Part shown: one piece after another, positions 1 to 64,000 of the stretch
Numbering within the stretch: the first letter of the stretch is position 1
Layout of the letters: every line of letters starts with the position of its first letter
Source of the DNA: Paludisphaera borealis
GTDB taxonomy: Bacteria > Planctomycetota > Planctomycetia > Isosphaerales > Isosphaeraceae
NCBI RefSeq assembly: GCF_001956985.1
Contig: NZ_CP019082.1
Coordinates: 5,456,001-5,520,000, forward strand
Length of the DNA: 64,000 nucleotides
Reading direction: 5' to 3'
Notes under the pieces: model-generated
What the model was told of the DNA's origin: nothing
The model's database searches: none
What the model saw: the letters and a program-made list of their open reading frames with translations, nothing else
Made by a program: the position numbers and the translations under genes

Positions 1-905
1 AGCGGTACGGCGAGTTCACGGCCGTCGACGATCTGAGTTTCTCCATCGGCAAGGGGGAGACGTTCGGGTTCATCGGACCCAACGGCGCGGGCAAAAGCAC
101 GACCATCCGGTTCCTCGCCACCCTGCTGCGGCCGACGACGGGCGAGGGGCGGGTCGCCGGCCACTCGGTCACGGGCGATCCGATGGCCGTCCGCCGTGTG
201 ATCGGGTTCATGCCCGACGACTTCGGCGTCTACGACGGCATGAAGGTGTGGGAATTCCTCGATTTCTTCGCCGTCGCCTACGAGATCCCGCGCACGGCGC
301 GGAAGAAGATCATCGGCGAGGTCCTTGAGCTGCTCGACCTGGCCCACAAGCGCGACGACTACGTCAACGGGCTGTCCAAGGGGATGAAGCAGCGGCTCTG
401 CCTGGCCAAGACGCTCGTCCACGACCCGCCGGTCCTGATCCTCGACGAGCCCGCGTCGGGCCTCGACCCCCGCGCCCGGCTGGAGATGAAGGCGCTCTTG
501 AACGAGCTGCGACGGATGGGCAAGACGATCCTGGTGTCGAGCCACATCCTCTCGGAGCTGGCCGACTTCTGCACGTCGATCGGCGTCATCGAGCGCGGGC
601 GGCTGCTGGCGGCGGGGAGCATCCGCGACATCCAGAAACAGCTTCGCGCCCATCGCGTGCTCAAGGTCCAGTTGCTTGACGGCGAGGCTGGCAGGGCGGC
701 CGAGATCCTCCGCGACGACCCGTCGATCCGCCTGGTCGAGACGTTCGACCACACGGTGACCGCCGAGTTCGAAGGGGTCGACGAGGACATGGCGCGGCTG
801 CTGGAGCGGTTGATCGGGGCGGGCCTTCCGGTCCACTCGTTCGCCGAGGAGCCGCTGAGCCTTGAAGAGGTGTTCATGATGATCACCAAGGGGATCGTGA
901 GTTGA
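1..905 (+). CDS. ABC transporter ATP-binding protein, 5' end cut by the window
   Basis: This is the ATPase subunit of an ABC transporter of the ABC-2 (drug, lipid or polysaccharide exporter) type. The frame is open from base 3 with no start codon in the window, so the N-terminus lies upstream. Visible motifs are Walker A GPNGAGKST (75-101), the signature LSKGMKQ (372-392), Walker B VLILDEP (432-452) with a following SGLDP D-loop region, and the H-loop in SSHILSE. The C-terminal ~80 residues after the nucleotide-binding domain are the usual accessory region of this subfamily. The stop at 903-905 is followed 34 bp later by a permease gene, so the two form an exporter operon. The substrate cannot be told from sequence. 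Confidence 0.95.
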   Translation, partial: RYGEFTAVDDLSFSIGKGETFGFIGPNGAGKSTTIRFLATLLRPTTGEGRVAGHSVTGDPMAVRRVIGFMPDDFGVYDGMKVWEFLDFFAVAYEIPRTARKKIIGEVLELLDLAHKRDDYVNGLSKGMKQRLCLAKTLVHDPPVLILDEPASGLDPRARLEMKALLNELRRMGKTILVSSHILSELADFCTSIGVIERGRLLAAGSIRDIQKQLRAHRVLKVQLLDGEAGRAAEILRDDPSIRLVETFDHTVTAEFEGVDEDMARLLERLIGAGLPVHSFAEEPLSLEEVFMMITKGIVS

Positions 906-939
906 CCTCGGGCCTCCGACGAGCGAGAGCGACGCCGCC

Positions 940-2616
940 ATGTTGATCCGCGAGAATCCGGTCCTGAATCGCGAGCTTCTGGTCACGCTGCGATCGCCGC
1001 GGTCGTTCGTGCTCCAGTTCTTCTACGTGCTGGCGCTCGGCTCGCTCGTGTATTTCTACTGGCCGGCCGGCGAGGACGGCGCGCGGCAGGTGAGCCCGGG
1101 CGTCGCGCGGCGGCTGTTCGACATCTTCTTCCTCGGCCAGTTCTGCCTGGTCGCGCTGATGGCGCCGACGTTCGCGGCCGGAAGCATCACCGGCGAGAAG
1201 GAGCGGAAGACGTACGAGATGCTCCTGGCCAGTCCGCTGCGGCCCCGGACGATCCTCGTCGGCAAGCTGCTCAGCTCGCTCACCTATCTGGTGGTTCTGA
1301 TCCTTTCGAGTCTGCCGCTGATGATCCTCTGCTACCTGCTGGGCGGGCTTTTGCTCTCGGAGATCACGCGGAGCTACCTCGTCTTGATCCTCGCCGCCGG
1401 CACGTTCGGGCTCTTGAGCATCGCGTGTTCGAGCTGCTTCAGCCGCACGAGTTCGGCGCTCGTGGTCAGCTACCTGGTGATCCTGCCGCTGGCGGTCCTC
1501 TGCATCATGCTGACGCGGACCGAGAACACGACCACGCGCGACTTCATGTCGATCGCGGTGCTGCCTCCTTGGTGCCTGGCCATCTGGACGGCGCTCGAGA
1601 TCGTCGTCAACCGTCGGTTGCTGCATCCTCCCGACGTCGGCGGTCAGGGCAAGGACGTCATCGACGAGGAAGAGGAGATGAAGTACGCGATCGGCGTGGT
1701 GATCGACCGCGACCTGTTCCCCGACAAGCTGTTCGCCCCCGCCAAGCGGCTGGACCTCATGCCCGACGGCGCCAACCCGGTGCTCGACAAGGAGCTGCGG
1801 AGCGAGATCTTCAGCCAGGGGACGCTGATGCTCCGGGTGGTGATCCAGTTGAGCATGTTCCTGTCGATCCCGCTGATGGCCGGGCTGTTGTTCCTGCGAT
1901 CGGACCAGGCGGCGTACTACGTGGCTTACGTGCTGACTTTCAACATGCTGGTCGGCCCGGTCTTCTCGTCGGGGAGCGTAACCCAGGAGCGCGAGCGGCA
2001 GACGCTCAGCCTGCTGCTGACGACCCTGCTGACGCCGAGCCGGATCATCCTCGCCAAGCTGCTCGCGGCGCTTCGGGTCTCGACGGTCTTGACCTTCCTG
2101 CTCACCGAGCAACTGCTGCTCGCCTACGCCCTTTTACACGAGCTTCGGGGCCGGTTCTGGACGTTGATCGTCTTCCTCCTGATCATCGCCGTGACGTGCC
2201 TGGCGACGTCGTCGATCGGCCTGATGTGGTCGGCCCTCTGCCGGCGGACGTCGACCGCGATGGTGCTCACCTACATGACGCTGCTAGGCCTGTTCGTGTT
2301 GCCGATCGGCCTGGGTTGGTATCTTCAGGGCATCGCGCAGGAGTCGTCGTTGACGCCCCAAAGACTGGCCGCCCTCACGGTGACGAGCCCGTTCTCGGCC
2401 GCGATGAGCGTCCCGATGCACGTCAACCGACCCGACGGCTGGACGGGCCAGTCCCTGACGATCCACACGCCCCCGCTCGTCCCCCTCGGCGGCCGCGTCT
2501 ACGCCCCCGTCTGGGCGATCTTCCTGGTCCTCTATCCGATCCTGAGCGCGATCTTCGTGGGCGTCGCCTGCCTGGCCTTCCGCTGGCGCTGGTGGCGAGC
2601 GGGAAACGTCGTGTGA
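940..2616 (+). CDS. ABC-2 type transporter permease, fused double-domain form
   Basis: A 558-aa integral membrane protein that would form the translocation pore for the preceding ATPase. Hydrophobic segments fall in two clusters. The N-terminal half (about residues 25-240) and the C-terminal half (about 290-555) each hold roughly six segments. They are separated by a charged linker around residues 225-275 containing an acidic DEEEE stretch. Each half carries an ABC-2 permease hallmark, GSITGEKERKTYEMLLASPL in the first and GSVTQERERQTLSLLLTT in the second, so this looks like two fused permease units. The closeness to the ATPase gene supports one transporter. The ATG is preceded by a weak purine-rich site. 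Confidence 0.93.
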   Translation: MLIRENPVLNRELLVTLRSPRSFVLQFFYVLALGSLVYFYWPAGEDGARQVSPGVARRLFDIFFLGQFCLVALMAPTFAAGSITGEKERKTYEMLLASPLRPRTILVGKLLSSLTYLVVLILSSLPLMILCYLLGGLLLSEITRSYLVLILAAGTFGLLSIACSSCFSRTSSALVVSYLVILPLAVLCIMLTRTENTTTRDFMSIAVLPPWCLAIWTALEIVVNRRLLHPPDVGGQGKDVIDEEEEMKYAIGVVIDRDLFPDKLFAPAKRLDLMPDGANPVLDKELRSEIFSQGTLMLRVVIQLSMFLSIPLMAGLLFLRSDQAAYYVAYVLTFNMLVGPVFSSGSVTQERERQTLSLLLTTLLTPSRIILAKLLAALRVSTVLTFLLTEQLLLAYALLHELRGRFWTLIVFLLIIAVTCLATSSIGLMWSALCRRTSTAMVLTYMTLLGLFVLPIGLGWYLQGIAQESSLTPQRLAALTVTSPFSAAMSVPMHVNRPDGWTGQSLTIHTPPLVPLGGRVYAPVWAIFLVLYPILSAIFVGVACLAFRWRWWRAGNVV

Positions 2617-2633
2617 CGAGGCGCCCGGCCGGC

Positions 2634-2921
2634 TCAAGGGCCGAATGTGGTCACCTCGGGGTGACCGTCCGCGCCCAGCCTCACGACGGCGACGATGCGC
2701 GGACCGAGCAGCACGACCATATCCTTCGATTCGTAGCCCGTTCCGAGCATGCCGTGGAATCTCTCGCAGAGGCCCATGACGACGCCGGAGAGGGTCGCGC
2801 TCGCGGGGGGAGCCACGGCGAAAGAGGACAGGAAGCCGTTCTCGTCATAGACCCGATAGTGGTCTCTCCGGAATTCCGGACTCTCCCGAACCTTGCCGTG
2901 TTGCACCGGGACGTCGCTCAT
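2634..2921 (-). CDS. Hypothetical protein, 95 aa
   Basis: A small soluble protein with no recognised family. The composition looks protein-like rather than like a high-GC shadow, with mixed hydrophobic and charged residues and segments such as RRDHYRVYDENGFL and SKDMVVLLGPRIVAVVRLG that suggest beta strands. It lies convergent to the ABC permease gene (18 bp apart) and downstream of the toxin-antitoxin pair on the same strand. A competing frame on the other strand is Arg/Pro-rich and less convincing. Function unknown. Confidence 0.5.
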   Translation of the reverse strand: MSDVPVQHGKVRESPEFRRDHYRVYDENGFLSSFAVAPPASATLSGVVMGLCERFHGMLGTGYESKDMVVLLGPRIVAVVRLGADGHPEVTTFGP

Positions 2922-3054
2922 CGGCTCCGCCTTTCCACTGGCGCTGCGTCCGCGCCCGGCTTCGTCGGTCCTCGGGGGCGTTCGAAGCGGGACAGCCGCG
3001 ATGATTTCGGTTCTCGGCCGCTTGCCCCGACTGATTCCGGCCGCGGGTTCGGAA

Positions 3055-3378
3055 TCACGCGGACGTCACGCGAACATGGCCGTTCGACTTGGACTTCGCC
3101 TTCGACAGCTTGATCTGGACGTCCCATCCTAGTTTGGTGAGGAAGCGGAACAGCCGATCGGTCGAGAATCCGTCGAGTCGGCCGTTGAGCAGGGCCGAGA
3201 CCTTGGGCTGCGAGATGCCGAGGAGTTCGCCGGCTTTCGCCTGGGTCAGCCGCCGGGCGCGGACGGTCTTAAGGATCTGGGCGGCGAGTTCGGACTTGGC
3301 CAGCAACTCTTCCGCATTCTCGAACCCCAGGTCGGCGAAGACGTTCGTGCTGCCGCGAGTGATGATGGGCTCGCTCAT
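3055..3378 (-). CDS. XRE-family helix-turn-helix antitoxin (HigA-like)
   Basis: A 107-aa DNA-binding protein. The helix-turn-helix lies at about residues 45-70 (LTQAKAGELLGISQPKVSAL), followed by the LNGRLDGFSTDRLFRFLTKLG segment typical of HigA_2/XRE antitoxins. A Lys/Ser-rich basic tail follows. Its ATG overlaps the stop codon of the upstream toxin gene by four bases (ATGA), giving translational coupling. By family knowledge it should neutralise the toxin and repress the shared promoter. Toxin-before-antitoxin order is the HigBA arrangement. Confidence 0.88.
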   Translation of the reverse strand: MSEPIITRGSTNVFADLGFENAEELLAKSELAAQILKTVRARRLTQAKAGELLGISQPKVSALLNGRLDGFSTDRLFRFLTKLGWDVQIKLSKAKSKSNGHVRVTSA

Positions 3379-3764
3379 GATTTTTCGCCCCCGTAAAGCG
3401 ACTCGTACAGGTCCGACGCCGTTTTCAATCGCGCCTTGATCAGGTCGACGTCGGTCTTTGGCGTCTTGATTCCCTTCTTCGACTTCTTCTGGAAGACGTG
3501 GAGCACGAAGACGGCTTCACGGAACCTCACCGTGTACACCGCGCGGTATGTGCCGCCGCCGTGGTCTTCGACGATCTCAAGGACGCTCGCGCCGCCGAAG
3601 CCCGACAGCGGCTTGGCGTTCATGGGCTTCGTGTCGATCTGGACCAGGTACAAATTGTGTCCGATCCGCCTCTGGACAGCGCTAGGCAGCCTCTTAAGGT
3701 CGGCCAGTGAGCTCCCCACCCACTCCAGCGGCTTGGCGTCTGATTTGTCCTCGCCCGCACTCAT
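3375..3764 (-). CDS. RelE/HigB-like toxin, phage Gp49-like (DUF891) family
   Basis: A 129-aa protein of the RelE/ParE-type toxin superfamily, Gp49-like branch, expected to be a ribosome-dependent mRNA interferase. Family features seen are the early KPLEWVGSSLADLKRLP segment, the central YRAVYTVRFREAVFVLHVFQKK strand pair and the terminal KTPKTDVDLIKARLK helix. It is the first gene of a two-gene operon with the XRE antitoxin, overlapping it by 4 bp. I cannot tell whether it is active; the basic and aromatic residues around the FQKKSKKG segment look intact. Confidence 0.88.
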   Translation of the reverse strand: MSAGEDKSDAKPLEWVGSSLADLKRLPSAVQRRIGHNLYLVQIDTKPMNAKPLSGFGGASVLEIVEDHGGGTYRAVYTVRFREAVFVLHVFQKKSKKGIKTPKTDVDLIKARLKTASDLYESLYGGEKS

Positions 3765-3849
3765 GATCGGATTATCCCATTTGTGGGATGTAAGGTCAAG
3801 CCGCGCGCTTCCCGGCTCCCGAGGCGTTTCAGCCCTGAGCCATCCATGA

Positions 3850-5241
3850 TCAGCTCAGGACCTCCGCGATCGGCTTGCCTTCTTCGACGAGTCGCATGGT
3901 GCGGCCGAGGACGGGGATTTCCATCTTGGCGGGATCGAGGCCGAGCTGGTGGAGGATGGTCGCGTGGAGGTCGCTGTAGTAGTGCGGGCTCTCGACGGCC
4001 TTGTAGCCGACGTCGTCGGTGGCGCCGTGGACGGTGCCGCCTTTAACGCCGCCGCCGGTGAGCCAGGCGGTGTAGCCTCTCGGGTTGTGGTCGCGGCCGG
4101 TCGTGTTCTGGGACCACGGGCTCCGGCCGAATTCGCTGGTCCAGACGACGAGCGTGTCGTCGAGCAGGCCGCGACTTTTGAGGTCGCGGATCAGGCCGGC
4201 GATCGGTTTGTCGGTCGATCGGCAGAGGGGCGCGTGGGTCCGGATGTCGCCGTGGGCGTCCCAGGCCCCGTTGCCGCCCCCCGCGTGACAGACCTGGACG
4301 AATCGGACGCCGCGCTCCGCGAGCCTTCGGGCCATCAGGAGCTGGCGGCCGAAGTCGTCGGTCGCTTCCTCGCCGATCCCGTAGAGGTCGAGAACGTGCT
4401 TGGGCTCGCTGGAGACGTCGACGGCCTCCGGCGCGGAGAGCTGCATCCGGGCGGCCAGCTCGTACGCCTTCGTCCGGGCGGCGATGTCCGATTCGAGGGC
4501 GTAGCGGTCGCGGAACTCCCGATTCAGATCCTCTAAAGCCCGCATCCGACGCTCGCGATCGGCGGTGCCGGTCCCTCGTGGCGGCTTCAGGTTCGGGATC
4601 GGCGTCTCGCCCGCCTGGAACGGCGTCGCGGACACCGTCGCCCCGAGGTAGCCGCCGGTCAATTGGACGGGAGACGACGGGCGGCCGATGTTGACGAACG
4701 TCGGTAGGTTCTGGTTGGCGCTCCCGAGCGCGTAGGAGATCCAGCCGCCGAGCGTCGGGTGGTCGAACGGGCGTCCACGGTGGCCGGTGCAGGTCTCGAT
4801 CACCGCCGGAAAGTGGTTCCCCTCGTGGCACCACATCGATCGGATCATCGCGATCTCGTCGACCACCCCGCCGACATGCGGGAACCAGTCGGAGACTGGA
4901 ATCCCCGACTCGCCGTAACGGGTGAATTTGCGGTCGCAGTGGATGACCGGACGCCGCATCTCCGCGGAGTTGTCGCCGAAGCCGACCGCGTCAATCAGCT
5001 TGCCGGCCCACTTGTTGTCCTTCGGGTCGAAGGTGTCGATGTGGCTGACGCCCCCGCACATGAACAGAAAGATCACCGACTTCGCCTTGGGCGCGAAATG
5101 CGGCCCGTGGAGGGCGCCCTCGATCTCCCCGGCCTCGGACCAGAGACCGCCGAGGGCGACGCCGAGGAAGCCGCCGGCCCCCCGGAGGAAGCCGCGTCGC
5201 GACACCCGTCCGCACGGATAGAGAAGTGCTTCGCCGTTCAT
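3850..5241 (-). CDS. DUF1501 domain protein with Tat signal
   Basis: A 463-aa planctomycete-type DUF1501 protein. The ATG at 5241 is chosen because it opens directly into a Tat-like export signal (SRRGFLRG, then a hydrophobic run ending in GGLWSEA) and sits 5 bp after the stop of the upstream gene. The same frame extends further upstream, but that stretch is Arg/Pro-rich shadow inside the other gene. Family segments include IFLFMCGGVSHIDTFDPK and, near the C-terminus, VVWTSEFGRSPWSQNTTGRD. The fold is alkaline-phosphatase/sulfatase-like, and the biochemical role of this paired family is not established. Confidence 0.93.
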   Translation of the reverse strand: MNGEALLYPCGRVSRRGFLRGAGGFLGVALGGLWSEAGEIEGALHGPHFAPKAKSVIFLFMCGGVSHIDTFDPKDNKWAGKLIDAVGFGDNSAEMRRPVIHCDRKFTRYGESGIPVSDWFPHVGGVVDEIAMIRSMWCHEGNHFPAVIETCTGHRGRPFDHPTLGGWISYALGSANQNLPTFVNIGRPSSPVQLTGGYLGATVSATPFQAGETPIPNLKPPRGTGTADRERRMRALEDLNREFRDRYALESDIAARTKAYELAARMQLSAPEAVDVSSEPKHVLDLYGIGEEATDDFGRQLLMARRLAERGVRFVQVCHAGGGNGAWDAHGDIRTHAPLCRSTDKPIAGLIRDLKSRGLLDDTLVVWTSEFGRSPWSQNTTGRDHNPRGYTAWLTGGGVKGGTVHGATDDVGYKAVESPHYYSDLHATILHQLGLDPAKMEIPVLGRTMRLVEEGKPIAEVLS

Positions 5242-5246
5242 GGAGA

Positions 5247-7403
5247 TCACCGGACGTAGAGGAATTCGTCGAGGTTGAACACGAGCCACCCGAGCCCCTT
5301 CAAGCGAGTCGGATCGTGATCGAGGTACGCCAGGGCGCGGTCCCGCTCCGACGCGGTCGGCGGCCGGGCGACGGCGATCCGGTAGGCGAGATCCACCGCG
5401 ACGCCGAGGTCGCCGCCGGACTCCGCCTTCAGCCGCTCGGCGAACTTCTCCGTGGCCTTCTCGATCGGGTCGCTGTTCATCAGGAACAGGGCCTGGGGCG
5501 GCGAGACGGTCCGGGTCCGGACGGGGCAGGGGACGCGGCCGTCGTCCACGTCGAACGCCTGAAGGAAGTTCGGCACGACGTCGCGGCTCGTGGAGTAGCC
5601 GCGGATCATGTACGCGGCGCGACGGTTGGTCTTCGCTCTGGCGGACGATCCTCCCCTCGGTCCGCTCCTTCCTGCGCCGGCCGGGTCGAAGGAAGGCCCG
5701 CCGACGGTCGCGTCGAGGCCGCCGGCCGCCGTCCAGATCGCATCCCAGATCGATTCGGCGTCGAGGCGTCGAAGGGGGAACCGCCAGATTTGGGCATTCG
5801 TCGGGTCGATCGCCGTATTCGCCTTCGTGACGTCCGACGCCGCATCGGAAGCTCGCTTGTACGCCTCCGACGTGACCATCAGCCGGTGCATCGCCTTCAT
5901 GCCGAAACCGCGACTCACGAACTCCGAGGCCAGCCAGTCGAGCAGGGCCGGGTTCGAGGGCGTACCGCCGAGCACGCCGAAGTCGCTGGGCGTTTTGTGC
6001 AGGCCCTCGCCGAAGTGCCATTGCCAGAGGCGATTGACGACCACGCGGGCGAACAGCGGGTTGTCGGGCGCGGTCAGCCAGTCGGAGAACGCCTCGATCC
6101 GGCCTTCCCGGAACTCGAGGCCCGACGGGGCGAACGGCCAGCCGGGCGTCACCGCATGATCTTTCTCGGGCCGCTCGGGATCGCCGCTCGTGAGGATGTA
6201 GCTCGGCTCGGCCTCCCGCTTCGGGTCGACCTCGACGGTCCAGAACGCCGGCAGCGACGACCCGCGCCGCCCGCCTGCGGCGTCGAGCCGGGCCTGGAGT
6301 TCCCTGTATTTCTTCCGGTCCGGCTCGGGCATGATCTCCAGGATGTTGCCCGTGTCGATCCGCAGGACGGGAAAGTAGTCGTCGGCGATCTTCTGCTCCG
6401 CGGCCGATCGCTGGCGTTCGGGCTTGTGGATCACGGCCTGGACGTCGGGGGGGAGCATGGCGACGCGGTCGTCGTACAGCCGCTTCTTGTACGGGGCGAG
6501 CAAGTCGTCGATCGGCCCTTGCGCCATCTCCCGCTTCCGCTCGACTTCGCCGATCGCCTTACCCTCGGCGAGGATCTCGGCGGGGGACGCCAGAGTCACT
6601 TTGCGCACGATCAAGGGATCAAACAGCGCCTTCATGGCGTAGTAGTCGCGCTGTTTGATCGGGTCGTACATGTGGTCGTGGCACTTGGCGCAGGCGACCG
6701 TCATGCCCATGAAGGCGGCGGAGACCGTCTCGACGGCGGCGATCGGCAACTCACCGTCGTCCTTGCCGTCGCGGATGACGGCCCCTCGGGCGAGCAGGCC
6801 CAGGGCGAAGAGGTCGTCGGGCCGGGGCTCTTTCCGGCTGCGGTGGCCGGTGGCCGACATCTGTGTGCGCTCGGTCGTTCGGTAGCCGGTCAGTTGGGCG
6901 CGGACGAACTGGTCGTAAGGCACGTCGTCGTTCAGGGCCCGGATCACCCAGTCGCGCCAGAGGTGGATGCCCGGCGCGGCGACCATCCGCTCGTCGACGT
7001 CGGCGTAGCGGAGGACGTCGAGCCAGTGCCGGCCAAAACGGACGCCGTGCTGCTCGCTCGCCAGGAGCCGGTCGACGACGGTCTCGTAGGCGTTCGGCGA
7101 CTCGTCGTGAAGGAACGCCGCCTGTTCGGCGGGCGTCGGTGGCAGCCCTGTCAGGTCGAGGGTGACGCGACGGAGCAGGGTCTGCTTATCGGCCGGTCCG
7201 GCGGGTTCCAGGCCCTTCGCCCGGTATTCCGAGGCGAGGAAGGCGTCGATCGGGTTGGGCGACGACGTCGTGCTCGACGGCACCCCGGGGCGGGCGACGG
7301 GGCCCAGGGACCAGAGATCCGGATCGGCTCCACTCGCCGCCGTCAGAGCGAGCCCCACGCATGCGACGACCCGCGCGATCCATCCCCGTGTTCCTTGCAC
7401 CAT
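5247..7403 (-). CDS. DUF1549/DUF1553 domain secreted protein
   Basis: A 718-aa protein with an N-terminal DUF1549 domain and a C-terminal DUF1553 domain, a planctomycete signature family. The start at 7403 is supported by a strong GGGGAGGG-type ribosome site just upstream and by a signal peptide (RVVACVGLALTAASGA). A longer frame to 7589 lacks both. DUF1549 features include LLRRVTLDLTGLPPTPAEQ and RHWLDVLRYADVDERM. The C-terminal half has LFARVVVNRLWQWHFGEGL and PPQALFLMNSDPIEKA. A CAKCHDHMYDPI segment resembles the C-x-x-C-H haem c site found in related planctomycete cytochrome-domain proteins. It forms a two-gene operon with the DUF1501 gene. Confidence 0.93.
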   Translation of the reverse strand: MVQGTRGWIARVVACVGLALTAASGADPDLWSLGPVARPGVPSSTTSSPNPIDAFLASEYRAKGLEPAGPADKQTLLRRVTLDLTGLPPTPAEQAAFLHDESPNAYETVVDRLLASEQHGVRFGRHWLDVLRYADVDERMVAAPGIHLWRDWVIRALNDDVPYDQFVRAQLTGYRTTERTQMSATGHRSRKEPRPDDLFALGLLARGAVIRDGKDDGELPIAAVETVSAAFMGMTVACAKCHDHMYDPIKQRDYYAMKALFDPLIVRKVTLASPAEILAEGKAIGEVERKREMAQGPIDDLLAPYKKRLYDDRVAMLPPDVQAVIHKPERQRSAAEQKIADDYFPVLRIDTGNILEIMPEPDRKKYRELQARLDAAGGRRGSSLPAFWTVEVDPKREAEPSYILTSGDPERPEKDHAVTPGWPFAPSGLEFREGRIEAFSDWLTAPDNPLFARVVVNRLWQWHFGEGLHKTPSDFGVLGGTPSNPALLDWLASEFVSRGFGMKAMHRLMVTSEAYKRASDAASDVTKANTAIDPTNAQIWRFPLRRLDAESIWDAIWTAAGGLDATVGGPSFDPAGAGRSGPRGGSSARAKTNRRAAYMIRGYSTSRDVVPNFLQAFDVDDGRVPCPVRTRTVSPPQALFLMNSDPIEKATEKFAERLKAESGGDLGVAVDLAYRIAVARPPTASERDRALAYLDHDPTRLKGLGWLVFNLDEFLYVR

Positions 7404-7606
7404 CCACCCTCCCCCCGAAAACCGGCGTCCTCGATCTTCCGGACCGCCGACAGCCGTGAAGACCATCCTACACCACCCGTATCGCCCCGGACGACCCTTC
7501 GCCGAGAAGGGGCGCTCGCTCAACTCGGGAATCGACCCGACATGGTCCGCCAGCACGGCCGGGAAGAATATAAAAACGCATTTTCTCATGTGTTGACGCT
7601 ATGTTT

Positions 7607-8233
7607 TCATGCGATTGGGGGGCGGGCGCCACAACTGGGGCCGTCGTCGGCGGGGGCGGATTCCGGCCTCCCTGACCAGCGAGGGACGCCCGGCGTCTCG
7701 ATGTCGAACAGGTCGAGGGCCCGAGCGGCCGTGTGGTCCACGATGTCCTGGATCGTGCGCGGCCGGGTGTAGAACGCCGGCGTCGGCGGCATCACCACGG
7801 CACCCATCTCCGTCGCCCCCAGCATGGCCCGCAGGTGTCCGGCGTGGAGCGGAGTTTCCCGGACCATGAGGACCACCCGCCTCCGCTCCTTCAGGCAGAC
7901 GTCCGCCGCCCGGGTCAGAAGCGAGCCGGTGACGCACGAGGCGACTTCGGCCAGGGTCCGGATCGAGCACGGCGCGATGACCATTCCCATCGTGCGGAAC
8001 GACCCACTGGCGATCGCGGCCCCGACGTCGGCCGGCGCGTAGTTCACGTCCGCCAGCGCTTCCAGCTCCCTGGCGGACAGCTCGGTCTCGTAGCTCCGGG
8101 TCAGGTGGCCGGCTTTCGAGACGACGAGGTGGGTCTCCACGTCCGCCGCGCGGAGGAATTCGAGGACTCGGATCCCGTACGCGATCCCAGTTGCGCCGGA
8201 GATGCCGACGATGATCCGCCGACGGTCGTTCAT
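7607..8233 (-). CDS. ubiX: Flavin prenyltransferase, UbiX/Pad1 family
   Basis: A 208-aa enzyme that prenylates reduced FMN to make the prenyl-FMN cofactor of UbiD-type decarboxylases. Family motifs are the N-terminal nucleotide-binding GISGATGIAYGIR, the central MGMVIAPCSIRTLAEVASC stretch and RRVVLMVRETPLHAGHL. The length matches the family apart from a short Pro/Ala-rich tail. No ubiD-like decarboxylase is visible in the window, so its partner must be encoded elsewhere. It is transcribed in the same direction as the DUF1549 gene but 204 bp upstream of it, probably separately. Confidence 0.95.
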   Translation of the reverse strand: MNDRRRIIVGISGATGIAYGIRVLEFLRAADVETHLVVSKAGHLTRSYETELSARELEALADVNYAPADVGAAIASGSFRTMGMVIAPCSIRTLAEVASCVTGSLLTRAADVCLKERRRVVLMVRETPLHAGHLRAMLGATEMGAVVMPPTPAFYTRPRTIQDIVDHTAARALDLFDIETPGVPRWSGRPESAPADDGPSCGARPPIA

Positions 8234-8735
8234 AGCGTCTTCCCACCCAAGGCATGTGATTCAGAGGTCATCGTGACGGCCCGGCCCGCGATCAACCGAC
8301 TCGCTCGACCAGGATGAGGCGGACGATCCGGTGCGTTTCGACGCCGAGTGAGCGGACCACCTCGCCCGCGCCAGGAGTCGCGATCATTATTCACGATAAC
8401 AGGTTCTACTTCGAGATTGACGGGGCTCGCACAGCGTCCTCGCAATCGCCCCGGAATCGGTCCCGGAAGCCGTCTGGGACATGCTCACGCCGGCGAGAGC
8501 CTCAAGCCCGATCACATTTCCTGGCGGGAAGGATCCTTTCCCCCCTCCAGCAGCATGGTCGGCTGACGGGAGTCCTCCGCGATTGCTCTTGTCAACGGAC
8601 CCGCCTTTTGGAATAAGGCAGGCGATCGGGCGCTTGCCTTTCGAACAATGAACGCCCTTGGTCCGCGCCGTGAAACGCATCGTCGAGTAGGTGCGGACGC
8701 CAGGTCGAAGCCGACACCAGAAGGGATTCGCAATC
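8234..8735 (+). other. Divergent intergenic region, 502 bp
   Basis: This stretch separates ubiX (leftward) from the TIGR03067 gene (rightward). Short frames on both strands are Arg-rich and unconvincing. I see one plausible rightward promoter at 8589-8617, listed separately, and nothing else I can name. Confidence 0.5.
8589..8617 (+). promoter_or_regulatory. Candidate sigma-70-type promoter for the TIGR03067 gene
   Basis: A TTGTCA -35-like hexamer (8589-8594), a 17-bp spacer and an AATAAG -10-like hexamer (8612-8617). It lies about 120 bp upstream of the chosen start at 8736. This is a motif match only. Confidence 0.4.
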
Positions 8736-10076
8736 ATGATGGGGCTTTTGTTGACGCTACTGGGGATCGTCTTGATCCAGGACGACGTCAAGCCGACCGC
8801 GACCGAACTTCGGCGCGCGCACCAGATGCTCGCCGGGCCGTGGACCGTCGCCTCGGCGACTGACGACGGCGACACGGTCGGGGCCGACATCCTCCGTCGG
8901 AAAATGGTCAAGGACGGGCGCGTGGTCATCAAGAACCGGACCATCACGCATGTCAATCCCGAGACCGGCGAGACGCTTGTCAACGCGTTCACGATCAATC
9001 CCGCCAAGCTCCCGCGCGAGATCAACTTGATCTCCATCGACGACCGAACCCTGCCGGGAATCTTCAAGTTCGAGGGCGACGAGCTGGTGATCTGCTTCAC
9101 CGACGGCCAGCGGCCTGAGCGGCCGACCGATTTTGAGTCCAAGCCCGGCTCGTCGCGCGTCGTGCTTCGCCTCAAGACCGCCGCCGACAAGAAGGCGACC
9201 GTCCAGCCCGACGTCGAGGTGGACGACGTGGTGGAAACGAAGGAGGTTCCGGCGTCGACCGTCTCGCCGTTGCGATCGGCCGGCGCGCCCAAGGCGACCG
9301 AGGCCGAGCTGCGGCGCGACCGCGACTTGCTCGGCGGCCTCTGGCGGATCTTGTCGATCCAGGACGACGGCGAGACTCTCGGGACGGAGCTGATCCGCCA
9401 GAAGATCGCCGAGAACGGCCTCTTGCGCGTCGGTTCGCGAGGCGTGTCGGTCGTTTCGCCCACCGACGAGCAAAAGCGGCTCTGGGCCTACCGGATCGAC
9501 CCCGCAACGTCTCCCAAGGAGATCGACCTCATCACGCAGTTCGACACCATCCTCAAGGGGATTTACACCTTTGAGGGCGATCAACTCGTCGTCTGCACCA
9601 CGAAGTCGGAAGACGAGCCGCGGCCCATGGTCTTCGAGGCGCCCGTCGGCTCGCGTCGCGTTCTGTACACCCTCAAAACCGTCAAGCCCGAGCCGGCGGC
9701 GGCTCGCCCCGCCGCGCCGCCGCAGCCGACGCCGGAGGAGCAAGCGCGGCTTCGCGAGCAGAAGATCCGCGACATGATCGTCGGGTCGTGGTCGATGACC
9801 GATTCCCGGGGCAGCCTGGTCACCGTCTTCCGCGCCGACGGCACGTTCAGCTCGACTCGCACGCTGTCCAGGAAGCGACTGTTCGAGCCCGGCTCCAAGT
9901 CGTTCAATGGAGCGTGGACCTTTGGTCAGAGTCGTCTGACCGCCCGGGTCTCGGGGACGACCGACCCGAACCTGCTCGGTTACAGCTACACCGGGAGGAT
10001 TCAGTCGATCGGCGAGGATACCATGGTCGCCGCCGACCTCAACGGCGGACTCAGGACGTTCCGGAAGCTTCGCTGA
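8736..10076 (+). CDS. TIGR03067-type repeat protein, exported
   Basis: A 446-aa protein built from two tandem TIGR03067-like domains (about residues 25-155 and 190-320) and a third, lipocalin-like segment (about 355-446). Each TIGR03067 unit starts with a LxGxW motif (LAGPWTVASATDDG and LGGLWRILSIQDDG), then KEIDLI/REINLI, and ends with GIFKFEGDELVICF or GIYTFEGDQLVVC. The third has the motif MIVGSWSMTDSRGS. The ATG at 8736 follows an AAGGGA site and opens a hydrophobic N-terminus. Function unknown; the family is expanded in planctomycetes. Its stop is one base away from the stop of the convergent next gene. Confidence 0.85.
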   Translation: MMGLLLTLLGIVLIQDDVKPTATELRRAHQMLAGPWTVASATDDGDTVGADILRRKMVKDGRVVIKNRTITHVNPETGETLVNAFTINPAKLPREINLISIDDRTLPGIFKFEGDELVICFTDGQRPERPTDFESKPGSSRVVLRLKTAADKKATVQPDVEVDDVVETKEVPASTVSPLRSAGAPKATEAELRRDRDLLGGLWRILSIQDDGETLGTELIRQKIAENGLLRVGSRGVSVVSPTDEQKRLWAYRIDPATSPKEIDLITQFDTILKGIYTFEGDQLVVCTTKSEDEPRPMVFEAPVGSRRVLYTLKTVKPEPAAARPAAPPQPTPEEQARLREQKIRDMIVGSWSMTDSRGSLVTVFRADGTFSSTRTLSRKRLFEPGSKSFNGAWTFGQSRLTARVSGTTDPNLLGYSYTGRIQSIGEDTMVAADLNGGLRTFRKLR

Positions 10077-10077
10077 G

Positions 10078-10971
10078 CTACAGGCTTGGCGACCTCTCGG
10101 CCAGCGTGCCGTTGTCGAGGTACCACATGCCGTCGGGGCCCTTGCTGAAGTGCGACTCGACCGGCAGCGACCAGATCGGGCCTTGGTCACGCTGGCCCCG
10201 GACGAAAACCTTCACCTTCCACTCGGCGTCGATGGCCGTTTTTCCGCCGCTCTTCTCCGATTTGAATTCCGCGACGAGGAAGGTCAAGGGGGCGGACGAC
10301 CCCGCTTTCCCCTGGCGAAGCTGCTTGATCCTCTCGACCCAGTATTTCTGGAATCCCTCGAACGAGGCGAACCGCGACGAGGTTCGGCCCGCGTTACTGA
10401 GCAAAAGCCACATCCGCCTGTAGTGCGGACGATGATGCGAAAGCGCTCCGTAGAAATCCCTGGCCGCTTGTTCGGGCGTCATCCGGACCGGACGCTCCAG
10501 GGTGATGACGATCGGATAGCAGAGGACCAGCCCGACCACCAAGCCCATCGCCAGGACCAGCAGCGTGAGAGTGTAGAACTCGCCGCTCAGCGTCAGAAAA
10601 AGGAGGAACACGACGAACGCCGCCCAGAGGCCGAGGACGGCGAGCGTCGGCCCCCATTCGGCCCCGCGCGACCAGACCTGGTCGACGGCCGAGGCCGACT
10701 CGGTTTGCCGGGACGGCTTCGGACGACGCGGCGCGGGGGCTTCGTCGGCGGGCTCGGCGGCTCGCTCCCGGGGCGTCGGGACGGACGCCGGAGCCGGGGC
10801 TGGAGGCGGCGTATCGGCCAGGTCGAAGCTTTCTTCCGACCCGGACGCGACAACCGGGCGCCGGGGCGGGGTCGTCTCCGGCGGAGGCGCGTCGCGGAAC
10901 AGCCACTTGGCGTCGGCGAGCACGGGATCATTATCGGGATCGGAACCGAGGCCCGTCGGGGAATCGCCCAT
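10078..10971 (-). CDS. Membrane protein with Pro-rich cytoplasmic region, hypothetical
   Basis: A 297-aa protein. Residues 1-115 are acidic and Pro/Ala-rich and probably disordered. Two adjacent membrane segments follow at about 125-172 (TLAVLGLWAAFVVFLLFLTL and LLVLAMGLVVGLVLCYPIVI). The C-terminal ~120 residues form a soluble domain with EWKVKVFVRG and GPDGMWYLDNGTL segments, resembling planctomycete hypothetical domains of the nuclear-transport-factor type, though I cannot assign it. The ATG at 10971 is preferred to one at 11064 because the intervening sequence is Arg-rich and a short AGGA site precedes it. Confidence 0.75.
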   Translation of the reverse strand: MGDSPTGLGSDPDNDPVLADAKWLFRDAPPPETTPPRRPVVASGSEESFDLADTPPPAPAPASVPTPRERAAEPADEAPAPRRPKPSRQTESASAVDQVWSRGAEWGPTLAVLGLWAAFVVFLLFLTLSGEFYTLTLLVLAMGLVVGLVLCYPIVITLERPVRMTPEQAARDFYGALSHHRPHYRRMWLLLSNAGRTSSRFASFEGFQKYWVERIKQLRQGKAGSSAPLTFLVAEFKSEKSGGKTAIDAEWKVKVFVRGQRDQGPIWSLPVESHFSKGPDGMWYLDNGTLAERSPSL

Positions 10972-11102
10972 GCGCTGGAATCCTGTTGGAGAGACGACGC
11001 GACGGCGCGGGGTCGCGCGGCGCGCCTTTTCCCCATCGTGGCCACCCGCGAGCCGCGCGGGCAAGTCCGGACCGGTCGCGCGGCTTGGAGAGCGGCTTCG
11101 GG

Positions 11103-12014
11103 TCAGGGCGCGGCGAACTCGACCAGAACGGCGGCGTGGTCCGAGGGCCAGCGGCCGGGGGCCTGGTCGATCATGGTCGCGGACCGGGGGGCGAGGGCGT
11201 CGCCTTTCCAGAAGACGAAGTCGATCCGATCCTGGATCTGATCGGGGGATCGGGGCGACCAGGTGCGATCCTTCTTACGGTCGACCTTCGGGTTGCAAAC
11301 GCGGTAGGCGTCTCGGAAGCCGGCCTCGGCCACGGTCCGGGTCACCGGCCAGTCGACGACGAGGCCGTATTGATCGCGGGCGGCCTCCGTGTAGTCCAGG
11401 TGCGAATTGCTGTTGAAATCGCCGGCGACGATCACCGTCGCGTTCGTAAGCGCGGCCGTCTTCGCGGTGACGCCGTCGAGGATGGCGCGGACTTCGGTGA
11501 CGCGGCTCGGACCGTCCTTGGCGATCAGGTCGGCCGGCGTTCTTCCGTCCCGCGAGTGCGGGTCGGTCCAGACGTCGTCGACGTAGTGGATCCAGACCGA
11601 GTAGACCGCGAGCCGCCGACCGTCGGGGGCTTCGACGAGCGCTCCGACGCAGTGGAAGGGCTTGTAGACCGAGAGGTCTTCCTTGATGGGCCAGCGGCTG
11701 AGGATCGAGACGTTGGTCCCCCTGGGGTGGAAGTGGAAGCCCAACTCCCTGGCGATCGTCTCGCCGCTGCCGTAGGTTTCGACCATCGCAACGACGTCGG
11801 CTCCGCTGGCGCGGATCGCCTCGGCGACGCGCTTCTGCTTCTCGATCTTTCGGGCCGGCGACGGTTCGTTCTTCGCCTCGTCGCCGCCGTTCCAGATGTT
11901 CCAGGCGAGCACGCGGATCGGCCCCGCCGCCTCGTCGCCGCGGATCGGGACTCCGAGGACCGCGGTCGCGGCGGCGAGGATCGAGGCGACCAGGAGGAAT
12001 CGGAAACATCGCAT
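11103..12014 (-). CDS. Endonuclease/exonuclease/phosphatase family protein, secreted
   Basis: A 303-aa member of the EEP (exonuclease III/DNase I-like) fold with an N-terminal signal peptide (FLLVASILAAATAVLGVPI). Active-site segments are visible: VLAWNIWNGG, a glutamate in VAMVETYGSG, the GDFNSNSH metal/phosphate motif and the C-terminal SDHAAVLVEF. Substrates of this fold include nucleic acids, inositol phosphates and sphingolipids. Export makes a phosphodiesterase or phosphatase role outside the cytoplasm likelier. The start at 12014 has a GAGAGGGG site. It lies 14 bp after the sulfotransferase gene and is probably co-transcribed with it. Confidence 0.88.
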   Translation of the reverse strand: MRCFRFLLVASILAAATAVLGVPIRGDEAAGPIRVLAWNIWNGGDEAKNEPSPARKIEKQKRVAEAIRASGADVVAMVETYGSGETIARELGFHFHPRGTNVSILSRWPIKEDLSVYKPFHCVGALVEAPDGRRLAVYSVWIHYVDDVWTDPHSRDGRTPADLIAKDGPSRVTEVRAILDGVTAKTAALTNATVIVAGDFNSNSHLDYTEAARDQYGLVVDWPVTRTVAEAGFRDAYRVCNPKVDRKKDRTWSPRSPDQIQDRIDFVFWKGDALAPRSATMIDQAPGRWPSDHAAVLVEFAAP

Positions 12015-12028
12015 CGGCGGGCCCCTCT

Positions 12029-12841
12029 CTATTCTCTTCGCCGGCCCCGGGCCGGCCGGTCTCGATAGTGACTCGAACGGGTCTCGGAACATCGCTCGTC
12101 GAATAGAGAGCTAGCGTACTCGTAAATCGCCACGTCGCAGCGGTTGGCGGCCTTGATCCGATCGATGAGCGACGGCGCGAGCTCCTCGACGCGAAGTCGC
12201 CTGATTCGCTCGCTGGCGAGGTTCATCGAAGTATACTCCGGGAGCCGCCAGCCGAAGGCCTCGGCGAACAAGGCGAGCGATTCGTCGAACCGTTCGGTGA
12301 GGCCGACGACCTCGAACCGGTCGCGGAGGATCTCGATCGAGGCGTTCGCCGCCCTTCCGGGCGCGCGGGCGACGTCCTCGGGTTTCCATCCGGAAACGAA
12401 GAGCGTTTGCACGTCACGCGCCCAGGGATGTTCGAGGAAGCTTTCAAGCGTCGGATGCCTGCCGAGGATTTCTCGATGCGACGGATGATCCGAGTTCATC
12501 ACGTGATTGTAATGCGAGACGACGCGACGCACAGGATCTCTGAGGAAGGTGGCGTACCGAACGTCGCTCTCGATGAACGGCTGGATCTCGGCTTCGAGGT
12601 GGAGACCGTAAGGGAAATGCCCTGCCACGGCTCGCAGGCGACCGTTCCAGGTGATCGACTTGATCACGTCCTTCGCCTGCTGCCAGGCCGGATACACGGT
12701 GCAATGGTCGTAATCGTCGTACATCTGCGACAGCACGGACTGGAACGTCGTGCCGGCCGTCTTCGGGATATGGACGAAGAGGAGCGTGCTCGGCTTGGTC
12801 CTCGTGTGCGTCTTGCGTCTCAGTTCCATCTGACAATTCAT
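12029..12841 (-). CDS. Sulfotransferase family 2-like protein
   Basis: A 270-aa putative PAPS-dependent sulfotransferase. The 5'-phosphosulfate loop is LLFVHIPKTAGTTF near residue 20, and the 3'-phosphate motif lies in YATFLRDPVRRVVSHYNHV (about residue 95). Both are typical of heparan-sulfate 2-O-sulfotransferase-like enzymes. The ATG at 12841 is chosen for the GGAGGAG site four bases upstream; a longer frame to 12883 has no such site. The substrate is unknown, but surface polysaccharide is the usual target. It is first in a two-gene operon with the EEP protein. Confidence 0.9.
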   Translation of the reverse strand: MNCQMELRRKTHTRTKPSTLLFVHIPKTAGTTFQSVLSQMYDDYDHCTVYPAWQQAKDVIKSITWNGRLRAVAGHFPYGLHLEAEIQPFIESDVRYATFLRDPVRRVVSHYNHVMNSDHPSHREILGRHPTLESFLEHPWARDVQTLFVSGWKPEDVARAPGRAANASIEILRDRFEVVGLTERFDESLALFAEAFGWRLPEYTSMNLASERIRRLRVEELAPSLIDRIKAANRCDVAIYEYASSLFDERCSETRSSHYRDRPARGRRRE

Positions 12842-12896
12842 CAAACTCCTCCATGGGCCGCGCGGTGAGCTCCTGAATTTCACCGGCGTGATTCAA

Positions 12897-12918
12897 GCCG
12901 TCAAAAATCCTTGACGGC
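12897..12918 (-). promoter_or_regulatory. Perfect 8-bp inverted repeat upstream of the sulfotransferase gene
   Basis: GCCGTCAA and TTGACGGC flank a 6-base spacer, ending 56 bp before the sulfotransferase ATG. It could be an operator or an RNA hairpin. On the minus strand the sequence reads TTGACGG at its 3' side, which may also be part of a -35 element. Confidence 0.4.
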
Positions 12919-13040
12919 GAAAATGGTCACTCGAATGGTACGAGTCTGTGTGGCCGCTCCCGTTCGTTTATTCGGGGGATTGAGGGTCGCAAGCCAACTC
13001 GTTCTTGGGTTATTGGATAATTTTAATTGATGATGTGTAG

Positions 13041-13076
13041 ATGCAACGACGGCCGAAGGCCTCGGCCGTCTTGCAT
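13041..13076 (-). terminator. Strong hairpin (15 bp with one bulge) downstream of the dioxygenase-like gene
   Basis: ATGCAA-c-GACGGCCGA pairs with TCGGCCGTC-TTGCAT across a 5-base loop. It has no clear U-tract, so it may stabilise or end the transcript rather than act as a textbook intrinsic terminator. Confidence 0.5.
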
Positions 13077-13147
13077 GGATTCGGGGGCCGACTCGCGTGG
13101 CGCCCTGGTGTCGGCATGGGTTTGCTCAATTCCTTGCTTCGTCGATA

Positions 13148-13184
13148 CGAACCGGCTCCGGCGAAGATCTCCGGAGCCGGTTCG
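13148..13184 (-). terminator. 14-bp perfect hairpin directly after the dioxygenase-like gene
   Basis: CGAACCGGCTCCGG and its exact complement CCGGAGCCGGTTCG are separated by 9 bases. The hairpin begins 19 bp past the stop codon of the gene ending at 13203. The position suggests a transcript end, although no long U-run follows. Confidence 0.6.
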
Positions 13185-13202
13185 GTCGCCGCCGCCTACG
13201 AA

Positions 13203-14120
13203 TCAAGCCGGAGGCCCGCCCGGCGGGGGAGTTCCGCCGCCTGGAGGGGAACCGCCGTCCGGCGGAGGATTTCCACCGCCCGGAGGGGGACCGCCGTCCG
13301 GCGGGGGATTTCCACCGCCCGGACCCGCGTCGCCTCCCCCCTCGTTGGCCTGGTCGGTGAGGTCGATCACGATGTTGAACGAGCCGTTGGCTCGTTTCAG
13401 ATTCGCCGCCAGCCGCAGCATCAGGAGTTCGCCGGCCTCTTGCGCGGGAGTGCCGTCGAAGGAGCCTCCTTCATAGATGCCGTCGGTCAGGTTGAACGTG
13501 TCGCGAATCGGGCGGTCGTTGTAGGGGCTGACGTTCGCGTAAACCGAGTTCGTGACGTCGTCCTCGAAGAAGAACTGGGTGGTGAAGTTGTACGTCACGG
13601 TGTCGCTGGCATGATCGTAAACGCGCACTCGGGCGTGAATATGAGGAGTCCGCCCCGAGTACCATCCCGGGTAGACGGTCGTGAACCGGACGTTGCCGTG
13701 CGCGTCGGACACCTGGTAGCCGCGCAGGAACTGCTGGCCGAGCGTGCCTTCGACGGCCATGTCGGAGTAGAGGCCCAGTGCATTGCAGTGCCAGATGTCG
13801 ACGTAGGCGCCCGGCAGCGGCGTGACGCTCCCGTCGACGTTGAGTTGCGACACGTTGACCGCCAGGTACAACGGCAGCCCGACCTGGACGACGCCGGACG
13901 TGGGGTCGTTGCGGACGTCGGAGCGATTGAGCATCTCGTCGACCCAGTACGGGCCTTCGGTCACGCCGGGGGTGTCGTCCACGAGGTTCTGGGCGAGCGC
14001 CGCGCCCTTCGTCCCGAGCACGACGGCCGCCAGCGCGCCCGTCACGCCTTTTCTGAGCACGTCGCGCCGGTTCGTCGCGGTCGCTTTGTGGTTCTGCGTG
14101 GGATCGCTTGACTCTGACAT
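13203..14120 (-). CDS. Intradiol ring-cleavage dioxygenase-like protein with Tat signal and Pro/Gly tail
   Basis: A 305-aa exported protein. The N-terminus carries a Tat-type signal (NRRDVLRKGVTGALAAVVLG). The core (about residues 50-215) matches intradiol dioxygenases, with VDIWHCNALGLYSD, FLRGYQVSDAHGNVRFTT and YPGWYSGRTPHIHARV. The two Tyr and two His expected as non-haem Fe(III) ligands are present (LYSD, WYSG, HIH). The tail (about 260-305) consists of GGGNPPPDGG-like repeats. Soluble family members cleave catechols; the substrate of exported planctomycete versions is unknown. Confidence 0.9.
   Translation of the reverse strand: MSESSDPTQNHKATATNRRDVLRKGVTGALAAVVLGTKGAALAQNLVDDTPGVTEGPYWVDEMLNRSDVRNDPTSGVVQVGLPLYLAVNVSQLNVDGSVTPLPGAYVDIWHCNALGLYSDMAVEGTLGQQFLRGYQVSDAHGNVRFTTVYPGWYSGRTPHIHARVRVYDHASDTVTYNFTTQFFFEDDVTNSVYANVSPYNDRPIRDTFNLTDGIYEGGSFDGTPAQEAGELLMLRLAANLKRANGSFNIVIDLTDQANEGGGDAGPGGGNPPPDGGPPPGGGNPPPDGGSPPGGGTPPPGGPPA
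13213..13329 (+). repeat. 39-bp tandem repeat encoding a Pro/Gly tail
   Basis: Two nearly identical 39-bp units begin at 13252 and 13291, with a third, more diverged copy before them (13213-13251). They encode 13-residue PGGGNPPPDGG-type units at the C-terminus of the dioxygenase-like protein. Confidence 0.8.
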
Positions 14121-14146
14121 GGGATGTCCTCGTTACTCGAAGAAAA

Positions 14147-14815
14147 TCAGACGATGCGGGACGAAGTCGAGGCCGAAGAGCGGCGCGCGTAATGAATCAG
14201 GACGACGCCGGAGCCGAGCGCGAACGGGATGAGGGAGCTGGGTTCGGGGACGGCGGCGGTCGCGGCTGTGACGCTCATCTGCAACGGGTACGAGTCGAAG
14301 GTGAACCACGACGAGCCGGCGTCGTCGCTCGATCCCCATGTGTGTTGAAAGCCGACGCCCACGCCGCTGGCGTCGTTCGCCCAGGCCCAGGCGAACTGCC
14401 CCGTGACTGCCTTGAGGACGACCCAGTAGTTTGAATCCGCGGCCAGCGCCAGGCCGGCTGTTGTGAAAGTCGTTTCCGACAGGGTCGTGGAGACCGCGCC
14501 GGCGAGCGACAGAGCGCCCGCGAAGGCGTCGGGCTGGAGGCCTCCGTCGTTGTAAACGTCAAGCTCCACCTGGCCGCTGATCGAGTCCCGCTGAAGCAGC
14601 AAAGTGATGCTCGTCAGGGTGTAGCTCGCACCGTCGGTGCCGAAGCCCGCGGTCAGCCAACTGTCGGCGACCGCGGTTTCCGTGCCGCCGGTCGTCGCGG
14701 TCAGGTTGTCGGAAAGGATGGTCCCCGCCCGAGCCGGAGAGGAAGCCGCGAAGCTCAGGACGAAGGCCGAGATCGTCACGACCCAGCATGTGGGTCGACG
14801 AAAAAATCGTGTCAT
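14147..14815 (-). CDS. PEP-CTERM sorting-domain protein
   Basis: A 222-aa secreted protein with an N-terminal signal peptide (WVVTISAFVLSFAASSPARA). The C-terminal PEP-CTERM signal comprises VPEPSS, a hydrophobic stretch and a basic end (HYARRSS). The beta-rich middle, with ITLLLQRDSISGQVELDVY and YWVVLKAVTGQFAWAW, resembles the choice-of-anchor domain type also seen in the protein at 48570-49256. The start at 14815 follows a GAGG site; the longer frame lacks a signal. By family knowledge it is processed by an exosortase, which is not in this window. Role unknown. Confidence 0.88.
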   Translation of the reverse strand: MTRFFRRPTCWVVTISAFVLSFAASSPARAGTILSDNLTATTGGTETAVADSWLTAGFGTDGASYTLTSITLLLQRDSISGQVELDVYNDGGLQPDAFAGALSLAGAVSTTLSETTFTTAGLALAADSNYWVVLKAVTGQFAWAWANDASGVGVGFQHTWGSSDDAGSSWFTFDSYPLQMSVTAATAAVPEPSSLIPFALGSGVVLIHYARRSSASTSSRIV

Positions 14816-15168
14816 GCGTCGCCTCAAAAGGAGTTCGAAAACAAGGAGAGCCGGCGATGCAGGCCGCGCCGCCTGTTTCATCAGAGGATCGGAATCATTC
14901 GCGACCGCGCGAATCCGTCGAAATGGACGCGGTTGCAAGGTGGGGCGTCGGTTTCCTTCCCGTGTCGTCATCGCCCACGGAAGAACAATCGCGAGGAAGG
15001 TCGAAAAGCGCGCGCGATCCGCTCAAGTTTCGAGAAACCTCCACGTGAACATCCGCCGAAACGCCGACGTCAGGAGAGCTTGCCGAGAACCAGCGGCGTC
15101 GCATGACGCGATTTTATGATCGGGTGTTTACGCGATTCATTAAGATTTATTCATGGTCGTCGAGGCGC
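14816..15168 (+). other. Intergenic region, 353 bp
   Basis: Non-coding between the PEP-CTERM gene and the short-chain dehydrogenase gene (both leftward). It has an AT-rich patch at about 15108-15155 that may hold a leftward promoter, but I see no convincing -35/-10 pair. Short frames here are not credible. Confidence 0.5.
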
Positions 15169-15936
15169 CTACTTGCCGAACCCGCCGTTGACGTCGAGGG
15201 TGTGTCCGGTGATGTACGAGGCCAGCGGCGAGCAGAGGAACACCACGGCGTCGGCGACTTCTTCGGCGCGGCCGAGGCGGCGGAGGGCGATCGATTTGAC
15301 GAGCTGCGTCCGGACGCCGTCGGCGAGGCCGGCGATCATGGGGGTGTCGATCACTCCCGGCGCCACGGCGTTGACGCGGATTCCGCGGCGGGCGGACTCG
15401 CCGGCCAGGACGCGGACCATGGCCTGCACGCCGGCCTTGGTTGCCGCGTAGGCCGATTGGCCGTGGAAGCCCGCCTCGGCGGCGAGACTCCCCATGCAGA
15501 CGATGCCGCCGCCGTCGCGGAGGATTTCGAGACCGTACTTGCAGCAGTGGAAGACGCCCGAGAGGTTCACCGAGACTACTTCCCGCCACTCCTCGATCGT
15601 GATCTTGCTCAGCGAATGCTCGCGCAGCACGCCCGCGTTGTTGATAAGGAGGTCGAGCCCGCCCCACCGCTGTTGAAGGTCCTGCATCATTGCGCGGACC
15701 GCGTCGGGGTCGGAGACGTCGGCGGCCGTCGCCAGGGCGCTGTCGTCGCGCAGGACGTTCAACTCGGCGGCGATCGCCTCCGCGTCGGCGCGGGGCCGAC
15801 CGTCGCCGAGGTCGGGGTGGTTGATCGCCACGCGGGCTCCCGCGCGGTGAAGCCGCCGCGCGATCTCGGCCCCGATCCCCTGCGACGCCCCCGTGACCAG
15901 GGCCGTCTTGCCCGCCAGGTCGATGACGATGCTCAT
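15169..15936 (-). CDS. Short-chain dehydrogenase/reductase (FabG-like)
   Basis: A 255-aa NAD(P)-dependent SDR oxidoreductase. The Rossmann glycine motif is TGASQGIG near residue 15, the structural motif NNAG lies at about 95, and the catalytic YxxxK is SAYAATKAG, with the upstream Ser in VCMGSLAAEAG. The C-terminal DVNGGFGK is typical of classical SDRs. The ATG at 15936 has a GGGAG site; the same frame runs on to 16293 without signs of coding. The substrate is unknown: FabG-type 3-oxoacyl reduction and sugar-alcohol oxidation are both possible. Confidence 0.93.
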   Translation of the reverse strand: MSIVIDLAGKTALVTGASQGIGAEIARRLHRAGARVAINHPDLGDGRPRADAEAIAAELNVLRDDSALATAADVSDPDAVRAMMQDLQQRWGGLDLLINNAGVLREHSLSKITIEEWREVVSVNLSGVFHCCKYGLEILRDGGGIVCMGSLAAEAGFHGQSAYAATKAGVQAMVRVLAGESARRGIRVNAVAPGVIDTPMIAGLADGVRTQLVKSIALRRLGRAEEVADAVVFLCSPLASYITGHTLDVNGGFGK

Positions 15937-16179
15937 GACGCGGCTCCCGTGCCAAATGACGAAGAGCAAGAACCCGCGACGCCGCGATCGTCGCCGCGTC
16001 GCAAGAAAACCATTGTGGAATCGGGACTTCCGACGCCACAAGATCCTGGCGTCGGGTTTTCCATCAAGGCTCAAGAAAGACGCCCAGAAATGCCGAGTTA
16101 AGCCGTAGCGTTCGGTGTAATCGGCGGAATCGCGATAATCCATAAGGTCGGGGCCGCTCTCACAAGACCGAGGGATGAC

Positions 16180-18234
16180 TTGAAGAACCACCAGACGAAT
16201 CGTCGACGATGGACGAACCGTCGCCCGGTCATCCTGATCGGCGTGTTGGCGTCGTGGCACCTGGCCTCGGCAGTCGCATGGGCTCAGTCGCAAGACGAAC
16301 CGTCACTGAAGGTGGTCCGGCCGTTTCAGAGCGTCCCGGACGCGAACTCGGCGAAGGCCCCGCAGGCGCCGACCGACGCGGTCGAGCCCCCCCGGACGCT
16401 CAACGGGCCGTCATCGCGACCCGACGCGCCCGCCACGCCTCCTCCGCCTCGGCCGCAACCGGAAGTCCCCCGCGTGATTCCGATCGAGCCCCCGCCGGGA
16501 ACGGCCGTCGATCCCACCGAGATCAGGCCGAGAACCTTGACGTTCCCTCGCGACACGACGGGGCTGGTTCCCGGGCGGCCTCCCGGACCGGTCGCCAGAC
16601 GATCGAACGTCGCGATCGCCAACGACGTCGCCGACATCGTCGAGCTGGTCAAGGAGCCCGAGGCCGAGATCGCCCTGGTCGTCGGCGACTCCAAACTCAT
16701 GCAGACCCGGCGCACGCTCACGCGCGTTTTAATCGCCAACCCGGCCGTGGCCGACGTCGAGATGCTCAACGACCAGAACGAGGCCCGGCTCCTGAACGTC
16801 TACGGCAAGTCGTTCGGGACCACGAGCCTGACCCTCTGGGACGAGACCAATCGCCCGATGTCGTTCCTCGTGCGGGTGACGCTCGACACGCGGGAGCTCG
16901 AATCGAGGATCGCGCAGGCGTTCCCCGGGTCGCACGTCAAAATACGCCAGGTCGGCCCGCAAGTAATCCTCGACGGCCAGGTCAGCGACGCCAAGATGAT
17001 GTCCGACATCCTCCAGGTCGTCACCTCCACGGTCCGTTCGAGCGGCGGCATGCGAACGGGGGCGACCGGCGGCGGCATGAGCGGCTCGGGCATGGGCGGC
17101 GGCTCGGGCATGGGCGGCGGCTCGGGCATGGGTGGCGGCTCGGGCATGGGCGGCGGCTCGGGCATGGGCGGCGGAATGGCTATGGGAGGATCGCAATCGG
17201 GGGGGATGACAATCATCAATCGGGTGGTCGTCCCGGGGCCCCGGCAGGTCATGCTGCACGTCAAGATCGCCGAGCTGAACCGCCAGGCGCTCCGTCAATT
17301 AGGCGTCACCTGGCTGGACACGAAGGGGCGCTCGATCATGGGCTCGTCGACGGGCCAGGTCGGGGCCGTGTCGGCGACGGCGAACGCGGGGCATTCGACC
17401 GCGGCCGATCCCCGGGGCTTCCTTCAGCCGCTGGTGTCGACTTTCAGTGGCGCGGGCGCGGCGACCAGCGGGGGAGAGCTGTTCGGCGTCTTCGACGCGG
17501 GGCATTTCTCGCTGTTCATCAACGCCCTCCGTAAGAACTCGCTGGCGAAGATTCTGGCCGAGCCCAATCTGGTGGCGCTCGACGGTCAGCCGGCCCGGTT
17601 CCTGGTCGGCGGCGAGTTCCCGTTCCCGGTGCCGCAAAGCTCGTCGTTGCCCGGCGGCACGGCGGTCGTCACGATCCAGTTCAAGCGATTCGGGACGATC
17701 CTCAACTTCCTTCCCGAGATCCTGCCCAACGACGTGATTCGGCTCGACGTCGAGCCGGTCATCAGCCAGCTCAATTTCAGCCAGAGCACGACGGTCAACC
17801 AGAGCCAGGTGCCGTCGATCGTCGAGCGCAGCGCCCGCACCGTGGTCGAACTGCGCGAGGGCCAAACACTGGCGATCGCCGGTTTGCTCCAACTCACCAC
17901 TGACGCCTCCACCACCCGCGTGCCGGGACTGGGCGATCTGCCGTTTCTGGGGCCCATGTTCAGCGCCAACACGATCACGACGGTTGAGACCGAGATGATC
18001 ATTCTGGTCACGCCCGAACTGGTCGCTCCGCTGGATCGTTCCGAGGTGACCGAAACGCCGGGTGCCCGCGTGAATCAGCCGAGCGACGCCGAGTTCTACT
18101 TCCTGGGCCGGCTCGAAGGGAAGCTAGGGAGCGAGTTCCGAGCGACCAAGGCCGAGCAAGACCCGCTCAACCTGATGAAGCATTTTCAGAGTGAGCGTGA
18201 GTGGGTCATCGGCCCGCACGGTTACGCCGATTGA
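16180..18234 (+). CDS. Secretin (type II/III secretion or Tad pilus CpaC/RcpA-like)
   Basis: A 684-aa outer-membrane secretin. It has a signal peptide (VILIGVLASWHLASAVAWA), a Pro-rich region to about residue 145, then a pilus/secretin N-terminal domain (ANPAVADVEMLNDQNEARLL) and a BON-like segment (HVKIRQVGPQVILDGQV). A Gly-Met-Ser repeat follows at about 302-331. The secretin channel domain includes VMLHVKIAELNRQALRQLG and ends with VPGLGDLPFLGPMF. The start is TTG at 16180, with an AGGGA site five bases upstream; no ATG fits the signal peptide. It heads a three-gene operon. The order N-domain, BON-like, secretin is that of CpaC/RcpA. Confidence 0.9.
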   Translation: MKNHQTNRRRWTNRRPVILIGVLASWHLASAVAWAQSQDEPSLKVVRPFQSVPDANSAKAPQAPTDAVEPPRTLNGPSSRPDAPATPPPPRPQPEVPRVIPIEPPPGTAVDPTEIRPRTLTFPRDTTGLVPGRPPGPVARRSNVAIANDVADIVELVKEPEAEIALVVGDSKLMQTRRTLTRVLIANPAVADVEMLNDQNEARLLNVYGKSFGTTSLTLWDETNRPMSFLVRVTLDTRELESRIAQAFPGSHVKIRQVGPQVILDGQVSDAKMMSDILQVVTSTVRSSGGMRTGATGGGMSGSGMGGGSGMGGGSGMGGGSGMGGGSGMGGGMAMGGSQSGGMTIINRVVVPGPRQVMLHVKIAELNRQALRQLGVTWLDTKGRSIMGSSTGQVGAVSATANAGHSTAADPRGFLQPLVSTFSGAGAATSGGELFGVFDAGHFSLFINALRKNSLAKILAEPNLVALDGQPARFLVGGEFPFPVPQSSSLPGGTAVVTIQFKRFGTILNFLPEILPNDVIRLDVEPVISQLNFSQSTTVNQSQVPSIVERSARTVVELREGQTLAIAGLLQLTTDASTTRVPGLGDLPFLGPMFSANTITTVETEMIILVTPELVAPLDRSEVTETPGARVNQPSDAEFYFLGRLEGKLGSEFRATKAEQDPLNLMKHFQSEREWVIGPHGYAD
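17083..17172 (+). repeat. Five tandem 18-bp repeats in the secretin gene
   Basis: Five in-frame copies of GGCTCGGGCATGGGCGGC, one with a single base change, encode GSGMGG units. The near-identity of the copies suggests recent expansion and possible length variation between strains. Confidence 0.9.
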
Positions 18235-18291
18235 ATGAAATGGAACGCCGGCGTCGATCGACGACGAAGCGAAGTGGGGAGGAGTTGATTG

Positions 18292-18939
18292 ATGATTCGC
18301 GATCGGATCGGTGTCTTGGTTTGGTCGACGGGCGTGGTGATCGTCGGCCTGGCGACGTGTCGCGCGGTCGGGCAATCGCCGGTCGGCTCGCAGCCCCAGC
18401 CCACGGAGCCGGTCTGCCGTCGCCAGGGGGCGTTGCATCGGATGTGGCACCATGCGTCGCACGCGGTCCACGACCGGTTCATCGGCGACCCCGACACGTT
18501 CCGCGAGCCTCCCCTCGGCATGTACGTTCGCGAGCAGTTCGCCGTGCAGACGGCCAAGGCCGACCAGCATCGTTTCATGCTCTACAAGACCGACTTCCTG
18601 CCCGGCGAAAACCGGTTCTCGCCCACGGGGGCCTCGCGGTTCAACCTGATGTACGGCCGTATGCCGGGCTGGATCGGGCCGATCACCGTCGAATGGACGC
18701 CCGACGAGCCGGAGTTGGCGGAATCGCGTCGCCAGGCGGTCCTCGAAACCATGGCGCGAGCCGGTCGGCCGCTGCCGGCCGAGCGCGTGGTCGTCGGCCC
18801 GTCGTTCTACCCCGGCCAGATGGGGACCGAGGCGGTCAACAATCAGGGCAACATCATCTCCCGAAGCCAAGGGGCCGCCACGACGTATTCGGTCACACCC
18901 CAACTCGGCCTCTCGGCGTTCGGCGGAGGAAGCCAGTGA
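18292..18939 (+). CDS. Hypothetical exported protein in the secretin operon
   Basis: A 215-aa protein with a hydrophobic export signal (IGVLVWSTGVVIVGLATCRAVG). No family is recognised. It contains HHASHAVHDRFIGDPDTFRE and a conserved-looking middle YKTDFLPGENRFSPTGASRFN. The position between secretin and TPR lipoprotein suggests a periplasmic or outer-membrane accessory of the same machine. The ATG at 18292 has an excellent GGAGGAG site seven bases upstream; a TTG directly before it is also in frame. Its stop overlaps the next start by one base (TGATG). Confidence 0.85.
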   Translation: MIRDRIGVLVWSTGVVIVGLATCRAVGQSPVGSQPQPTEPVCRRQGALHRMWHHASHAVHDRFIGDPDTFREPPLGMYVREQFAVQTAKADQHRFMLYKTDFLPGENRFSPTGASRFNLMYGRMPGWIGPITVEWTPDEPELAESRRQAVLETMARAGRPLPAERVVVGPSFYPGQMGTEAVNNQGNIISRSQGAATTYSVTPQLGLSAFGGGSQ

Positions 18940-19928
18940 TGACCGCGCGAGGCCAACGTCGGTTGCAATTTCTCTGCTGCGTGCTGGGCTCGTTGACGCT
19001 GTTCGGCGGCTGCCGATCGCGCGAGCTGGTGCGAACCCCACAGCCCCAGCAACCGCCGCCGCAGGCGCCGATCGAGTCGGGGCCGGGAACCGTCTCGGTC
19101 GACCTGAGTCGGCCCGCGGGAGCCGAGCAAACGTTTAAGCCCGAGGCGACCGCGTCGCAGCGGTTCAACGTCCACCTCGATCTCGGCAAGGTCTTCGAGA
19201 ACCAGGGGAATTACGAGGCGGCGCTGCTTGAATACCAGGAAGCCCTGGCGGTCGGCGAGCGGAGCGGAATCGGTAAGGCGCGGTCGCGCGATGAAGCGTT
19301 GGCCCACCGCCGGTTGGGCAACGCCCTCGACGGCCTCGGCCGATTCTCCCAGGCCGAGGTCCATTACAAGAAGGCCCTGAAACTCGACCCGCACAACGCC
19401 AAGATCTGGAACGACGCCGGCTACAGCTACTATCTCCAGGGGCGCTGGGCCGACGCCGAGGGAACGCTCCAATCGGCGGCTCGGCTGGCGCCCGGCGACA
19501 TGCGGATCAAGACGAATCTCGGCCTCACGCTGGCGGCGGTCGGACGTTCCGAAGAGGCCCTCGCGCTGCTCAGCCAGTACAGCGGCGACGCGATCGGCCA
19601 CGCCAACCTCGGCTACCTGCTGGCGGCGACGGGCCAGACGGACCTCGCCCGCCGCGAGTACGAACAAGCCCTGTCGATGCGCCCGAATCTCGACCAGGCG
19701 AGGCGGGCGCTCGACCAGCTCGCGCGGTCGTCTCAGACCGACCGTATGCTCGCCGCCGCTCCCCCGCTGCCGACGATCGATCTCTCGGAGTTCCCCCCGC
19801 CGTCGCTGTCGGAGTTGGGGTCGCCGCAGCCGTCGCCTCCGCGAGACGTCGAGGTGCGGCGGACCGCCAGCGTTCGCGCCAAGATTCCGCCGCCGCACGC
19901 GCCGACGGCGCGGGGCGTCAATCCTTGA
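18939..19928 (+). CDS. TPR-repeat lipoprotein (TadD/PilF-like)
   Basis: A 329-aa protein with a lipoprotein signal ending in LTLFGGC. A Pro-rich spacer precedes TPR repeats across about residues 70-270, for example LGKVFENQGNYEAALLEYQEAL, LGNALDGLGRFSQAEVHYKKAL and AGYSYYLQGRWADAEGTLQSA. A Pro/Ser-rich tail follows. TPR lipoproteins of this kind (TadD, PilF) act as pilotins or assembly factors for secretins, so the context fits. The start at 18939 overlaps the previous stop and follows a GGAGGAAG site. The stop lies inside the 3' end of the convergent glycosidase gene (11-bp overlap). Confidence 0.88.
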   Translation: MTARGQRRLQFLCCVLGSLTLFGGCRSRELVRTPQPQQPPPQAPIESGPGTVSVDLSRPAGAEQTFKPEATASQRFNVHLDLGKVFENQGNYEAALLEYQEALAVGERSGIGKARSRDEALAHRRLGNALDGLGRFSQAEVHYKKALKLDPHNAKIWNDAGYSYYLQGRWADAEGTLQSAARLAPGDMRIKTNLGLTLAAVGRSEEALALLSQYSGDAIGHANLGYLLAATGQTDLARREYEQALSMRPNLDQARRALDQLARSSQTDRMLAAAPPLPTIDLSEFPPPSLSELGSPQPSPPRDVEVRRTASVRAKIPPPHAPTARGVNP

Positions 19929-22071
19929 CGCGGCGACAGATGATGGTTCGTCCCGGCCTGAATCGCAACTTCAACGGGCCGGTCTCGGCTGATGCGGCGT
20001 CGGCGATGCGCCAGCGACCGTCAGGAGGCCAGAGCAGGAACTCGGACCCGTCGGCGACCCGGGCGGTCAGTCTGACTTCATCAGGGAACGCGGCGACGTC
20101 GAGAACGTGGCCCTGGGCGTGAATGCGGGTGACGGTCAGCGACGGCCAGTCGGACGGCAGGCGGGGGTTGAGCCGGAGGCCGCCGGGGCGGGGCTCGACC
20201 CCGAGGAATCCGTAGAGCATGACCTGCGGGACGAGCACGCTCTCCATGAATTCGTTGTCGAAGCCGAGGCCGCCGGGAGGGCCGCCGCCTTGCAGCGTGC
20301 CACGGCCGGGCTTGGCGTAGTAGGCGCGATAGCCCCCTTCGGCCTGGACCTCGCCGAACCAGGCGATCACCTCGCGAAGCCGCCGCCAGGCGTCGTCGGG
20401 GCCGAGGGTGCGGAGCCGGGCCATAAGGTCGAAGTAGGTGAAGCCAAGCACGCCGCCGCCGTCCTGAACCTGGCTCCCCCAGGGGATCGACTCGGGGGCG
20501 GACCAGGCCCAGACGTAGGTCTCGACGTTGCGCCGGGTGGTCGATCGCGGGCCGAACCGCCAGTGGTAGATGTCCGCGCCTTGCGAGGTGTCGCCGGCCA
20601 CGACGCGGCGGCCGTCGAGCCAGTCGTAGATCCGTTTCGCCTGGGCGTCGGTGGCCAGGCCGTAAGCGACGGCCTCGGTGTTGACGAACACGAACCCGTA
20701 GTCGTAAGCGCGGCCGTCGCGATCGCGCCAGCCGACGAACCGGCCCGTCTCGTCGTTCCAGAACGTCTCGCAGGCGCGGGCGCGGACCTGCTCGGCGAGC
20801 TTCACGAGCGCGTCGGCCTCGAACGGCCGGTCGTCGGCTGGGATCGTCCATTCGGGATGCGCGGCGGCCTCGCGCTCGATCGCCGCGAACGCGCGAAGGG
20901 CGTCGTACAGGTAGATGGTCGCCAGCGCGTCGTCGCCGCCGAAGGGGAGGAGGTCCCAGTAATTGTTTCCCACGCCCCGGCCCACCCGCAGCGTTTTCTT
21001 GCCGTCGGTCCCGAACGCCAGGCCGCTCGTCCCTTCGTGCCCGACCCACGGGACGCGGACCAGGTGGTGCTTCTCGACGCCGAACTCGCGGAGCGCGAAC
21101 CGAAGCGCTTCGCGCAACTTGCCGATGTTCGATCTCAGGAACGGCAGGTCGGTCGTCCACGAGAAATACTCGGCCGCGCCCCGGATGAAGTTGACGTTCG
21201 TGATCGGATGCCGGGAGTCGATCGCCGAGATCAGCGACTTGAGGGTCAACGTCGCCCCCTTGGCCTGGTCGAACCTGAACTTGAGCCGGGTCAGCGTCCC
21301 GTCGTATCCGGCCTGCTTGTAAAGCGGGATGTTAGCGAACCGCAGCCCGGCCGAATCCGAGAGCCGGTCGAACGCCGCATGACGCTCCGTCCGCCATTCC
21401 TTCTCTCCATTCAAAAGCCACGAAACTGAGGGCTTCGCGTCCTCGCCCAGCCCGCGCGCGGCCCATTCCAGGCGGATGAACGGGGCGGAGAGCGTGGCGC
21501 ACGTGAACGGCGGGGTGGTCACGGTCACGACGTCGGCGTTGACCCGCAGGTCGAGGCCTCGATCGGGCGAGAAGCCCGCGACCTCGGCCCCTTCGATCTC
21601 CCAGCCGTCGGTGTTGGTCAGCGGCTTCAACTGGTAGAGGCCGACTCCGTAAGCCTCGTCGGCCGTCGAGAAATACCAGCCGACGCCGCCGGCCTGCTGG
21701 AACGTCGGGAACGGCCAGCCTTCGCTGTGGGCCAGGCCGCGGTGCTGCTGCATCGAGATGTAGCCTTCGGCGTCGATCGGCCGAGCCAGGAAGACGCCGC
21801 GGTACTTCGAGCGCGCCGGCTCGGCCGCGGGCTTCTCCCCGGTCGCCGCCCAGAGGGTCGCGTGCGGCAGCCAGGCGTCCCAGAGCGTGGTGCCCGTGAA
21901 GGCGCCGTCGTGGTGGAGCCGGAACAGCTCCTGGAGTCGCGCCATCGGGGCTTCCTGACCCGGCACGATGAACTGTGGGAAGTCGTCGCGCGGCTGCGGC
22001 GGCTCACCGGCCGTCGCCGAGGCCGCGAGGGCGAAGAGGCTCAAAGCAACGATGCGGCTCGGGAATTTCAT
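19918..22071 (-). CDS. Secreted six-hairpin glycosidase-like protein
   Basis: A 717-aa exported protein with a signal peptide (ALSLFALAASATA). The N-terminal ~300 residues are beta-rich. The C-terminal half looks like an alpha/alpha-toroid of the six-hairpin glycosidase superfamily (GH63/GH65/GH78-like), with VGRGVGNNYWDLLPFGGDDA, RACETFWNDETGRFVGW and YVWAWSAPESIPWGSQVQDG. The end is an all-beta domain (LRLNPRLPSDWPSLTV), as in GH65 and GH78 relatives. The exact family and substrate are not assignable. The gene is convergent with the TPR lipoprotein gene and divergent from the sialidase-like gene, suggesting a carbohydrate-use pair. Confidence 0.85.
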   Translation of the reverse strand: MKFPSRIVALSLFALAASATAGEPPQPRDDFPQFIVPGQEAPMARLQELFRLHHDGAFTGTTLWDAWLPHATLWAATGEKPAAEPARSKYRGVFLARPIDAEGYISMQQHRGLAHSEGWPFPTFQQAGGVGWYFSTADEAYGVGLYQLKPLTNTDGWEIEGAEVAGFSPDRGLDLRVNADVVTVTTPPFTCATLSAPFIRLEWAARGLGEDAKPSVSWLLNGEKEWRTERHAAFDRLSDSAGLRFANIPLYKQAGYDGTLTRLKFRFDQAKGATLTLKSLISAIDSRHPITNVNFIRGAAEYFSWTTDLPFLRSNIGKLREALRFALREFGVEKHHLVRVPWVGHEGTSGLAFGTDGKKTLRVGRGVGNNYWDLLPFGGDDALATIYLYDALRAFAAIEREAAAHPEWTIPADDRPFEADALVKLAEQVRARACETFWNDETGRFVGWRDRDGRAYDYGFVFVNTEAVAYGLATDAQAKRIYDWLDGRRVVAGDTSQGADIYHWRFGPRSTTRRNVETYVWAWSAPESIPWGSQVQDGGGVLGFTYFDLMARLRTLGPDDAWRRLREVIAWFGEVQAEGGYRAYYAKPGRGTLQGGGPPGGLGFDNEFMESVLVPQVMLYGFLGVEPRPGGLRLNPRLPSDWPSLTVTRIHAQGHVLDVAAFPDEVRLTARVADGSEFLLWPPDGRWRIADAASAETGPLKLRFRPGRTIICRRVKD

Positions 22072-22303
22072 TGGGGCTTCCGGCGGTTGGTCGGCATGAT
22101 TGCGAATCGGCGCGTTCAGGCGTGATCGTAGGCGGATCGCTCAAGACGAGTATGGCACGAGATCGAAGACCGACGCCAGTCGCGACGCTACGACAGGCCC
22201 GCCGGGCCGCTGCGATCTTGCTTCGCGCGCAGGGGGATGCCACGATTGGGCGTCCTCTCGCAATCGACCGGACCGAAAACCACGGAAACAGGATCAATCG
22301 CCC

Positions 22304-23404
22304 ATGGATCGCAACGTCGCGAGAAACCTCGCCGTCCTGTTCGCGCTGGCTGTTCTCGTCGGCTTCGCTCCTCACGCCGAGGCGGGCGACTTTCGCATCG
22401 AGCGGATTTTCGGGCCGGAAGTCCCGACCGGTCGCTATAAGCATCCGGCCAGCATGACCGAGCTGAGCAACGGCGATTTCTACCTGGTCTATTACGGCGG
22501 CGAGGGCGAATACGCGCTCGACACCGGCGTGTTCGGCTCGCGGCTCAAGAAGGGGACGAAGACGTGGACTCCGCCGAAGCGGATCGCCCACGACCCGTTC
22601 AACTCGCTGGGCAACGGGGTCGTCTGGGAAGCGCCCGACGGCGTGGTCTGGCTGTTCTACGTCGTCCGCTACGGCGACACGTGGTCGAACTCCCGGGTGG
22701 CGGCCAAGATCTCGAACGATCAGGCCGAGACCTGGTCGGACGCCTCGCTCCTGGTGATGGAGGAAGGGACGCTGGTCCGCAACCGGCCGCTCGTACTCAG
22801 CACCGGCGAATACCTGCTGCCGCTTTACCACGAAACCGGCGGCGACCAGGAATTCACCGGCCCGGACACGTACTCGTTCTTCCTGCGGTACGACCCGAAG
22901 ACCAAGAAATGGACCCGGTCGGGCCCGCTCCACTCGCCGAAAGGCAACGAGCAGCCGGCGCCGGCCGAGCTGTCGCCCGGGAACCTGGTGTCCTACTGCC
23001 GTCGCAGCGGCGACTACAAGCCGGAGACCATCGGCTATATCGTCCGTTCCGAGTCGCACGACGGCGGCTTGACCTGGGCGGAGGGAGCGAACTCATCGTT
23101 CCCGAACCCCAACGCGGCCGTCGATCTGTTGAAGACGCGGAGCGGCAAGCTGCTCTTGTTCTTCAACGACAGCATGAACAGCCGGACCCCCTTGACCGTG
23201 GCCCTCTCGCCCGACCTCGACCGTACCTGGCCGATCCGTCGGAACATCGTCGAGGGCGAGGGCGATTTCGGCTACCCGTTCGCCTTCCAGGCGAGCGACG
23301 GCCTGATCCACGTCGTCTACACGTCCGAACGGCGGTCCGTCGTCAACCAGGCGATCTTCGATGAAGATTGGATCGAGAACGGCCCGAAGACCGTCAAACC
23401 CTGA
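22304..23404 (+). CDS. Exported sialidase-like (BNR repeat) glycoside hydrolase
   Basis: A 366-aa protein with a signal peptide (VLFALAVLVGFAPHAEA). It has a six-bladed propeller-like layout typical of BNR_2 sialidase-family proteins. Asp-box-like or blade segments recur, such as ISNDQAETWSDASLLV, SESHDGGLTWAEG and VALSPDLDRTWPIRR, together with RNRPLVLSTGEYLLPLYHE. Planctomycete members are usually annotated exo-alpha-sialidase, but their true substrate may differ. The ATG at 22304 follows an AGGA site. Confidence 0.9.
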   Translation: MDRNVARNLAVLFALAVLVGFAPHAEAGDFRIERIFGPEVPTGRYKHPASMTELSNGDFYLVYYGGEGEYALDTGVFGSRLKKGTKTWTPPKRIAHDPFNSLGNGVVWEAPDGVVWLFYVVRYGDTWSNSRVAAKISNDQAETWSDASLLVMEEGTLVRNRPLVLSTGEYLLPLYHETGGDQEFTGPDTYSFFLRYDPKTKKWTRSGPLHSPKGNEQPAPAELSPGNLVSYCRRSGDYKPETIGYIVRSESHDGGLTWAEGANSSFPNPNAAVDLLKTRSGKLLLFFNDSMNSRTPLTVALSPDLDRTWPIRRNIVEGEGDFGYPFAFQASDGLIHVVYTSERRSVVNQAIFDEDWIENGPKTVKP

Positions 23405-23539
23405 CCCGTCGACGCGGGCCGCACTCGGAAACGATCGTCGGGATTGACGAGCCCCCCTCCGATGAGTCAAAGTCCGATGGGGGATTCGATCGCGGATTGG
23501 AAAAGCTCAAGGACCGAGCCAGTGTCGGGGGAAACTTCC

Positions 23540-23905
23540 ATGAGCGTTCCAGAAGTCAAGCATCTCCGCGTGACGAACATCGACGGCGTTGCGATGGTCG
23601 ACTTCGTCGGTTCCGAGTTGATGTACGCGAGTGACCTGGTGCAGGACGTCGGAGCGGAGTTGACGTCGCTGGTCAAGGATCAGAACCACACGAAGCTTCT
23701 GCTCAATTTCCGCAATGTCCAGTACCTTTCCAGCATGATGCTCGCACAGCTTGCGCACCTTGACCGCGAGGTCAAGAAAGCGAAAGGCCAGCTTAGAATC
23801 TGCGGCCTCGGGCCCGTCCTGAGAGACACCTTCCGCATCAGCCACTTCGAGTCCCTCTTCGCGATCTACGATGACGAGGCGGCGGCCCTGAAGGGATTTC
23901 ACTGA
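23540..23905 (+). CDS. STAS-domain protein (anti-sigma factor antagonist-like)
   Basis: A 121-aa single STAS domain like SpoIIAA/RsbV, which relieves sigma factor inhibition through a partner-switching kinase. The domain core is KLLLNFRNVQYLSSMMLAQL, with SS at the position of the usual phosphorylated Ser, followed by KAKGQLRICGL. The ATG at 23540 follows a GGGGGAA site. An earlier ATG (23462) would add an uninformative Ser-rich segment. No anti-sigma kinase is encoded nearby, so its partner is elsewhere. Confidence 0.87.
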   Translation: MSVPEVKHLRVTNIDGVAMVDFVGSELMYASDLVQDVGAELTSLVKDQNHTKLLLNFRNVQYLSSMMLAQLAHLDREVKKAKGQLRICGLGPVLRDTFRISHFESLFAIYDDEAAALKGFH

Positions 23906-23995
23906 CTTTGACGACGCGGTTTCGCCCGTAGAGCCCATTCATCCCGACGCCGGCCTTGACAAGGAGCCCCGGCGACGCTGAAATGAGTGGGTAAT

Positions 23996-24069
23996 GTGCT
24001 CGTAGCTCAACTGGATAGAGCGTCGGCCTCCGAAGCCGAAGGTTGCAGGTTCAAATCCCGCCGGGCACA
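23996..24069 (+). tRNA. tRNA-Arg (anticodon CCG)
   Basis: A 74-base cloverleaf. The acceptor stem is GTGCTCG/CGGGCAC (one G-U pair), the D arm contains TAGCTCAACTGGATAGAGC, the anticodon stem is TCGGC/GCCGA with loop CTCCGAA (anticodon CCG, reading CGG), and the T loop is TTCAAAT. CCA is not encoded. The T stem GCAGG/CCCGC has one A-C mismatch. Confidence 0.95.
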
Positions 24070-24375
24070 CTTTTCACAACCCCCTCCAAAGGCTCAATCC
24101 CGAGCCCGTTCATCACTCCTTGAAACAAGCGACTCATCCGGTGTTCACCGGGTGGGACGTCCCTTGCCGGCCGGCGCGAAACCTCGCGATTCCCGCCGTG
24201 TGAACGTGGTCGGCCCCGTCGGTTCAGCACGGAAATCGCCGCGTGGGGTGCCTGTAAGTCCGTCGTCACATGGCGATTCGTAGTTCTCGAATCGAGCCGA
24301 CCTGCAGTCGGAACTTGACGGCGTTCAAGTGTACGCCATAATGGCTTTCATTGGAACGCCGTAAGGAGGCCGAAG
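24070..24375 (+). other. Intergenic region between tRNA-Arg and the blaI-like gene, 306 bp
   Basis: It holds a 6-bp palindrome (CCGGTG-tt-CACCGG, 24138-24151) of unknown meaning and, at its right end, the promoter and inverted repeat listed separately. A small leftward frame overlaps the tRNA and is rejected. No integrase or attachment-site duplication is seen beside the tRNA. Confidence 0.6.
24315..24342 (+). promoter_or_regulatory. Sigma-70-type promoter with overlapping inverted repeat (putative BlaI-like operator)
   Basis: TTGACG (24315-24320), a 16-bp spacer and CATAAT (24337-24342). The inverted repeat GGCGT-N8-ACGCC at 24320-24337 lies across the spacer, where a repressor would block polymerase. 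An AAGGAGG ribosome site then precedes the ATG at 24376. Autoregulation by the BlaI-like product is expected from the family, but the repeat differs from the TACA-N2-TGTA operator known in Firmicutes. Confidence 0.6.
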
Positions 24376-24756
24376 ATGTCCAAACGTCCCATTCCGGCGA
24401 AGTCGGAACTTGAGGTGGCGCGGATCGTATGGGATTTGGGGGTCGCGACGGTGCGCCAGGTTCTCGACGCTCTGCCGGTGGAGCGTGGTCTCGACTTCAA
24501 GACCGTGCAGACCTACCTGCGACGGCTCGAAGCCAAGGGCTATCTGGAAACCCGGCGCGAGGGGCGGAGCAACGTCTACCGGCCGATCATCCGTCCGGAT
24601 CAAGTCGTCGGCGAGGTGACGGACGACTTTTTGAATCGGTTGTTCGATGGCCAGGTGCTCCCGCTGTTTCAACATCTAGTCAATGACCGCGGATTGTCGG
24701 ACGTCGAGATCCGCCAGCTACGAGAACTGTTGGACCGTTTGGAGGACGAGTCGTGA
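24376..24756 (+). CDS. BlaI/MecI/CopY-family transcriptional repressor
   Basis: A 126-aa winged-helix repressor. It has the family start KSELEVARIVWDLG, the recognition helix region ERGLDFKTVQTYLRRLEAKG and the wing GRSNVYRPIIRPDQV, followed by the C-terminal dimerisation helices. The gene is preceded by an ideal AAGGAGG site and overlaps the next gene by four bases (GTGA). By family knowledge it represses its own operon and is inactivated by the neighbouring membrane protease or by a downstream signal. Targets beyond the operon are unknown. Confidence 0.95.
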   Translation: MSKRPIPAKSELEVARIVWDLGVATVRQVLDALPVERGLDFKTVQTYLRRLEAKGYLETRREGRSNVYRPIIRPDQVVGEVTDDFLNRLFDGQVLPLFQHLVNDRGLSDVEIRQLRELLDRLEDES

Positions 24757-26546
24757 CGCCTTTCGATTTCGATGCGCTCGCGCGACTGGCGTGGGCTCAG
24801 ATCTGGCAGGTCACGGTCGTGGCTCTCGTCGTTGGGATCGCGACGAAGCTTTGGTGCCGCGACCGGCCTCGTTTGGCTTATGCGCTCTGGATGCTGGTCG
24901 TCGTCAAGTCCATGGCGCCGCCGGTGTGGAGCAGCCCGACGGGTCTCTTCAGTTGGGCCATGGTCGACGTCGCGGCGCCGACGGCCGCCGTCGCCGAGAT
25001 GGCCGTCCCGAGCCCGGTGGTCGCCTCCAATCGCGGGGGCTTGGTCGCGTCGCCGATCGCGATCGAAGCCGCGACGCGCGAGCCCTCTCGACGTGTCGAG
25101 GCGGCTGTAGATCATCGCCTGGCGGTCGCGGCGTTCTCGATCTGGGCCGCCGGCGCGGTGGTTAGCGTCGCTTTCGTGATCGGCAGGCGGCTCGCCTGCT
25201 CGGTCGTGATCCGACGATCCAGGCTTCCCGTGGACGACCGATTTCTCGCGACGCTGACGGAACTGTCACGGCGGCTCGGCATGCGGGGGACTGTCCGACT
25301 TCTCATGACGTCCAGGCCGATCGGACCGGCCGTCTTCGGCCTCTTTCGGCCCACGATCCTGCTGCCGGAGGCGCTGGCGGCTCACCAGCCGTTGGAGCGG
25401 GTCGAACTCATCCTGGCTCATGAACTGATCCACGTCCGAAGGGGCGACCTCGTCGCAGGCGCGTTGCAACTCGTCGCGCAGCTCGTCTGGTGGTTCCATC
25501 CCTTGATCTGGTGGGCGAACGCCCAGGCGTCTCGCGTGCGGGAACGTTGCTGCGACGAGGAAGTCCTCTCGGGCGTCGGCTGCAAGCCGGCGCTCTATGC
25601 GCGGACCCTTTTGAGCGTCCTCGAACAGAAGGCGCTATTGCGGTCGCTCGTCGCCCTTCCGGGCGTGCGGGCGTTGGAAGTCACGTCACTGCGATTGGAG
25701 TCGATCATGAAATCTGGGAAAGTTGATCATCGGCGGGCGTCCTTGGTCTCTCGGCTCGCCTTCGTGGCTGGGGCGGTCGTCCTCGTCCCCGGGATGGGCT
25801 TGACCCTCCGCGCCGCCCGCCCGTCGGCCGCGATCTCAGGCCAGTTCGCGGCGGTCGAGGAAGCTCCGAACGCTCGAGCGGCGGTCGACGACGGGGCCCA
25901 GCCGGCGGGTTCGCCCAGCGTCGTCCGGCCGGATTCGGCTTTTGAACGACTGGGGAACCCGCAGGTGATGCTAATGCTCACCCATCCCGCAACGCAGGTG
26001 ATCCGGAAAGCGCTGAGGATCACCGATGATCAGATGGCGAAGATCACGGAGATCGAGAAAGTGAGGAACGAACGGCCCGCCCTCGTCAAAGGGAAAGGGG
26101 AGATCAGGTTGACGGGCAGCCCGGATACGTACCCCGAGCAGATCGCCGCGTTTCTCGACCGAGAGGCTGGGAAAGCCCTGATCGAGACCCTCACGCCCCC
26201 CCAGATCAAGCGATTGGATCAGATCGTTTTGACGTCGCGCGGCGTGATGGCGTTTCGCTATCTCGACGTACAGAAGGACCTGCACTTGACCGCCGAGCAG
26301 GAGGGGAAGATCAACGCGATTCTCGAGGGGCTCGTCGCAGCGTTACGAGACCTGGGGCGAAAGCCGGGCGGTCAGCCGAAGAATTACGAGGGTGCCATGG
26401 CCCTGGAAGCAAAGGCCGAGCCGTTGCGGAAGGGGGCTTTTGAGCAGATTCTCGCCCTGCTCACCAAGGAGCAGTCCACGCAATGGAAGGCGATGATCGG
26501 CGAGCCCTTCCGCGCCGAAGAGGCGGAATCCGGCCCGGCCCGTTGA
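24753..26546 (+). CDS. M56-family (BlaR1-like) membrane metallopeptidase with LTxxQ-type tail
   Basis: A 597-aa sensor-protease partner of the BlaI-like repressor. Hydrophobic segments in the first ~180 residues precede the zinc site HELIH (residues 223-227) within LAHELIHVRRGDL, then WWFHPLIWWANAQ and RVRERCCDEEVL, as in M56 peptidases. A further membrane segment lies near 345. Instead of a beta-lactam-binding domain, the C-terminal ~190 residues are helical with repeated LT-x-x-Q motifs (LTPPQIK, LTAEQEG, LTKEQST), like Spy/CpxP proteins. The start is GTG at 24753 with a GGAGG site. The stimulus is unknown. Confidence 0.92.
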   Translation: MTPFDFDALARLAWAQIWQVTVVALVVGIATKLWCRDRPRLAYALWMLVVVKSMAPPVWSSPTGLFSWAMVDVAAPTAAVAEMAVPSPVVASNRGGLVASPIAIEAATREPSRRVEAAVDHRLAVAAFSIWAAGAVVSVAFVIGRRLACSVVIRRSRLPVDDRFLATLTELSRRLGMRGTVRLLMTSRPIGPAVFGLFRPTILLPEALAAHQPLERVELILAHELIHVRRGDLVAGALQLVAQLVWWFHPLIWWANAQASRVRERCCDEEVLSGVGCKPALYARTLLSVLEQKALLRSLVALPGVRALEVTSLRLESIMKSGKVDHRRASLVSRLAFVAGAVVLVPGMGLTLRAARPSAAISGQFAAVEEAPNARAAVDDGAQPAGSPSVVRPDSAFERLGNPQVMLMLTHPATQVIRKALRITDDQMAKITEIEKVRNERPALVKGKGEIRLTGSPDTYPEQIAAFLDREAGKALIETLTPPQIKRLDQIVLTSRGVMAFRYLDVQKDLHLTAEQEGKINAILEGLVAALRDLGRKPGGQPKNYEGAMALEAKAEPLRKGAFEQILALLTKEQSTQWKAMIGEPFRAEEAESGPAR

Positions 26547-26616
26547 ACGGGGCGGAGCGTCCCCGCGTCAGGATTCAGGGGCCTGCCGGTCTCTTCGTGT
26601 GAACACATCCCGGCGT

Positions 26617-26642
26617 GGGGCTGGAGGAAGGCCTCCGGCCCC
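26617..26642. terminator. Hairpin between convergent genes
   Basis: GGGGCTGGAGG pairs with CCTCCGGCCCC (one internal mismatch) across a four-base loop. It lies between the BlaR1-like gene and the convergent kinase gene. No U-run is obvious. Confidence 0.45.
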
Positions 26643-26653
26643 AGCCTCCCGGC

Positions 26654-27544
26654 TCACGCCGCGCCGACGCGGGTCGACGATTCGGGGGGCGGGCAGGAAG
26701 GCAGGAGCAGGGTGAAGGTCGAGCCTCGGCCCTGGCGGCTCTCGGCCCGGAGTCGGCCGTGGTGGGCCTCGATGATATCGCGGCAGACGGCCAGGCCCAG
26801 TCCCGTGCCCCCCACTCCGCTCGAATCGGGGCCGGTTTTGGTGGAGAAGAACGGCTCGAAGATCCGCCTGAGGTTCTCGGGCGCGATCCCCTCGCCGTGG
26901 TCCAGCACGCTCAGCTCGACCATCCGGCCGGACGGGTCAAGCGCCAGCTTCAACCGGACGACGCCGCCGTCGGGCATCGCCTGGCGGGCGTTGATCAAGA
27001 GGTTGATCAAGACCTGCTGGATCTGCGCCGGATTGACCTTCGCGAACGGCCGGCTCATCAACTGGACTTCGAGCCGGACCTTGTGCCGGTTCAGGTCCTT
27101 GCCGATCAGCATCACCACTTCCTCGACCAAACGGTTCAGGTCGATCGGCTCGCGGTGGTTCGGGTCGCGGCCGGGGCGCGACAGGCCGAGCATCCCCCCG
27201 GTGATCGTCGTCGCCCGCTGGGCCGCTTCGAGGATGCGGTTGAAGGCCCGCTCGCGGTAAGCCGGGTCGGGATTGCGGAGCCCGAGCTTCGCGTAGTTGA
27301 GGACCGGCGTCAGCGCGTTGTTCAGCTCGTGGAAGACCCCGCTTGCGAGGATTCCCAGACTGCTGATCCGCTGAAGGGCCACGATCTGCCGGCGCAACGC
27401 CTCGATGTGCTCTTGCGACGACGCCGCGTCGATCTCGCGATCCGTCTGCGCGTCTTGCATGGCGTGGAGCGCCGGACGAGAACATGCGGCCTCGGAAAGC
27501 GGGGAGAGTGACTTCATCGCATCGTCTTGGCTCTTGCGCGACAT
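26654..27544 (-). CDS. Orphan soluble histidine kinase (NtrB-like HisKA/HATPase)
   Basis: A 296-aa sensor kinase with no membrane segment and no recognisable sensory domain. The phosphoacceptor His is residue 72 in GVFHELNNALTP. The ATP-binding domain shows NLLINARQAMP (N box), DHGEGI (G1), FEPFFSTK (F box) and GGTGLGLAV (G2). The FHELNN form of the H box is typical of NtrB/ZraS-type kinases. The start is uncertain: ATG 27544 has an AGGAGG site 11 bases away, and longer in-frame starts exist at 27631 and 27742. No response regulator is adjacent. Confidence 0.88.
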   Translation of the reverse strand: MSRKSQDDAMKSLSPLSEAACSRPALHAMQDAQTDREIDAASSQEHIEALRRQIVALQRISSLGILASGVFHELNNALTPVLNYAKLGLRNPDPAYRERAFNRILEAAQRATTITGGMLGLSRPGRDPNHREPIDLNRLVEEVVMLIGKDLNRHKVRLEVQLMSRPFAKVNPAQIQQVLINLLINARQAMPDGGVVRLKLALDPSGRMVELSVLDHGEGIAPENLRRIFEPFFSTKTGPDSSGVGGTGLGLAVCRDIIEAHHGRLRAESRQGRGSTFTLLLPSCPPPESSTRVGAA

Positions 27545-27781
27545 GGCCGCGTTGACCTCCTGCCCATGGGGTGACGCCCGTACTTTCGTATCGGCTCGTT
27601 TCCACGCGGGAATCAGTTTGTCGAGGGCCATCAGGCGACGAGCCGAAACACCGGCGTTCAGCCGGAGAAACTGTGTGCATCGCACCGTTTTAGGGGTTCG
27701 GGCGAGCCTTGTCGGCGGAGGTCGCGCGGGCGGGACGGGCAAGAGACGTGGGCGCGGATGGAGGCGACCGGCGCGCGAAAG

Positions 27782-28927
27782 CTACTTGACGGGGTCGGCC
27801 TCGGCGGCGGCCGGCGCGGACGATTCGGTGATCTTGATCGGCCATTCCCAGGGAATGATCCGGATGCCGTTGGAGAGGACGACCCGGGGAATTGAGTCGA
27901 GATTGTCGCTCATTAAGGGAGGGGTGACCTTGCGGCCGTCGCTCCAGTAGCCCAGGTGGGTGAATTGCTCCTCGTCGGTGATGGCCTCGTCCAGGTTCCG
28001 GCCGGCGAACGCGGCGTCGAGAGTGGCGTCGGCGATCCGCCAGAAACCGGCCCAGTCGAGCGCGTTGACGTCGCCGAGGCTGAGCTGGAACGACCGCAAG
28101 ATCCCCTCGCCGGTGTCGAGCCGGTGGTTGGCGCTGGTCGGAGCCGTGTGCTCGGCGATCAAGGGGGGGAAGCCGTGACGATCTGACCGGAACACCACGT
28201 ACCGCTTGTGAGATCGAGGAACCGCGGTGGCCTGCGCGAAGATCTGTCGGCCGCGAAGGTCGCCGACCAACAGGTCGTCCTCGCCGACGGCGACGATCAT
28301 CAAGGTCGACGCGGGGATCAGGCTCAGCTTCGGCTCGCGCAGCGGGAGCACTTCGCCCGGCATGAACAGCATCGCCGCGCGAATCTGGGGCAGGCCGGCG
28401 TGCGGATCGGCCGAGACCGCAGTGATCTGCGCGGCCAGGTTCCCACCCGCCGAATGGCCGATCAGAGCGAAGTGTTTGAGGTTGGGCCGGACGTGCTTGT
28501 CGCTCGTTTCGAGGACCGTCAGCGCGTCGCGGATCGCGAACAGGGCGTTGGGCAGGAAGTCGCGCGGCAACGTACCCACGTCGTTCTGGTAACGCGGGAA
28601 GACGACGACGTTGCCGGATCGCACCAGGTGGTCGATCCAGGCACCGTAGATCGCCGGGTTGACCGAGAACCAGCCGTGGAGGAACACCACCACCGGCGCT
28701 CGCTTCGGCTTCGGATCGGCCGGCTCGAAGATCCAGTACGATCGCGGTCCCTGGCCGAACTCGTACCGCAGGACGCGCTTGTGCTGGTGCTTCGACTGCC
28801 CGGGATGCTCGACCGGCGCCGTCCGCGAGGGACGCGACGGACCGTCCTCGGCGCGGAGGCTCGCGCCCGCCGACATGAGGAGGACGAAAATCCCGCAAAC
28901 GACTCTGGGGACGAAGCTCGTTTTCAT
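27782..28927 (-). CDS. Exported alpha/beta hydrolase (dienelactone hydrolase/lipase-like)
   Basis: A 381-aa protein with a signal peptide (VVCGIFVLLMSAGASLRA). The alpha/beta-hydrolase core has the oxyanion segment VVVFLHGWFSVNP, the nucleophile elbow GHSAGG (LIGHSAGGNLAAQ) and later VGEDDLLVG and DRHGFPP as plausible acid and His positions. The substrate is unknown; esterases and lipases of this group act on short esters. ATG 28927 is preferred to 28933 because AGGG lies six bases before it. Confidence 0.87.
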   Translation of the reverse strand: MKTSFVPRVVCGIFVLLMSAGASLRAEDGPSRPSRTAPVEHPGQSKHQHKRVLRYEFGQGPRSYWIFEPADPKPKRAPVVVFLHGWFSVNPAIYGAWIDHLVRSGNVVVFPRYQNDVGTLPRDFLPNALFAIRDALTVLETSDKHVRPNLKHFALIGHSAGGNLAAQITAVSADPHAGLPQIRAAMLFMPGEVLPLREPKLSLIPASTLMIVAVGEDDLLVGDLRGRQIFAQATAVPRSHKRYVVFRSDRHGFPPLIAEHTAPTSANHRLDTGEGILRSFQLSLGDVNALDWAGFWRIADATLDAAFAGRNLDEAITDEEQFTHLGYWSDGRKVTPPLMSDNLDSIPRVVLSNGIRIIPWEWPIKITESSAPAAAEADPVK

Positions 28928-29060
28928 GGCCATCCCTGGCGTTATGTGCGCAACGTCATGTCGCGCGTGCCAAGCCGCGATTGCGCGGAAAGGTCGGCAT
29001 AGTCTGCCTATCCTGCTCGAAGTGTCAATCGCAGACGGAGTGGGACTTGGTTGGATCGAA

Positions 29061-30113
29061 TCAGGGGCCGAAACAGGCTTTCAACCGCTCATCTCGATCT
29101 AATAAGGATATCGCTTCGGCTTGAGCCCCGTCTTGAGACAAAATCGTGTAGAAATCGTCCTTGATGGTCGGGGCGATCTCAATGGCGCTTCGCCACTCGG
29201 CGCGGGAGAACGGGTCGGATTCGATCTGCCGCCAGAATCCGGTTTCGTTGAACAAGCCGTCGATCCGCTCGGACTGGTTCTCCTGGACGAGGCTCATCAG
29301 GTAGGTGGCGACGCCCACCTGGAGGCCGTGGAGTCGAGGTCGCGCGGAGGTTGCGTCGAGGGCGTGGGATATCAGGTGCTCGCTGCCGCTGGCCGGTCGC
29401 GACGAGCCGCAGATTTCCATGGCGATGCCGTTGAACATCAGCGACGAGGCTAGCAACTGGGCCCCTTCGAGGTCGAACGACGGGCGGGCGAGGAACTGAT
29501 GGACGGTGGCGTCGGACAGGAGCGCCGCGAAGTCGTCGACCGGCTCGCCGACCTGATGGAAGGCCAGCTTCCAGTCGAAGATCGCCGTCAGCTTCGAGGC
29601 GAGGTCGCCGATTCCCGACAGCCAGAGCGGCCGGGGAGCGTCCTTGCAGACGTCGAGATCAACGACGACGGCGGAGGGCAGGGCGGCGGCCAGCGATTTG
29701 CGGCGGCCGGCGACGGTCAGGCTCGACTGCGGGCTCGAAAATCCGTCGTTCGACAGCGACGTCGGCACGGCGTAATACGGCAGTCGGCCCAGGAACGCGA
29801 CGTACTTGGCCACGTCGAGCGCCTTGCCGCCCCCCAGGCCGATCATGGCCGAGGTTTCCTTGCGGACGTTGGTGAACAGCTTTGTGGCGGTCTCGAACGA
29901 CGCCTCGCCGATTTCGATCCAGTCGATGCACGACACGCCCTGTTCGCCCATGCCCCGGCGCACGCGGTCGAGATATTCGGGGATCATCCCCTGGCTCACG
30001 ACGACCATCGCCTTCGTGTGCCCTTCTCGCTTGAGATAAAGCCCCAGCCGATCGATCGCTCCCGGCTTGACCCGCACCAGCGACGGGATCACCACCTGCG
30101 TTTTGATGATCAT
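29061..30113 (-). CDS. sn-glycerol-1-phosphate dehydrogenase-like (iron-containing alcohol dehydrogenase family)
   Basis: A 350-aa NAD(P)-dependent enzyme of the EgsA/AraM branch, which reduces dihydroxyacetone phosphate to sn-glycerol-1-phosphate. The diagnostic block is GGGKALDVAKYVAF followed by VPTSLSNDGFSSPQSSL. Expected metal ligands are Asp in GIGDLASK, His in SEHLISHALD and His in LHGLQVG. The start overlaps the stop of the upstream phosphatase gene by four bases (ATGA). In archaea this activity sets membrane lipid stereochemistry. Bacterial relatives are rarer, so the product's fate here is an open question. Glycerol dehydrogenase-like activity is the alternative. Confidence 0.88.
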   Translation of the reverse strand: MIIKTQVVIPSLVRVKPGAIDRLGLYLKREGHTKAMVVVSQGMIPEYLDRVRRGMGEQGVSCIDWIEIGEASFETATKLFTNVRKETSAMIGLGGGKALDVAKYVAFLGRLPYYAVPTSLSNDGFSSPQSSLTVAGRRKSLAAALPSAVVVDLDVCKDAPRPLWLSGIGDLASKLTAIFDWKLAFHQVGEPVDDFAALLSDATVHQFLARPSFDLEGAQLLASSLMFNGIAMEICGSSRPASGSEHLISHALDATSARPRLHGLQVGVATYLMSLVQENQSERIDGLFNETGFWRQIESDPFSRAEWRSAIEIAPTIKDDFYTILSQDGAQAEAISLLDRDERLKACFGP

Positions 30114-30829
30114 GACGACGACTCCGTAGCGCCGGCTCGCGCCGATTCCGTTCGATCCAGGTCGCAGAGCGCGCGGGCGATCTCCGACCAGCAGTTGAAC
30201 GGCTGAAAGCGGAGACCTTCGCCTGTCAACGCCTGGGCCAGGTCGGCGCGGGCGAATCGGAGGGATTCGGGAACCAGGCGGGCGGCGTCGAGGTCGGGGA
30301 ATCCGTCGCCGGCGAACGCGACCAGGCGGTGGTCGAGCAACCCCTGGCGGACCACGGCGGCCTTGTCCACGCCCAGGGTGGGGGAAAAAAACGGCCCGGG
30401 AGCGGGCGGTTCCATCAGCAGCCCCCGGCCTTCCTCGAATCGTCCGGGATTCGCGAAGACCGGGACGTCGACCCCCGCCTCGGCGAGCAAGATCCGGATG
30501 TACCAGGCGCAGCCGGCCGAGGTGATCATGACGTCCCAACCGGCCCGGTCGAGGTTGCGTACGCCCGTGGCGATCTTGGGATCGAGTTGCATCCGCTCGA
30601 CGATCGCGCGGACGGTAGATTCGTCGGCCCGAATCGCGGCGAAATACGCCTGGAGCGCCTGAAAGTGCGTGATTCGGCCAGCGCGGTAGTCGACCCAGTA
30701 GTCGGGGACGTCGGCCGGCAAGAGGTTCTTGATGGTGAGCTGGTAGAAATCTTCGCGGGTCATCGTGCCGTCGAAGTCGCTGACCAGGAGCGAGCGGGCG
30801 GGGGGGGCGGAGTTTTGGGTATGTCGCAT
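30110..30829 (-). CDS. HAD-superfamily phosphatase (MtnX/PSPase-like)
   Basis: A 239-aa hydrolase. It has HAD motif I in LLVSDFDGTMTREDFY (first Asp is the nucleophile), motif II Ser in MITSAGCAWYI and motif IV in FAGDGFPDLDAAR. The helical cap insertion after motif I resembles MtnX or phosphoserine phosphatase-like enzymes. It is translationally coupled to the glycerol-1-phosphate-dehydrogenase-like gene, so a sugar- or glycerol-phosphate substrate is likely. Start alternatives are ATG 30829 and ATG 30871; neither has a clear ribosome site. Confidence 0.87.
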   Translation of the reverse strand: MRHTQNSAPPARSLLVSDFDGTMTREDFYQLTIKNLLPADVPDYWVDYRAGRITHFQALQAYFAAIRADESTVRAIVERMQLDPKIATGVRNLDRAGWDVMITSAGCAWYIRILLAEAGVDVPVFANPGRFEEGRGLLMEPPAPGPFFSPTLGVDKAAVVRQGLLDHRLVAFAGDGFPDLDAARLVPESLRFARADLAQALTGEGLRFQPFNCWSEIARALCDLDRTESARAGATESSS

Positions 30830-30928
30830 GAGCGGAATTCTGCACCTGAACGACGGGCCGACGATCGTCATCGAACCGCCGTCGCGCGATCCGTTGCGGA
30901 GCGCCGCGCCTCGGCGCGGCTCGCCGGC

Positions 30929-30957
30929 TTGACCAGTATCCTTCCAGGGTTCATAAT
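30929..30957 (+). promoter_or_regulatory. Sigma-70-type promoter upstream of the metal-efflux operon
   Basis: TTGACC (30929-30934), a 17-bp spacer and CATAAT (30952-30957). It lies 54 bp before the GTG start of the His-rich protein and faces the efflux genes. Confidence 0.6.
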
Positions 30958-31010
30958 ATCGTAGACTCGTGTGAGTACGGGAGGTCGTTTGTTACGGATC
31001 GAGGGCGGGC

Positions 31011-31526
31011 GTGGCCATGTTTCATCGGCCTAAAACCGTAGCGTGGCAGGTTGTCGGGATCGTCATGCTGATCCCCGGCTTGCTCCGCGTCCCTCTGCCG
31101 CAGGCCGACTTTCATATTATTCGCCACCATCATGGGTTCGGCGAAGTCTGCCCTCAGCACGATCATCTCCTCCGCTGGCATCCCCAGGCTGGCGAGACCG
31201 AGGACGTCGCGGTCCTGCACTGGCACTGGCTGCTTCCCCAGGCCCTCGACATCACGCCGGGCGGTTCTACTCCCGCCTTGCATGCGCACGTGGTTGATTC
31301 GCTTCAGCCCGAGTGGAACAGCGACCAGGTGGTCCTCTCGGAGGAACGCGCCCGCGTTTCGGTGCCGTCCGACCTGGCGTCGTGGCTGGATCTCGCCCTG
31401 ATCGGGGCCGAGGGGATCGACTCGCCCCGGCTGGAGCCGCCGAACGCTTGGGCCGGCGCGCGCGGCGCGGATGACGACACGTCTGGCGAAACGGCCCGCT
31501 CGCGACTCGTCCGCTGGAACTGCTGA
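31011..31526 (+). CDS. His-rich hypothetical protein, first gene of the metal-efflux operon
   Basis: A 171-aa protein with a hydrophobic N-terminal segment (VVGIVMLIPGLLRVPLP). A His-dense region follows at about residues 34-95, including FHIIRHHHGFGE, QHDHLLRWHP, LHWHW and LHAH. Such clusters commonly bind Zn, Cu, Co or Ni, and the location immediately upstream of an RND heavy-metal pump supports a periplasmic metal-binding role. No named family is recognised. The start is GTG 31011 (GAGGG site five bases upstream) or ATG 31017. Confidence 0.75.
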   Translation: MAMFHRPKTVAWQVVGIVMLIPGLLRVPLPQADFHIIRHHHGFGEVCPQHDHLLRWHPQAGETEDVAVLHWHWLLPQALDITPGGSTPALHAHVVDSLQPEWNSDQVVLSEERARVSVPSDLASWLDLALIGAEGIDSPRLEPPNAWAGARGADDDTSGETARSRLVRWNC

Positions 31527-31784
31527 GTACGCGAGGGCTCCAGACGCGGCGAACCTCTGCGCCTTCTCGTCTTCGCTCGTGATCGCCGTCCCTGAAAAAG
31601 ACGATCACGACGGCGGCTTGGCGTGGACTCTCCGACGCCCTTTGGTGAAGCGCATCCGCGCCTTCGCCTAGAGCCCTCACCGCCCGTCTCATGACGTTCG
31701 ACTCCGGCCTTTCGGGGCGGGCGTCCACGGCCAACCCGCGGTTCGAAGTTCCTTCCTTCGGCGACTCGTGCGGAGTCTTCATCC

Positions 31785-33356
31785 ATGTCCTTTGCGATTG
31801 CTCGAACGTTTCCGACCCGGCATGCGCTGACGCGAACCTTGCCGTGGCTCGCCGCGGCGGTTTCGATCGGCGTCCTGATCTTTCATCTGGCGACTGATCC
31901 TCCCCGCCATCAATGGTTGACGGGCTCGTCGGAGGCCGATTTTACGGCGGAGTCGGCCGTCAACGCGAAGCTCGAGCCGATCGCGGCGGCGGTCGGTTCG
32001 GCGACGACCGTCAGCCTGTCGGAGATCAAGTCCAGGGCGGCGGGCGTCACGACGGAGAAGGTCCGCATTGATCGCCTGGCGGCCGAACTGGGAGTACCCG
32101 GCCGGATCGAGCTGAACTCGGACCGGCGAGTCGACATCCGGTCGCGCGCCGCGGGCGTTGTGCGTGAAGTTCACGTCGTGCTCGGTCAGCAAGTGAAGCG
32201 CGGCGAGCCGTTGGTGACGCTCGACAGCCCCGACGTCGGCACCGCCCGGCTCAACCTCCGGGCTAGGCAGCGCGAGCTGCTCACGGCGCGGATCGAGGCC
32301 GAGTGGAAGAACAAGATCGCCGAGACGGTCGCCTTGCTGATCCCCGAGATCGTCAAGGGAGTCGATCCCGAGATCCTTGAGAAGGAATTCGCGGACAAGC
32401 CGCTGGGCGCGTTTCGAGGGATTCTTCTCCAGCCCTACTCCCAGTACGACATCGCCGCCCACGAGGAAGAGAAGACGACCAAGTTGCGCAGCCAGCAGAT
32501 CATCGGCGAACATCCCGCGATTCTCGCCAAACACACGCGGCAGGGGCTTCAGGCCGGGCTCTTCTCCGCGATCGAGCAAGCCAGGTTCGACGCGGCGCAG
32601 CAGACGCGACTGGCCAACCAGGCCATGAAGCTGGCCGAATCGGCGGTCGTCGACGCCGGTCAGCGGCTGCGAATCTTGGGGGTCGACGAGAACATTCAAG
32701 ACCTGATCGACCACGCCGACGAGGCCGACAAGGCGGCGGTCGTCGACGACGTCACGCTTTACCGGATCGTGGCGCCGTTCTACGGGTCGATCATCAATAA
32801 ATCGGCGGTGCTCAGCCAGCGGGCTGATCCCATCGACCTGCTGTTCACCCTCGCCGACCTGAGCACCGTATGGGTCTCGGCCAGCATCGCCGAATCCGAC
32901 ATCGCCAAGGTCCCCAGCGTCAAGGGAGGCCCCATCCGGTTGTCGGCGTCGGCCTTTCCGACACGGATCTTCGAGGCGAAGCTCCTCTCGGTCGGCTCCC
33001 TGGTCGACCCCTTGACCCGGACCACGTCGCTGCTGGCCTTGATCGACAACTCGGAACGTCTGCTGCGGCCGGGTATGTTCACGCGGATCTTGCTCGACGC
33101 CCCGGCCAGTGAGGAGGCGCTCACCGTCCCGGCCGCCGCCGTCGTCGAGATCGAGGGCCGTCGCGGCGTGTTCCTGCCGGGGGCCGCGGACGGCGAACGC
33201 ACGACTTACACGCTTCGGCCGATCGTGGCCGGTCGCGAGACCGGCGATCGGATCGTCGTCAAGTCCGGGCTGAAGGAAGGGGACGTCGTCGTCGCCGCGG
33301 GCGCCTTCGTCCTCAAGAGCGAGCTGATCCTCCAGAACACGAACGACGAAGACTGA
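31785..33356 (+). CDS. RND efflux periplasmic adaptor (CzcB/CusB-like membrane fusion protein)
   Basis: A 523-aa adaptor linking an inner-membrane RND pump to an outer-membrane channel. An N-terminal anchor (LPWLAAAVSIGVLIFHL) is followed by the first lipoyl half (VDIRSRAAGVVREVHVVLGQQVKRGEPLVTL). A long alpha-hairpin lies at about 150-300, then the second lipoyl half (YRIVAPFYGSIINKSAVLSQ) and beta-barrel (VSASIAESDIAKV; LRPGMFTRILLDAP). The hairpin is longer than average, which accounts for the size. The gene is 64 bp before the pump gene. No outer-membrane factor gene is present in the cluster. Confidence 0.93.
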   Translation: MSFAIARTFPTRHALTRTLPWLAAAVSIGVLIFHLATDPPRHQWLTGSSEADFTAESAVNAKLEPIAAAVGSATTVSLSEIKSRAAGVTTEKVRIDRLAAELGVPGRIELNSDRRVDIRSRAAGVVREVHVVLGQQVKRGEPLVTLDSPDVGTARLNLRARQRELLTARIEAEWKNKIAETVALLIPEIVKGVDPEILEKEFADKPLGAFRGILLQPYSQYDIAAHEEEKTTKLRSQQIIGEHPAILAKHTRQGLQAGLFSAIEQARFDAAQQTRLANQAMKLAESAVVDAGQRLRILGVDENIQDLIDHADEADKAAVVDDVTLYRIVAPFYGSIINKSAVLSQRADPIDLLFTLADLSTVWVSASIAESDIAKVPSVKGGPIRLSASAFPTRIFEAKLLSVGSLVDPLTRTTSLLALIDNSERLLRPGMFTRILLDAPASEEALTVPAAAVVEIEGRRGVFLPGAADGERTTYTLRPIVAGRETGDRIVVKSGLKEGDVVVAAGAFVLKSELILQNTNDED

Positions 33357-33420
33357 CCGTCGACCCGACGTCGTAGGATCTCACTCGCCTCACTTCTCGT
33401 TCCGAGACGATGGAATCTCC

Positions 33421-36400
33421 ATGCTCAACGCCATCATCGAAGGGTCGCTCAAGAATCGGTTCTTCGTCCTCGCCGCGACCGCACTCATCGCGGGAATGGG
33501 CGTGTACTCGGCGCTGCATCTGCCGATCGACGCCGTGCCCGATCTGACGAACGTCCAAGTGCAAGTCATCACCGAAGCCCCGGCGCTGTCGCCGATGGAA
33601 GTCGAATCGTTGCTCTCGTTCCCGGTCGAGGGCGCCATGAGCGGCCTGCCGAACGTCGAGCAGATTCGCTCGGTGTCCAAGTTCGGGGTCTCGGTCGTGA
33701 CGGTCGTCTTTCACGAAGGGACCGACCTTTACCGCGCGCGGCAGCTCGTCGGCGAACGCCTCCAGCGCGCGGCCGAGGCGATCCCGCCGAACTACGGCAC
33801 GCCCACGCTGGGGCCGATCGCCACGGCGCTTGGCGAGGTGTACCAGTTCCAGGTCAAGGCCGAGGCCGGCTCGTCGATCACGCCGATGGAGCTTCGCAGC
33901 CTGCTCGACTGGTTCATCTCGTTCCAGCTTCGCAAGGTGCCCGGCGTCACCGAGATCAACGGCCACGGCGGCGAGGTGAAGACGTATCAGGTCGAAGTCG
34001 ACCCCGACAAGCTCGGCAATTACAAGCTGTCGATGACCGACCTGTTCCTGGCGCTGCGGAACAACAACGCCAACGTGGGGGGCGGCTATCTCGTCCACGA
34101 AGGCGAGGCCCGTTACATCCGCGGCGTGAGCCAAGCGCGGTCGGTCGACGACGTCGCGGCGATCGTCGTCGACGAGCGCGACGGTGTGCCGGTCACCATC
34201 GGCAACGTGGCGACGGTCCACCCCGCGCCGATGATCCGATCGGGCCTGGCCACCCGCGACGGCCAGGGCGAGATCGTCGTCGGGCTCGTGATGATGCTGA
34301 TCGGCGAGAACAGCCGCCGGGTCGTCGAGGATGTGAAGGCCGAGATCGCCGAGATCCAGAAAGCGCTGCCGAAGGGCGTGACGATCGAGCCCCTCTACGA
34401 CCGCACGCATTTGATCGCCAGCACGCTTGACACGGTCTTGCACAACCTGCTTGAAGGCGGGGCGCTCGTGATCCTCGTCTTGCTGCTGATGCTCGGCGAT
34501 GTGCGAGGCGGCCTGATCGTGGCACTGGCCATCCCGCTCTCTATGCTGTTCGCCGCCAACGTGATGCTCGCCACGGGCGTTTCGGCGAGCCTCATGAGCC
34601 TGGGCGCGATCGACTTCGGCTTGATCGTCGATTCGAGCGTGATCATGATTGAGAACTGCGTCCGCCGGTTGGCCCATGAGGGGGGCACGCGGCTCAAGGA
34701 GGACATCGTCCTCGACGCCGCCGTCGAAGTCCGCAAGCCGACCATGTTCGGCGAGTTGATCATCACGATCGTCTACCTGCCGATCCTGGCTCTGCAAGGC
34801 TCGGAAGGGAAGTTGTTCCGGCCGATGGCCCTGACGGTCATTTTCGCGCTCGCGGGTTCGCTGGTCCTCTCGCTCACGTTCATGCCGGTCATGGCGTCGC
34901 TGGGTTTGAGCGCGCGGCCGCAGGAAAAAGAGATCTGGCTGATTCGCATTCTCAAACGGTGGTACGTGCCGATCCTCGACGCGTTCCTCCGTCGTCCGTT
35001 CCTGGCGTTCGGCACGGCGCTCGCTCTGGTGCTCGTGAGTCTTCCGATCGCATGGAACATCGGAGCCGAGTTCATGCCCCGGCTCAACGAGGGCGACTTG
35101 CTCATCGAGGCCGTGCAGATCCCCTCCGCGGCGCTCGAGCGGGCGGTGCCGGTCTCAACCCATATCGAGACGCTGCTGCGAACGTTCCCGGAAGTCCGCC
35201 TGGTTTACTGCAAGACTGGTCGACCCGAGATCGCCAACGACGTCATGGGGGTCCACCAGACCGACGTCTGGACGATGCTCAAGCCCAAGGAAGAGTGGCG
35301 CCCGGGGCTGACGCGCGACGGCTTGATCGATGAGATGGACAAGCTGCTCACCGACAACGTCCCCGGCGTCAAGTTCGGCTTCAGCCAGCCGATCGAGATG
35401 CGCGTCAACGAGCTGGTCGCGGGGGTGAAGAGCGATGTGGCCGTCTTGATCTACGGCACGGACCTCGACGTCCTGCGCCAGAAGGCTTCGGAGGTCGAGC
35501 GGGTGCTGGCGCGCATCCCCGGGGCGCACGACGTCAAGGCGCCCTCGGCCGGGAGGTTGCCGCTGCTGAGCATCAACGTCCGCCGCGACCAGCTCGCGCG
35601 CTACGGCATCAAGGCGTCTGACGTGCTCGACGTCGTAGCGGCCCTCGGAGGCACGACGGTCGGCTCCGTCTTCGAAGGCCACATTCGCCGACCGCTCCAG
35701 ATCCGCCTGCCGGCGTCTTGGCGCAACGATCCCAAGCAGATCGGCTCGATCCGGATCGTCGACAAACTGGGCCGCCCGATCCCCCTCAAGGACCTAGCCG
35801 ACATCTCCAACGAGGAAGGGCCGAGCGAGGTCGAGCGCGAGAATATCCAGCGGCGGGTATACGTCGGGGCCAACGTGCGGGGCCGCGACCTGGCCGGTTT
35901 CGTCGCCGACGCACGCGCCGCGATCGAGGCCGAGGTGGAATTCCCTCCCGGCTACCTCGTCCGGTGGGGAGGCCAGTTCGAGCATCTCGAATCGGCGACC
36001 CGCCGCTTGGCGATCGTCGCGTCGGTCGCCCTCGTCATGCTCTTTCTGCTGCTTTACGGTTCATTCCACTCGGCCCGTCTGGCCTGCCTGATCTTCACCG
36101 CCGTGCCGATGGCGGCGACCGGAGGCGTCTTCGCGCTGGTCTTGCGCGGGCTGCCGTTCTCGATCTCGGCGGCGGTCGGATTCATCGCGCTGTTCGGCGT
36201 CGCCGTTCTGAACGGGCTCGTCTGGGTGAGCGCCGTCGAACATCTCAGGCAGGACGGCCTCGATCCGCACGCCGCCGCGCGTGAAGCGTCGATCATGCGG
36301 CTGCGGCCGATCCTGATGACCGCGCTCGTGGCCGGCATGGGCTTCATTCCCATGGCGTTGGCCACCACTCCGGGCGCCGAGATCCAGCGCCCGCTGGCCA

Positions 36401-36513
36401 CGGTGGTCATCGGCGGTCTGTTCACATCGACGATGCTCACATCGCTCGTCCTGCCGTCCATCTACCCCTGGTTCGCCGCCGGGGATCGTCAGCCCCGGCC
36501 GACGGAAGCGTGA
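33421..36513 (+). CDS. Heavy-metal efflux RND pump (CzcA family)
   Basis: A 1030-aa proton-driven metal exporter of the HME-RND group. The N-terminus (SLKNRFFVLAATALIAGMGVYS) and the early DAVPDLTNVQVQV are family hallmarks. The proton-relay residues in TM4 are D398, D404 and E411 within AIDFGLIVDSSVIMIEN, matching D402/D408/E415 of CzcA. This DFG-x3-D form is associated with divalent Zn/Co/Cd-type pumps more than Cu/Ag pumps, so Zn, Co or Cd is the likelier cargo. It is last in the operon. An inverted repeat downstream may end the transcript. Confidence 0.96.
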   Translation: MLNAIIEGSLKNRFFVLAATALIAGMGVYSALHLPIDAVPDLTNVQVQVITEAPALSPMEVESLLSFPVEGAMSGLPNVEQIRSVSKFGVSVVTVVFHEGTDLYRARQLVGERLQRAAEAIPPNYGTPTLGPIATALGEVYQFQVKAEAGSSITPMELRSLLDWFISFQLRKVPGVTEINGHGGEVKTYQVEVDPDKLGNYKLSMTDLFLALRNNNANVGGGYLVHEGEARYIRGVSQARSVDDVAAIVVDERDGVPVTIGNVATVHPAPMIRSGLATRDGQGEIVVGLVMMLIGENSRRVVEDVKAEIAEIQKALPKGVTIEPLYDRTHLIASTLDTVLHNLLEGGALVILVLLLMLGDVRGGLIVALAIPLSMLFAANVMLATGVSASLMSLGAIDFGLIVDSSVIMIENCVRRLAHEGGTRLKEDIVLDAAVEVRKPTMFGELIITIVYLPILALQGSEGKLFRPMALTVIFALAGSLVLSLTFMPVMASLGLSARPQEKEIWLIRILKRWYVPILDAFLRRPFLAFGTALALVLVSLPIAWNIGAEFMPRLNEGDLLIEAVQIPSAALERAVPVSTHIETLLRTFPEVRLVYCKTGRPEIANDVMGVHQTDVWTMLKPKEEWRPGLTRDGLIDEMDKLLTDNVPGVKFGFSQPIEMRVNELVAGVKSDVAVLIYGTDLDVLRQKASEVERVLARIPGAHDVKAPSAGRLPLLSINVRRDQLARYGIKASDVLDVVAALGGTTVGSVFEGHIRRPLQIRLPASWRNDPKQIGSIRIVDKLGRPIPLKDLADISNEEGPSEVERENIQRRVYVGANVRGRDLAGFVADARAAIEAEVEFPPGYLVRWGGQFEHLESATRRLAIVASVALVMLFLLLYGSFHSARLACLIFTAVPMAATGGVFALVLRGLPFSISAAVGFIALFGVAVLNGLVWVSAVEHLRQDGLDPHAAAREASIMRLRPILMTALVAGMGFIPMALATTPGAEIQRPLATVVIGGLFTSTMLTSLVLPSIYPWFAAGDRQPRPTEA

Positions 36514-36549
36514 GTGGCGACCTGCGTATGATCGTATGATTTGGACACC

Positions 36550-36627
36550 CGGCGAGCGGGTGCGGGACTTCCGCGGGAACCCTTATTGCCATTGAGGATG
36601 AAACCAGAAGACTCGTCCCGCTCGCCG
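36550..36627. repeat. 11-bp inverted repeat with 56-bp spacer between convergent genes
   Basis: CGGCGAGCGGG at 36550-36560 is exactly complementary to CCCGCTCGCCG at 36617-36627. It lies between the CzcA-like stop and the convergent PEP-CTERM stop and might form a long-range stem in a 3' end. It could also be chance. Confidence 0.4.
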
Positions 36628-36638
36628 AAGTGGATCAA

Positions 36639-37370
36639 CTAGGCGTTTGACCGCCGCCGGGCCTTGAAAAGGATCAAGAGGGCGCCGAAGCCCAGAGACA
36701 CCATGCTTGTCGGTTCGGGAACCGCAGCCGCCGACAGAAGCGCCTGTTGGGTTCCCTGGGGCACGGGCGCGCCGTAATCGGCGCCGACGATCGAGGTGTT
36801 GCCGATCGCCATGAAGCTGAAGCCGGTCCAGGGCCCGTCGAAGCCGCCGTTGGGGAGCAACGTCGAATCGAGCTTCAAGTTGTCGACCAGAAGTCCCGAG
36901 GGGTAGGTATCGTCCGTGACGTTCACGACGCCGATTCCCAGAGTGTACAACCCCGCGTCGGCGAGCGTCATCGTGAAGCTGAGGATCGACGAGCCAAGGG
37001 AGAACGGCGTCGACGACGATGAGAACGTGGTGCTCGCCACGTCGGCCAGCGAGGTCGGGTCCTGCGAGTTCAACGTCACGAACGCGAAGTCGTTGACGAG
37101 GTTGAGGCCGGCCGTCGGGTCTTCATTGGTCAAGAATTGATACTGGAACGAGAGCACCTGCCCGGCGATCGCCGAAAAAGTGGTCTGGATCGCCGAGCCG
37201 TTGATTGCGGGGCCGTCGCCGACGCCGTCGAGGGCTCCGCTGGAGAGCCCGAGAAACGATTCGATCTGACCGGCGGAAACGGCTCCGCCCGCCTGCGCCG
37301 CGCTTCCGGTCAAGCAAACGGCCGCGGCGAACAGCAGGGAGCGACCGCATACGATACACCAGGGACGCAT
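36639..37370 (-). CDS. PEP-CTERM sorting-domain protein
   Basis: A 243-aa secreted protein with a signal peptide (LLFAAAVCLTGSAAQA) and a C-terminal VPEPTS, hydrophobic (LGFGALLILF) and basic (KARRRS) sorting signal. The middle is beta-rich (VLSFQYQFLTNEDPTAGLN, SFTMTLADAGLYTLGIGVV), consistent with a choice-of-anchor jelly-roll. It lies downstream of the ferritin-like and ECF sigma genes on the same strand, about 150 bp away. Role unknown. Confidence 0.88.
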   Translation of the reverse strand: MRPWCIVCGRSLLFAAAVCLTGSAAQAGGAVSAGQIESFLGLSSGALDGVGDGPAINGSAIQTTFSAIAGQVLSFQYQFLTNEDPTAGLNLVNDFAFVTLNSQDPTSLADVASTTFSSSSTPFSLGSSILSFTMTLADAGLYTLGIGVVNVTDDTYPSGLLVDNLKLDSTLLPNGGFDGPWTGFSFMAIGNTSIVGADYGAPVPQGTQQALLSAAAVPEPTSMVSLGFGALLILFKARRRSNA

Positions 37371-37522
37371 CAGGGAGTTCTCCGGATGAGGATTCGATCG
37401 ATGAAGGAACAGGCCGATCGGAGAGCGATCCCCCCGCTTCGCACCCGCCGAGCGGATGTCGAGGCGGCGGGGCGCAACGCTTTTCCGATCGCCGGGAACG
37501 GGAACGCTCCGTCTTCCGCCGT

Positions 37523-38200
37523 TCAGGTGAACTTGGGCACGTTGAGGTTGTAAAATTCAGCTTCAAGGAATTCGAGGGCCAGGGCGAAGTTGAGCACGTC
37601 GATGGGGCTCTGCAACCCACCGGCGGGGATCAACGGCGGGCCGCCGTTCAAGTCGACGACGAACGGTCCGGCCAGCGCGACCACTTCCTCGGGCGTCAAC
37701 GCCAGATCGAAGGCTTCCTTCTGGTTCTTGACGTTCTGGGTGATCGGCAGATTCAACAATGTGTTCAGGTATCCGGCGTGCCTGGCCTCGATGAGCGCGA
37801 TCGAACCGGCCGGTGAGAGGTAAGGAGTTCCGGCGAGCAGCGGCAGGGCGCCGAGATACGCGCCGACTCCCGTGTTCTCCAGGGCCCGGGAAACCATGGC
37901 GAAATCCAAGACGTGGCTCTGGAGCAGGTTCTTGAACGTCGGCTTGGGGCGAGCCGCCGTGCCCAGCCCGTTAAGCAAGTACTCGACGTGGGCGTTCTCG
38001 TCGCTGAGGATGTCCTGGAAATTCCTCACGTTCCATCCACGGTAGAGCGTCGGCAGGTAATCCGGGCTTTGGGCGAACAGGCTGGTTGACGTCGCCCCCA
38101 AGACGACCGGCGCGGCGGCGGCGGTCGTGAGGACGGTCTTCAGGAATGATCGCCGTGCGTCGTTTCGCGGGGCGGACTCGGTTCTCGGGCAAGAATCCAT
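37523..38200 (-). CDS. Ferritin-like domain protein with Tat signal
   Basis: A 225-aa exported protein. The N-terminal Tat motif is ARRSFLKTVLTT, followed by AAAAPVVLGATS. The remainder resembles the Ferritin_2 four-helix family, with carboxylate/His pairs LSDENAHVEYL, ALIEARHAGYL and ALEFLEAEFYNL positioned as possible di-metal ligands. Members are common in planctomycetes and stress-linked gene sets, but substrates are undefined. The ATG at 38200 has an AGGGAG site; the longer frame to 38422 lacks support. The upstream gene is an ECF sigma factor, a possible regulator. Confidence 0.85.
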   Translation of the reverse strand: MDSCPRTESAPRNDARRSFLKTVLTTAAAAPVVLGATSTSLFAQSPDYLPTLYRGWNVRNFQDILSDENAHVEYLLNGLGTAARPKPTFKNLLQSHVLDFAMVSRALENTGVGAYLGALPLLAGTPYLSPAGSIALIEARHAGYLNTLLNLPITQNVKNQKEAFDLALTPEEVVALAGPFVVDLNGGPPLIPAGGLQSPIDVLNFALALEFLEAEFYNLNVPKFT

Positions 38201-38444
38201 TTCTGATGCTCCCTGATGTCGAGGAAGGGGGAAAAGAGCCTGGAGGAACGAAGGGACGAATGATGGAATGAAATAGGCGAGCGAACCCCGCTTGATCCCT
38301 CCAGGCCCGGACGTTGAACAGCGCGCAGAGTCTCCCTGCGAACCGACGGATAGACCGCGGCCGATGGAGAACACCGTCTCACAGACGGAACGAATGCGGC
38401 GAGTCAGGAGAAAACGCCGCACATTTCGAGCGGACGCCGGCGAT

Positions 38445-39329
38445 CTAGCTACAGTCGATCGCCAGCACGTCGGTCAGGTTCGAGGGAAGATCGGCTCCGT
38501 CGGTCGCGGCGGCAGGTCCCCACGGAATCATCGCGGCGGCGCTGGTCGCGGCCGTGGATCCCAGAAAGAGAGCCAACACGACCGCCCCGCAGATGACCGC
38601 CCAGTCGCCTATCGAAAAGCGAATCGAAAAGAGCGCGGGCTTCGAGAGGGCCGCGGCTTCAGCATGCGAAAGTCCGAGCGGCGCGTCCTCGATCACCGCC
38701 CCGAGCGTCGACTCAACCAGGCCGTCGGGGGGAGCGGCGCCGGCCTCACACCTCCAGAGCAGCAGCAGGCCGGCTGCGAGAGTGATCTTGCGGCGGTCGA
38801 GCCGCTCGCGGAGCAGCTTGCGGCCCCGCACGAGCCGGACCTTGACCGTTCCCGACGCCCAACCGAGATGAGAAGCCGCTTGCTCGTGCGTCAACCCTTC
38901 GAGATAACAGAGGACCAACGGCGCCCGGTATCGATCTGGAAGCCGTTCCAGTTCCTCGCGGACGATCAGAAACAGATCGTGATCCGATTCCGCGACGACC
39001 TCGCAACCGGACGCGTTCTCGTCCCACGCTTGCTCACGCTCGGACAGACGAATCGACCGTCGACGGATGCGCGCGGCCGTCTTGTAGGCCACTCCGCAGA
39101 GCCATCCCTTCAGGCTCTCGGGGTCCTGGATCGCGCCGGCCTTCTTGAACAGCGTCAAAAAGGTCGCCTGGAAAGCGTCTTCCGCCAGGTGATCGTCGCG
39201 GAGCACGGTGCGGCACACGCGGAGCACGACTGGACCATGTCGCGCCACCAGAGCGGCGAACGCCTCGGGGTCGGATCGGTCGACGAAGGCGTCCAGCAAT
39301 CGCGCGTCGTTATTCGTCCTGAGTTGCAT
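38445..39329 (-). CDS. ECF-type RNA polymerase sigma factor with C-terminal membrane segment
   Basis: A 294-aa sigma-70 family factor. Region 2 contains DAFQATFLTLFKKA and the preceding VCRTVLRDDHLAED. Region 4 has LPDRYRAPLVLCYLEGLTHEQAASHLG and a recognition helix in SGTVKVRLVRGRKLLRERL. About 100 extra residues follow, with a hydrophobic segment (DWAVICGAVVLALFLGSTA) and a Pro/Ala-rich end. This form matches the large planctomycete ECF groups that carry their own C-terminal extension instead of a separate anti-sigma factor. The membrane segment suggests signal reception or sequestration at the membrane. Confidence 0.93.
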   Translation of the reverse strand: MQLRTNNDARLLDAFVDRSDPEAFAALVARHGPVVLRVCRTVLRDDHLAEDAFQATFLTLFKKAGAIQDPESLKGWLCGVAYKTAARIRRRSIRLSEREQAWDENASGCEVVAESDHDLFLIVREELERLPDRYRAPLVLCYLEGLTHEQAASHLGWASGTVKVRLVRGRKLLRERLDRRKITLAAGLLLLWRCEAGAAPPDGLVESTLGAVIEDAPLGLSHAEAAALSKPALFSIRFSIGDWAVICGAVVLALFLGSTAATSAAAMIPWGPAAATDGADLPSNLTDVLAIDCS

Positions 39330-39499
39330 TTGTAGCTCTCATTCCGTCCGTCGCCGATCCTTGACGATAGTTCCTACACTTATACTGCATCTTCCAATCG
39401 GGGCGGGTTCAAGTTTTTCGGTTCTCGATTTGCTGATCCTCTATAAGATCTCTTGGCGAGCGTCTCTGGTTTCGCGTGTTCGGGACCAGTCCTTCGAGC

Positions 39500-39994
39500 A
39501 TGGGGTCTGCTGATCTGAGCTTGTTTACCCCGCGATCCAGCACTCGGCGACTCCTCGGGACGACGGCGCTTTGCGTTTCGGCGTTCGTGGCGGGATGCGC
39601 CGAAGCGAATCCTCTGGGGAGACAGCCGGTCTCCGGTCGAATCACGGTCGAGGGCTCGCCACTCGCCGCCGGAGCGATCATGCTGGACCCCGCGTCGGAA
39701 CGCGAGGGGACGGCCGTGGGCGCCACGATCCGGGACGGAGCGTTCACGATCGAACGCGATCAAGGGCCGACGCCCGGAACCTATAAGGTTCGCATCTATG
39801 CGAGTTCCAACGTGCAAGCGCCCGCGCCGGCGGGCTCGTCGAACCGAAAACCCCGGCCTATGGTCGAACGCATCCCCGCCCGCTACAACGCACGAACCGA
39901 GGAAGTCGTCGAGATCCGGGCCAAGGGCGGCAACCGAATCGACATCGACGTCCAGCCGGATCGCCCCTCGCCCTCTTCGGATTCGCCCCCGTGA
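39500..39994 (+). CDS. Small lipoprotein, carboxypeptidase-regulatory-like fold
   Basis: A 164-aa lipoprotein with lipobox FVAGC after a hydrophobic signal. The body is short and beta-rich ([40 protein letters not shown]), which is the layout of planctomycete carboxypeptidase-regulatory-like lipoproteins usually found directly beside DUF1559 genes, as here (40 bp upstream). The start is uncertain: ATG 39500 or GTG 39476. Function unknown. Confidence 0.85.
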
Positions 39995-40034
39995 TCGACG
40001 TCCGTTCTCGGGCCGTCGCCAAGGAGCCTCGAAA

Positions 40035-41009
40035 ATGCAGCCAGGGAAACGTGGGTTCACGCTGATCGAGCTTCTCGTCGTCGTCGCGATCATCTCCGTG
40101 CTGATCGCACTTTTGCTGCCGGCGGTGCAGTCGGCCCGCGAGGCGGCCCGCCGCACCCAATGCATCAACAACCTCAAGCAGATCGGCCTGGCGATGCACG
40201 GATACCATGACGTGGAGAACGTCCTGCCGCCGGGCAAGAAAGGGTGCTGCTGGGGGACGTGGCTGATCTTCGTCCTCCCTTACATAGAACAGCAGTCGCT
40301 CTACAACGCCTGGAATTCCAATGGAACCAACGCGCCCGGGCTGCCGGCGAGCTTCGACGAGGACCTGCGGTATTTCGGCGTCGCCAACCGAACCGTGACC
40401 TCCCAGTGGGTCGGCGTCTACCTCTGTCCCAGCGATCAGAAGAACGCCCCGATATCCGTGGAGGCGAACGGAGCGACCCTGGCTTGCACCTCGCAAAATT
40501 ACGCCGTGAACTTCGGCAACTCGATCCAGATCCAGACTGATTTTCAGGACGTCCGGTTCGGTGGCGCGCCGTTCGTGGACGTCGGTTCCCCACTCACGGA
40601 CTCTCAACTGCCCGGCAAGCGGACCGTCGGCTTTGCGGCCTTGACCGACGGGCTGAGCACGACGCTGATGGCCTCGGAAGTCGTCGTCGGCCAGGGGCGC
40701 GACCTCCGCGGCTTCTCGTGGTGGGGCGACGCCGCCGGCTTTGAGGGCTATCTCACGCCGAACAGCTCGTTCCCCGACGTTTTGTTCAGTCCCTACTACT
40801 GCCTCAATAGGTCGCCCAATCCCCCGTGTGTCGGGACGACGACCGCGTTGCCGGACAACTACGCGGCCCGCAGCCGCCATCCTGGCGGAGTGAACGCCGC
40901 CATGGCCGACACGAGCGTCCACTTCTTCAAAAACTCCGTTCACATCCAGACCTGGCGGGCGCTCAGCACGTCGCGCGGCGGCGAAGCGATCTCGTTCGAC
41001 GACTATTGA
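40035..41009 (+). CDS. DUF1559 protein with type IV pilin-like N-terminus
   Basis: A 324-aa planctomycete pseudopilin-like protein. The prepilin motif [26 protein letters not shown] starts at about residue 7, with Gly before the cleavage site and Glu at +5. [27 protein letters not shown] follows, the family hallmark. The C-terminus has the H[15 protein letters not shown] motif ([18 protein letters not shown]). An AAGGAG site precedes the ATG. It presumably forms surface fibre or envelope structures; the biology is poorly defined. It is paired with the upstream lipoprotein. Confidence 0.96.
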
Positions 41010-41026
41010 GGACGCCCCGATCGGCC

Positions 41027-41251
41027 TCAGCGCACGGCCTTGGCCGTGGGAGGCGCCTCGCCCGACCCCTTGGCCCTGGCCGGCTTCCCCGACATGAACC
41101 GGTTGCAGCCGCTGTTGCCGGATACGCGAAGCCGGAATTCCTGGAGGCCTTCCTCAATGCATAGGCCCAGAGTCAGGCTCTCGACGGAGGCTTCGGGCTC
41201 GAGCTGCCACCACTTACAATCCTTGCAAAGTCCCCAATTGCGGTTTGGCAT
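41027..41251 (-). CDS. Cys-rich small protein, 74 aa
   Basis: A small soluble protein with four cysteines: a C-x2-C pair in WGLCKDCKWWQLEPEAS, one in LTLGLCIEEG, and one in SGNSGCNRFM. The arrangement suggests a bound zinc or iron-sulfur cluster. The C-terminus is basic and low-complexity. The ATG at 41251 has a GGAG site; the frame continues upstream to 41377 without support. I do not recognise the family. It is convergent with the DUF1559 gene, whose stop is 18 bp away. Confidence 0.7.
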   Translation of the reverse strand: MPNRNWGLCKDCKWWQLEPEASVESLTLGLCIEEGLQEFRLRVSGNSGCNRFMSGKPARAKGSGEAPPTAKAVR

Positions 41252-41502
41252 GGCGACGACTCCTATCGTAAGGAAGTCAGTTTGGAGGTAGGTTCCGAGA
41301 CGGACTTGCAATAAATGGCTGCTGCAACCGACGCGCCGCGGATCGGGAAAAGTGGTTGCTTTCTCCCCGAATGACACGCGGATTCGCAGCCTGGCCCGGA
41401 CGTGCGAGGCGGTCGCCGTGACGCCTCCCAGACAGGCTGGGCGGCTTTCCCCCTAGAATGGAGAGGGGGGCAGGTCCCAACCTGACGATCGAGAACATCG
41501 CC

Positions 41503-42237
41503 ATGCACACGTCCGGCAGAGTCGTCATGCGGCAGAAGTGGCGCGACTTGCTGTTCCTGCACTGGACCGTCGATCCCGACTCGTTGCGCCGGCTGCTGCC
41601 CCCAGGGCTCGACCTCGACCTTTTCGAAGGCGCGGCCTACGTCGGCCTCGTTCCGTTCACCATGCGGGGGGTGCGGCCGATCGGACTGCCGCCGGTGAGG
41701 GGCCTGTCGGCGTTTCATGAAACGAATGTCCGGACTTATGTTCACCTGGACGGTCGTGATCCGGGCGTCTGGTTCTTCAGCCTCGACGCAGCCAACCGCA
41801 TCGCGGTCCGTGTTGCGAGAAGGCTTTTTCATCTTCCCTATTACGACGCCCGATTGTTTCTGGAGCGGGAAAATTTTCCCTCATCCGTAGCGTCGTCAGC
41901 GATTCTCTATGGCGGCGTCCGGCGTTGGCCGGGCTTCGACAGGGCCTCGTATCTCGTTCGGGCCCAGGCGGTCGGCCCGGTCGAACCGGCCCGCGCGGGG
42001 ACGCTCGAGCACTTTCTGGTCGAGCGCTACGTCCTCTATGCAGAGCACGGCGGCCGGCTCTTTCAAGGGCAGGTGCGGCATCAGCCCTATCCCTTGCAAT
42101 CAGCTCTCGTCCACGCGATCGACGAGAACCTCGTAGCCGCGGCGGGCGTGTCGCGTCCCTCGACGGCCCCCTTGGCCCACTTCGCGGCCGGTGTGGACGC
42201 CGACGTCCTTTCGCTCCGACACCTCCGTTCCGACTGA
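41503..42237 (+). CDS. DUF2071 (YqjF-like) protein
   Basis: A 244-aa soluble protein of the DUF2071 family. The hallmark start is QKWRDLLFLHWTVDPDSLRRLLPPGLDLDLFEGAAYVGLVPF, which occurs at residue 9 onward, followed by FHETNVRTYVHLDGRDPGVWFFSLDA. Family members resemble acetoacetate decarboxylase in fold, but no activity is established. Starts at 41458, 41503 and 41527 are all in frame; 41503 is a compromise because no strong ribosome site distinguishes them. Confidence 0.9.
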   Translation: MHTSGRVVMRQKWRDLLFLHWTVDPDSLRRLLPPGLDLDLFEGAAYVGLVPFTMRGVRPIGLPPVRGLSAFHETNVRTYVHLDGRDPGVWFFSLDAANRIAVRVARRLFHLPYYDARLFLERENFPSSVASSAILYGGVRRWPGFDRASYLVRAQAVGPVEPARAGTLEHFLVERYVLYAEHGGRLFQGQVRHQPYPLQSALVHAIDENLVAAAGVSRPSTAPLAHFAAGVDADVLSLRHLRSD

Positions 42238-42784
42238 GCGGCGGCCGCTCCTGGAACGACCGCCTCCGTCGGACCTTCAACGTCGCGCCCATTCGGTCGG
42301 GGGCCTGCGCTCTTCCTCTTGCGACGCGGTGGACGCCGTCGCTTCACGAGCTTCCGGGAGAGCCCGACGTCGCGCGTTTCAAGCCCGGAGACGCTTCCCC
42401 CGGCGCGCCGTCCATGCCTGGTCCGGGGACTCGCGTTCTCGGCGTCCAGACCCCGCGCGATCAAAAACGTTGCACAAGATCGCTTTTCTTGACCGGACAG
42501 CGAGTTGCGGCGGCGGCGCGACGGGGGGTTACGCAGTCACAATCGATGCGCGTCGACGCGTTCATATCGGATTTCAGAAATGCAAGGGGAAATACGCCAT
42601 GGTGTTTTTTTTCAACATAAGCAGAAAGGGTTTGCATTTTGAGGAGGAAGATCCCATTTTGGCACCTTGCTCGTGTCTCGCTGGGATTACCGGATCGAAC
42701 TTTCCCGGATTCGGAATTCCTTCTAGCGATTGCGGGTGTCGCAGTGGAGCGGCACCGACCGGGCAGTACAAGGGAGTTTGTCCA
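42238..42784 (+). other. Intergenic region upstream of the CAP-domain gene, 547 bp
   Basis: High-GC at the left and noticeably AT-richer from about 42540, including a run of eight T at 42603-42610. The frame of the CAP gene stays open through it but looks non-coding. An in-frame ATG at 42599 with an AGGGGA site is the only alternative start. No clear promoter hexamer pair was found. Confidence 0.5.
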
Positions 42785-43429
42785 TTGTTGAATTTCACTC
42801 ATGAGCTTCGCACCCTGACTCGGCTGTTTCTGTCATTCACCGCCGTTTTCGCGGCTTCGTCGCGGGTCGAGGCTCAGCAGTACGTTTACTATCCCACTGC
42901 CAACACGGCGACTGTCGCCGCTCCGACTTACACCGTTCCCACCTACACCACCCCGGCGACTCAAACGGCCGGCGCGGTTCAATACTATCAGCCTGCCGCC
43001 CAGGTCCAGTACGCGCAGCCTACCTATCAGACGCAGTACTACCAGAGTGCGTACGCTGGGATGGAAGTCCAGGCTCAGCCCGTTCAGGCGCAGGCTCCGG
43101 CCGCCGCGCCGGCGGCGTCCTCGGGCGATTCCTACGGATTCACCGCTTGGCTCAACGGCGTGCGTGCCTCGTACGGCCTGGGCGCCGTGGGATACGACGG
43201 GAACCTGGAGAGTTGGGCCGCGATGAACAACAGCCAGCAATCGGCCCGCGGCCTGGGTCACCACGTGATGGGCCCCGCTCGGCGTCAGAACTCGGCCATG
43301 GGGGGCTTCCCGGGCATCGAGTCGATGTGGATGGCCTCTCCGGCCCACCGTGCGGCTCTGCTCGATCCCACTATCACCTTCATTGGGATCGCCGGTGCCG
43401 GCGCCTGGTGGACGTTTAACGCCTACTGA
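42785..43429 (+). CDS. Exported CAP-domain protein
   Basis: A 214-aa secreted protein. A signal peptide (LTRLFLSFTAVFAASSRVEA) is followed by a Tyr/Gln/Thr-rich low-complexity region (about 25-105) with repeated YYQ and QTQYYQ. A C-terminal CAP/SCP domain has FTAWLNGVRASYGLGAVGYD, NLESWAAMNNSQQSARGLGHH and MASPAHRAALLDPTITFIG. The likely start is TTG 42785, eight bases after AGGGAG, since no ATG fits the signal peptide. CAP proteins act outside the cell with diverse roles. Confidence 0.85.
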   Translation: MLNFTHELRTLTRLFLSFTAVFAASSRVEAQQYVYYPTANTATVAAPTYTVPTYTTPATQTAGAVQYYQPAAQVQYAQPTYQTQYYQSAYAGMEVQAQPVQAQAPAAAPAASSGDSYGFTAWLNGVRASYGLGAVGYDGNLESWAAMNNSQQSARGLGHHVMGPARRQNSAMGGFPGIESMWMASPAHRAALLDPTITFIGIAGAGAWWTFNAY

Positions 43430-43500
43430 GCCCCTTTGCTCACGGCGACGTCGGCAAAGCCGCCCTCGCGCGCCGGACTCGCCCCGTCGGCGGTCGGTTC

Positions 43501-44115
43501 TTAGAGAAAGAACGCGTTGCGCACGCCTGAGAGGATCGCTTGCTCCAGGTTGGGGTCGCGGCCTCGGGGAATCCACCCGACCGCGACCGGCACTGGACCG
43601 ACGACCTCGCGGACGCGGTTGACGGGGAAGTCGTTGTTGAAGACGGCCCGGCCGGCGGCTTGCCGGTCGGGCTTGACCATATCCTCAAGCTCTTTATGGA
43701 CTTCCACTTTCACAAGGAAGCCCCCCGCCGGCGCGGGGTCGATCTTGATGACGGCGAACCGCCGCATCGTCTGGAGAGTCGACTCGACCCGGTCGCCGAT
43801 CGTCACCGAGTCGCCCAGCCACGGTTCGAGCACCGTCGCGCCGATCTTGGGCTCGGTGATGATCGTCCGCGACAGCCGGTTCTCCGACGCAATGTCGAAG
43901 TAGGCACCCACCTCGGCCACGGTCTTGTTCCAGACCGCCTCGAAGTCGTTAATCGGCACCACGAGCGGGTTGTCGGCCACCGGCTGGGGCGAGAAGATCT
44001 GGGTGACCCTCGACGTGTGCAGCCACTCACTCGTGGCGCAGCCGGGAAGCGCAAGCCCCAGGACGGCGACCCCGATCACCCCAATTGCTTTCGCGACGAT
44101 TCGCGTGTTTGCCAT
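43501..44115 (-). CDS. Lipoprotein, hypothetical
   Basis: A 204-aa protein with a lipobox in VLGLALPGC after a hydrophobic signal. The body has VWNKTVAEVGAYFDIASENRLSRTIITEP and GDRVESTLQTMRRFAVIKI, which looks like a soluble periplasmic domain. No named family is recognised, though similar lipoproteins recur in planctomycetes. Convergent with the CAP gene. Confidence 0.82.
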   Translation of the reverse strand: MANTRIVAKAIGVIGVAVLGLALPGCATSEWLHTSRVTQIFSPQPVADNPLVVPINDFEAVWNKTVAEVGAYFDIASENRLSRTIITEPKIGATVLEPWLGDSVTIGDRVESTLQTMRRFAVIKIDPAPAGGFLVKVEVHKELEDMVKPDRQAAGRAVFNNDFPVNRVREVVGPVPVAVGWIPRGRDPNLEQAILSGVRNAFFL

Positions 44116-44583
44116 GATTCAGGGTTCCATCCTGCCTGACCTGCCGATCTGGAACGATCCGTCGCGACGCTCGACCATGTCGGCCGATCGGCCGCGCCAT
44201 TCCGGCTCGCGCATCTCGGCCCAGAGTATTAGTCGGAATTCGCCGTCGACCGCATGACTTCAAGGAGACCGAACCGCATTTGCGACATGAGGATGCGTGG
44301 TCGATCTGGTCCGTCGTTCGATCGACGGCGGGCCGCGCGAATTTGCGACCGGGTCTTGGTTTCGAGACCTTGCTCCGGCGCGGGCGGAAAGGAAGCGCCG
44401 GCCTCGCGACCGGGGGGTCGTGAAGGCGGTGCATCGTGCGCCATATCGAAAATCCTGGCAAGTCCGTTTTCCCCGTCGCGCGGTCGTGGCCTAGGGTTGT
44501 TCTGACGGCTCAAGACCACAACCGTCGGCGGGCCCGGCGTCGGCGCCCCTGACCGAGGCGCTGGAACTCCCAGGAGGATCACT
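44116..44583 (+). other. Divergent intergenic region, 468 bp
   Basis: It separates the lipoprotein gene (leftward) from the GGDEF-like gene (rightward). Short frames are Arg-rich and not convincing. The only element I can name is the AGGAGG ribosome site at its right end. Confidence 0.5.
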
Positions 44584-45708
44584 ATGGTTGCTGATCGTGG
44601 TTGGCGTCGTGACGCCACAAGCCCAGCGGATCGGGAACGCGGCGAAAGGGACTCATCGATCGAGGAGACGTCGGCCGAGGTTTCCCGGACGCAACATCGA
44701 TGGAGTCGTTGGCTGACCGCGTGGGCCGAGAAGTGGTTCCCCTCGGCGCTTCGAGGTCCCGGCGACCCCTCGGGCGAAGAGGTTTTGCACGATCTGGCCA
44801 AGACCCTCGCCGAGGCGGCTGATACCCGGACCGTCGGCAAGGCGCTGACGGCCGCCGCCCGGCGCGTGACCGGGTCGAACGCGGTGGAGTTGATCCCGGA
44901 TTCAGGTCGGCGTCCCGCTTCCTGCTCGGAGATGGCGATCGAGTTGCGTCGCGGTGGTGGAACCTGGGGATGGCTCGTGGTGAACGAGACGAGTTCCCGG
45001 TCCTCGATCGTACGGAGACGCCTGGAGACGCTCGGCGTAATGGCGTCGTGCGCCTTCGACCGGCTCGACGCCGGGGCGCGCGAGGTGGAGCGCACGGCAC
45101 CGAAACCCGTCGAGGTCCGGAATTCCGGGCGGTGGGAGGGCGCGCTGGACAAGGCCGCGGAAGAGACCGACCTGGGATATTACCCGTCGGCGCCCACGGT
45201 CCACGACGCAACCTTTCTGAACGCCGTGTTCCCGTTCGCTCTCAGCCAGGCGCGGAGGCACGGCGAGTCGCTCGCGGTACTGTGCGTGGCCATCGACCGT
45301 CTGAGCGGAATTCGCGACCTGCTGGGCGGGGATCAGGTCGATCGGACGGTCCAGCACACCGGCCGCAAGATCGCGACCTTGATCCGCGCCAGCGATATCG
45401 TGGCCCGCCTCGACGACGACCGGCTCATGGTCTTGCTGCCGCGGGCCGAACTCGACGACGGCCTGACCGTCGCGCGCAAGCTCTGCCAGGGGGTTGCCGA
45501 GAACGCGAGCCTGCTCTCCGACGCGCCGGTGCTGACGCTCTCGATCGGAGTGGCGTCTTATCCTTCGTGCGCGACCAGTCTGTATGAATTGCTCGACGCC
45601 TCCGACGCGGCGCTGTCGGACGCTCAGAGCCGGGGACGCAACCGCGCGTCGTCGGCTCCGACGCTCGTCTTCGATCGCGCGACCCGGCGCGAGGCGTGCG
45701 CGGTTTGA
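44584..45708 (+). CDS. Degenerate GGDEF-domain protein with GAF-like region
   Basis: A 374-aa soluble protein. The middle (about residues 65-165) looks GAF-like (LHDLAKTLAEAADTRTVGKAL...). The C-terminal ~160 residues follow the diguanylate cyclase fold: FALSQARRHGESLAVLCVAIDRL, then IVARLDDDRLMVLLPR, then SIGVASYPSCATSLYELLDASDAALSDAQSRGRN. The active-site GGDEF is replaced by DDDRL, so cyclase activity is unlikely; a nucleotide-binding or regulatory role is inferred. The ATG follows an AGGAGG site. Confidence 0.87.
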   Translation: MVADRGWRRDATSPADRERGERDSSIEETSAEVSRTQHRWSRWLTAWAEKWFPSALRGPGDPSGEEVLHDLAKTLAEAADTRTVGKALTAAARRVTGSNAVELIPDSGRRPASCSEMAIELRRGGGTWGWLVVNETSSRSSIVRRRLETLGVMASCAFDRLDAGAREVERTAPKPVEVRNSGRWEGALDKAAEETDLGYYPSAPTVHDATFLNAVFPFALSQARRHGESLAVLCVAIDRLSGIRDLLGGDQVDRTVQHTGRKIATLIRASDIVARLDDDRLMVLLPRAELDDGLTVARKLCQGVAENASLLSDAPVLTLSIGVASYPSCATSLYELLDASDAALSDAQSRGRNRASSAPTLVFDRATRREACAV

Positions 45709-45712
45709 GCCG

Positions 45713-45750
45713 GGAACGCGACGCGAGGATGTCGTCTCGCGCCGCGTTCC
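45713..45750. terminator. Bidirectional terminator-like hairpin
   Basis: GGAACGCG-a-CGCGAG pairs with CTCGCG-c-CGCGTTCC across an 8-base loop, giving a 14-bp stem with one mismatch. It lies just past the stop of the GGDEF-like gene and before the stop of the convergent TPR gene. Confidence 0.7.
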
Positions 45751-45765
45751 ATTCGCTGTCGCTCT

Positions 45766-47541
45766 TTACTTACTGAAGGTCAGGCCGGGGTCGTTCGGGC
45801 CTCCTCCCATCGCCTGGAAGACGAAATGGCTGTCGTCTTGCCAGGTCACCTTGCCGACCATCACGTTGTCGTCGCTCTGAGCCAGAGTCAGGATGCCGTT
45901 CCCGTAGGTGTACTTGCCCGCGATCGGCTGGGTCTGGCCTTGCTGAGTCAGGTTCCACTGAAAGCCGCCGTCGGCGGCGATCGTCAAGGCGATCGAGACG
46001 CCGGCGTCCGGCGCGGCTTGCCACGCGCCGACGAGGTTGCCTTCGGGAACCGAGGGCGTCGCGGCCGGCGGCTCGGCGGCGGTCGGCGCGGCTTCGGTCT
46101 GCGGCGCGGTTGCCGAGGGCTCGCCCGGCTCCTGGCTTCCGGAAAGCTGGGCGACGATCTGGGCGGACAGCTTGTCGGACGGTTGGAGCAGGGTCACGTC
46201 CTTGAACTCGCCGATCGCCGCCTCGGTGTGCCCCTGCGTCAGATAGTGATAACCCAGCACGAACCGGGCGGCCGCGGAGTTGGGATTCGCCGATCCATAC
46301 TCTTCGAGCGCGCGGAGCTGCGGCGTGTAGACGTCGATGCTCGGATAGAGGCCGATCAAGGTCGTCCAGTCCCACCCGGGACCGACCGAAAGCACTGCGT
46401 ACAGTACGCCCGCCGCCTGGTCGTACTGCTTCATCGCGAAGAAGCAGAGCGCGCGGAATTCGTGAATCGCGGCGTCGTTGGGCAGGGCCTTGAGAGCTTC
46501 GTCGGTCTGCTTGAGGGCCTGGTTGTAATCGCCCGCCTTGAACGCCTCACGCGCCGCGTCGAACGTCTGCATCGCCGGGTCGGCGACGCTGGGGTCGGGA
46601 GGCGCGGTCTCGGCCAGGGGCTGGGAGTAGTCGTAAACTCCGGCCGGCGCGGCGGCGACGGGCAGAGCGGGCTGTCCCACCACGATCGGTTGCTGAACCA
46701 CGACCGGCTGCTGGATGATGATCGGCTGCACGGCGACGGCGTAGGGGTTCATGAAAGGCCGGTATCCCCAACTGTAAATCGCCGAGTTGAGTCCCCAGGC
46801 GCCGATCCCGCCGACGGCCATGCCGGTGAAGAACGCGCCGCCGTTGTTCCACCAGTTGTTGTTGCGTCCGTGCCAGTAGCCGTTGACCCAGGCTTGGTGA
46901 TTGTTCCAGCCGGGCCGCGACGCCCATGCCGGAGGTCGTCCGGCTCCCCAGCCGGGAGGCCGTCCGGGACCGCCGCCAGGCCCCCAGGCCGGAGGACGCG
47001 CCGGGTTCATGCCGGGCGGACGTCCGGGGCCGGGGCCGCCGCCGGCCAGAGGAGGCCGACCCGGGTTGACGCCCCCCGGTCGGTTCGGGCCAGGGCCGGC
47101 GATGGGAGGCCGACCGGGATTCACGCCCGGCCGGTTGGGGCCGCCGGCGACGGGAGGTCGACCCGGGCTGACGCCAGCGCCTGGAGAACCGGGACCGCCG
47201 CCGCCGAGAGTAGGGCGATTGCCGAGCGAAGGCCGGTTCACCTGGCCAGGGCCGGCTCCAGGCCCGGGCGTGGGCCGGGCGGCAGGGGCGGAGGGACGCA
47301 TCCCGCCTTGCCATCCCGCGCCGCCACCGCCGCCTGGTCGACCGCCTTGCGGTGGTGTGAACGACGGGGTGCGGTTGAACGACGGCCTGCCGGCGGAGGC
47401 GCCGGCCGACCTTCCGCCTCCACGACCGCCGCCGCCTCCACCACCTCCTCCACGACCGCCTCCTCGCTGGGCGAAGGCCGGAGTGATCCAGGGGGGGGCC
47501 GCGATCAGCGCCGCGAGGGTGAGATGAAGGAGCTTGTTCAT
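45766..47541 (-). CDS. Exported TPR protein with Gly/Pro-rich N-terminal half
   Basis: A 591-aa protein. The signal peptide is LTLAALIAAPPWITPAFA. Residues 26-210 are extreme low complexity, first Gly/Arg (RGGGRGGG) and then Pro-Gly-Arg (NPGRPP) units. A membrane-like or beta segment precedes TPR-like repeats at about 320-450 (FDAAREAFKAGDYNQALKQTDEAL, ALCFFAMKQYDQAAGVLYAVL). The C-terminal ~100 residues look like the lipocalin-type segment of planctomycete proteins (LVGAWQAAPDAGVSIALTI). Its ATG overlaps the previous stop by four bases. Confidence 0.85.
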   Translation of the reverse strand: MNKLLHLTLAALIAAPPWITPAFAQRGGGRGGGGGGGGGRGGGRSAGASAGRPSFNRTPSFTPPQGGRPGGGGGAGWQGGMRPSAPAARPTPGPGAGPGQVNRPSLGNRPTLGGGGPGSPGAGVSPGRPPVAGGPNRPGVNPGRPPIAGPGPNRPGGVNPGRPPLAGGGPGPGRPPGMNPARPPAWGPGGGPGRPPGWGAGRPPAWASRPGWNNHQAWVNGYWHGRNNNWWNNGGAFFTGMAVGGIGAWGLNSAIYSWGYRPFMNPYAVAVQPIIIQQPVVVQQPIVVGQPALPVAAAPAGVYDYSQPLAETAPPDPSVADPAMQTFDAAREAFKAGDYNQALKQTDEALKALPNDAAIHEFRALCFFAMKQYDQAAGVLYAVLSVGPGWDWTTLIGLYPSIDVYTPQLRALEEYGSANPNSAAARFVLGYHYLTQGHTEAAIGEFKDVTLLQPSDKLSAQIVAQLSGSQEPGEPSATAPQTEAAPTAAEPPAATPSVPEGNLVGAWQAAPDAGVSIALTIAADGGFQWNLTQQGQTQPIAGKYTYGNGILTLAQSDDNVMVGKVTWQDDSHFVFQAMGGGPNDPGLTFSK

Positions 47542-48551
47542 TGCGGGTTCCTCGCGGGTTGGGTCGATGGGCCGTTGCCGTGCGGCGCGGGCGGCCTGCG
47601 GACCAGCACGGCGTCTTCAGCGTCGGGCAGGGCGTTGTTTCCGAGCGTCCGGTCGATCGACCCCCAGCGGAGCGCATCGCGATTCAGTCGGGTGAGCACG
47701 TTCGTCGCGGAGACGGCCCGGCCGTCCTTCAGGACGCCGGTCGTTTTGATGATCCAGCGGTCGCCGTCGCGCGACCAGAGCCCCTCGGAGAACCCGCCTT
47801 CGGAATCAAAGGCCCACGACCGGAACTGGTTGAACCGCGGGTCCCAGCCGATTCGATGGACGCCAGACGACTCAACCCGACCTTGGACCTTCACTTTATA
47901 ATTGCGAAGCAGGTACGAACGGCCGTCAGACCAATCGCATGAGGTATGCACCTCGGCGTTGTCGTCCTCGTCCATCCATTCGCCGACGAGCCATTCCAGC
48001 TCCTTCAGGTGATCGTGGGCGGTTTTCTCGGCGGACGCATCGATCATCGGATAGTCGTGGATGCTGTCCTGGAGCCACTTGCCGTCCTTCTTGACGTAGG
48101 CCGCCGAGTACCGCGAGGTTTCCGCGCGGCTGTCGGCGTTGGCGTCCTGGGTCGTCGGAACCGTGATCGTGGCCGTCCCTTCTTCGAGAGCCGCTTCCGT
48201 GCCGAGCAGGCGCAGGCTCTCGGTCTTGACGGCGATGGTTTGGCCGGGGGTGGCCTCGAACGAGGCGGCGAACAGCTTCTCGACGGCTGACCGGCCCTCG
48301 ACCGTCTTACCCCCCTCGGTTGCGATCCGGGCCTGGTCGGTGAACAAGGCCGCGACCGCCTTGGCGTCTCCCGCGTTGAACGCGCGGGTGAACTCGACGA
48401 CGAGGGCGCGGATCGCCGATTCGTCGGCCGACTCGTGGGCCGGCCGTTTGGCGGGGCGTTCATCGGTCTGCAAGCCCGACGCGGTCGACTGGGCCGCAAC
48501 GTGATCGTGGCCGAGCAGACACAAGACGATCAGTGCGAATGCGGATCTCAT
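47538..48551 (-). CDS. Exported SnoaL-like/DUF4440-type protein
   Basis: A 337-aa exported protein with a signal (FALIVLCLLGHDHVAA). The first domain (about 40-165) matches the NTF2-like SnoaL/DUF4440 family (IRALVVEFTRAFNAGDAKAVAALFTDQARI). The second domain (about 180-310), with LEWLVGEWMDEDDNAEV and HRIGWDPRFNQFRSW, resembles planctomycete companion domains of unknown function. It is the middle gene of a three-gene operon, 18 bp after the PEP-CTERM gene and overlapping the TPR gene. Confidence 0.87.
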   Translation of the reverse strand: MRSAFALIVLCLLGHDHVAAQSTASGLQTDERPAKRPAHESADESAIRALVVEFTRAFNAGDAKAVAALFTDQARIATEGGKTVEGRSAVEKLFAASFEATPGQTIAVKTESLRLLGTEAALEEGTATITVPTTQDANADSRAETSRYSAAYVKKDGKWLQDSIHDYPMIDASAEKTAHDHLKELEWLVGEWMDEDDNAEVHTSCDWSDGRSYLLRNYKVKVQGRVESSGVHRIGWDPRFNQFRSWAFDSEGGFSEGLWSRDGDRWIIKTTGVLKDGRAVSATNVLTRLNRDALRWGSIDRTLGNNALPDAEDAVLVRRPPAPHGNGPSTQPARNPQ

Positions 48552-48569
48552 GGTGTTCGACTTTCTGCT

Positions 48570-49256
48570 TCAGCCCGCGACCGGTGCGGATCGTCGGCGG
48601 CGGACCAGCATGAAAACGGACGAAAAGCCGAGGCCGCCGATGATCCAGGAGGACGGCTCGGGGACGGCGCCGACCGGCGTGCCCATGACCTGGATCAAGT
48701 ACGGGGCGTTCGGCTGGCTTACCCAAACGCCCGAGCCGGGTGGGATGGTCGCGGCGGCGGAAGTCAGGATGCCTTCCGAGGCCGAGTCAATGGCCGTGTC
48801 GTACGTGTATTGCCACTCGAACGGCGTGCCGCCGGCCGCCGTGACCGTGAGCACGAACCAGTATTCGGTGTTCGCCTTCAGCACGAAGTTGGTCATCGGC
48901 GTGAAGTTCAAGGTCGCGAAACTTGCGTCGATCGTCGGAACGAGGAAGGTCGCCAGGGGAGAGGAAACATCCGGAACGTCCTTGCCTAGGGCGTTCGTTG
49001 TGGAAGCCGCGAGCACCGCCGAGACGGCGAACGTCCCGCCGGGGTTGAAACCGCCGAGGACCGCTTCGATCGAGGTCAGGTTCCAGTCCCGGCCGCCGGT
49101 CTTGAACCCCTGGGCCCGCGCGTCGGCCGCATCGACCGCGTCGGATCCGAACGGCGCGTTCGCGAGGTTGCCGACGAGCAGCGAATCGCCCCGAGCCGCG
49201 GCGGTCGAAATCATGATGAATAAGGCGGTTACGGCCGATCGATGGAGAATTCGCAT
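48570..49256 (-). CDS. PEP-CTERM sorting-domain protein (choice-of-anchor type)
   Basis: A 228-aa secreted protein. The signal peptide is AVTALFIMISTAAARG and the C-terminus is VPEPSSWIIGGLGFSSVFML plus RRRR. The beta-rich middle (DWNLTSIEAVLGGFNPGG, FVLKANTEYWFVLTVTAAGG) is similar in layout to the protein at 14147-14815, so the two are probably paralogous. The start at 49256 is chosen because the extension to 49448 carries no signal. It is the first gene of the operon that continues with the SnoaL-like and TPR genes. Confidence 0.87.
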   Translation of the reverse strand: MRILHRSAVTALFIMISTAAARGDSLLVGNLANAPFGSDAVDAADARAQGFKTGGRDWNLTSIEAVLGGFNPGGTFAVSAVLAASTTNALGKDVPDVSSPLATFLVPTIDASFATLNFTPMTNFVLKANTEYWFVLTVTAAGGTPFEWQYTYDTAIDSASEGILTSAAATIPPGSGVWVSQPNAPYLIQVMGTPVGAVPEPSSWIIGGLGFSSVFMLVRRRRSAPVAG

Positions 49257-49473
49257 CGTGGACTCGCAGGGTTCGACTTCTGGAAGGATCGAGAACGCCG
49301 CCGGCGGATTCCGCAGTGAGAAGAGATACGCGCGTCCGCTCTGGGATTCAATGTACGAAACCCGTCCAACCTGGAAAATCGCAAAGCGGGTCGAACCGGG
49401 TCGGCATCGCGTGGTCTTGCTGGGATTTCGACGTCGACCGGCCCGCATTTCCGGGCGCGGCGATTTTTGCCGA

Positions 49474-49502
49474 TTGACCCGAAGCGCGCGTCAACCTATC
49501 AT
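49474..49502 (+). promoter_or_regulatory. Sigma-70-type promoter of the leuA leader
   Basis: TTGACC (49474-49479), a 17-bp spacer and TATCAT (49497-49502). Transcription from about 49509 would include the leader peptide and hairpin described next. Confidence 0.65.
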
Positions 49503-49571
49503 TCTTGTAGTCGAACTGTTTGATCCTAATTCGTTCCTCTCAGGGGAACGTGGATTGGAACGAGCCCAGCG

Positions 49572-49643
49572 ATGCGAATTCCGCTTGCAAGCCTTAGTCT
49601 GCTTATCCTCGGCCTTACCGGCCGCAAGGGAGCGTCGTCTTAG
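49572..49643 (+). CDS. leuL: Leucine-rich leader peptide of leuA, 23 aa
   Basis: A short frame ATG 49572 to TAG 49641. Six of 23 codons are Leu (codon starts 49584, 49593, 49599, 49602, 49608, 49614), five within 24 bases, plus two Ile codons. It fits a leader peptide whose translation senses charged tRNA-Leu. The ribosome-binding site is weak (GAG seven bases upstream). No other start fits, as the frame has a stop at 49527. Confidence 0.7.
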   Translation: MRIPLASLSLLILGLTGRKGASS

Positions 49644-49681
49644 GGCTTGTCAGGTTCCCGCATGGTCAGCCAGAGAAGCCC
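49643..49681 (+). promoter_or_regulatory. Possible antiterminator pairing
   Basis: GGGCTT at 49643-49648, overlapping the last base of the leader stop codon, can pair with AAGCCC at 49676-49681, the 5' arm of the terminator. A ribosome stalled on the Leu codons would leave it free; one that reaches the stop codon would cover it. The pairing is short (6 bp). Confidence 0.5.
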
Positions 49682-49717
49682 CGAGACTCACCCTTGCCGG
49701 TGGATCTCGGGGCTTCT
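49674..49717 (+). terminator. Attenuator terminator hairpin in the leuA leader
   Basis: AGAAGCCCCGAGA (49674-49686) and its exact complement (49705-49717) form a 13-bp perfect stem with an 18-base loop that adds a CACC/GGTG inner stem. A pyrimidine tract (TTCTTTC) follows. It lies 117 bp upstream of leuA and 31 bp past the leader stop. Confidence 0.8.
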
Positions 49718-49834
49718 TTCGTTGTGGCCCCGTGCGTCCCCGGTGGTGCGTCCTGTCTTTGCGGGCGGGCTTGGATGAGTCGAATCCTTTTTTAGAACTT
49801 TGAGCGAGCCGCGACGGCCGCGAACCCGAAAGGA

Positions 49835-51469
49835 ATGAGCCCAGCCATGACCCCTTCCGACAACTCCAGCGCCGCGTCGTCCACTCCAACCGACGTCGAG
49901 GCCGACCGCAACCGCGTGCGGATCTTCGACACGACGTTGCGCGACGGCGAGCAATCGCCGGGCGCGAGCATGAACATGGCCGAGAAGCTCGAACTCGCCC
50001 GGGCGCTCGCCGGCATGGGAGTTGACGTCATCGAGGCCGGGTTCCCGATCGCCTCGGTCGGCGACTTCGACTCGGTCCGGGCGATCGCGGCCGAGATCAC
50101 CGGCGCGACCGTCTGCGGTCTCGCCCGCTGCAACGACCGCGACATTGACCGCGCCTGGGAGGCCGTCCAGTTCGCCCAGAAGCCGCGGATTCACGTCTTC
50201 CTGGCCACCTCGGCCATCCATCGCGAGCACAAGCTGAGGATGACGCGGGCGCAGATCGTGGAGCGGGCCGTGGCCGGCGTGCGTCGCGCGGCGGCCGTCT
50301 GCAAAGACGTCGAGTTCAGCCCCGAGGACGCCGCCCGGACCGAGATCGAGTTCCTCCGCGAGGTGATCGAGGCCGTCATCGACGCCGGCGCGACGACCGT
50401 CAACATCCCCGACACGGTCGGCTACGCCATGCCCTCGCAGTATGCGGCGGTGATCCGCGCGCTGATTGAAGGGGTTCCCAACATCGGTCGAGCCGTCATC
50501 AGCACGCACTGCCACGACGACCTCGGCTTGGCCGTCGCCAACAGCCTGGCCGGCGTCGAGGCCGGCGCCCGCCAGGTCGAATGCACGATCAACGGCATCG
50601 GCGAACGCGCGGGCAACGCCGCCCTTGAAGAGATCGTTATGGCCCTGAAGACCCGCCATGACTATTACGGCCTGGAGACGAACATCAAGACCGAGCGGCT
50701 CTTCCCGGTCAGTCGGATGCTCTCGTCGATCACCGGCATGGCGGTCCAGCGCAACAAGGCGATCGTCGGCAGTAACGCCTTCGCCCACGAGGCGGGCATT
50801 CACCAGGACGGTATGCTCAAAGAGCGTTCGACATACGAGATCATGCGCCCGGAAGACGTCGGCGTATCCCGGACCGACCTGGTTCTGGGCAAGCATTCGG
50901 GCCGTCACGCCCTGCGCGACCGGGTCGTCGAGATGGGGTACACGCTGAGCGAGGAGCAGATCGAGACCCTCTTCCACGACTTCAAGGCGCTGGCCGACAA
51001 GAAGAAGGAAGTCTACGACGAAGACGTGGCCGTCCTGGTCGAGAAGTTCATGGGCGACGTGCCGGCCCACTGGCAGCTCTTGAGCCTGCACACCACCGCC
51101 GGCACCAGCGTCTTGCCGACGGCGACCGTCTCGATCCGCCGCCCCGACGGCGAAATCGTCCAGGACGCCGCGATCGGCGACGGTCCGGTCGATGCGATCT
51201 TCAAGGCCGTCGAGCGCGTGACGGGCGTCCACGCCAACCTCCACGAGTTCGTCGTCCGGAGCGTGAGCCAGGGCAAAGATGCTCAGGGCGAGGTCACGCT
51301 CGAACTCGAAGTCGAGAGCGGCGAGAGCACCTTCCGTGGTCGGGCTGCATCGACCGACATCATCGAAGCCTCGGCGCTCGCCTACCTCAACGCCGTCAAC
51401 GCCATCACGACCCGCAAGGAGCGTGGCCAGGTCCGCGAGGTCGTCGGCCGTCCCGGCGCGGGGGCCTGA
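49835..51469 (+). CDS. leuA: 2-isopropylmalate synthase
   Basis: A 544-aa enzyme that condenses acetyl-CoA with 2-oxoisovalerate, the committed step of leucine synthesis. The catalytic block is RIFDTTLRDGEQSPGASM, the metal-binding STHCHDDLGLAVAN is intact, and GNAALEEIVMAL and HEAGIHQDGMLKERSTYEIM are as expected. The C-terminal ~130 residues are the LeuA regulatory domain for leucine feedback (TSVLPTATVSIRRPDG, ASALAYLNAVNAI). ATG 49835 and ATG 49847 are both in frame; an AAAGG run abuts the first and lies 12 bases before the second. The leader upstream suggests attenuation. No other leu gene is adjacent. Confidence 0.96.
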   Translation: MSPAMTPSDNSSAASSTPTDVEADRNRVRIFDTTLRDGEQSPGASMNMAEKLELARALAGMGVDVIEAGFPIASVGDFDSVRAIAAEITGATVCGLARCNDRDIDRAWEAVQFAQKPRIHVFLATSAIHREHKLRMTRAQIVERAVAGVRRAAAVCKDVEFSPEDAARTEIEFLREVIEAVIDAGATTVNIPDTVGYAMPSQYAAVIRALIEGVPNIGRAVISTHCHDDLGLAVANSLAGVEAGARQVECTINGIGERAGNAALEEIVMALKTRHDYYGLETNIKTERLFPVSRMLSSITGMAVQRNKAIVGSNAFAHEAGIHQDGMLKERSTYEIMRPEDVGVSRTDLVLGKHSGRHALRDRVVEMGYTLSEEQIETLFHDFKALADKKKEVYDEDVAVLVEKFMGDVPAHWQLLSLHTTAGTSVLPTATVSIRRPDGEIVQDAAIGDGPVDAIFKAVERVTGVHANLHEFVVRSVSQGKDAQGEVTLELEVESGESTFRGRAASTDIIEASALAYLNAVNAITTRKERGQVREVVGRPGAGA

Positions 51470-51495
51470 CCGCCGAGCCGCTTTCGCCCCTCGTT

Positions 51496-51531
51496 CGGAA
51501 TGCAGGCGTCGCGCGACGTCCGTGCATTCCG
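51496..51531. terminator. Bidirectional terminator-like hairpin after leuA
   Basis: CGGAATGCA pairs with TGCATTCCG around an inner CGTCG-CG-CGACG stem. It lies 27 bp past leuA's stop and 37 bp from the stop of the convergent gene. Confidence 0.65.
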
Positions 51532-51567
51532 ACCGGCGGCTTCTTCGGGCGCTCCATCGATGGGAGG

Positions 51568-53025
51568 TCAGTCGAGCTTCGGGCCGGGGGAAGCGGCGGC
51601 GCTCGGCTTGGGCTTGGCGGCGACGGCCTTCGCGACTTCGCCGCGCATCCGCTGCAGCACGTTGAGGGGGATGTACGGGGATTCGGTCCACTGCACGAGC
51701 CGGTCGCCGAGGGCCTCGAACTGGGCGTGGGCCTCGGGGAAACGGCCGGCCATCGAGCAGAGCGCGGCGTACTTGCTCCGCACGACGTCGTCGTCGGGGA
51801 AATGCTTGAGGTACTCGGTGTTGACCGATTCGATGTCGGACCAGACCTCGGGCGAGCCCAGGTATTTCCGCCTGCCATCGCCTAGTCGGGCGGAGTGGCG
51901 ATAATGGGCGTCGGCGACGAGCAGGATGATCCCGGTGTGCCAGTTCTTCGTGTCGCGGCAGGCGCGGCCGAATTCGAGCATCTCCTCCTCCGCGCCGTGC
52001 CACTTGGGGTCGAGCCAGTCGAGCTTGGACCAGCATGCGGATCGATCGTTGCCGTCGGCTTTCATGGCCCGTTCGAACCACAGTTCCATCGTGTCGCGAT
52101 CGCCGCCGATTCCCTTGTCAATTTCGATAAGGGCGTCGGCGATTCGGGCGTTCTCGGGACGGAGCCGCCAAGCCTCTTCCAGCGCCTCGCGCCCCTTCAG
52201 CATGCGCTCCCCGAACTTCTCGAATCCACCTGCGGGCACGTTGGCGGCGAAGGCGGTCGTCCGGGCTTCCCAACTGTATCTATACCAGAACTCTCCCTGG
52301 ATCTGGAGACGGACGGGGTTCAGATCGGGGAGGTTGGCCAGCGCATCGTCGACCCGCTTGAGGGCTGCCTCGGGCTCGACGCCGATCCCGCGGTAGCCAC
52401 GGATCAGATCGATGAAGCATCCGAACCAGCGGTCTTCCCAGAACTCGTTGCGGTCGTCCTGGGCGACGCTGTTGGGGAGCATCGCGAGTGTGGCGTCGAA
52501 GCCGCGCTCGGCTTCCTTCTTGATCTCGTCGGTCAACGGCTTGGACGAGAGCAAGTACTCCGCCGCGAGCTCGACGGCGATCGCCCGCCGGAAGACCGGG
52601 TATTTGCTGTCGGCGAGGCCCTGGGACCAGCTCTTCGCCCGGCGGATCGTCTCTTCGAGTCCAGGGTAGTCCGACCCGCTCAACGTCCGCTGGTACAGAT
52701 AGACCACCATCGGATCATCGCAGCCGGCGTTGACGGCGGTCTTGGCCGGTTTGTTGACGTCGGGGACATTGACGTCGGGGTCGATCTGGAGGCTGAACAT
52801 CTGGGCGGCTAATTCCAGCGCCTCGCGGGCCGGCTTGTCCCATCGCGGGTCTCGCTTGCCGATTTTGTCATACGCTCCCTGGAGCGTCCGGCGTTGAAAT
52901 TCCAGCCGCTCCCGCGACCGCTTCGCCGTCTTGGCGGGGTCTTGCGGGATCGGCTTCTCCGCGGCGATCGCCAGAGAGGCCGTCGCCAGCGTCAGGGCGA
53001 GTACAAGCAGCTGCGGATGTCGCAT
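51568..53025 (-). CDS. Exported helical-repeat (TPR-like) protein, hypothetical
   Basis: A 485-aa protein with a signal peptide (LLVLALTLATASLAIAA). The body is all-helical with degenerate TPR-like pairs (KFGERMLKGREALEEAWRLRPENARIADALIEID, RAMKADGNDRSACWSKLDWL). It resembles DUF4034-type proteins, but I cannot assign a family. The ATG at 53025 has a GGAG site eight bases upstream; the longer frame to 53115 is not supported. Convergent with leuA. Confidence 0.82.
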   Translation of the reverse strand: MRHPQLLVLALTLATASLAIAAEKPIPQDPAKTAKRSRERLEFQRRTLQGAYDKIGKRDPRWDKPAREALELAAQMFSLQIDPDVNVPDVNKPAKTAVNAGCDDPMVVYLYQRTLSGSDYPGLEETIRRAKSWSQGLADSKYPVFRRAIAVELAAEYLLSSKPLTDEIKKEAERGFDATLAMLPNSVAQDDRNEFWEDRWFGCFIDLIRGYRGIGVEPEAALKRVDDALANLPDLNPVRLQIQGEFWYRYSWEARTTAFAANVPAGGFEKFGERMLKGREALEEAWRLRPENARIADALIEIDKGIGGDRDTMELWFERAMKADGNDRSACWSKLDWLDPKWHGAEEEMLEFGRACRDTKNWHTGIILLVADAHYRHSARLGDGRRKYLGSPEVWSDIESVNTEYLKHFPDDDVVRSKYAALCSMAGRFPEAHAQFEALGDRLVQWTESPYIPLNVLQRMRGEVAKAVAAKPKPSAAASPGPKLD

Positions 53026-53250
53026 TAAAGAGGCTCCATGACAGGGCCAGCGCGGGAAGGGCGCGACGAGTCGATCTAATGGACTCGTGGACGATATCAT
53101 GGGCGGTGGGGACAAGCAAGAAACCGAAAGACCTTATTGAAATTAAAATTGATACATGAGATTCATTTCAGGCCATTCAGGGAGTGAGAGGTTCGGCCCG
53201 GAGGCACCGATCGCATCCGGAGTTTCGACGCATCCGGCGCGCCTCGGTCG

Positions 53251-54072
53251 TTACGAACCGAGTTCCGCGGCGGCGGGTTCATCGAGAATCCAGACGACCC
53301 GGTCGGCGACGGTCTGGAGGAGCGAGGCGGGGACGGCCGTGGTGACGGGGCCGCGGAGGGCCTGGGCGACGATCGAGGCCTTGCGGGGGCCGGTGGCCAG
53401 CATCACGATGGCGCGCGCCGACAGGATCTGCTTCACGCCCATTGTGAGCGCGCGGGGGATCACCTTCGCGGCGTCGCCGAACTCGCGGACGGCGTCAGCC
53501 CGGGTGACCGGGTGAAGTTCGACCAGCCGCGTCGGCGCTGCGGCGGCCTCGGCGACGGACCATTCGGCCGGCTCGTTGAACCCGATGTGGCCGTTGCGGC
53601 CGATCCCCAGCAACTGGAGGTCGAGGCCGCCGTCGGCTTCGATCCAGCGGTCGAACTCGGCCGTATGCTCGCGGACGAACGCCTCTGGGACCGTGCCGTC
53701 GAGGACGTGCGCCTGGTTCGCGGGAAGATCGACCCGGCTGAACAGGTGCCGGTGCATGTACGACCGGTAGCTCAGCGGGTCGATCGGCTGGATCGGGTAA
53801 TACTCGTCCAGGTTGTAGGTGACGACCTTCTGGAACGAGAGGCCGCCGGCCCGGTGCCGGGCGGCGAGGTTGGCGTAGACGACCTCGGGCGTGGCTCCGG
53901 TCGCCAGCCCGAGGATGGCTTTTCCTCGGCTTTTCAGGGCCGAGTCGATGGTGGCGGCGATCGACTCGGCGGCGACCCGGCTCGCGGCCTCGGCGTTGGG
54001 GCAGACGATCACGGTCGACCCGGAAATCTGGACGGTTCGTTCGGCGGAGGACATCGCGTCAGGCTCTCGCAT
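53251..54072 (-). CDS. nagB: Glucosamine-6-phosphate deaminase
   Basis: A 273-aa aldose-ketose isomerase/deaminase that turns glucosamine-6-phosphate into fructose-6-phosphate and ammonia. Landmarks are the phosphate-binding LGLATGATPEVVYANL, the catalytic Asp in NLDEYYPI, and GIGRNGHIGFNEP with its His and Glu. It lies 8 bp downstream of the PIG-L deacetylase gene, suggesting an amino-sugar pathway. 6-phosphogluconolactonase-like enzymes share the fold, but the NLDEYY and GHIGFNEP motifs favour NagB. Confidence 0.94.
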   Translation of the reverse strand: MREPDAMSSAERTVQISGSTVIVCPNAEAASRVAAESIAATIDSALKSRGKAILGLATGATPEVVYANLAARHRAGGLSFQKVVTYNLDEYYPIQPIDPLSYRSYMHRHLFSRVDLPANQAHVLDGTVPEAFVREHTAEFDRWIEADGGLDLQLLGIGRNGHIGFNEPAEWSVAEAAAAPTRLVELHPVTRADAVREFGDAAKVIPRALTMGVKQILSARAIVMLATGPRKASIVAQALRGPVTTAVPASLLQTVADRVVWILDEPAAAELGS

Positions 54073-54080
54073 GGTGGGGG

Positions 54081-55076
54081 TCAGGCCGGGACCGTCGCGG
54101 TGTTCGGCTTGGTGGCCGTCGGTTCAGAGGCGGCCGGTCGCGCCGGGGCTTCGACGGCGATCGGGCCGGTCGCTTCGTGGTTGCCGAGCATGCCAAGGGC
54201 CATCTGGATGGGGTCGGGCGGGAAGTTGTTGCGGCGCAGGGGGTCGTACGTCTCGATCTGGAACAGCTCGACGCCGACGAAGCGGTCGTCGGTGCGGGCC
54301 GCCCGGCCCGAGAGGCTGTGGCCCTCGGCCCATTCGCGGGTGAGCGCGGCGTAGGCGCGGCCCAGGTGCGAGCAATACTGGGTGTAATCGGTCAGGAGGA
54401 TCTGCGAGGCGTGGCAGTGGATGGCCCACTCCTTGGTTCGCTCGGCCTCGCCGTCGTAGCTGAAGTAGGCGTTGGGCTCGGGAAGCGGTCCCCAGGGGGT
54501 CCAACCGGTCAGGACCAGGGTGTCGTGGAGCCCGGCGCCGACGAGGCCGACCGCCGCGAGCGCCCGAGTGACGCGGTGGGCGGCGTGGGCGTCGTTCGCC
54601 GGCGGGACGATGATCGCGCCGGGCCGCCGCTTCGTGAACCACTCGACGACCTCGGCGACGTCCTTCGCGGTCGGTTGATAGCCGGGGCACCGGTAGCCTT
54701 CGAGGTCCCAGCAGATCGCCTCGGCGCCGAGCACGCTGCATTCGAGGCGGAACTCGGCCTCGCGCACGGTGACTTTCTTCTGGTCGTTGAGCCAGGGGGC
54801 GGCGACGTTGCGCTCGCCCGCGAAGACCAGGATTTCGACGACCGGAAGGCCGCGGCGGACGGCGTATTCGTGGATCAGACAGGCGGCGGTGATCGCGCCG
54901 TCGTCGGCGTGGGGGCAGAGCATGACCAGCGGACGGTTCGGACCCAGAACGGAGCGGAGCGACTCGCGGACGTCCACGAGATGCCCGTGCGTTCCGCACA
55001 CGCGGACCGAATCGAGCAACTGGTCGAATTCCGGCCGCCGCGCCGGCGTGCCCGTCGACGAGGATGAGGTGCTCAT
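54081..55076 (-). CDS. PIG-L/LmbE-family deacetylase
   Basis: A 331-aa zinc-dependent N-deacetylase. The family PHADD zinc motif is in LVMLCPHADDGAITAACLIHEY. A later H-x-x-H-like zinc site lies in PPANDAHAAHRVTRALAAVG, followed by FSYDGEAERTKEWAIHCHASQ. Members remove acetyl from GlcNAc-like groups. Followed after 8 bp by nagB, it could supply glucosamine for deamination, or the pair may act on a phosphorylated sugar. The Ser-rich N-terminus has no signal, so it is probably cytoplasmic. Confidence 0.9.
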   Translation of the reverse strand: MSTSSSSTGTPARRPEFDQLLDSVRVCGTHGHLVDVRESLRSVLGPNRPLVMLCPHADDGAITAACLIHEYAVRRGLPVVEILVFAGERNVAAPWLNDQKKVTVREAEFRLECSVLGAEAICWDLEGYRCPGYQPTAKDVAEVVEWFTKRRPGAIIVPPANDAHAAHRVTRALAAVGLVGAGLHDTLVLTGWTPWGPLPEPNAYFSYDGEAERTKEWAIHCHASQILLTDYTQYCSHLGRAYAALTREWAEGHSLSGRAARTDDRFVGVELFQIETYDPLRRNNFPPDPIQMALGMLGNHEATGPIAVEAPARPAASEPTATKPNTATVPA

Positions 55077-55351
55077 GATGGCTAGCGGACCTTGGTGAAA
55101 AGCGTCCCGCGACGCCGCGTCGATCGATCCCTGACGGTGTCGCGCAGGTCGCCGGAAAACGAGGAGACGTCACGTCTGTAGACGGCCTGGCGTCCGTCTT
55201 GGTGACGAGGTGAATCAGGAACTTCCGACGACGATCGAACTCGCCGGAGCAAGGGCTGATGCGTTTCGGGGCCTTGGCAGTCGGTCTCTGGAACTTCATT
55301 GTGCAGCCGGAAAACGGCGGAGTCAACCTGCGATTCCGCGCCGGCCGTTGA

Positions 55352-55888
55352 TCAGATGGTGTGTTCTTCAAACAGGCGGGATCGAAAGCTCGACCATTCG
55401 GAGGCGGCGCTGGCGGGGGTGGCGGGAGTCTTGGCGATGTGCTCCGAGAAGAGCTTGTCGAGCAGGTCGAACCGTTCGGAGATCGCTCGAACCACCGCCA
55501 GAGCCAGGGCTTCGGCCGCGCGGGGATGGTCGCGGCGGAGGATCTGATACGACGGATGGTAGAGCGTCAGCAGCCAGACGTCGGACGTGGCGTGGACGCT
55601 CACGCGGGGAGGCTTGGGCTGGAAGAACGACGTCGTCCCGAAGACGGCGGGCGCGGTCAACGTGGTGATGACGTCGCGGCGGCCGCCGCCGGCCTGGCGA
55701 TCGATCTCCGCAGTCCCCTCGATCAGGAACGAGAGATGATCGTTGGGCTGTCCCTGCGCCAGCAGAATCGTCCCCTTAGCCGCCCGCTCCTCCGCCAGCG
55801 CCTCAAGCAATTCATGCTTGATCGCCCGGTCCGTCGACTCCAGCCAGGGGGCGGACATGAACCGCTCAGCGGCATCGGCGTTGATCAT
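55352..55888 (-). CDS. Cyclic nucleotide-binding-domain protein without DNA-binding domain
   Basis: A 178-aa protein consisting of a single cNMP-binding beta-roll (KGTILLAQGQPNDHLSFLIEGTAEIDR, then VISTL-like VITTLTAPAVFGTTSFF). The C-terminal helices (RAAEALALAVVRAISERFDLL) are not followed by the helix-turn-helix seen in CRP-type regulators. The phosphate-binding Arg typical of cAMP sites is not obvious, so ligand binding is uncertain. A stand-alone regulatory or protein-interaction role is inferred. Confidence 0.87.
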   Translation of the reverse strand: MINADAAERFMSAPWLESTDRAIKHELLEALAEERAAKGTILLAQGQPNDHLSFLIEGTAEIDRQAGGGRRDVITTLTAPAVFGTTSFFQPKPPRVSVHATSDVWLLTLYHPSYQILRRDHPRAAEALALAVVRAISERFDLLDKLFSEHIAKTPATPASAASEWSSFRSRLFEEHTI

Positions 55889-56207
55889 CGTTCAACCTCA
55901 TCCTTCAGGTTCCGCGAGTCGATCGACGCGGGGCGTCGAGCACCCGCCGCCTCGACGCTCCATGCCGTACCAGCCTACCGATTCGGAGCCTCTTCTTCAA
56001 ACTGTTCGCGTTTCGCCGACTGTAGCGGCTGTGGTGGTTGCGCTCAAGAACCGGATCGTGTGCGGCGGCCGTTCGGACGACCCCGAGATTGGTCCCTAGG
56101 GGTTTCCGGCGAATGCCGATGGAAAGCACTGAGATGAATCCGGAGTGATTCGCATACAAGGGCTTCCGGTCGATGGAATCGGAACCGCCCAGGCGGGAGG
56201 AAACGCC
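55889..56207 (+). other. Divergent intergenic region, 319 bp
   Basis: It separates the cNMP-binding gene (leftward) and the Pro-rich lipoprotein gene (rightward). I see no promoter pair or structured element I can support beyond the GGGAGG ribosome site at its right end. Confidence 0.5.
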
Positions 56208-57878
56208 ATGAGACCGTCGCGAGGCATGGGTATCGTGGTTTTGGTGCTGGTCGGAGTCTCCGGATGCGCGGGAGTACCGCAACGCAGCCGGACGTCGTCG
56301 CCGTTGGAGGCGCCGACGGCCAGTCCCTCCGTACAGCAATCCGGGTGGCGCGGCTGGTGGTCGCGATTGCGCAATCCCGCGCCCGCCCCGGCGTCCGGGC
56401 CTGTCACGGACCTCCGCATCGAAACCTCGGGCCGGGTCGGGCCGGAACGCGAGATCTGGCCGGATCGGAACCGGAGCATCCTGTCGCGGTTCCTCCCCTC
56501 GGGCCTCAAGCCGAGAGGCGACAACGGCGGGCCGACGCTCGGTCGCAACAACCCGACGCCGACCATGACGGCGGCCGAGGCCAACCGGGCCATCGCCAGT
56601 CTCGCCCGCCCGCGGAAGGACGACGATTTCGTTCTGCCCGTGCGGATCTGGGGCGACCCGGACGACCCGACGCCGACGTTGCGAGCCTCCCTCGGATCAC
56701 AACCGCCCGACGACGACCAGACGCCGCCGTCGGCCCTCGCCTCGCCGATCCCGCTCCCCGGCCCGTTCATGGAGCGGTTCTCGACGCAACCCACGGCCAA
56801 GACCGACGAGGCCGCCCGGAGCACGTCGGCCGACGCGAGCCGCGCCGAGGACGTTGGTCCGCCGCCGCTGGTCGATCAGGCGGCGGCCCCAGACTCGGCC
56901 CCGGCGCTCGATTCGCCCACTGCCACGCTCGCTTCCGTGGTCCAGTTGCCCCCGCCTCCTCCGGTGCGACCGTCGCCGCGAGCGGTCCCGCCGACCACCG
57001 CTCCGACGCCCCCAGCGAGTCCTTCGCCGACGACCGAACCGGCCAAGCCCGAAGCTCCCGTCGCGACCGAGTCGGCCAAGCCCGACTCCGAGCCCAAGAC
57101 CTCCGAGGACGCGGCTCCGCCTCCTCCGGCGGAACACGCGCCCGAGGCGCCGTCGCCGACCTTGCCCTCGGCGCCGACGGCTGCGATGCTGCCCCCCTCG
57201 GCTCAAGCTCCCTCGCCCATCGTCGCCGAGTCACAAACGGGAGGCGCGCTCAGCCCGACGCTCTTCGCCGCGCGGCGGCCGGACGATTCGGCGTCCCACG
57301 GCGGGTGGTTCACGAAGTGGATGCGGCCGCGTCAACCGGAGCACCAGCACCAGGCGATCGTCTACGCCTCGGCTCAAGGACCCGCCCAACTGCCGCCGGT
57401 GCTCGTTCCGACGTCCTACTATTCGGCCGTGGCCAGACCGTCGTCTCCGACGCCGACCCAGCCGTACGTGTCACCGACGGCCCAGCAGGCGTTCGTGATG
57501 CCCACGCCCCAGAGCCCGGCGACGACGAGCCACGTCAAGAAGCCGTGCGCGGTCTTGACCAGGCTCCACGATCGGTTGGAGCAGCTCCGGCAGTGGAAGC
57601 ACGACCACATATGCAAGCACATCCAGAGCTTCAAGGAAGGCCTTGCGGGCAAGCACCGCTGCCAGGCGTGCGGCGGGACCGGAGTGGCACCTCTCCCCTC
57701 GGCCCAGGCCAAGCCTACGCCGCAGGGAGCCCCGGCGTTTCCCGCGCCGCAGGCACAGGCGCAATCGCAGTCGCTGTTTCGGTTTGGGCTACTGGCTGAA
57801 CCGAGCCACGTCGCGGAGCGGGAACAGGTCGTCGAGCGCGTCGCGGCCCAGGGCCTCGACGAAGCGTCGCAGCGTTAG
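56208..57878 (+). CDS. Pro-rich lipoprotein with a C-terminal CxxC motif
   Basis: A 556-aa protein with a lipobox in VLVGVSGC after an N-terminal hydrophobic segment. Most of the body is Pro/Ala/Ser/Thr-rich and presumably disordered and surface-exposed (about residues 180-420). The C-terminus holds helical SHVKKPCAVLTRLHDRLEQLRQWKH and a HRCQACGGTG (C-x2-C) motif that may bind zinc. The ATG at 56208 follows a GGGAGGA site. Its last 90 bases overlap the sulfatase-like gene on the other strand. Function unknown. Confidence 0.82.
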   Translation: MRPSRGMGIVVLVLVGVSGCAGVPQRSRTSSPLEAPTASPSVQQSGWRGWWSRLRNPAPAPASGPVTDLRIETSGRVGPEREIWPDRNRSILSRFLPSGLKPRGDNGGPTLGRNNPTPTMTAAEANRAIASLARPRKDDDFVLPVRIWGDPDDPTPTLRASLGSQPPDDDQTPPSALASPIPLPGPFMERFSTQPTAKTDEAARSTSADASRAEDVGPPPLVDQAAAPDSAPALDSPTATLASVVQLPPPPPVRPSPRAVPPTTAPTPPASPSPTTEPAKPEAPVATESAKPDSEPKTSEDAAPPPPAEHAPEAPSPTLPSAPTAAMLPPSAQAPSPIVAESQTGGALSPTLFAARRPDDSASHGGWFTKWMRPRQPEHQHQAIVYASAQGPAQLPPVLVPTSYYSAVARPSSPTPTQPYVSPTAQQAFVMPTPQSPATTSHVKKPCAVLTRLHDRLEQLRQWKHDHICKHIQSFKEGLAGKHRCQACGGTGVAPLPSAQAKPTPQGAPAFPAPQAQAQSQSLFRFGLLAEPSHVAEREQVVERVAAQGLDEASQR

Positions 57879-59279
57879 TTCAAGGTGCTCGGCGACCTCG
57901 GTGTGCTGCTCGATGACGTTGTTCTGGTCCCATCGATCCTCGGGCTTGCGGTACAGCTCGCTGAGCCTTGGCTCCTCGGGATCGTTGACCAGCGGCAGGA
58001 CCAGGTGCCACATGTGGGTCCGGATGGCGAACTCTTCAGCGTCCATTCCCAAGCACGCGTAGTCGCGAATCTTCGTCTGCTCGCCCCGGATCAGCGGGAG
58101 GATGTCGCGACCGTGAAGCGGCGGCGCGTCCTTGGGATGCCGGAGGCCGAAGAACTCCAGCAGCGTGGGCAAAAGGTCGACCGTCTGCACGATCGCCTGA
58201 TGCCGGCCGCCGCCGAACTTGCCGCCGGGCATGCGGACGATGAGCGGGGTGTGGACCAACTCCTCGTACAGCCAGGGGCGGAACCGCCGGACGTAGCCGT
58301 GCTCGCCGAGCGGCTCGCCCTGGTCGCTCGTGAAGACGATGAGGGTGTCTTCCATCCGTCCCATGCGTTCGAGGGCGTCGAACAGCTCGCCCAGCCAGCG
58401 GTCGACGAGCGTGACGGTTCCGGCGTAGGTCCGTCGCAGCCGGAACAGCTCGGCTTCGGTCAGAACGTCGCCCACCGCGCCGGCGGGGACGTCCATCAGG
58501 ACCGGCACGTCCTCGATGTCGATCTGGTGCTCGTTTTCGAGCATCTCGTCCACGAGGTTGCCCTCGTCGTCGGACTCGAATTCGTCGGGCTCGATCGTCG
58601 CGTACTGGTCGCGATACTCGGCGGGCGGGTCCCAAGGGCCGTGGGGGCTGAACATGTCGAGCCAGAGCAGGAACGGCTGAGTGTCGTCCTTGCGGCGGTC
58701 GAGCCAGTCGATCGCCGTCTTGACGGTCCGCGCGACGCCCGAATTCTCCTCGTCTTCGGTCTTCAGGACCTTGCGGTTGCGGAGAAGCTGCTCCCAGCGC
58801 GTTTTCCAGAGTTCTTGCTGCTCGGGCTCGTCGTCGGGCGGCAGCCGCAGGCCCGGCTCGTCGTCAAGGCTGACGCCGCGGGCCCTCGAGTCGTTCGCCG
58901 GGATCAACGGGTCGTACCCCTGACCCCGGACCCAGATCACGTCGTCGAACCCGCGACCGTAGCCCATACCGGTCTCGCGCAGGAGCGGGACGTCGGAGAT
59001 CAGGGCCGTTCGCACCCCCTGGTTCCAGAGCAGGTCGGGCAGGATCGTTTCGTCCGGCTCCAGCGGGGTCCAGCCCAGCTCGGGGTTGGGGAACCCGTAC
59101 CTCCCGGTCCACCAGCTCCGCCGCGTGGGAAGCGTGGTGAGGTTCTCCGGGAAGTGGTGGTCGAAGACCACGCCCTGAGAAGCCAGGCGGTCGAGGTGGG
59201 GCGTCTCGATCCAGGCGTTTCCGTAAGCACCGAGAAATCCCAGGTGCAGGCTGTTGCAGACGACGACGATGGCGTTCAT
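57789..59279 (-). CDS. Sulfatase-like protein with Thr at the nucleophile position
   Basis: A 496-aa sulfatase-superfamily protein. The family fold is clear: NAIVVVCNSLHLGFLGAYGN at the start, LLWLDMFSPHGPWDPP, VFTSDQGEPLGEHGY and LLPTLLEFFGL. The sulfatase motif reads TLPTRRSWWTG. P-T-R-x-x-W-W-T-G matches the consensus, but the Cys/Ser that becomes formylglycine is Thr, and an N-terminal metal-ligand Asp position reads Asn (CNS). It may be inactive or use different chemistry. No export signal is evident. ATG 59279 or 59288. Its 3' end overlaps the lipoprotein gene. Confidence 0.88.
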   Translation of the reverse strand: MNAIVVVCNSLHLGFLGAYGNAWIETPHLDRLASQGVVFDHHFPENLTTLPTRRSWWTGRYGFPNPELGWTPLEPDETILPDLLWNQGVRTALISDVPLLRETGMGYGRGFDDVIWVRGQGYDPLIPANDSRARGVSLDDEPGLRLPPDDEPEQQELWKTRWEQLLRNRKVLKTEDEENSGVARTVKTAIDWLDRRKDDTQPFLLWLDMFSPHGPWDPPAEYRDQYATIEPDEFESDDEGNLVDEMLENEHQIDIEDVPVLMDVPAGAVGDVLTEAELFRLRRTYAGTVTLVDRWLGELFDALERMGRMEDTLIVFTSDQGEPLGEHGYVRRFRPWLYEELVHTPLIVRMPGGKFGGGRHQAIVQTVDLLPTLLEFFGLRHPKDAPPLHGRDILPLIRGEQTKIRDYACLGMDAEEFAIRTHMWHLVLPLVNDPEEPRLSELYRKPEDRWDQNNVIEQHTEVAEHLELTLRRFVEALGRDALDDLFPLRDVARFSQ

Positions 59280-59359
59280 GTCGCCCATTGTAACCGGACG
59301 TCCGGCCAGAACCAGCGGACTCTTGCGACGGATTCGCCCCGAACGCGCGGCTCGTCGAC

Positions 59360-60781
59360 CTAACCGGCGCCGGGGCGACGGAGGACGATCAGGGTTTCGC
59401 CGCTGTAAACGATCGTGAATCCCTGCTTGACGAAGATCTGGGGGTCGAGTCCCTTGCCCCGAATGAACATCCACTGGAACTCTGGGCCAAGCTGGGGGAA
59501 GCCCCGCGGCTTGTTGGCGTCCATGATGTAGCTGCACAGGAGTTTACGAGACGAGAGCGGGGCGGTGAACTCGTAGGCGGCGAGCACGCCGTCGTCGGGG
59601 CCGACCTGGCTGGCGAACGACCAGAAAGGTTCGACGTCGTCTTTGCCGACGGCGATGGGAATCCCTTCCATCCGGGTCAAAACCTCGTTCAATCCGGTCG
59701 TGAGGAGGATCGTGGCGAGCACCCAGCTCAGGCCCAGCACGAACATCCCTCCCCAGCGGCGGGACAGCCAGTTCGCCCACTGGGCGTAGCCGACCAGGCC
59801 GGCGGCGAGCAGCATCGAGACCATCGGAGCCGCGTAACGGACGTGGTGCCACGACTCGCCCGACAACAACCGAAGCGCCCAACGGCCGTTGCACAGGCTC
59901 CAGATCCACGGCAGCGCCAGAACGCCCGCCCCCGGCGCGAAGAGGGCGAAGAACGGCCACCCGCCCGCGCCGTTCCAGAGCATGTCGCCGGCGGTTTCGA
60001 GCGTCTGGGGGATCGTCGCCTTGGGGCCCGTGAACTGGTCGATGTACCTCTCGGGGGCGTAGCTGCCGACCATCAGCTTCAGATAACCGAAGAAACCGAA
60101 CAGCAGCCAGACCAGCCCGACGTCGAACAGCACCAGCCGCCAGACGGTCTTCCGCGAAAGGTCTTCGGGCTCGCGAGCCGGTAGGAAGGCGAGCGACGCC
60201 ACGACGACCGCGAATTCCTGGCGGCACGCAAGCATCCCCGCGACGCCCGCCGCGGTAAGCCGGAGCCGCCGGCTTCGCACGCCCTGGACCGCCCAGAGGA
60301 CGAACGGGAACACAAGCTGAAGCTCGCGGAAATCGTTCCAGACCAGCGGCCAGAGCAGGGGGGTGAGTGGCACCAGGGCGACCGCCGACAGCGCGACGGC
60401 CTCCGATTTCGATTCCGACCGCACCAGCGTATAGGCGGCCGGAATCAGCCACCAGAACATCACGTTCTGGATCACCAGCAGCGTGCGAGGGTCGGGAAAG
60501 GCCTTGTAGATCGGAGCCAGGATGAACCGGATCGGCGCCAGGTAGTTCATCTTCCAGATCGACGGCCCCTCGGTGCCGTACGAGGCGAGCGGCCGGACCG
60601 ACAGTACGCCGTCCCCCTCGGTGAGCGCCCAGAACCACTGGTTGTAGTACGCCAGGTCCCACGACCATCCGGTCCGCAGGTCGTGATAACGGTGGAGCGC
60701 CTGGACCGTCGTGAAGGCGGTCAGCCCGGCCGTCAACGTCGCCACGATCATCCACGAGACGACGCGCCTGTCGATTGCCAT
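59360..60781 (-). CDS. DUF2079 integral membrane protein
   Basis: A 473-aa polytopic membrane protein of the DUF2079 family, which resembles the glycosyltransferase C (mannosyltransferase-like) superfamily. At least eight hydrophobic segments are visible, such as VVSWMIVATLTAGLTAF, FWWLIPAAYTLV and LVLFDVGLVWLLFGFFGYL. Family segments include WDLAYYNQWFW, IYKAFPDPRTLLVIQNVMFW and NDFRELQLVFP. A soluble C-terminal domain (about 400-473) follows. The ATG at 60781 is supported by the start of the first membrane segment. The sulfatase-like gene lies 80 bp downstream on the same strand. Confidence 0.9.
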   Translation of the reverse strand: MAIDRRVVSWMIVATLTAGLTAFTTVQALHRYHDLRTGWSWDLAYYNQWFWALTEGDGVLSVRPLASYGTEGPSIWKMNYLAPIRFILAPIYKAFPDPRTLLVIQNVMFWWLIPAAYTLVRSESKSEAVALSAVALVPLTPLLWPLVWNDFRELQLVFPFVLWAVQGVRSRRLRLTAAGVAGMLACRQEFAVVVASLAFLPAREPEDLSRKTVWRLVLFDVGLVWLLFGFFGYLKLMVGSYAPERYIDQFTGPKATIPQTLETAGDMLWNGAGGWPFFALFAPGAGVLALPWIWSLCNGRWALRLLSGESWHHVRYAAPMVSMLLAAGLVGYAQWANWLSRRWGGMFVLGLSWVLATILLTTGLNEVLTRMEGIPIAVGKDDVEPFWSFASQVGPDDGVLAAYEFTAPLSSRKLLCSYIMDANKPRGFPQLGPEFQWMFIRGKGLDPQIFVKQGFTIVYSGETLIVLRRPGAG

Positions 60782-60963
60782 CACCCGCCGATCCAGACAG
60801 AGGAGAATCACGTCGACGCCGGCCGGAGAAACGGCTTTCCGACCGCTGCGGGCTTCATTATAGACGGTCCGTCCCCAGATTCGATCGCCCTCCTTACGAG
60901 AACGGGAAATCGCGAGCAACGATCCGCCGTGGTCGGGAACCAGGTCCTAGAATCGTGTGTCCA

Positions 60964-63900
60964 ATGGACGTTTTTCCCGCCGAGGGCGCGGGAGGGGCTC
61001 GGGCCGAATCGCGGCCGATCGACGACGACGCCGGGGACGGGACCATGGCGGTGATGATCGAGGAGCGGGGGCTGATCACGGTAGGACAGGACGTCCTGGA
61101 TCGCGTCCGCGCACTTTATTCGGAAGGCGACTGCCTGGAGGCTTACGAGGTCGCCAGGGCAGTCGGTCCGCTCGGGAGCTGGACCGGGACGGCCGCGCGG
61201 GTGCTGGCCGGACGGCTGGCGAGGCACCTGGGCGGGTTCCGGCTGGGTACGGCCTTGCATCTGCGCGCCTGGCGAGCCGACCCGACCGACCCGGAGGCGT
61301 GCTACTACCATGCGCGGGCGATGATCGGCCGGCGGGGGCCTCTGGCGGCCTGGGAATTCCTCCGGCGGATCGGGCCGCTCGAAGCCGCGACCGACGAGGT
61401 TCGCTCCGATTGGCTGGCGTCGCACGCGATCGCCCTGGGGGCGCTCCGCGATTTCGACGCCGCCGAGGCGTACCTGACCGAGGCCGAGCGGGTCGCGCCG
61501 GGGCGGGCCTGGCTTCGGGTCGAGCGGTCGAGCTTGTTCGAGATGGAGGACCGCTACGACGAAGCCCTGGCCGCCGCGCGCGAGGCCCTCGCGCTGCGTC
61601 CCTGGTACATCCCGGCCGTGCAGGCGACCGCCGGACTCCTGCAACTGCTCGACCGCGAGGCCGAAGCCGTGGCCCTCTTGACCGAGGCGTCCGACCGGCT
61701 CGCCAGCGGGGCGGTCTCGGCGCAACTGGCGACCGTGCAGTTCGAGCTGGGACGCTTCGACGACGCGATGCGGAGCCTCGACCGGTTCGCCGCGCTCGCG
61801 CCGCTGATCGACCCGCCGACCCGCCGCTGGCTCGCCGGCCGCCGCTCGGATGCGGCCTATCGTCTGGGCGACCTCGCGTCGGCCGTCGCGTTCGCGCGTG
61901 AGTGCGGCGAGCCGTTTTTCAAGACCGTGGCCGATCGGATCGAGGCCGCCGACGTCGACGACCGCCGCGTCCGCCTCGCCGTCGGCTTCGTCCGCCAGCA
62001 CCACCAGACGTGCGGCCCGGCGACGCTCTCGGCCCTGGCCCGGTTCTGGGGGAGGGAGGCCGACCACCTCGAAGTCGCCGGCGAGATCTGCTACGATGGC
62101 ACGCCCGACCATCTTGAGCGTTCGTGGGCCGAGGCCAACGGCTGGACCGCCCGCGAGTTCACCGTGACCTGGGACTCGGCTCTCGCCCTGCTCGACCGGG
62201 GCGTTCCGTTCACGCTGACGACCGTCGAGACCCAGAGCGCGCACCTTCAAGCCGTCATCGGCTACGACGCCCGGCGCGGGACGCTCTTGATCCGCGACCC
62301 CACCCTGCCGCACGAGGGGGAGGCGCTGGGCGAGCCCTTTCTGAAACGCTATCGATCGGTCGGCCCGCGCGGGATGGCGATGATCCCCCGCGATCACGCC
62401 GAGTTGTTCGACGGCCTCGATCTGCCCGAGTCGAACCTCTACGATCACCTGAATCGCATGCAGGTCGCGCTCCGGGATCATGACCGCGAGGCCGCCGCGG
62501 CCGCGCTCGACGCGCTGCGGGCCGAGGCGCCGGGCCACCGGCTGACGCACCACGCCCGCAGACTGCTGGCGATCTACGACGTCGACGCGCCGGCGATGCT
62601 CTCGGTCCTTGAGGCGCTGCGCGCGGCCTTCCCCGACGACGTCAACCTCCGGCTCTCGCAGCTTTCGTGCCTTCGCGAGCTGGGGCGGCGCGACGACCGA
62701 CTGGCTCTCTATCGCGAGGTCTGCGCCGGCCGTTCGGCCGACCCGATCCTTTGCCGCCAGTACGCCCAGGAGCTGTTGACCGACGCGCGTGAGCACCCGG
62801 CCGCCGAGCGGCTCGCCCGCCGGGCCCTTCGCGCCCGCCCGGCCGACGCACTCGGCCTGTACGTTCTCGCCCGCATCGCGTGGGACGCGGGCCGGCTCGA
62901 CGGCGCGATCGAGCTTTATCGATTCGCCTCGTGCCTTGAAGACAAGAACGAGGGATTGGTTCGCTCTTACTTCAGCGCGGCCCGTCACGTTCACCGCGAA
63001 GATGAGCCGCTCAGGCTGATGGCGGCGCGTTGCCGACGGTTCGGGGCGATATCGTCGCAGCCGGCGCGGACGCTCCACGAGGCGCTCTCGATCCTCGAAA
63101 GCGCCGTCGAGGCGGCGGCCGTGCTCGACGAGGCGCTGCGGCTTCGGCCGGACGACGGCGAGCTGATCCTGTTCGCGGCCGAGGCCGACGCAGTGACCGG
63201 CGAGTTCGACCGCGCGGCCGCACGGCTCGACGAGGCGCGCGGCCATTGCCGACGCGGCGACTGGCTGCGCGCCGCCGCGGGTCTGGCGTCGAATCGCGGC
63301 GATCTCGTCGCCGCGCTGGGGCTCTGGCGGGAGGTTCTCGAAGCCGAGCCCGCCGTTCTCGACGCCAACCGCGCCGTCGCCCGGCTCCTGGCCGAGACCG
63401 AGGACCGGTCCGCGGCTCTGGCTCATCTGACGCAGGCCTGCGAGCGGTCGCCGCACAACTACGCGCTGAACCAGGCCCTCATCGAGCGGCTCCGCGCGGA
63501 GGGCTCTGACGAGGCTGAACTCGCCCTCCGCCGCCTTCTGGACGTCCACCCGGCCGACGCCTGGGGGCGCCGCGAGCTGGCGCTTTTCCTCGGCGAGCAC
63601 GGAAGGGCCGACGAGGCGGCGGCCGAGATGGAGATCGCCTCGGCGATCGAGCCGCTGAGCACGGTTGAGGCGTCGGTGCGCGGGATCGTTCTCGAGCACG
63701 CCGGCGGTCTCGCCGAGGCTCGCGAGGCGTACCGCGAGGCGATCCGCCGCGACATTGACAACGAGTCGGCCGTCAGCCGCCTGATCGAGACCTGCGACTC
63801 GCAGTCCGAGCGGCTCGAAGCGCTCGCGTTCATCGAGAGCGAGCTGGCGCGGCAGGTCACGTTCGGCGACGGCCTGCTCGCGTTCGCTCGCCGTGCCGAC

Positions 63901-64000
63901 GGTACGCTCGGCCCCGACGATCTTCTGGCCACGCTCCTCCGTGCCCTGGAGGCGCGCCCGGACCTCTGGCATGCCTGGTCGGCCGTGATTTGCGAGCGGA
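60964..64000 (+). CDS. Large TPR protein with embedded C39-like peptidase domain, 3' end cut by the window
   Basis: The frame is open from ATG 60964 to the window end (1012 codons so far); ATG 61045, in the same frame, is an alternative start. Helical TPR repeats occupy about residues 40-310 (AYLTEAERVAPGRAWLRVER, YDEALAAAREALALRPWY). A C39/papain-like segment follows at about 340-475, with Cys in QHHQTCGPATLSAL, His in SAHLQAVIGYD and Asp in LLIRDPTL. TPR repeats then resume to the end (LLRALEARPDLWHAW). No signal peptide is seen. The fold suggests a cytoplasmic peptidase or protein-interaction platform; substrate unknown. Confidence 0.88.
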   Translation, partial: MDVFPAEGAGGARAESRPIDDDAGDGTMAVMIEERGLITVGQDVLDRVRALYSEGDCLEAYEVARAVGPLGSWTGTAARVLAGRLARHLGGFRLGTALHLRAWRADPTDPEACYYHARAMIGRRGPLAAWEFLRRIGPLEAATDEVRSDWLASHAIALGALRDFDAAEAYLTEAERVAPGRAWLRVERSSLFEMEDRYDEALAAAREALALRPWYIPAVQATAGLLQLLDREAEAVALLTEASDRLASGAVSAQLATVQFELGRFDDAMRSLDRFAALAPLIDPPTRRWLAGRRSDAAYRLGDLASAVAFARECGEPFFKTVADRIEAADVDDRRVRLAVGFVRQHHQTCGPATLSALARFWGREADHLEVAGEICYDGTPDHLERSWAEANGWTAREFTVTWDSALALLDRGVPFTLTTVETQSAHLQAVIGYDARRGTLLIRDPTLPHEGEALGEPFLKRYRSVGPRGMAMIPRDHAELFDGLDLPESNLYDHLNRMQVALRDHDREAAAAALDALRAEAPGHRLTHHARRLLAIYDVDAPAMLSVLEALRAAFPDDVNLRLSQLSCLRELGRRDDRLALYREVCAGRSADPILCRQYAQELLTDAREHPAAERLARRALRARPADALGLYVLARIAWDAGRLDGAIELYRFASCLEDKNEGLVRSYFSAARHVHREDEPLRLMAARCRRFGAISSQPARTLHEALSILESAVEAAAVLDEALRLRPDDGELILFAAEADAVTGEFDRAAARLDEARGHCRRGDWLRAAAGLASNRGDLVAALGLWREVLEAEPAVLDANRAVARLLAETEDRSAALAHLTQACERSPHNYALNQALIERLRAEGSDEAELALRRLLDVHPADAWGRRELALFLGEHGRADEAAAEMEIASAIEPLSTVEASVRGIVLEHAGGLAEAREAYREAIRRDIDNESAVSRLIETCDSQSERLEALAFIESELARQVTFGDGLLAFARRADGTLGPDDLLATLLRALEARPDLWHAWSAVICER

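Follow-up and report, generated by a model that had tools for sequence, protein, structure and literature searches.

A conserved HAD phosphatase and G1PDH-like dehydrogenase gene pair in Paludisphaera borealis, and its possible role in glycerol formation from triose phosphate

Introduction

sn-Glycerol-1-phosphate (G1P) is regarded as a mark of archaeal membranes. In the planctomycete Paludisphaera borealis, a gene resembling those of the G1P dehydrogenases (G1PDHs) directly follows a phosphatase gene, which raises the question of what such a pair would make in a bacterium. In the portions of the literature available to us, bacterial G1PDHs are mostly treated as lipid enzymes. The pair was analyzed within a 64,000-nucleotide stretch of the genome (contig NZ_CP019082.1, positions 5,456,001 to 5,520,000), called the window here. 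It is a simple two-protein system that is open to testing.

Results and Discussion

The gene pair

The phosphatase gene lies 5′ and the dehydrogenase gene 3′ on the minus strand, and the two share an ATGA (Table 1). The 4-bp overlap described in the initial annotation was thereby confirmed. The open frame of the phosphatase covers 30871..30110 (253 aa), in which starts at 30871 or 30829 are both possible; in the alignment, the start at 30829 fits the N-termini of the homologues better.

Table 1. Features of the gene pair in the window
Feature	Position	Strand	Basis
HAD-IB (MtnX-like) phosphatase gene	30110..30829	minus	Pfam/NCBIfam profiles, catalytic residues, AF2 model
sn-Glycerol-1-phosphate-dehydrogenase-like gene, 350 aa	29061..30113	minus	profiles, tree, residues, fold
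ATGA stop/start overlap, 4 bp	30110..30113	minus	phosphatase TGA 30112..30110, dehydrogenase ATG 30113..30111

The dehydrogenase

The dehydrogenase matched PF13685 (Fe-ADH_2, Pfam) with 130.1 bits against a cut-off of 28, placing it in the G1PDH superfamily on the EgsA/AraM side. Its top NCBIfam match was the archaeal G1PDH profile (NF002022, 215.8 bits), under the equivalog cut-off of 413; the score was 60.1 bits for glycerol dehydrogenase (NF006941) and 38.2 bits of 550 for the halophile glycolaldehyde reductase profile. In a sequence search of solved structures, 3ce9 came first (E 4e-72), followed by the G1PDHs 4rgq/4rfl, 5fb3 and 9h4x (AraM), and the glycerol dehydrogenases ranked after these. 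The fold of the AF2 model (pLDDT 93.4) was compared with VIA-align, giving Z scores of 50.8 for 3ce9, 39.4 for 4rgq, 38.5 for 5fb3 and 37.9 for 9h4x, and 32.5 for the top glycerol dehydrogenase. The motif SxPxSGxEH, W181 and H250 are common to the window dehydrogenase, EgsA of M. jannaschii and AraM of B. subtilis, and are absent from E. coli GldA. D170, H246 and H262 were invariant among the 21 members of the clade described below and align to the metal ligands of the M. jannaschii G1PDH, which we take to be Asp, His and His (D148, H226 and H247). All three putative ligands are also present in GldA and so do not discriminate between G1PDH and GldA.

A tree of 43 rows was built with IQ-TREE and rooted at the midpoint. 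E. coli GldA was the sole glycerol dehydrogenase included, and L004, one of the further and weaker PF13685 matches of the own genome (L002-L004), served as Fe-ADH outgroup; the AraM-type proteins L013, L016 and L022 and some plasmid matches were omitted. The window dehydrogenase and 20 relatives formed one clade of 21 rows (support 100/100), sister to 3ce9 and a Cytobacillus protein (99/97). Archaeal 4rgq and 5fb3 grouped together (98/94) apart from this clade, and the order of the deep branches among these groups was weakly supported (81/56) and is drawn open. GldA and the own-genome Fe-ADH fell outside on long branches, to which, by a program warning, a Streptomyces row may be attracted.

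Two identities were rejected. That of a glycerol dehydrogenase, the placement which the initial annotation had named as its own refutation, was set aside on the tree (one GldA, on a long branch, under a midpoint root), the residues and the fold ranking, which held several glycerol dehydrogenases. That of AraM was set aside on the tree, in which an AraM clade of 12 rows (100/100) left out the window dehydrogenase. By profile, tree, residues and fold, the EgsA/AraM-type character given in the initial annotation was borne out, and the dehydrogenase is, as judged from its sequence, a G1PDH-like protein of a bacterial lineage of its own, apart from AraM.

The likeness to archaeal EgsA (4rgq, 5fb3) lies in the fold and, for 4rgq, in two motifs, SNDG and SSRPASGSEH, together with the three presumed metal-ligand residues. 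EgsA sits on a separate branch, has 30-32% identity, and no ether lipid synthase match was found in the window genome. The nearest solved structure, 3ce9 from Clostridium acetobutylicum (37% identity), is labelled a ‘glycerol dehydrogenase’. Its companion in the tree, the Cytobacillus gene, has no adjoining phosphatase gene in the PLSDB gene table, unlike the window pair.

The initial annotation had regarded the activity as uncommon in bacteria. EgsA/AraM homologues are not very rare, however, being listed for 14 of 44 bacterial phyla, planctomycetes among them, in the available parts of PMC5059525, which include a flattened table. In the same partial text, Yokobori et al. described a G1PDH group with Deltaproteobacteria and listed planctomycetes as carriers; part of the window clade may lie within that group. 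In the portion available, a paper on Acidiphilium merely cites AraM as a Ni enzyme (PMC3989265). The spread of the dehydrogenase by horizontal transfer is suggested because the window protein is closer to its Desulfocurvus counterpart (62% identity) than to the planctomycete proteins of G274 and G283 (54% and 53%).

The phosphatase

The phosphatase matched the HAD profile PF12710 (Pfam) with 37.3 bits (cut-off 27) and the HAD-IB profile TIGR01488 with 58.1 bits (cut-off 45), and with its catalytic motifs it falls into HAD-IB. The MtnX-like profile TIGR01489 gave 77.4 bits, slightly under the cut-off of 81.55, and the MtnX equivalog TIGR03333 only 23.5 of 303.2 bits. D32, D34, S118, K170, D189 and D193 (numbered from the 30871 start), which cover the four HAD motif positions, were invariant in 16 aligned homologues. 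For the AF2 model (pLDDT 90.3), the top fold match in the PDB was B. subtilis MtnX (2fea; E 3.8e-12, TM 0.67), followed by phosphoserine phosphatases; between motifs I and II, the model has helices of the C1 cap type. MtnX and other HAD-IB phosphatases came out on top by fold and profile and share the HAD catalytic residues, but identity to MtnX is 18% and the score is far below the equivalog cut-off for MtnX.

Conservation of the pair

Among the matches listed, the phosphatase gene stood upstream of the dehydrogenase gene on the same strand in 14 of the 20 dehydrogenase-clade loci, overlapping it or separated by 25 bp or less except in L027 (222 bp). It was missing from that position in the other six (L008 and L031-L035). 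The phosphatase was carried by 12 of the 15 genomes behind L023-L038. In the window's family, the Isosphaeraceae, the dehydrogenase (E up to 1e-40) was found in 14 of 45 genomes and the phosphatase (E up to 1e-20) in 20; all 14 dehydrogenase-bearing genomes had the phosphatase, adjacent in 13, the window included. Within the Solidesulfovibrio order, the dehydrogenase occurred in 12 of 199 genomes and the phosphatase in 14; each of the 12 had both, always adjacent. Eight genomes of these two surveys were already among the earlier dehydrogenase-clade loci. Across 294 planctomycete genomes, the dehydrogenase clade was present in four, a clear phosphatase in four and both in three, with the phosphatase cut (E below 1e-40) set post hoc on a list of seven and the weak matches G031, G093 and G203 (24-29% identity) left out of the count.

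The hypergeometric p for co-occurrence, uncorrected for relatedness, was 2e-7 in the Isosphaeraceae, 2e-17 in the Solidesulfovibrio order and 4e-6 in the 294 planctomycetes. The two surveys gave 24 paired loci, of which 19 have a start codon that would allow the same 4-bp overlap; seven of the 24 belong to genomes also counted among the 20 clade loci. Moreover, the pairwise distances of the two proteins correlated after removal of eight duplicate loci (r 0.885, 31 pairs, relatedness uncontrolled), and 0 of 2000 permutations reached as high a value. The pairs in Acidobacteriota (L036) and Verrucomicrobiota (L037) come from one MAG each, where a binning error is possible. These results indicate that the phosphatase and dehydrogenase genes form a real conserved module beyond chance, because the same pair recurs in the same order in many other genomes.

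Host lipid and glycerol genes

Given that the archaeal lipid backbone is G1P and the enzyme is G1PDH-like, archaeal-type ether lipid synthesis had to be considered; we regard it as very unlikely. A search of the own genome (99.93% complete) for PcrB/GGGPS (PF01884), the check proposed in the initial annotation, gave 0 matches, and the control search was positive in 7 of 14 known genomes. A GpsA-type gene (PF07479, 182.5 bits) and a glycerol kinase gene (GlpK, 613 bits, cut-off 590) were present. Archaeal lipid use is also unsupported because the conserved partner, a coupled phosphatase, would strip the lipid backbone and not use it. The archaeal-membrane reading was therefore rejected on the missing PcrB/GGGPS match and the GpsA-type and GlpK genes, and the link to archaeal-like membranes made in the initial annotation was not upheld. 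As a caution, archaeal-like membranes in planctomycetes should not be deduced from a G1PDH homologue alone. That a conserved phosphatase is coupled to the dehydrogenase where no GGGPS match was found suggests that bacteria use G1P for something other than lipids.

A possible route to glycerol

We propose tentatively, at somewhat less than an even chance, that the two enzymes form a module leading from dihydroxyacetone phosphate (DHAP) through G1P to glycerol and phosphate; substrates, order of steps, direction and role are all part of this proposal. The dehydrogenase would convert DHAP and NAD(P)H to G1P, which the HAD-IB phosphatase would hydrolyze to glycerol and phosphate, so that the net reaction would be DHAP + NAD(P)H -> glycerol + Pi + NAD(P)+. 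Such a route would be kept stereochemically apart from the sn-glycerol-3-phosphate pool of the phospholipids and might act on triose phosphate as a valve for overflow, redox balance or phosphate recovery, with the glycerol leaked or regained via glycerol kinase. The grouping of the dehydrogenase with G1PDHs, the intact HAD catalytic residues, the conservation of the pair, the GlpK and GpsA-type genes and the lack of a GGGPS match all favour it, as do the araL-araM precedent and two contexts seen at one locus each, the sugar cluster of L037/L120 with its GlpK-like kinase and the MIP channel gene of G313, which are described below. The score of 215.8 bits on the archaeal G1PDH profile, under its curated cut-off of 413, speaks against it, and so do the partners found alone and the lack of a third gene conserved across phyla. 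The suggestion of the initial annotation that the product is made and then dephosphorylated is, in our view, the best reading of the pair.

Glycerol would also result from the reverse order of steps, in which the phosphatase turns DHAP into dihydroxyacetone and the dehydrogenase, acting like a glycerol dehydrogenase, reduces it. The phosphatase gene does come first, and glycerol dehydrogenases belong to the wider superfamily, but the dehydrogenase falls on the G1PDH side of it, and we consider this order improbable.

The route through G1P can also be stated more broadly, as a horizontally spread two-gene pathway from DHAP to glycerol shared by at least four bacterial phyla, made up of one more G1PDH lineage of bacteria and a G1P phosphatase of a new kind, and leaving the sn-G3P pool untouched. 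In this wide form it is rather doubtful. Among open-licence PMC papers, a search for a G1P phosphatase under four names found no paper.

Partners found alone

The partnership is not strict. Nine genomes carried the phosphatase without a clade dehydrogenase (six are Isosphaeraceae, two belong to the Solidesulfovibrio order and one is G216), and in eight of these a search down to E 0.001 found no dehydrogenase homologue (0/8), indicating that the phosphatase is also of use by itself, as far as gene content can tell. The neighbor genes differ among the phosphatase-only genomes. In the phosphatase tree, the Isosphaeraceae cases had no resolved place. The dehydrogenase was likely lost in the two cases of the Solidesulfovibrio order because both phosphatases nest within the paired clade.

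A phosphatase that occurs without the dehydrogenase would suit a role in quality control, in which the phosphatase, alone or together with a reversible G1PDH, removes the wrong enantiomer of glycerol phosphate before it can enter phospholipids. PlsY and PlsC accept both enantiomers, according to the accessible part of PMC13400652. However, a cell avoiding G1P would need no G1P-forming enzyme, and the dehydrogenase is patchy (14/45 and 12/199 genomes), so that quality control has little probability.

Conversely, no phosphatase match was found in three dehydrogenase-bearing Opitutales/Opitutia MAGs or in dehydrogenase-bearing G283. In G302 (L031) the phosphatase is present and unlinked to the dehydrogenase, and the dehydrogenase homologue on an N. 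vulgaris plasmid (L039) has no phosphatase within its 33-kb stretch. In G313, where no G1PDH homologue was found, a MIP channel gene lies about 13 bp upstream of the phosphatase homologue (L118 8304-8969, minus strand). This gene scored 120.8 bits with Pfam MIP and 117.8 bits with NCBIfam MIP, under the cut-off of 171, and the profile has no power to tell a water from a glycerol channel.

Comparison with known systems

The B. subtilis arabinose operon, araABDLMNPQ-abfA, has araL, for a HAD sugar phosphatase, before araM (order from the operon name in the available part of PMC3207120), and AraM of B. subtilis is a G1PDH (PMC5059525, seen as a partial text). The same araL-araM arrangement occurs in araJKLMN of Geobacillus, by the excerpt available of PMC4194401. 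As in the window pair, a HAD phosphatase gene thus precedes a G1PDH gene in one operon. AraL, however, is a NagD-type HAD of the C2-capped subfamily IIA (PMC3207120, same part), whereas the window phosphatase is HAD-IB and MtnX-like, has predicted helices between motifs I and II and is not of the AraL type. AraM likewise forms a separate clade in the tree, and the AraM-type proteins retrieved are mostly longer than the 350 aa of the window dehydrogenase (of 11 planctomycete frames, nine have 434-470 aa and the remaining pair 601 and 685; Priestia 354). The window pair parallels AraL-AraM and is not a member of that system, both partners being of other lineages, and any likeness in working would be by analogy. 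If the route through G1P holds, it and AraL-AraM would have converged on G1P as an intermediate of metabolism unlinked to ether lipids.

A second system bears on the substrate. VNG_6270G of Halobacterium carries an sn-G1PDH annotation, yet it is a glycolaldehyde reductase that lacks notable activity on DHAP or G1P, and a HAD phosphatase acts in the same pathway, as stated in the part of PMC9700705 at hand. This counts against DHAP and G1P as the substrates of the window enzymes. There are differences: the halophile HAD gene is in an operon with an aldolase gene (same text), and the window dehydrogenase scored 38.2 of 550 bits on this reductase's profile. Even with the higher score on the archaeal G1PDH profile (215.8 bits), the substrate may be another one.

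The pair might accordingly make or break a different small polyol phosphate, the dehydrogenase using some other ketose or aldehyde as substrate (such as a C2, C4 or deoxy-sugar compound or its phosphate) and the phosphatase the corresponding phosphate, in sugar salvage or detoxification. In favour stand the misannotated halophile reductase and AraL, a sugar phosphatase of low specificity for which the clearing of stray sugar phosphates has been proposed (available text of PMC3207120). MtnX, the closest fold of the phosphatase, is named for a keto 1-phosphate substrate, and one pair (L037/L120) lies within a sugar cluster. The profile scores on G1PDH and glycolaldehyde reductase and the residues common to EgsA and AraM and missing in GldA argue against it. 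We hold this reading to be a serious one, if on the doubtful side.

Gene context

An all-against-all ORF comparison of the flanks of the 20 loci (1.5 kb for L005-L008; short contigs for L034 and L035) found no third gene conserved across phyla. Neighbor genes in L023-L057 and L112-L121 were taken from a simple ORF caller, not from annotation. The pair of the Verrucomicrobiales MAG (L037/L120, one locus) is part of a long sugar cluster, mostly on one strand, that includes genes for sugar ABC transporters. About 7-9 kb upstream lies a GlpK-like kinase (NF000756, 561 bits, cut-off 498; TIGR01311, 546.7 bits, cut-off 590). The cluster also holds two transketolase halves, DeoC and a protein with a weak likeness to D-apionate lactonase (263 of 750 bits); we infer that a pathway of this kind would supply triose phosphate. 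A rough pattern search around the pairs for MIP channels and FGGY kinases turned up the L118 MIP gene alone; as it overlooked the GlpK-like gene of L120, its negatives carry little weight.

In the window, an alpha/beta hydrolase gene and then a histidine kinase gene follow 3′ of the pair (27782-28933 and 26654-27742, minus strand). The hydrolase looks secreted, with a signal peptide apparent by eye, and an alpha/beta hydrolase lies 3′ of the pair in the Isosphaeraceae loci L023-L025 as well. Further on, at 24376-26546 (plus strand), a BlaI-like penicillinase repressor (PF03965) is followed by a BlaR1-type M56 peptidase. Divergent from the pair, the segment 31011-36513 (plus strand) holds an ORF that contains an HHH stretch and matched nothing in Pfam, together with a gene like CusB/HlyD and one that looks by eye like a CusA-type RND gene. 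In L023 and L024, a block resembling this one adjoins the pair.

Other G1PDH-like genes were seen in these and further genomes. L023 carries another G1PDH gene, of the AraM type, on the contig of the pair and some 4 kb away from it (13087-14526, minus strand), and a partial frame similar to it is present in L024 (14-973). On a Rubrobacter plasmid (L066, 735-6927), an AraM-type G1PDH gene is flanked by two FGGY kinases, together with rpiB and a G3P dehydrogenase gene, and has the look of a polyol-catabolism cluster. At around 9-12 kb in each locus, the planctomycete loci L054 (G150) and L055 (G103) hold G1PDH-like genes (34-35% identity) near PF04464 CDP-glycerol glycerophosphotransferase genes, and that of L055 adjoins an NTP-transferase gene. 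In Streptomyces, the annotation puts the homologue L041 between genes for a cytidylyltransferase and a CDP-alcohol phosphatidyltransferase. By their neighbors, the G1PDH-like genes of L054, L055 and L041 may serve to make CDP-sn-1-glycerol for a surface polymer or a lipid head group.
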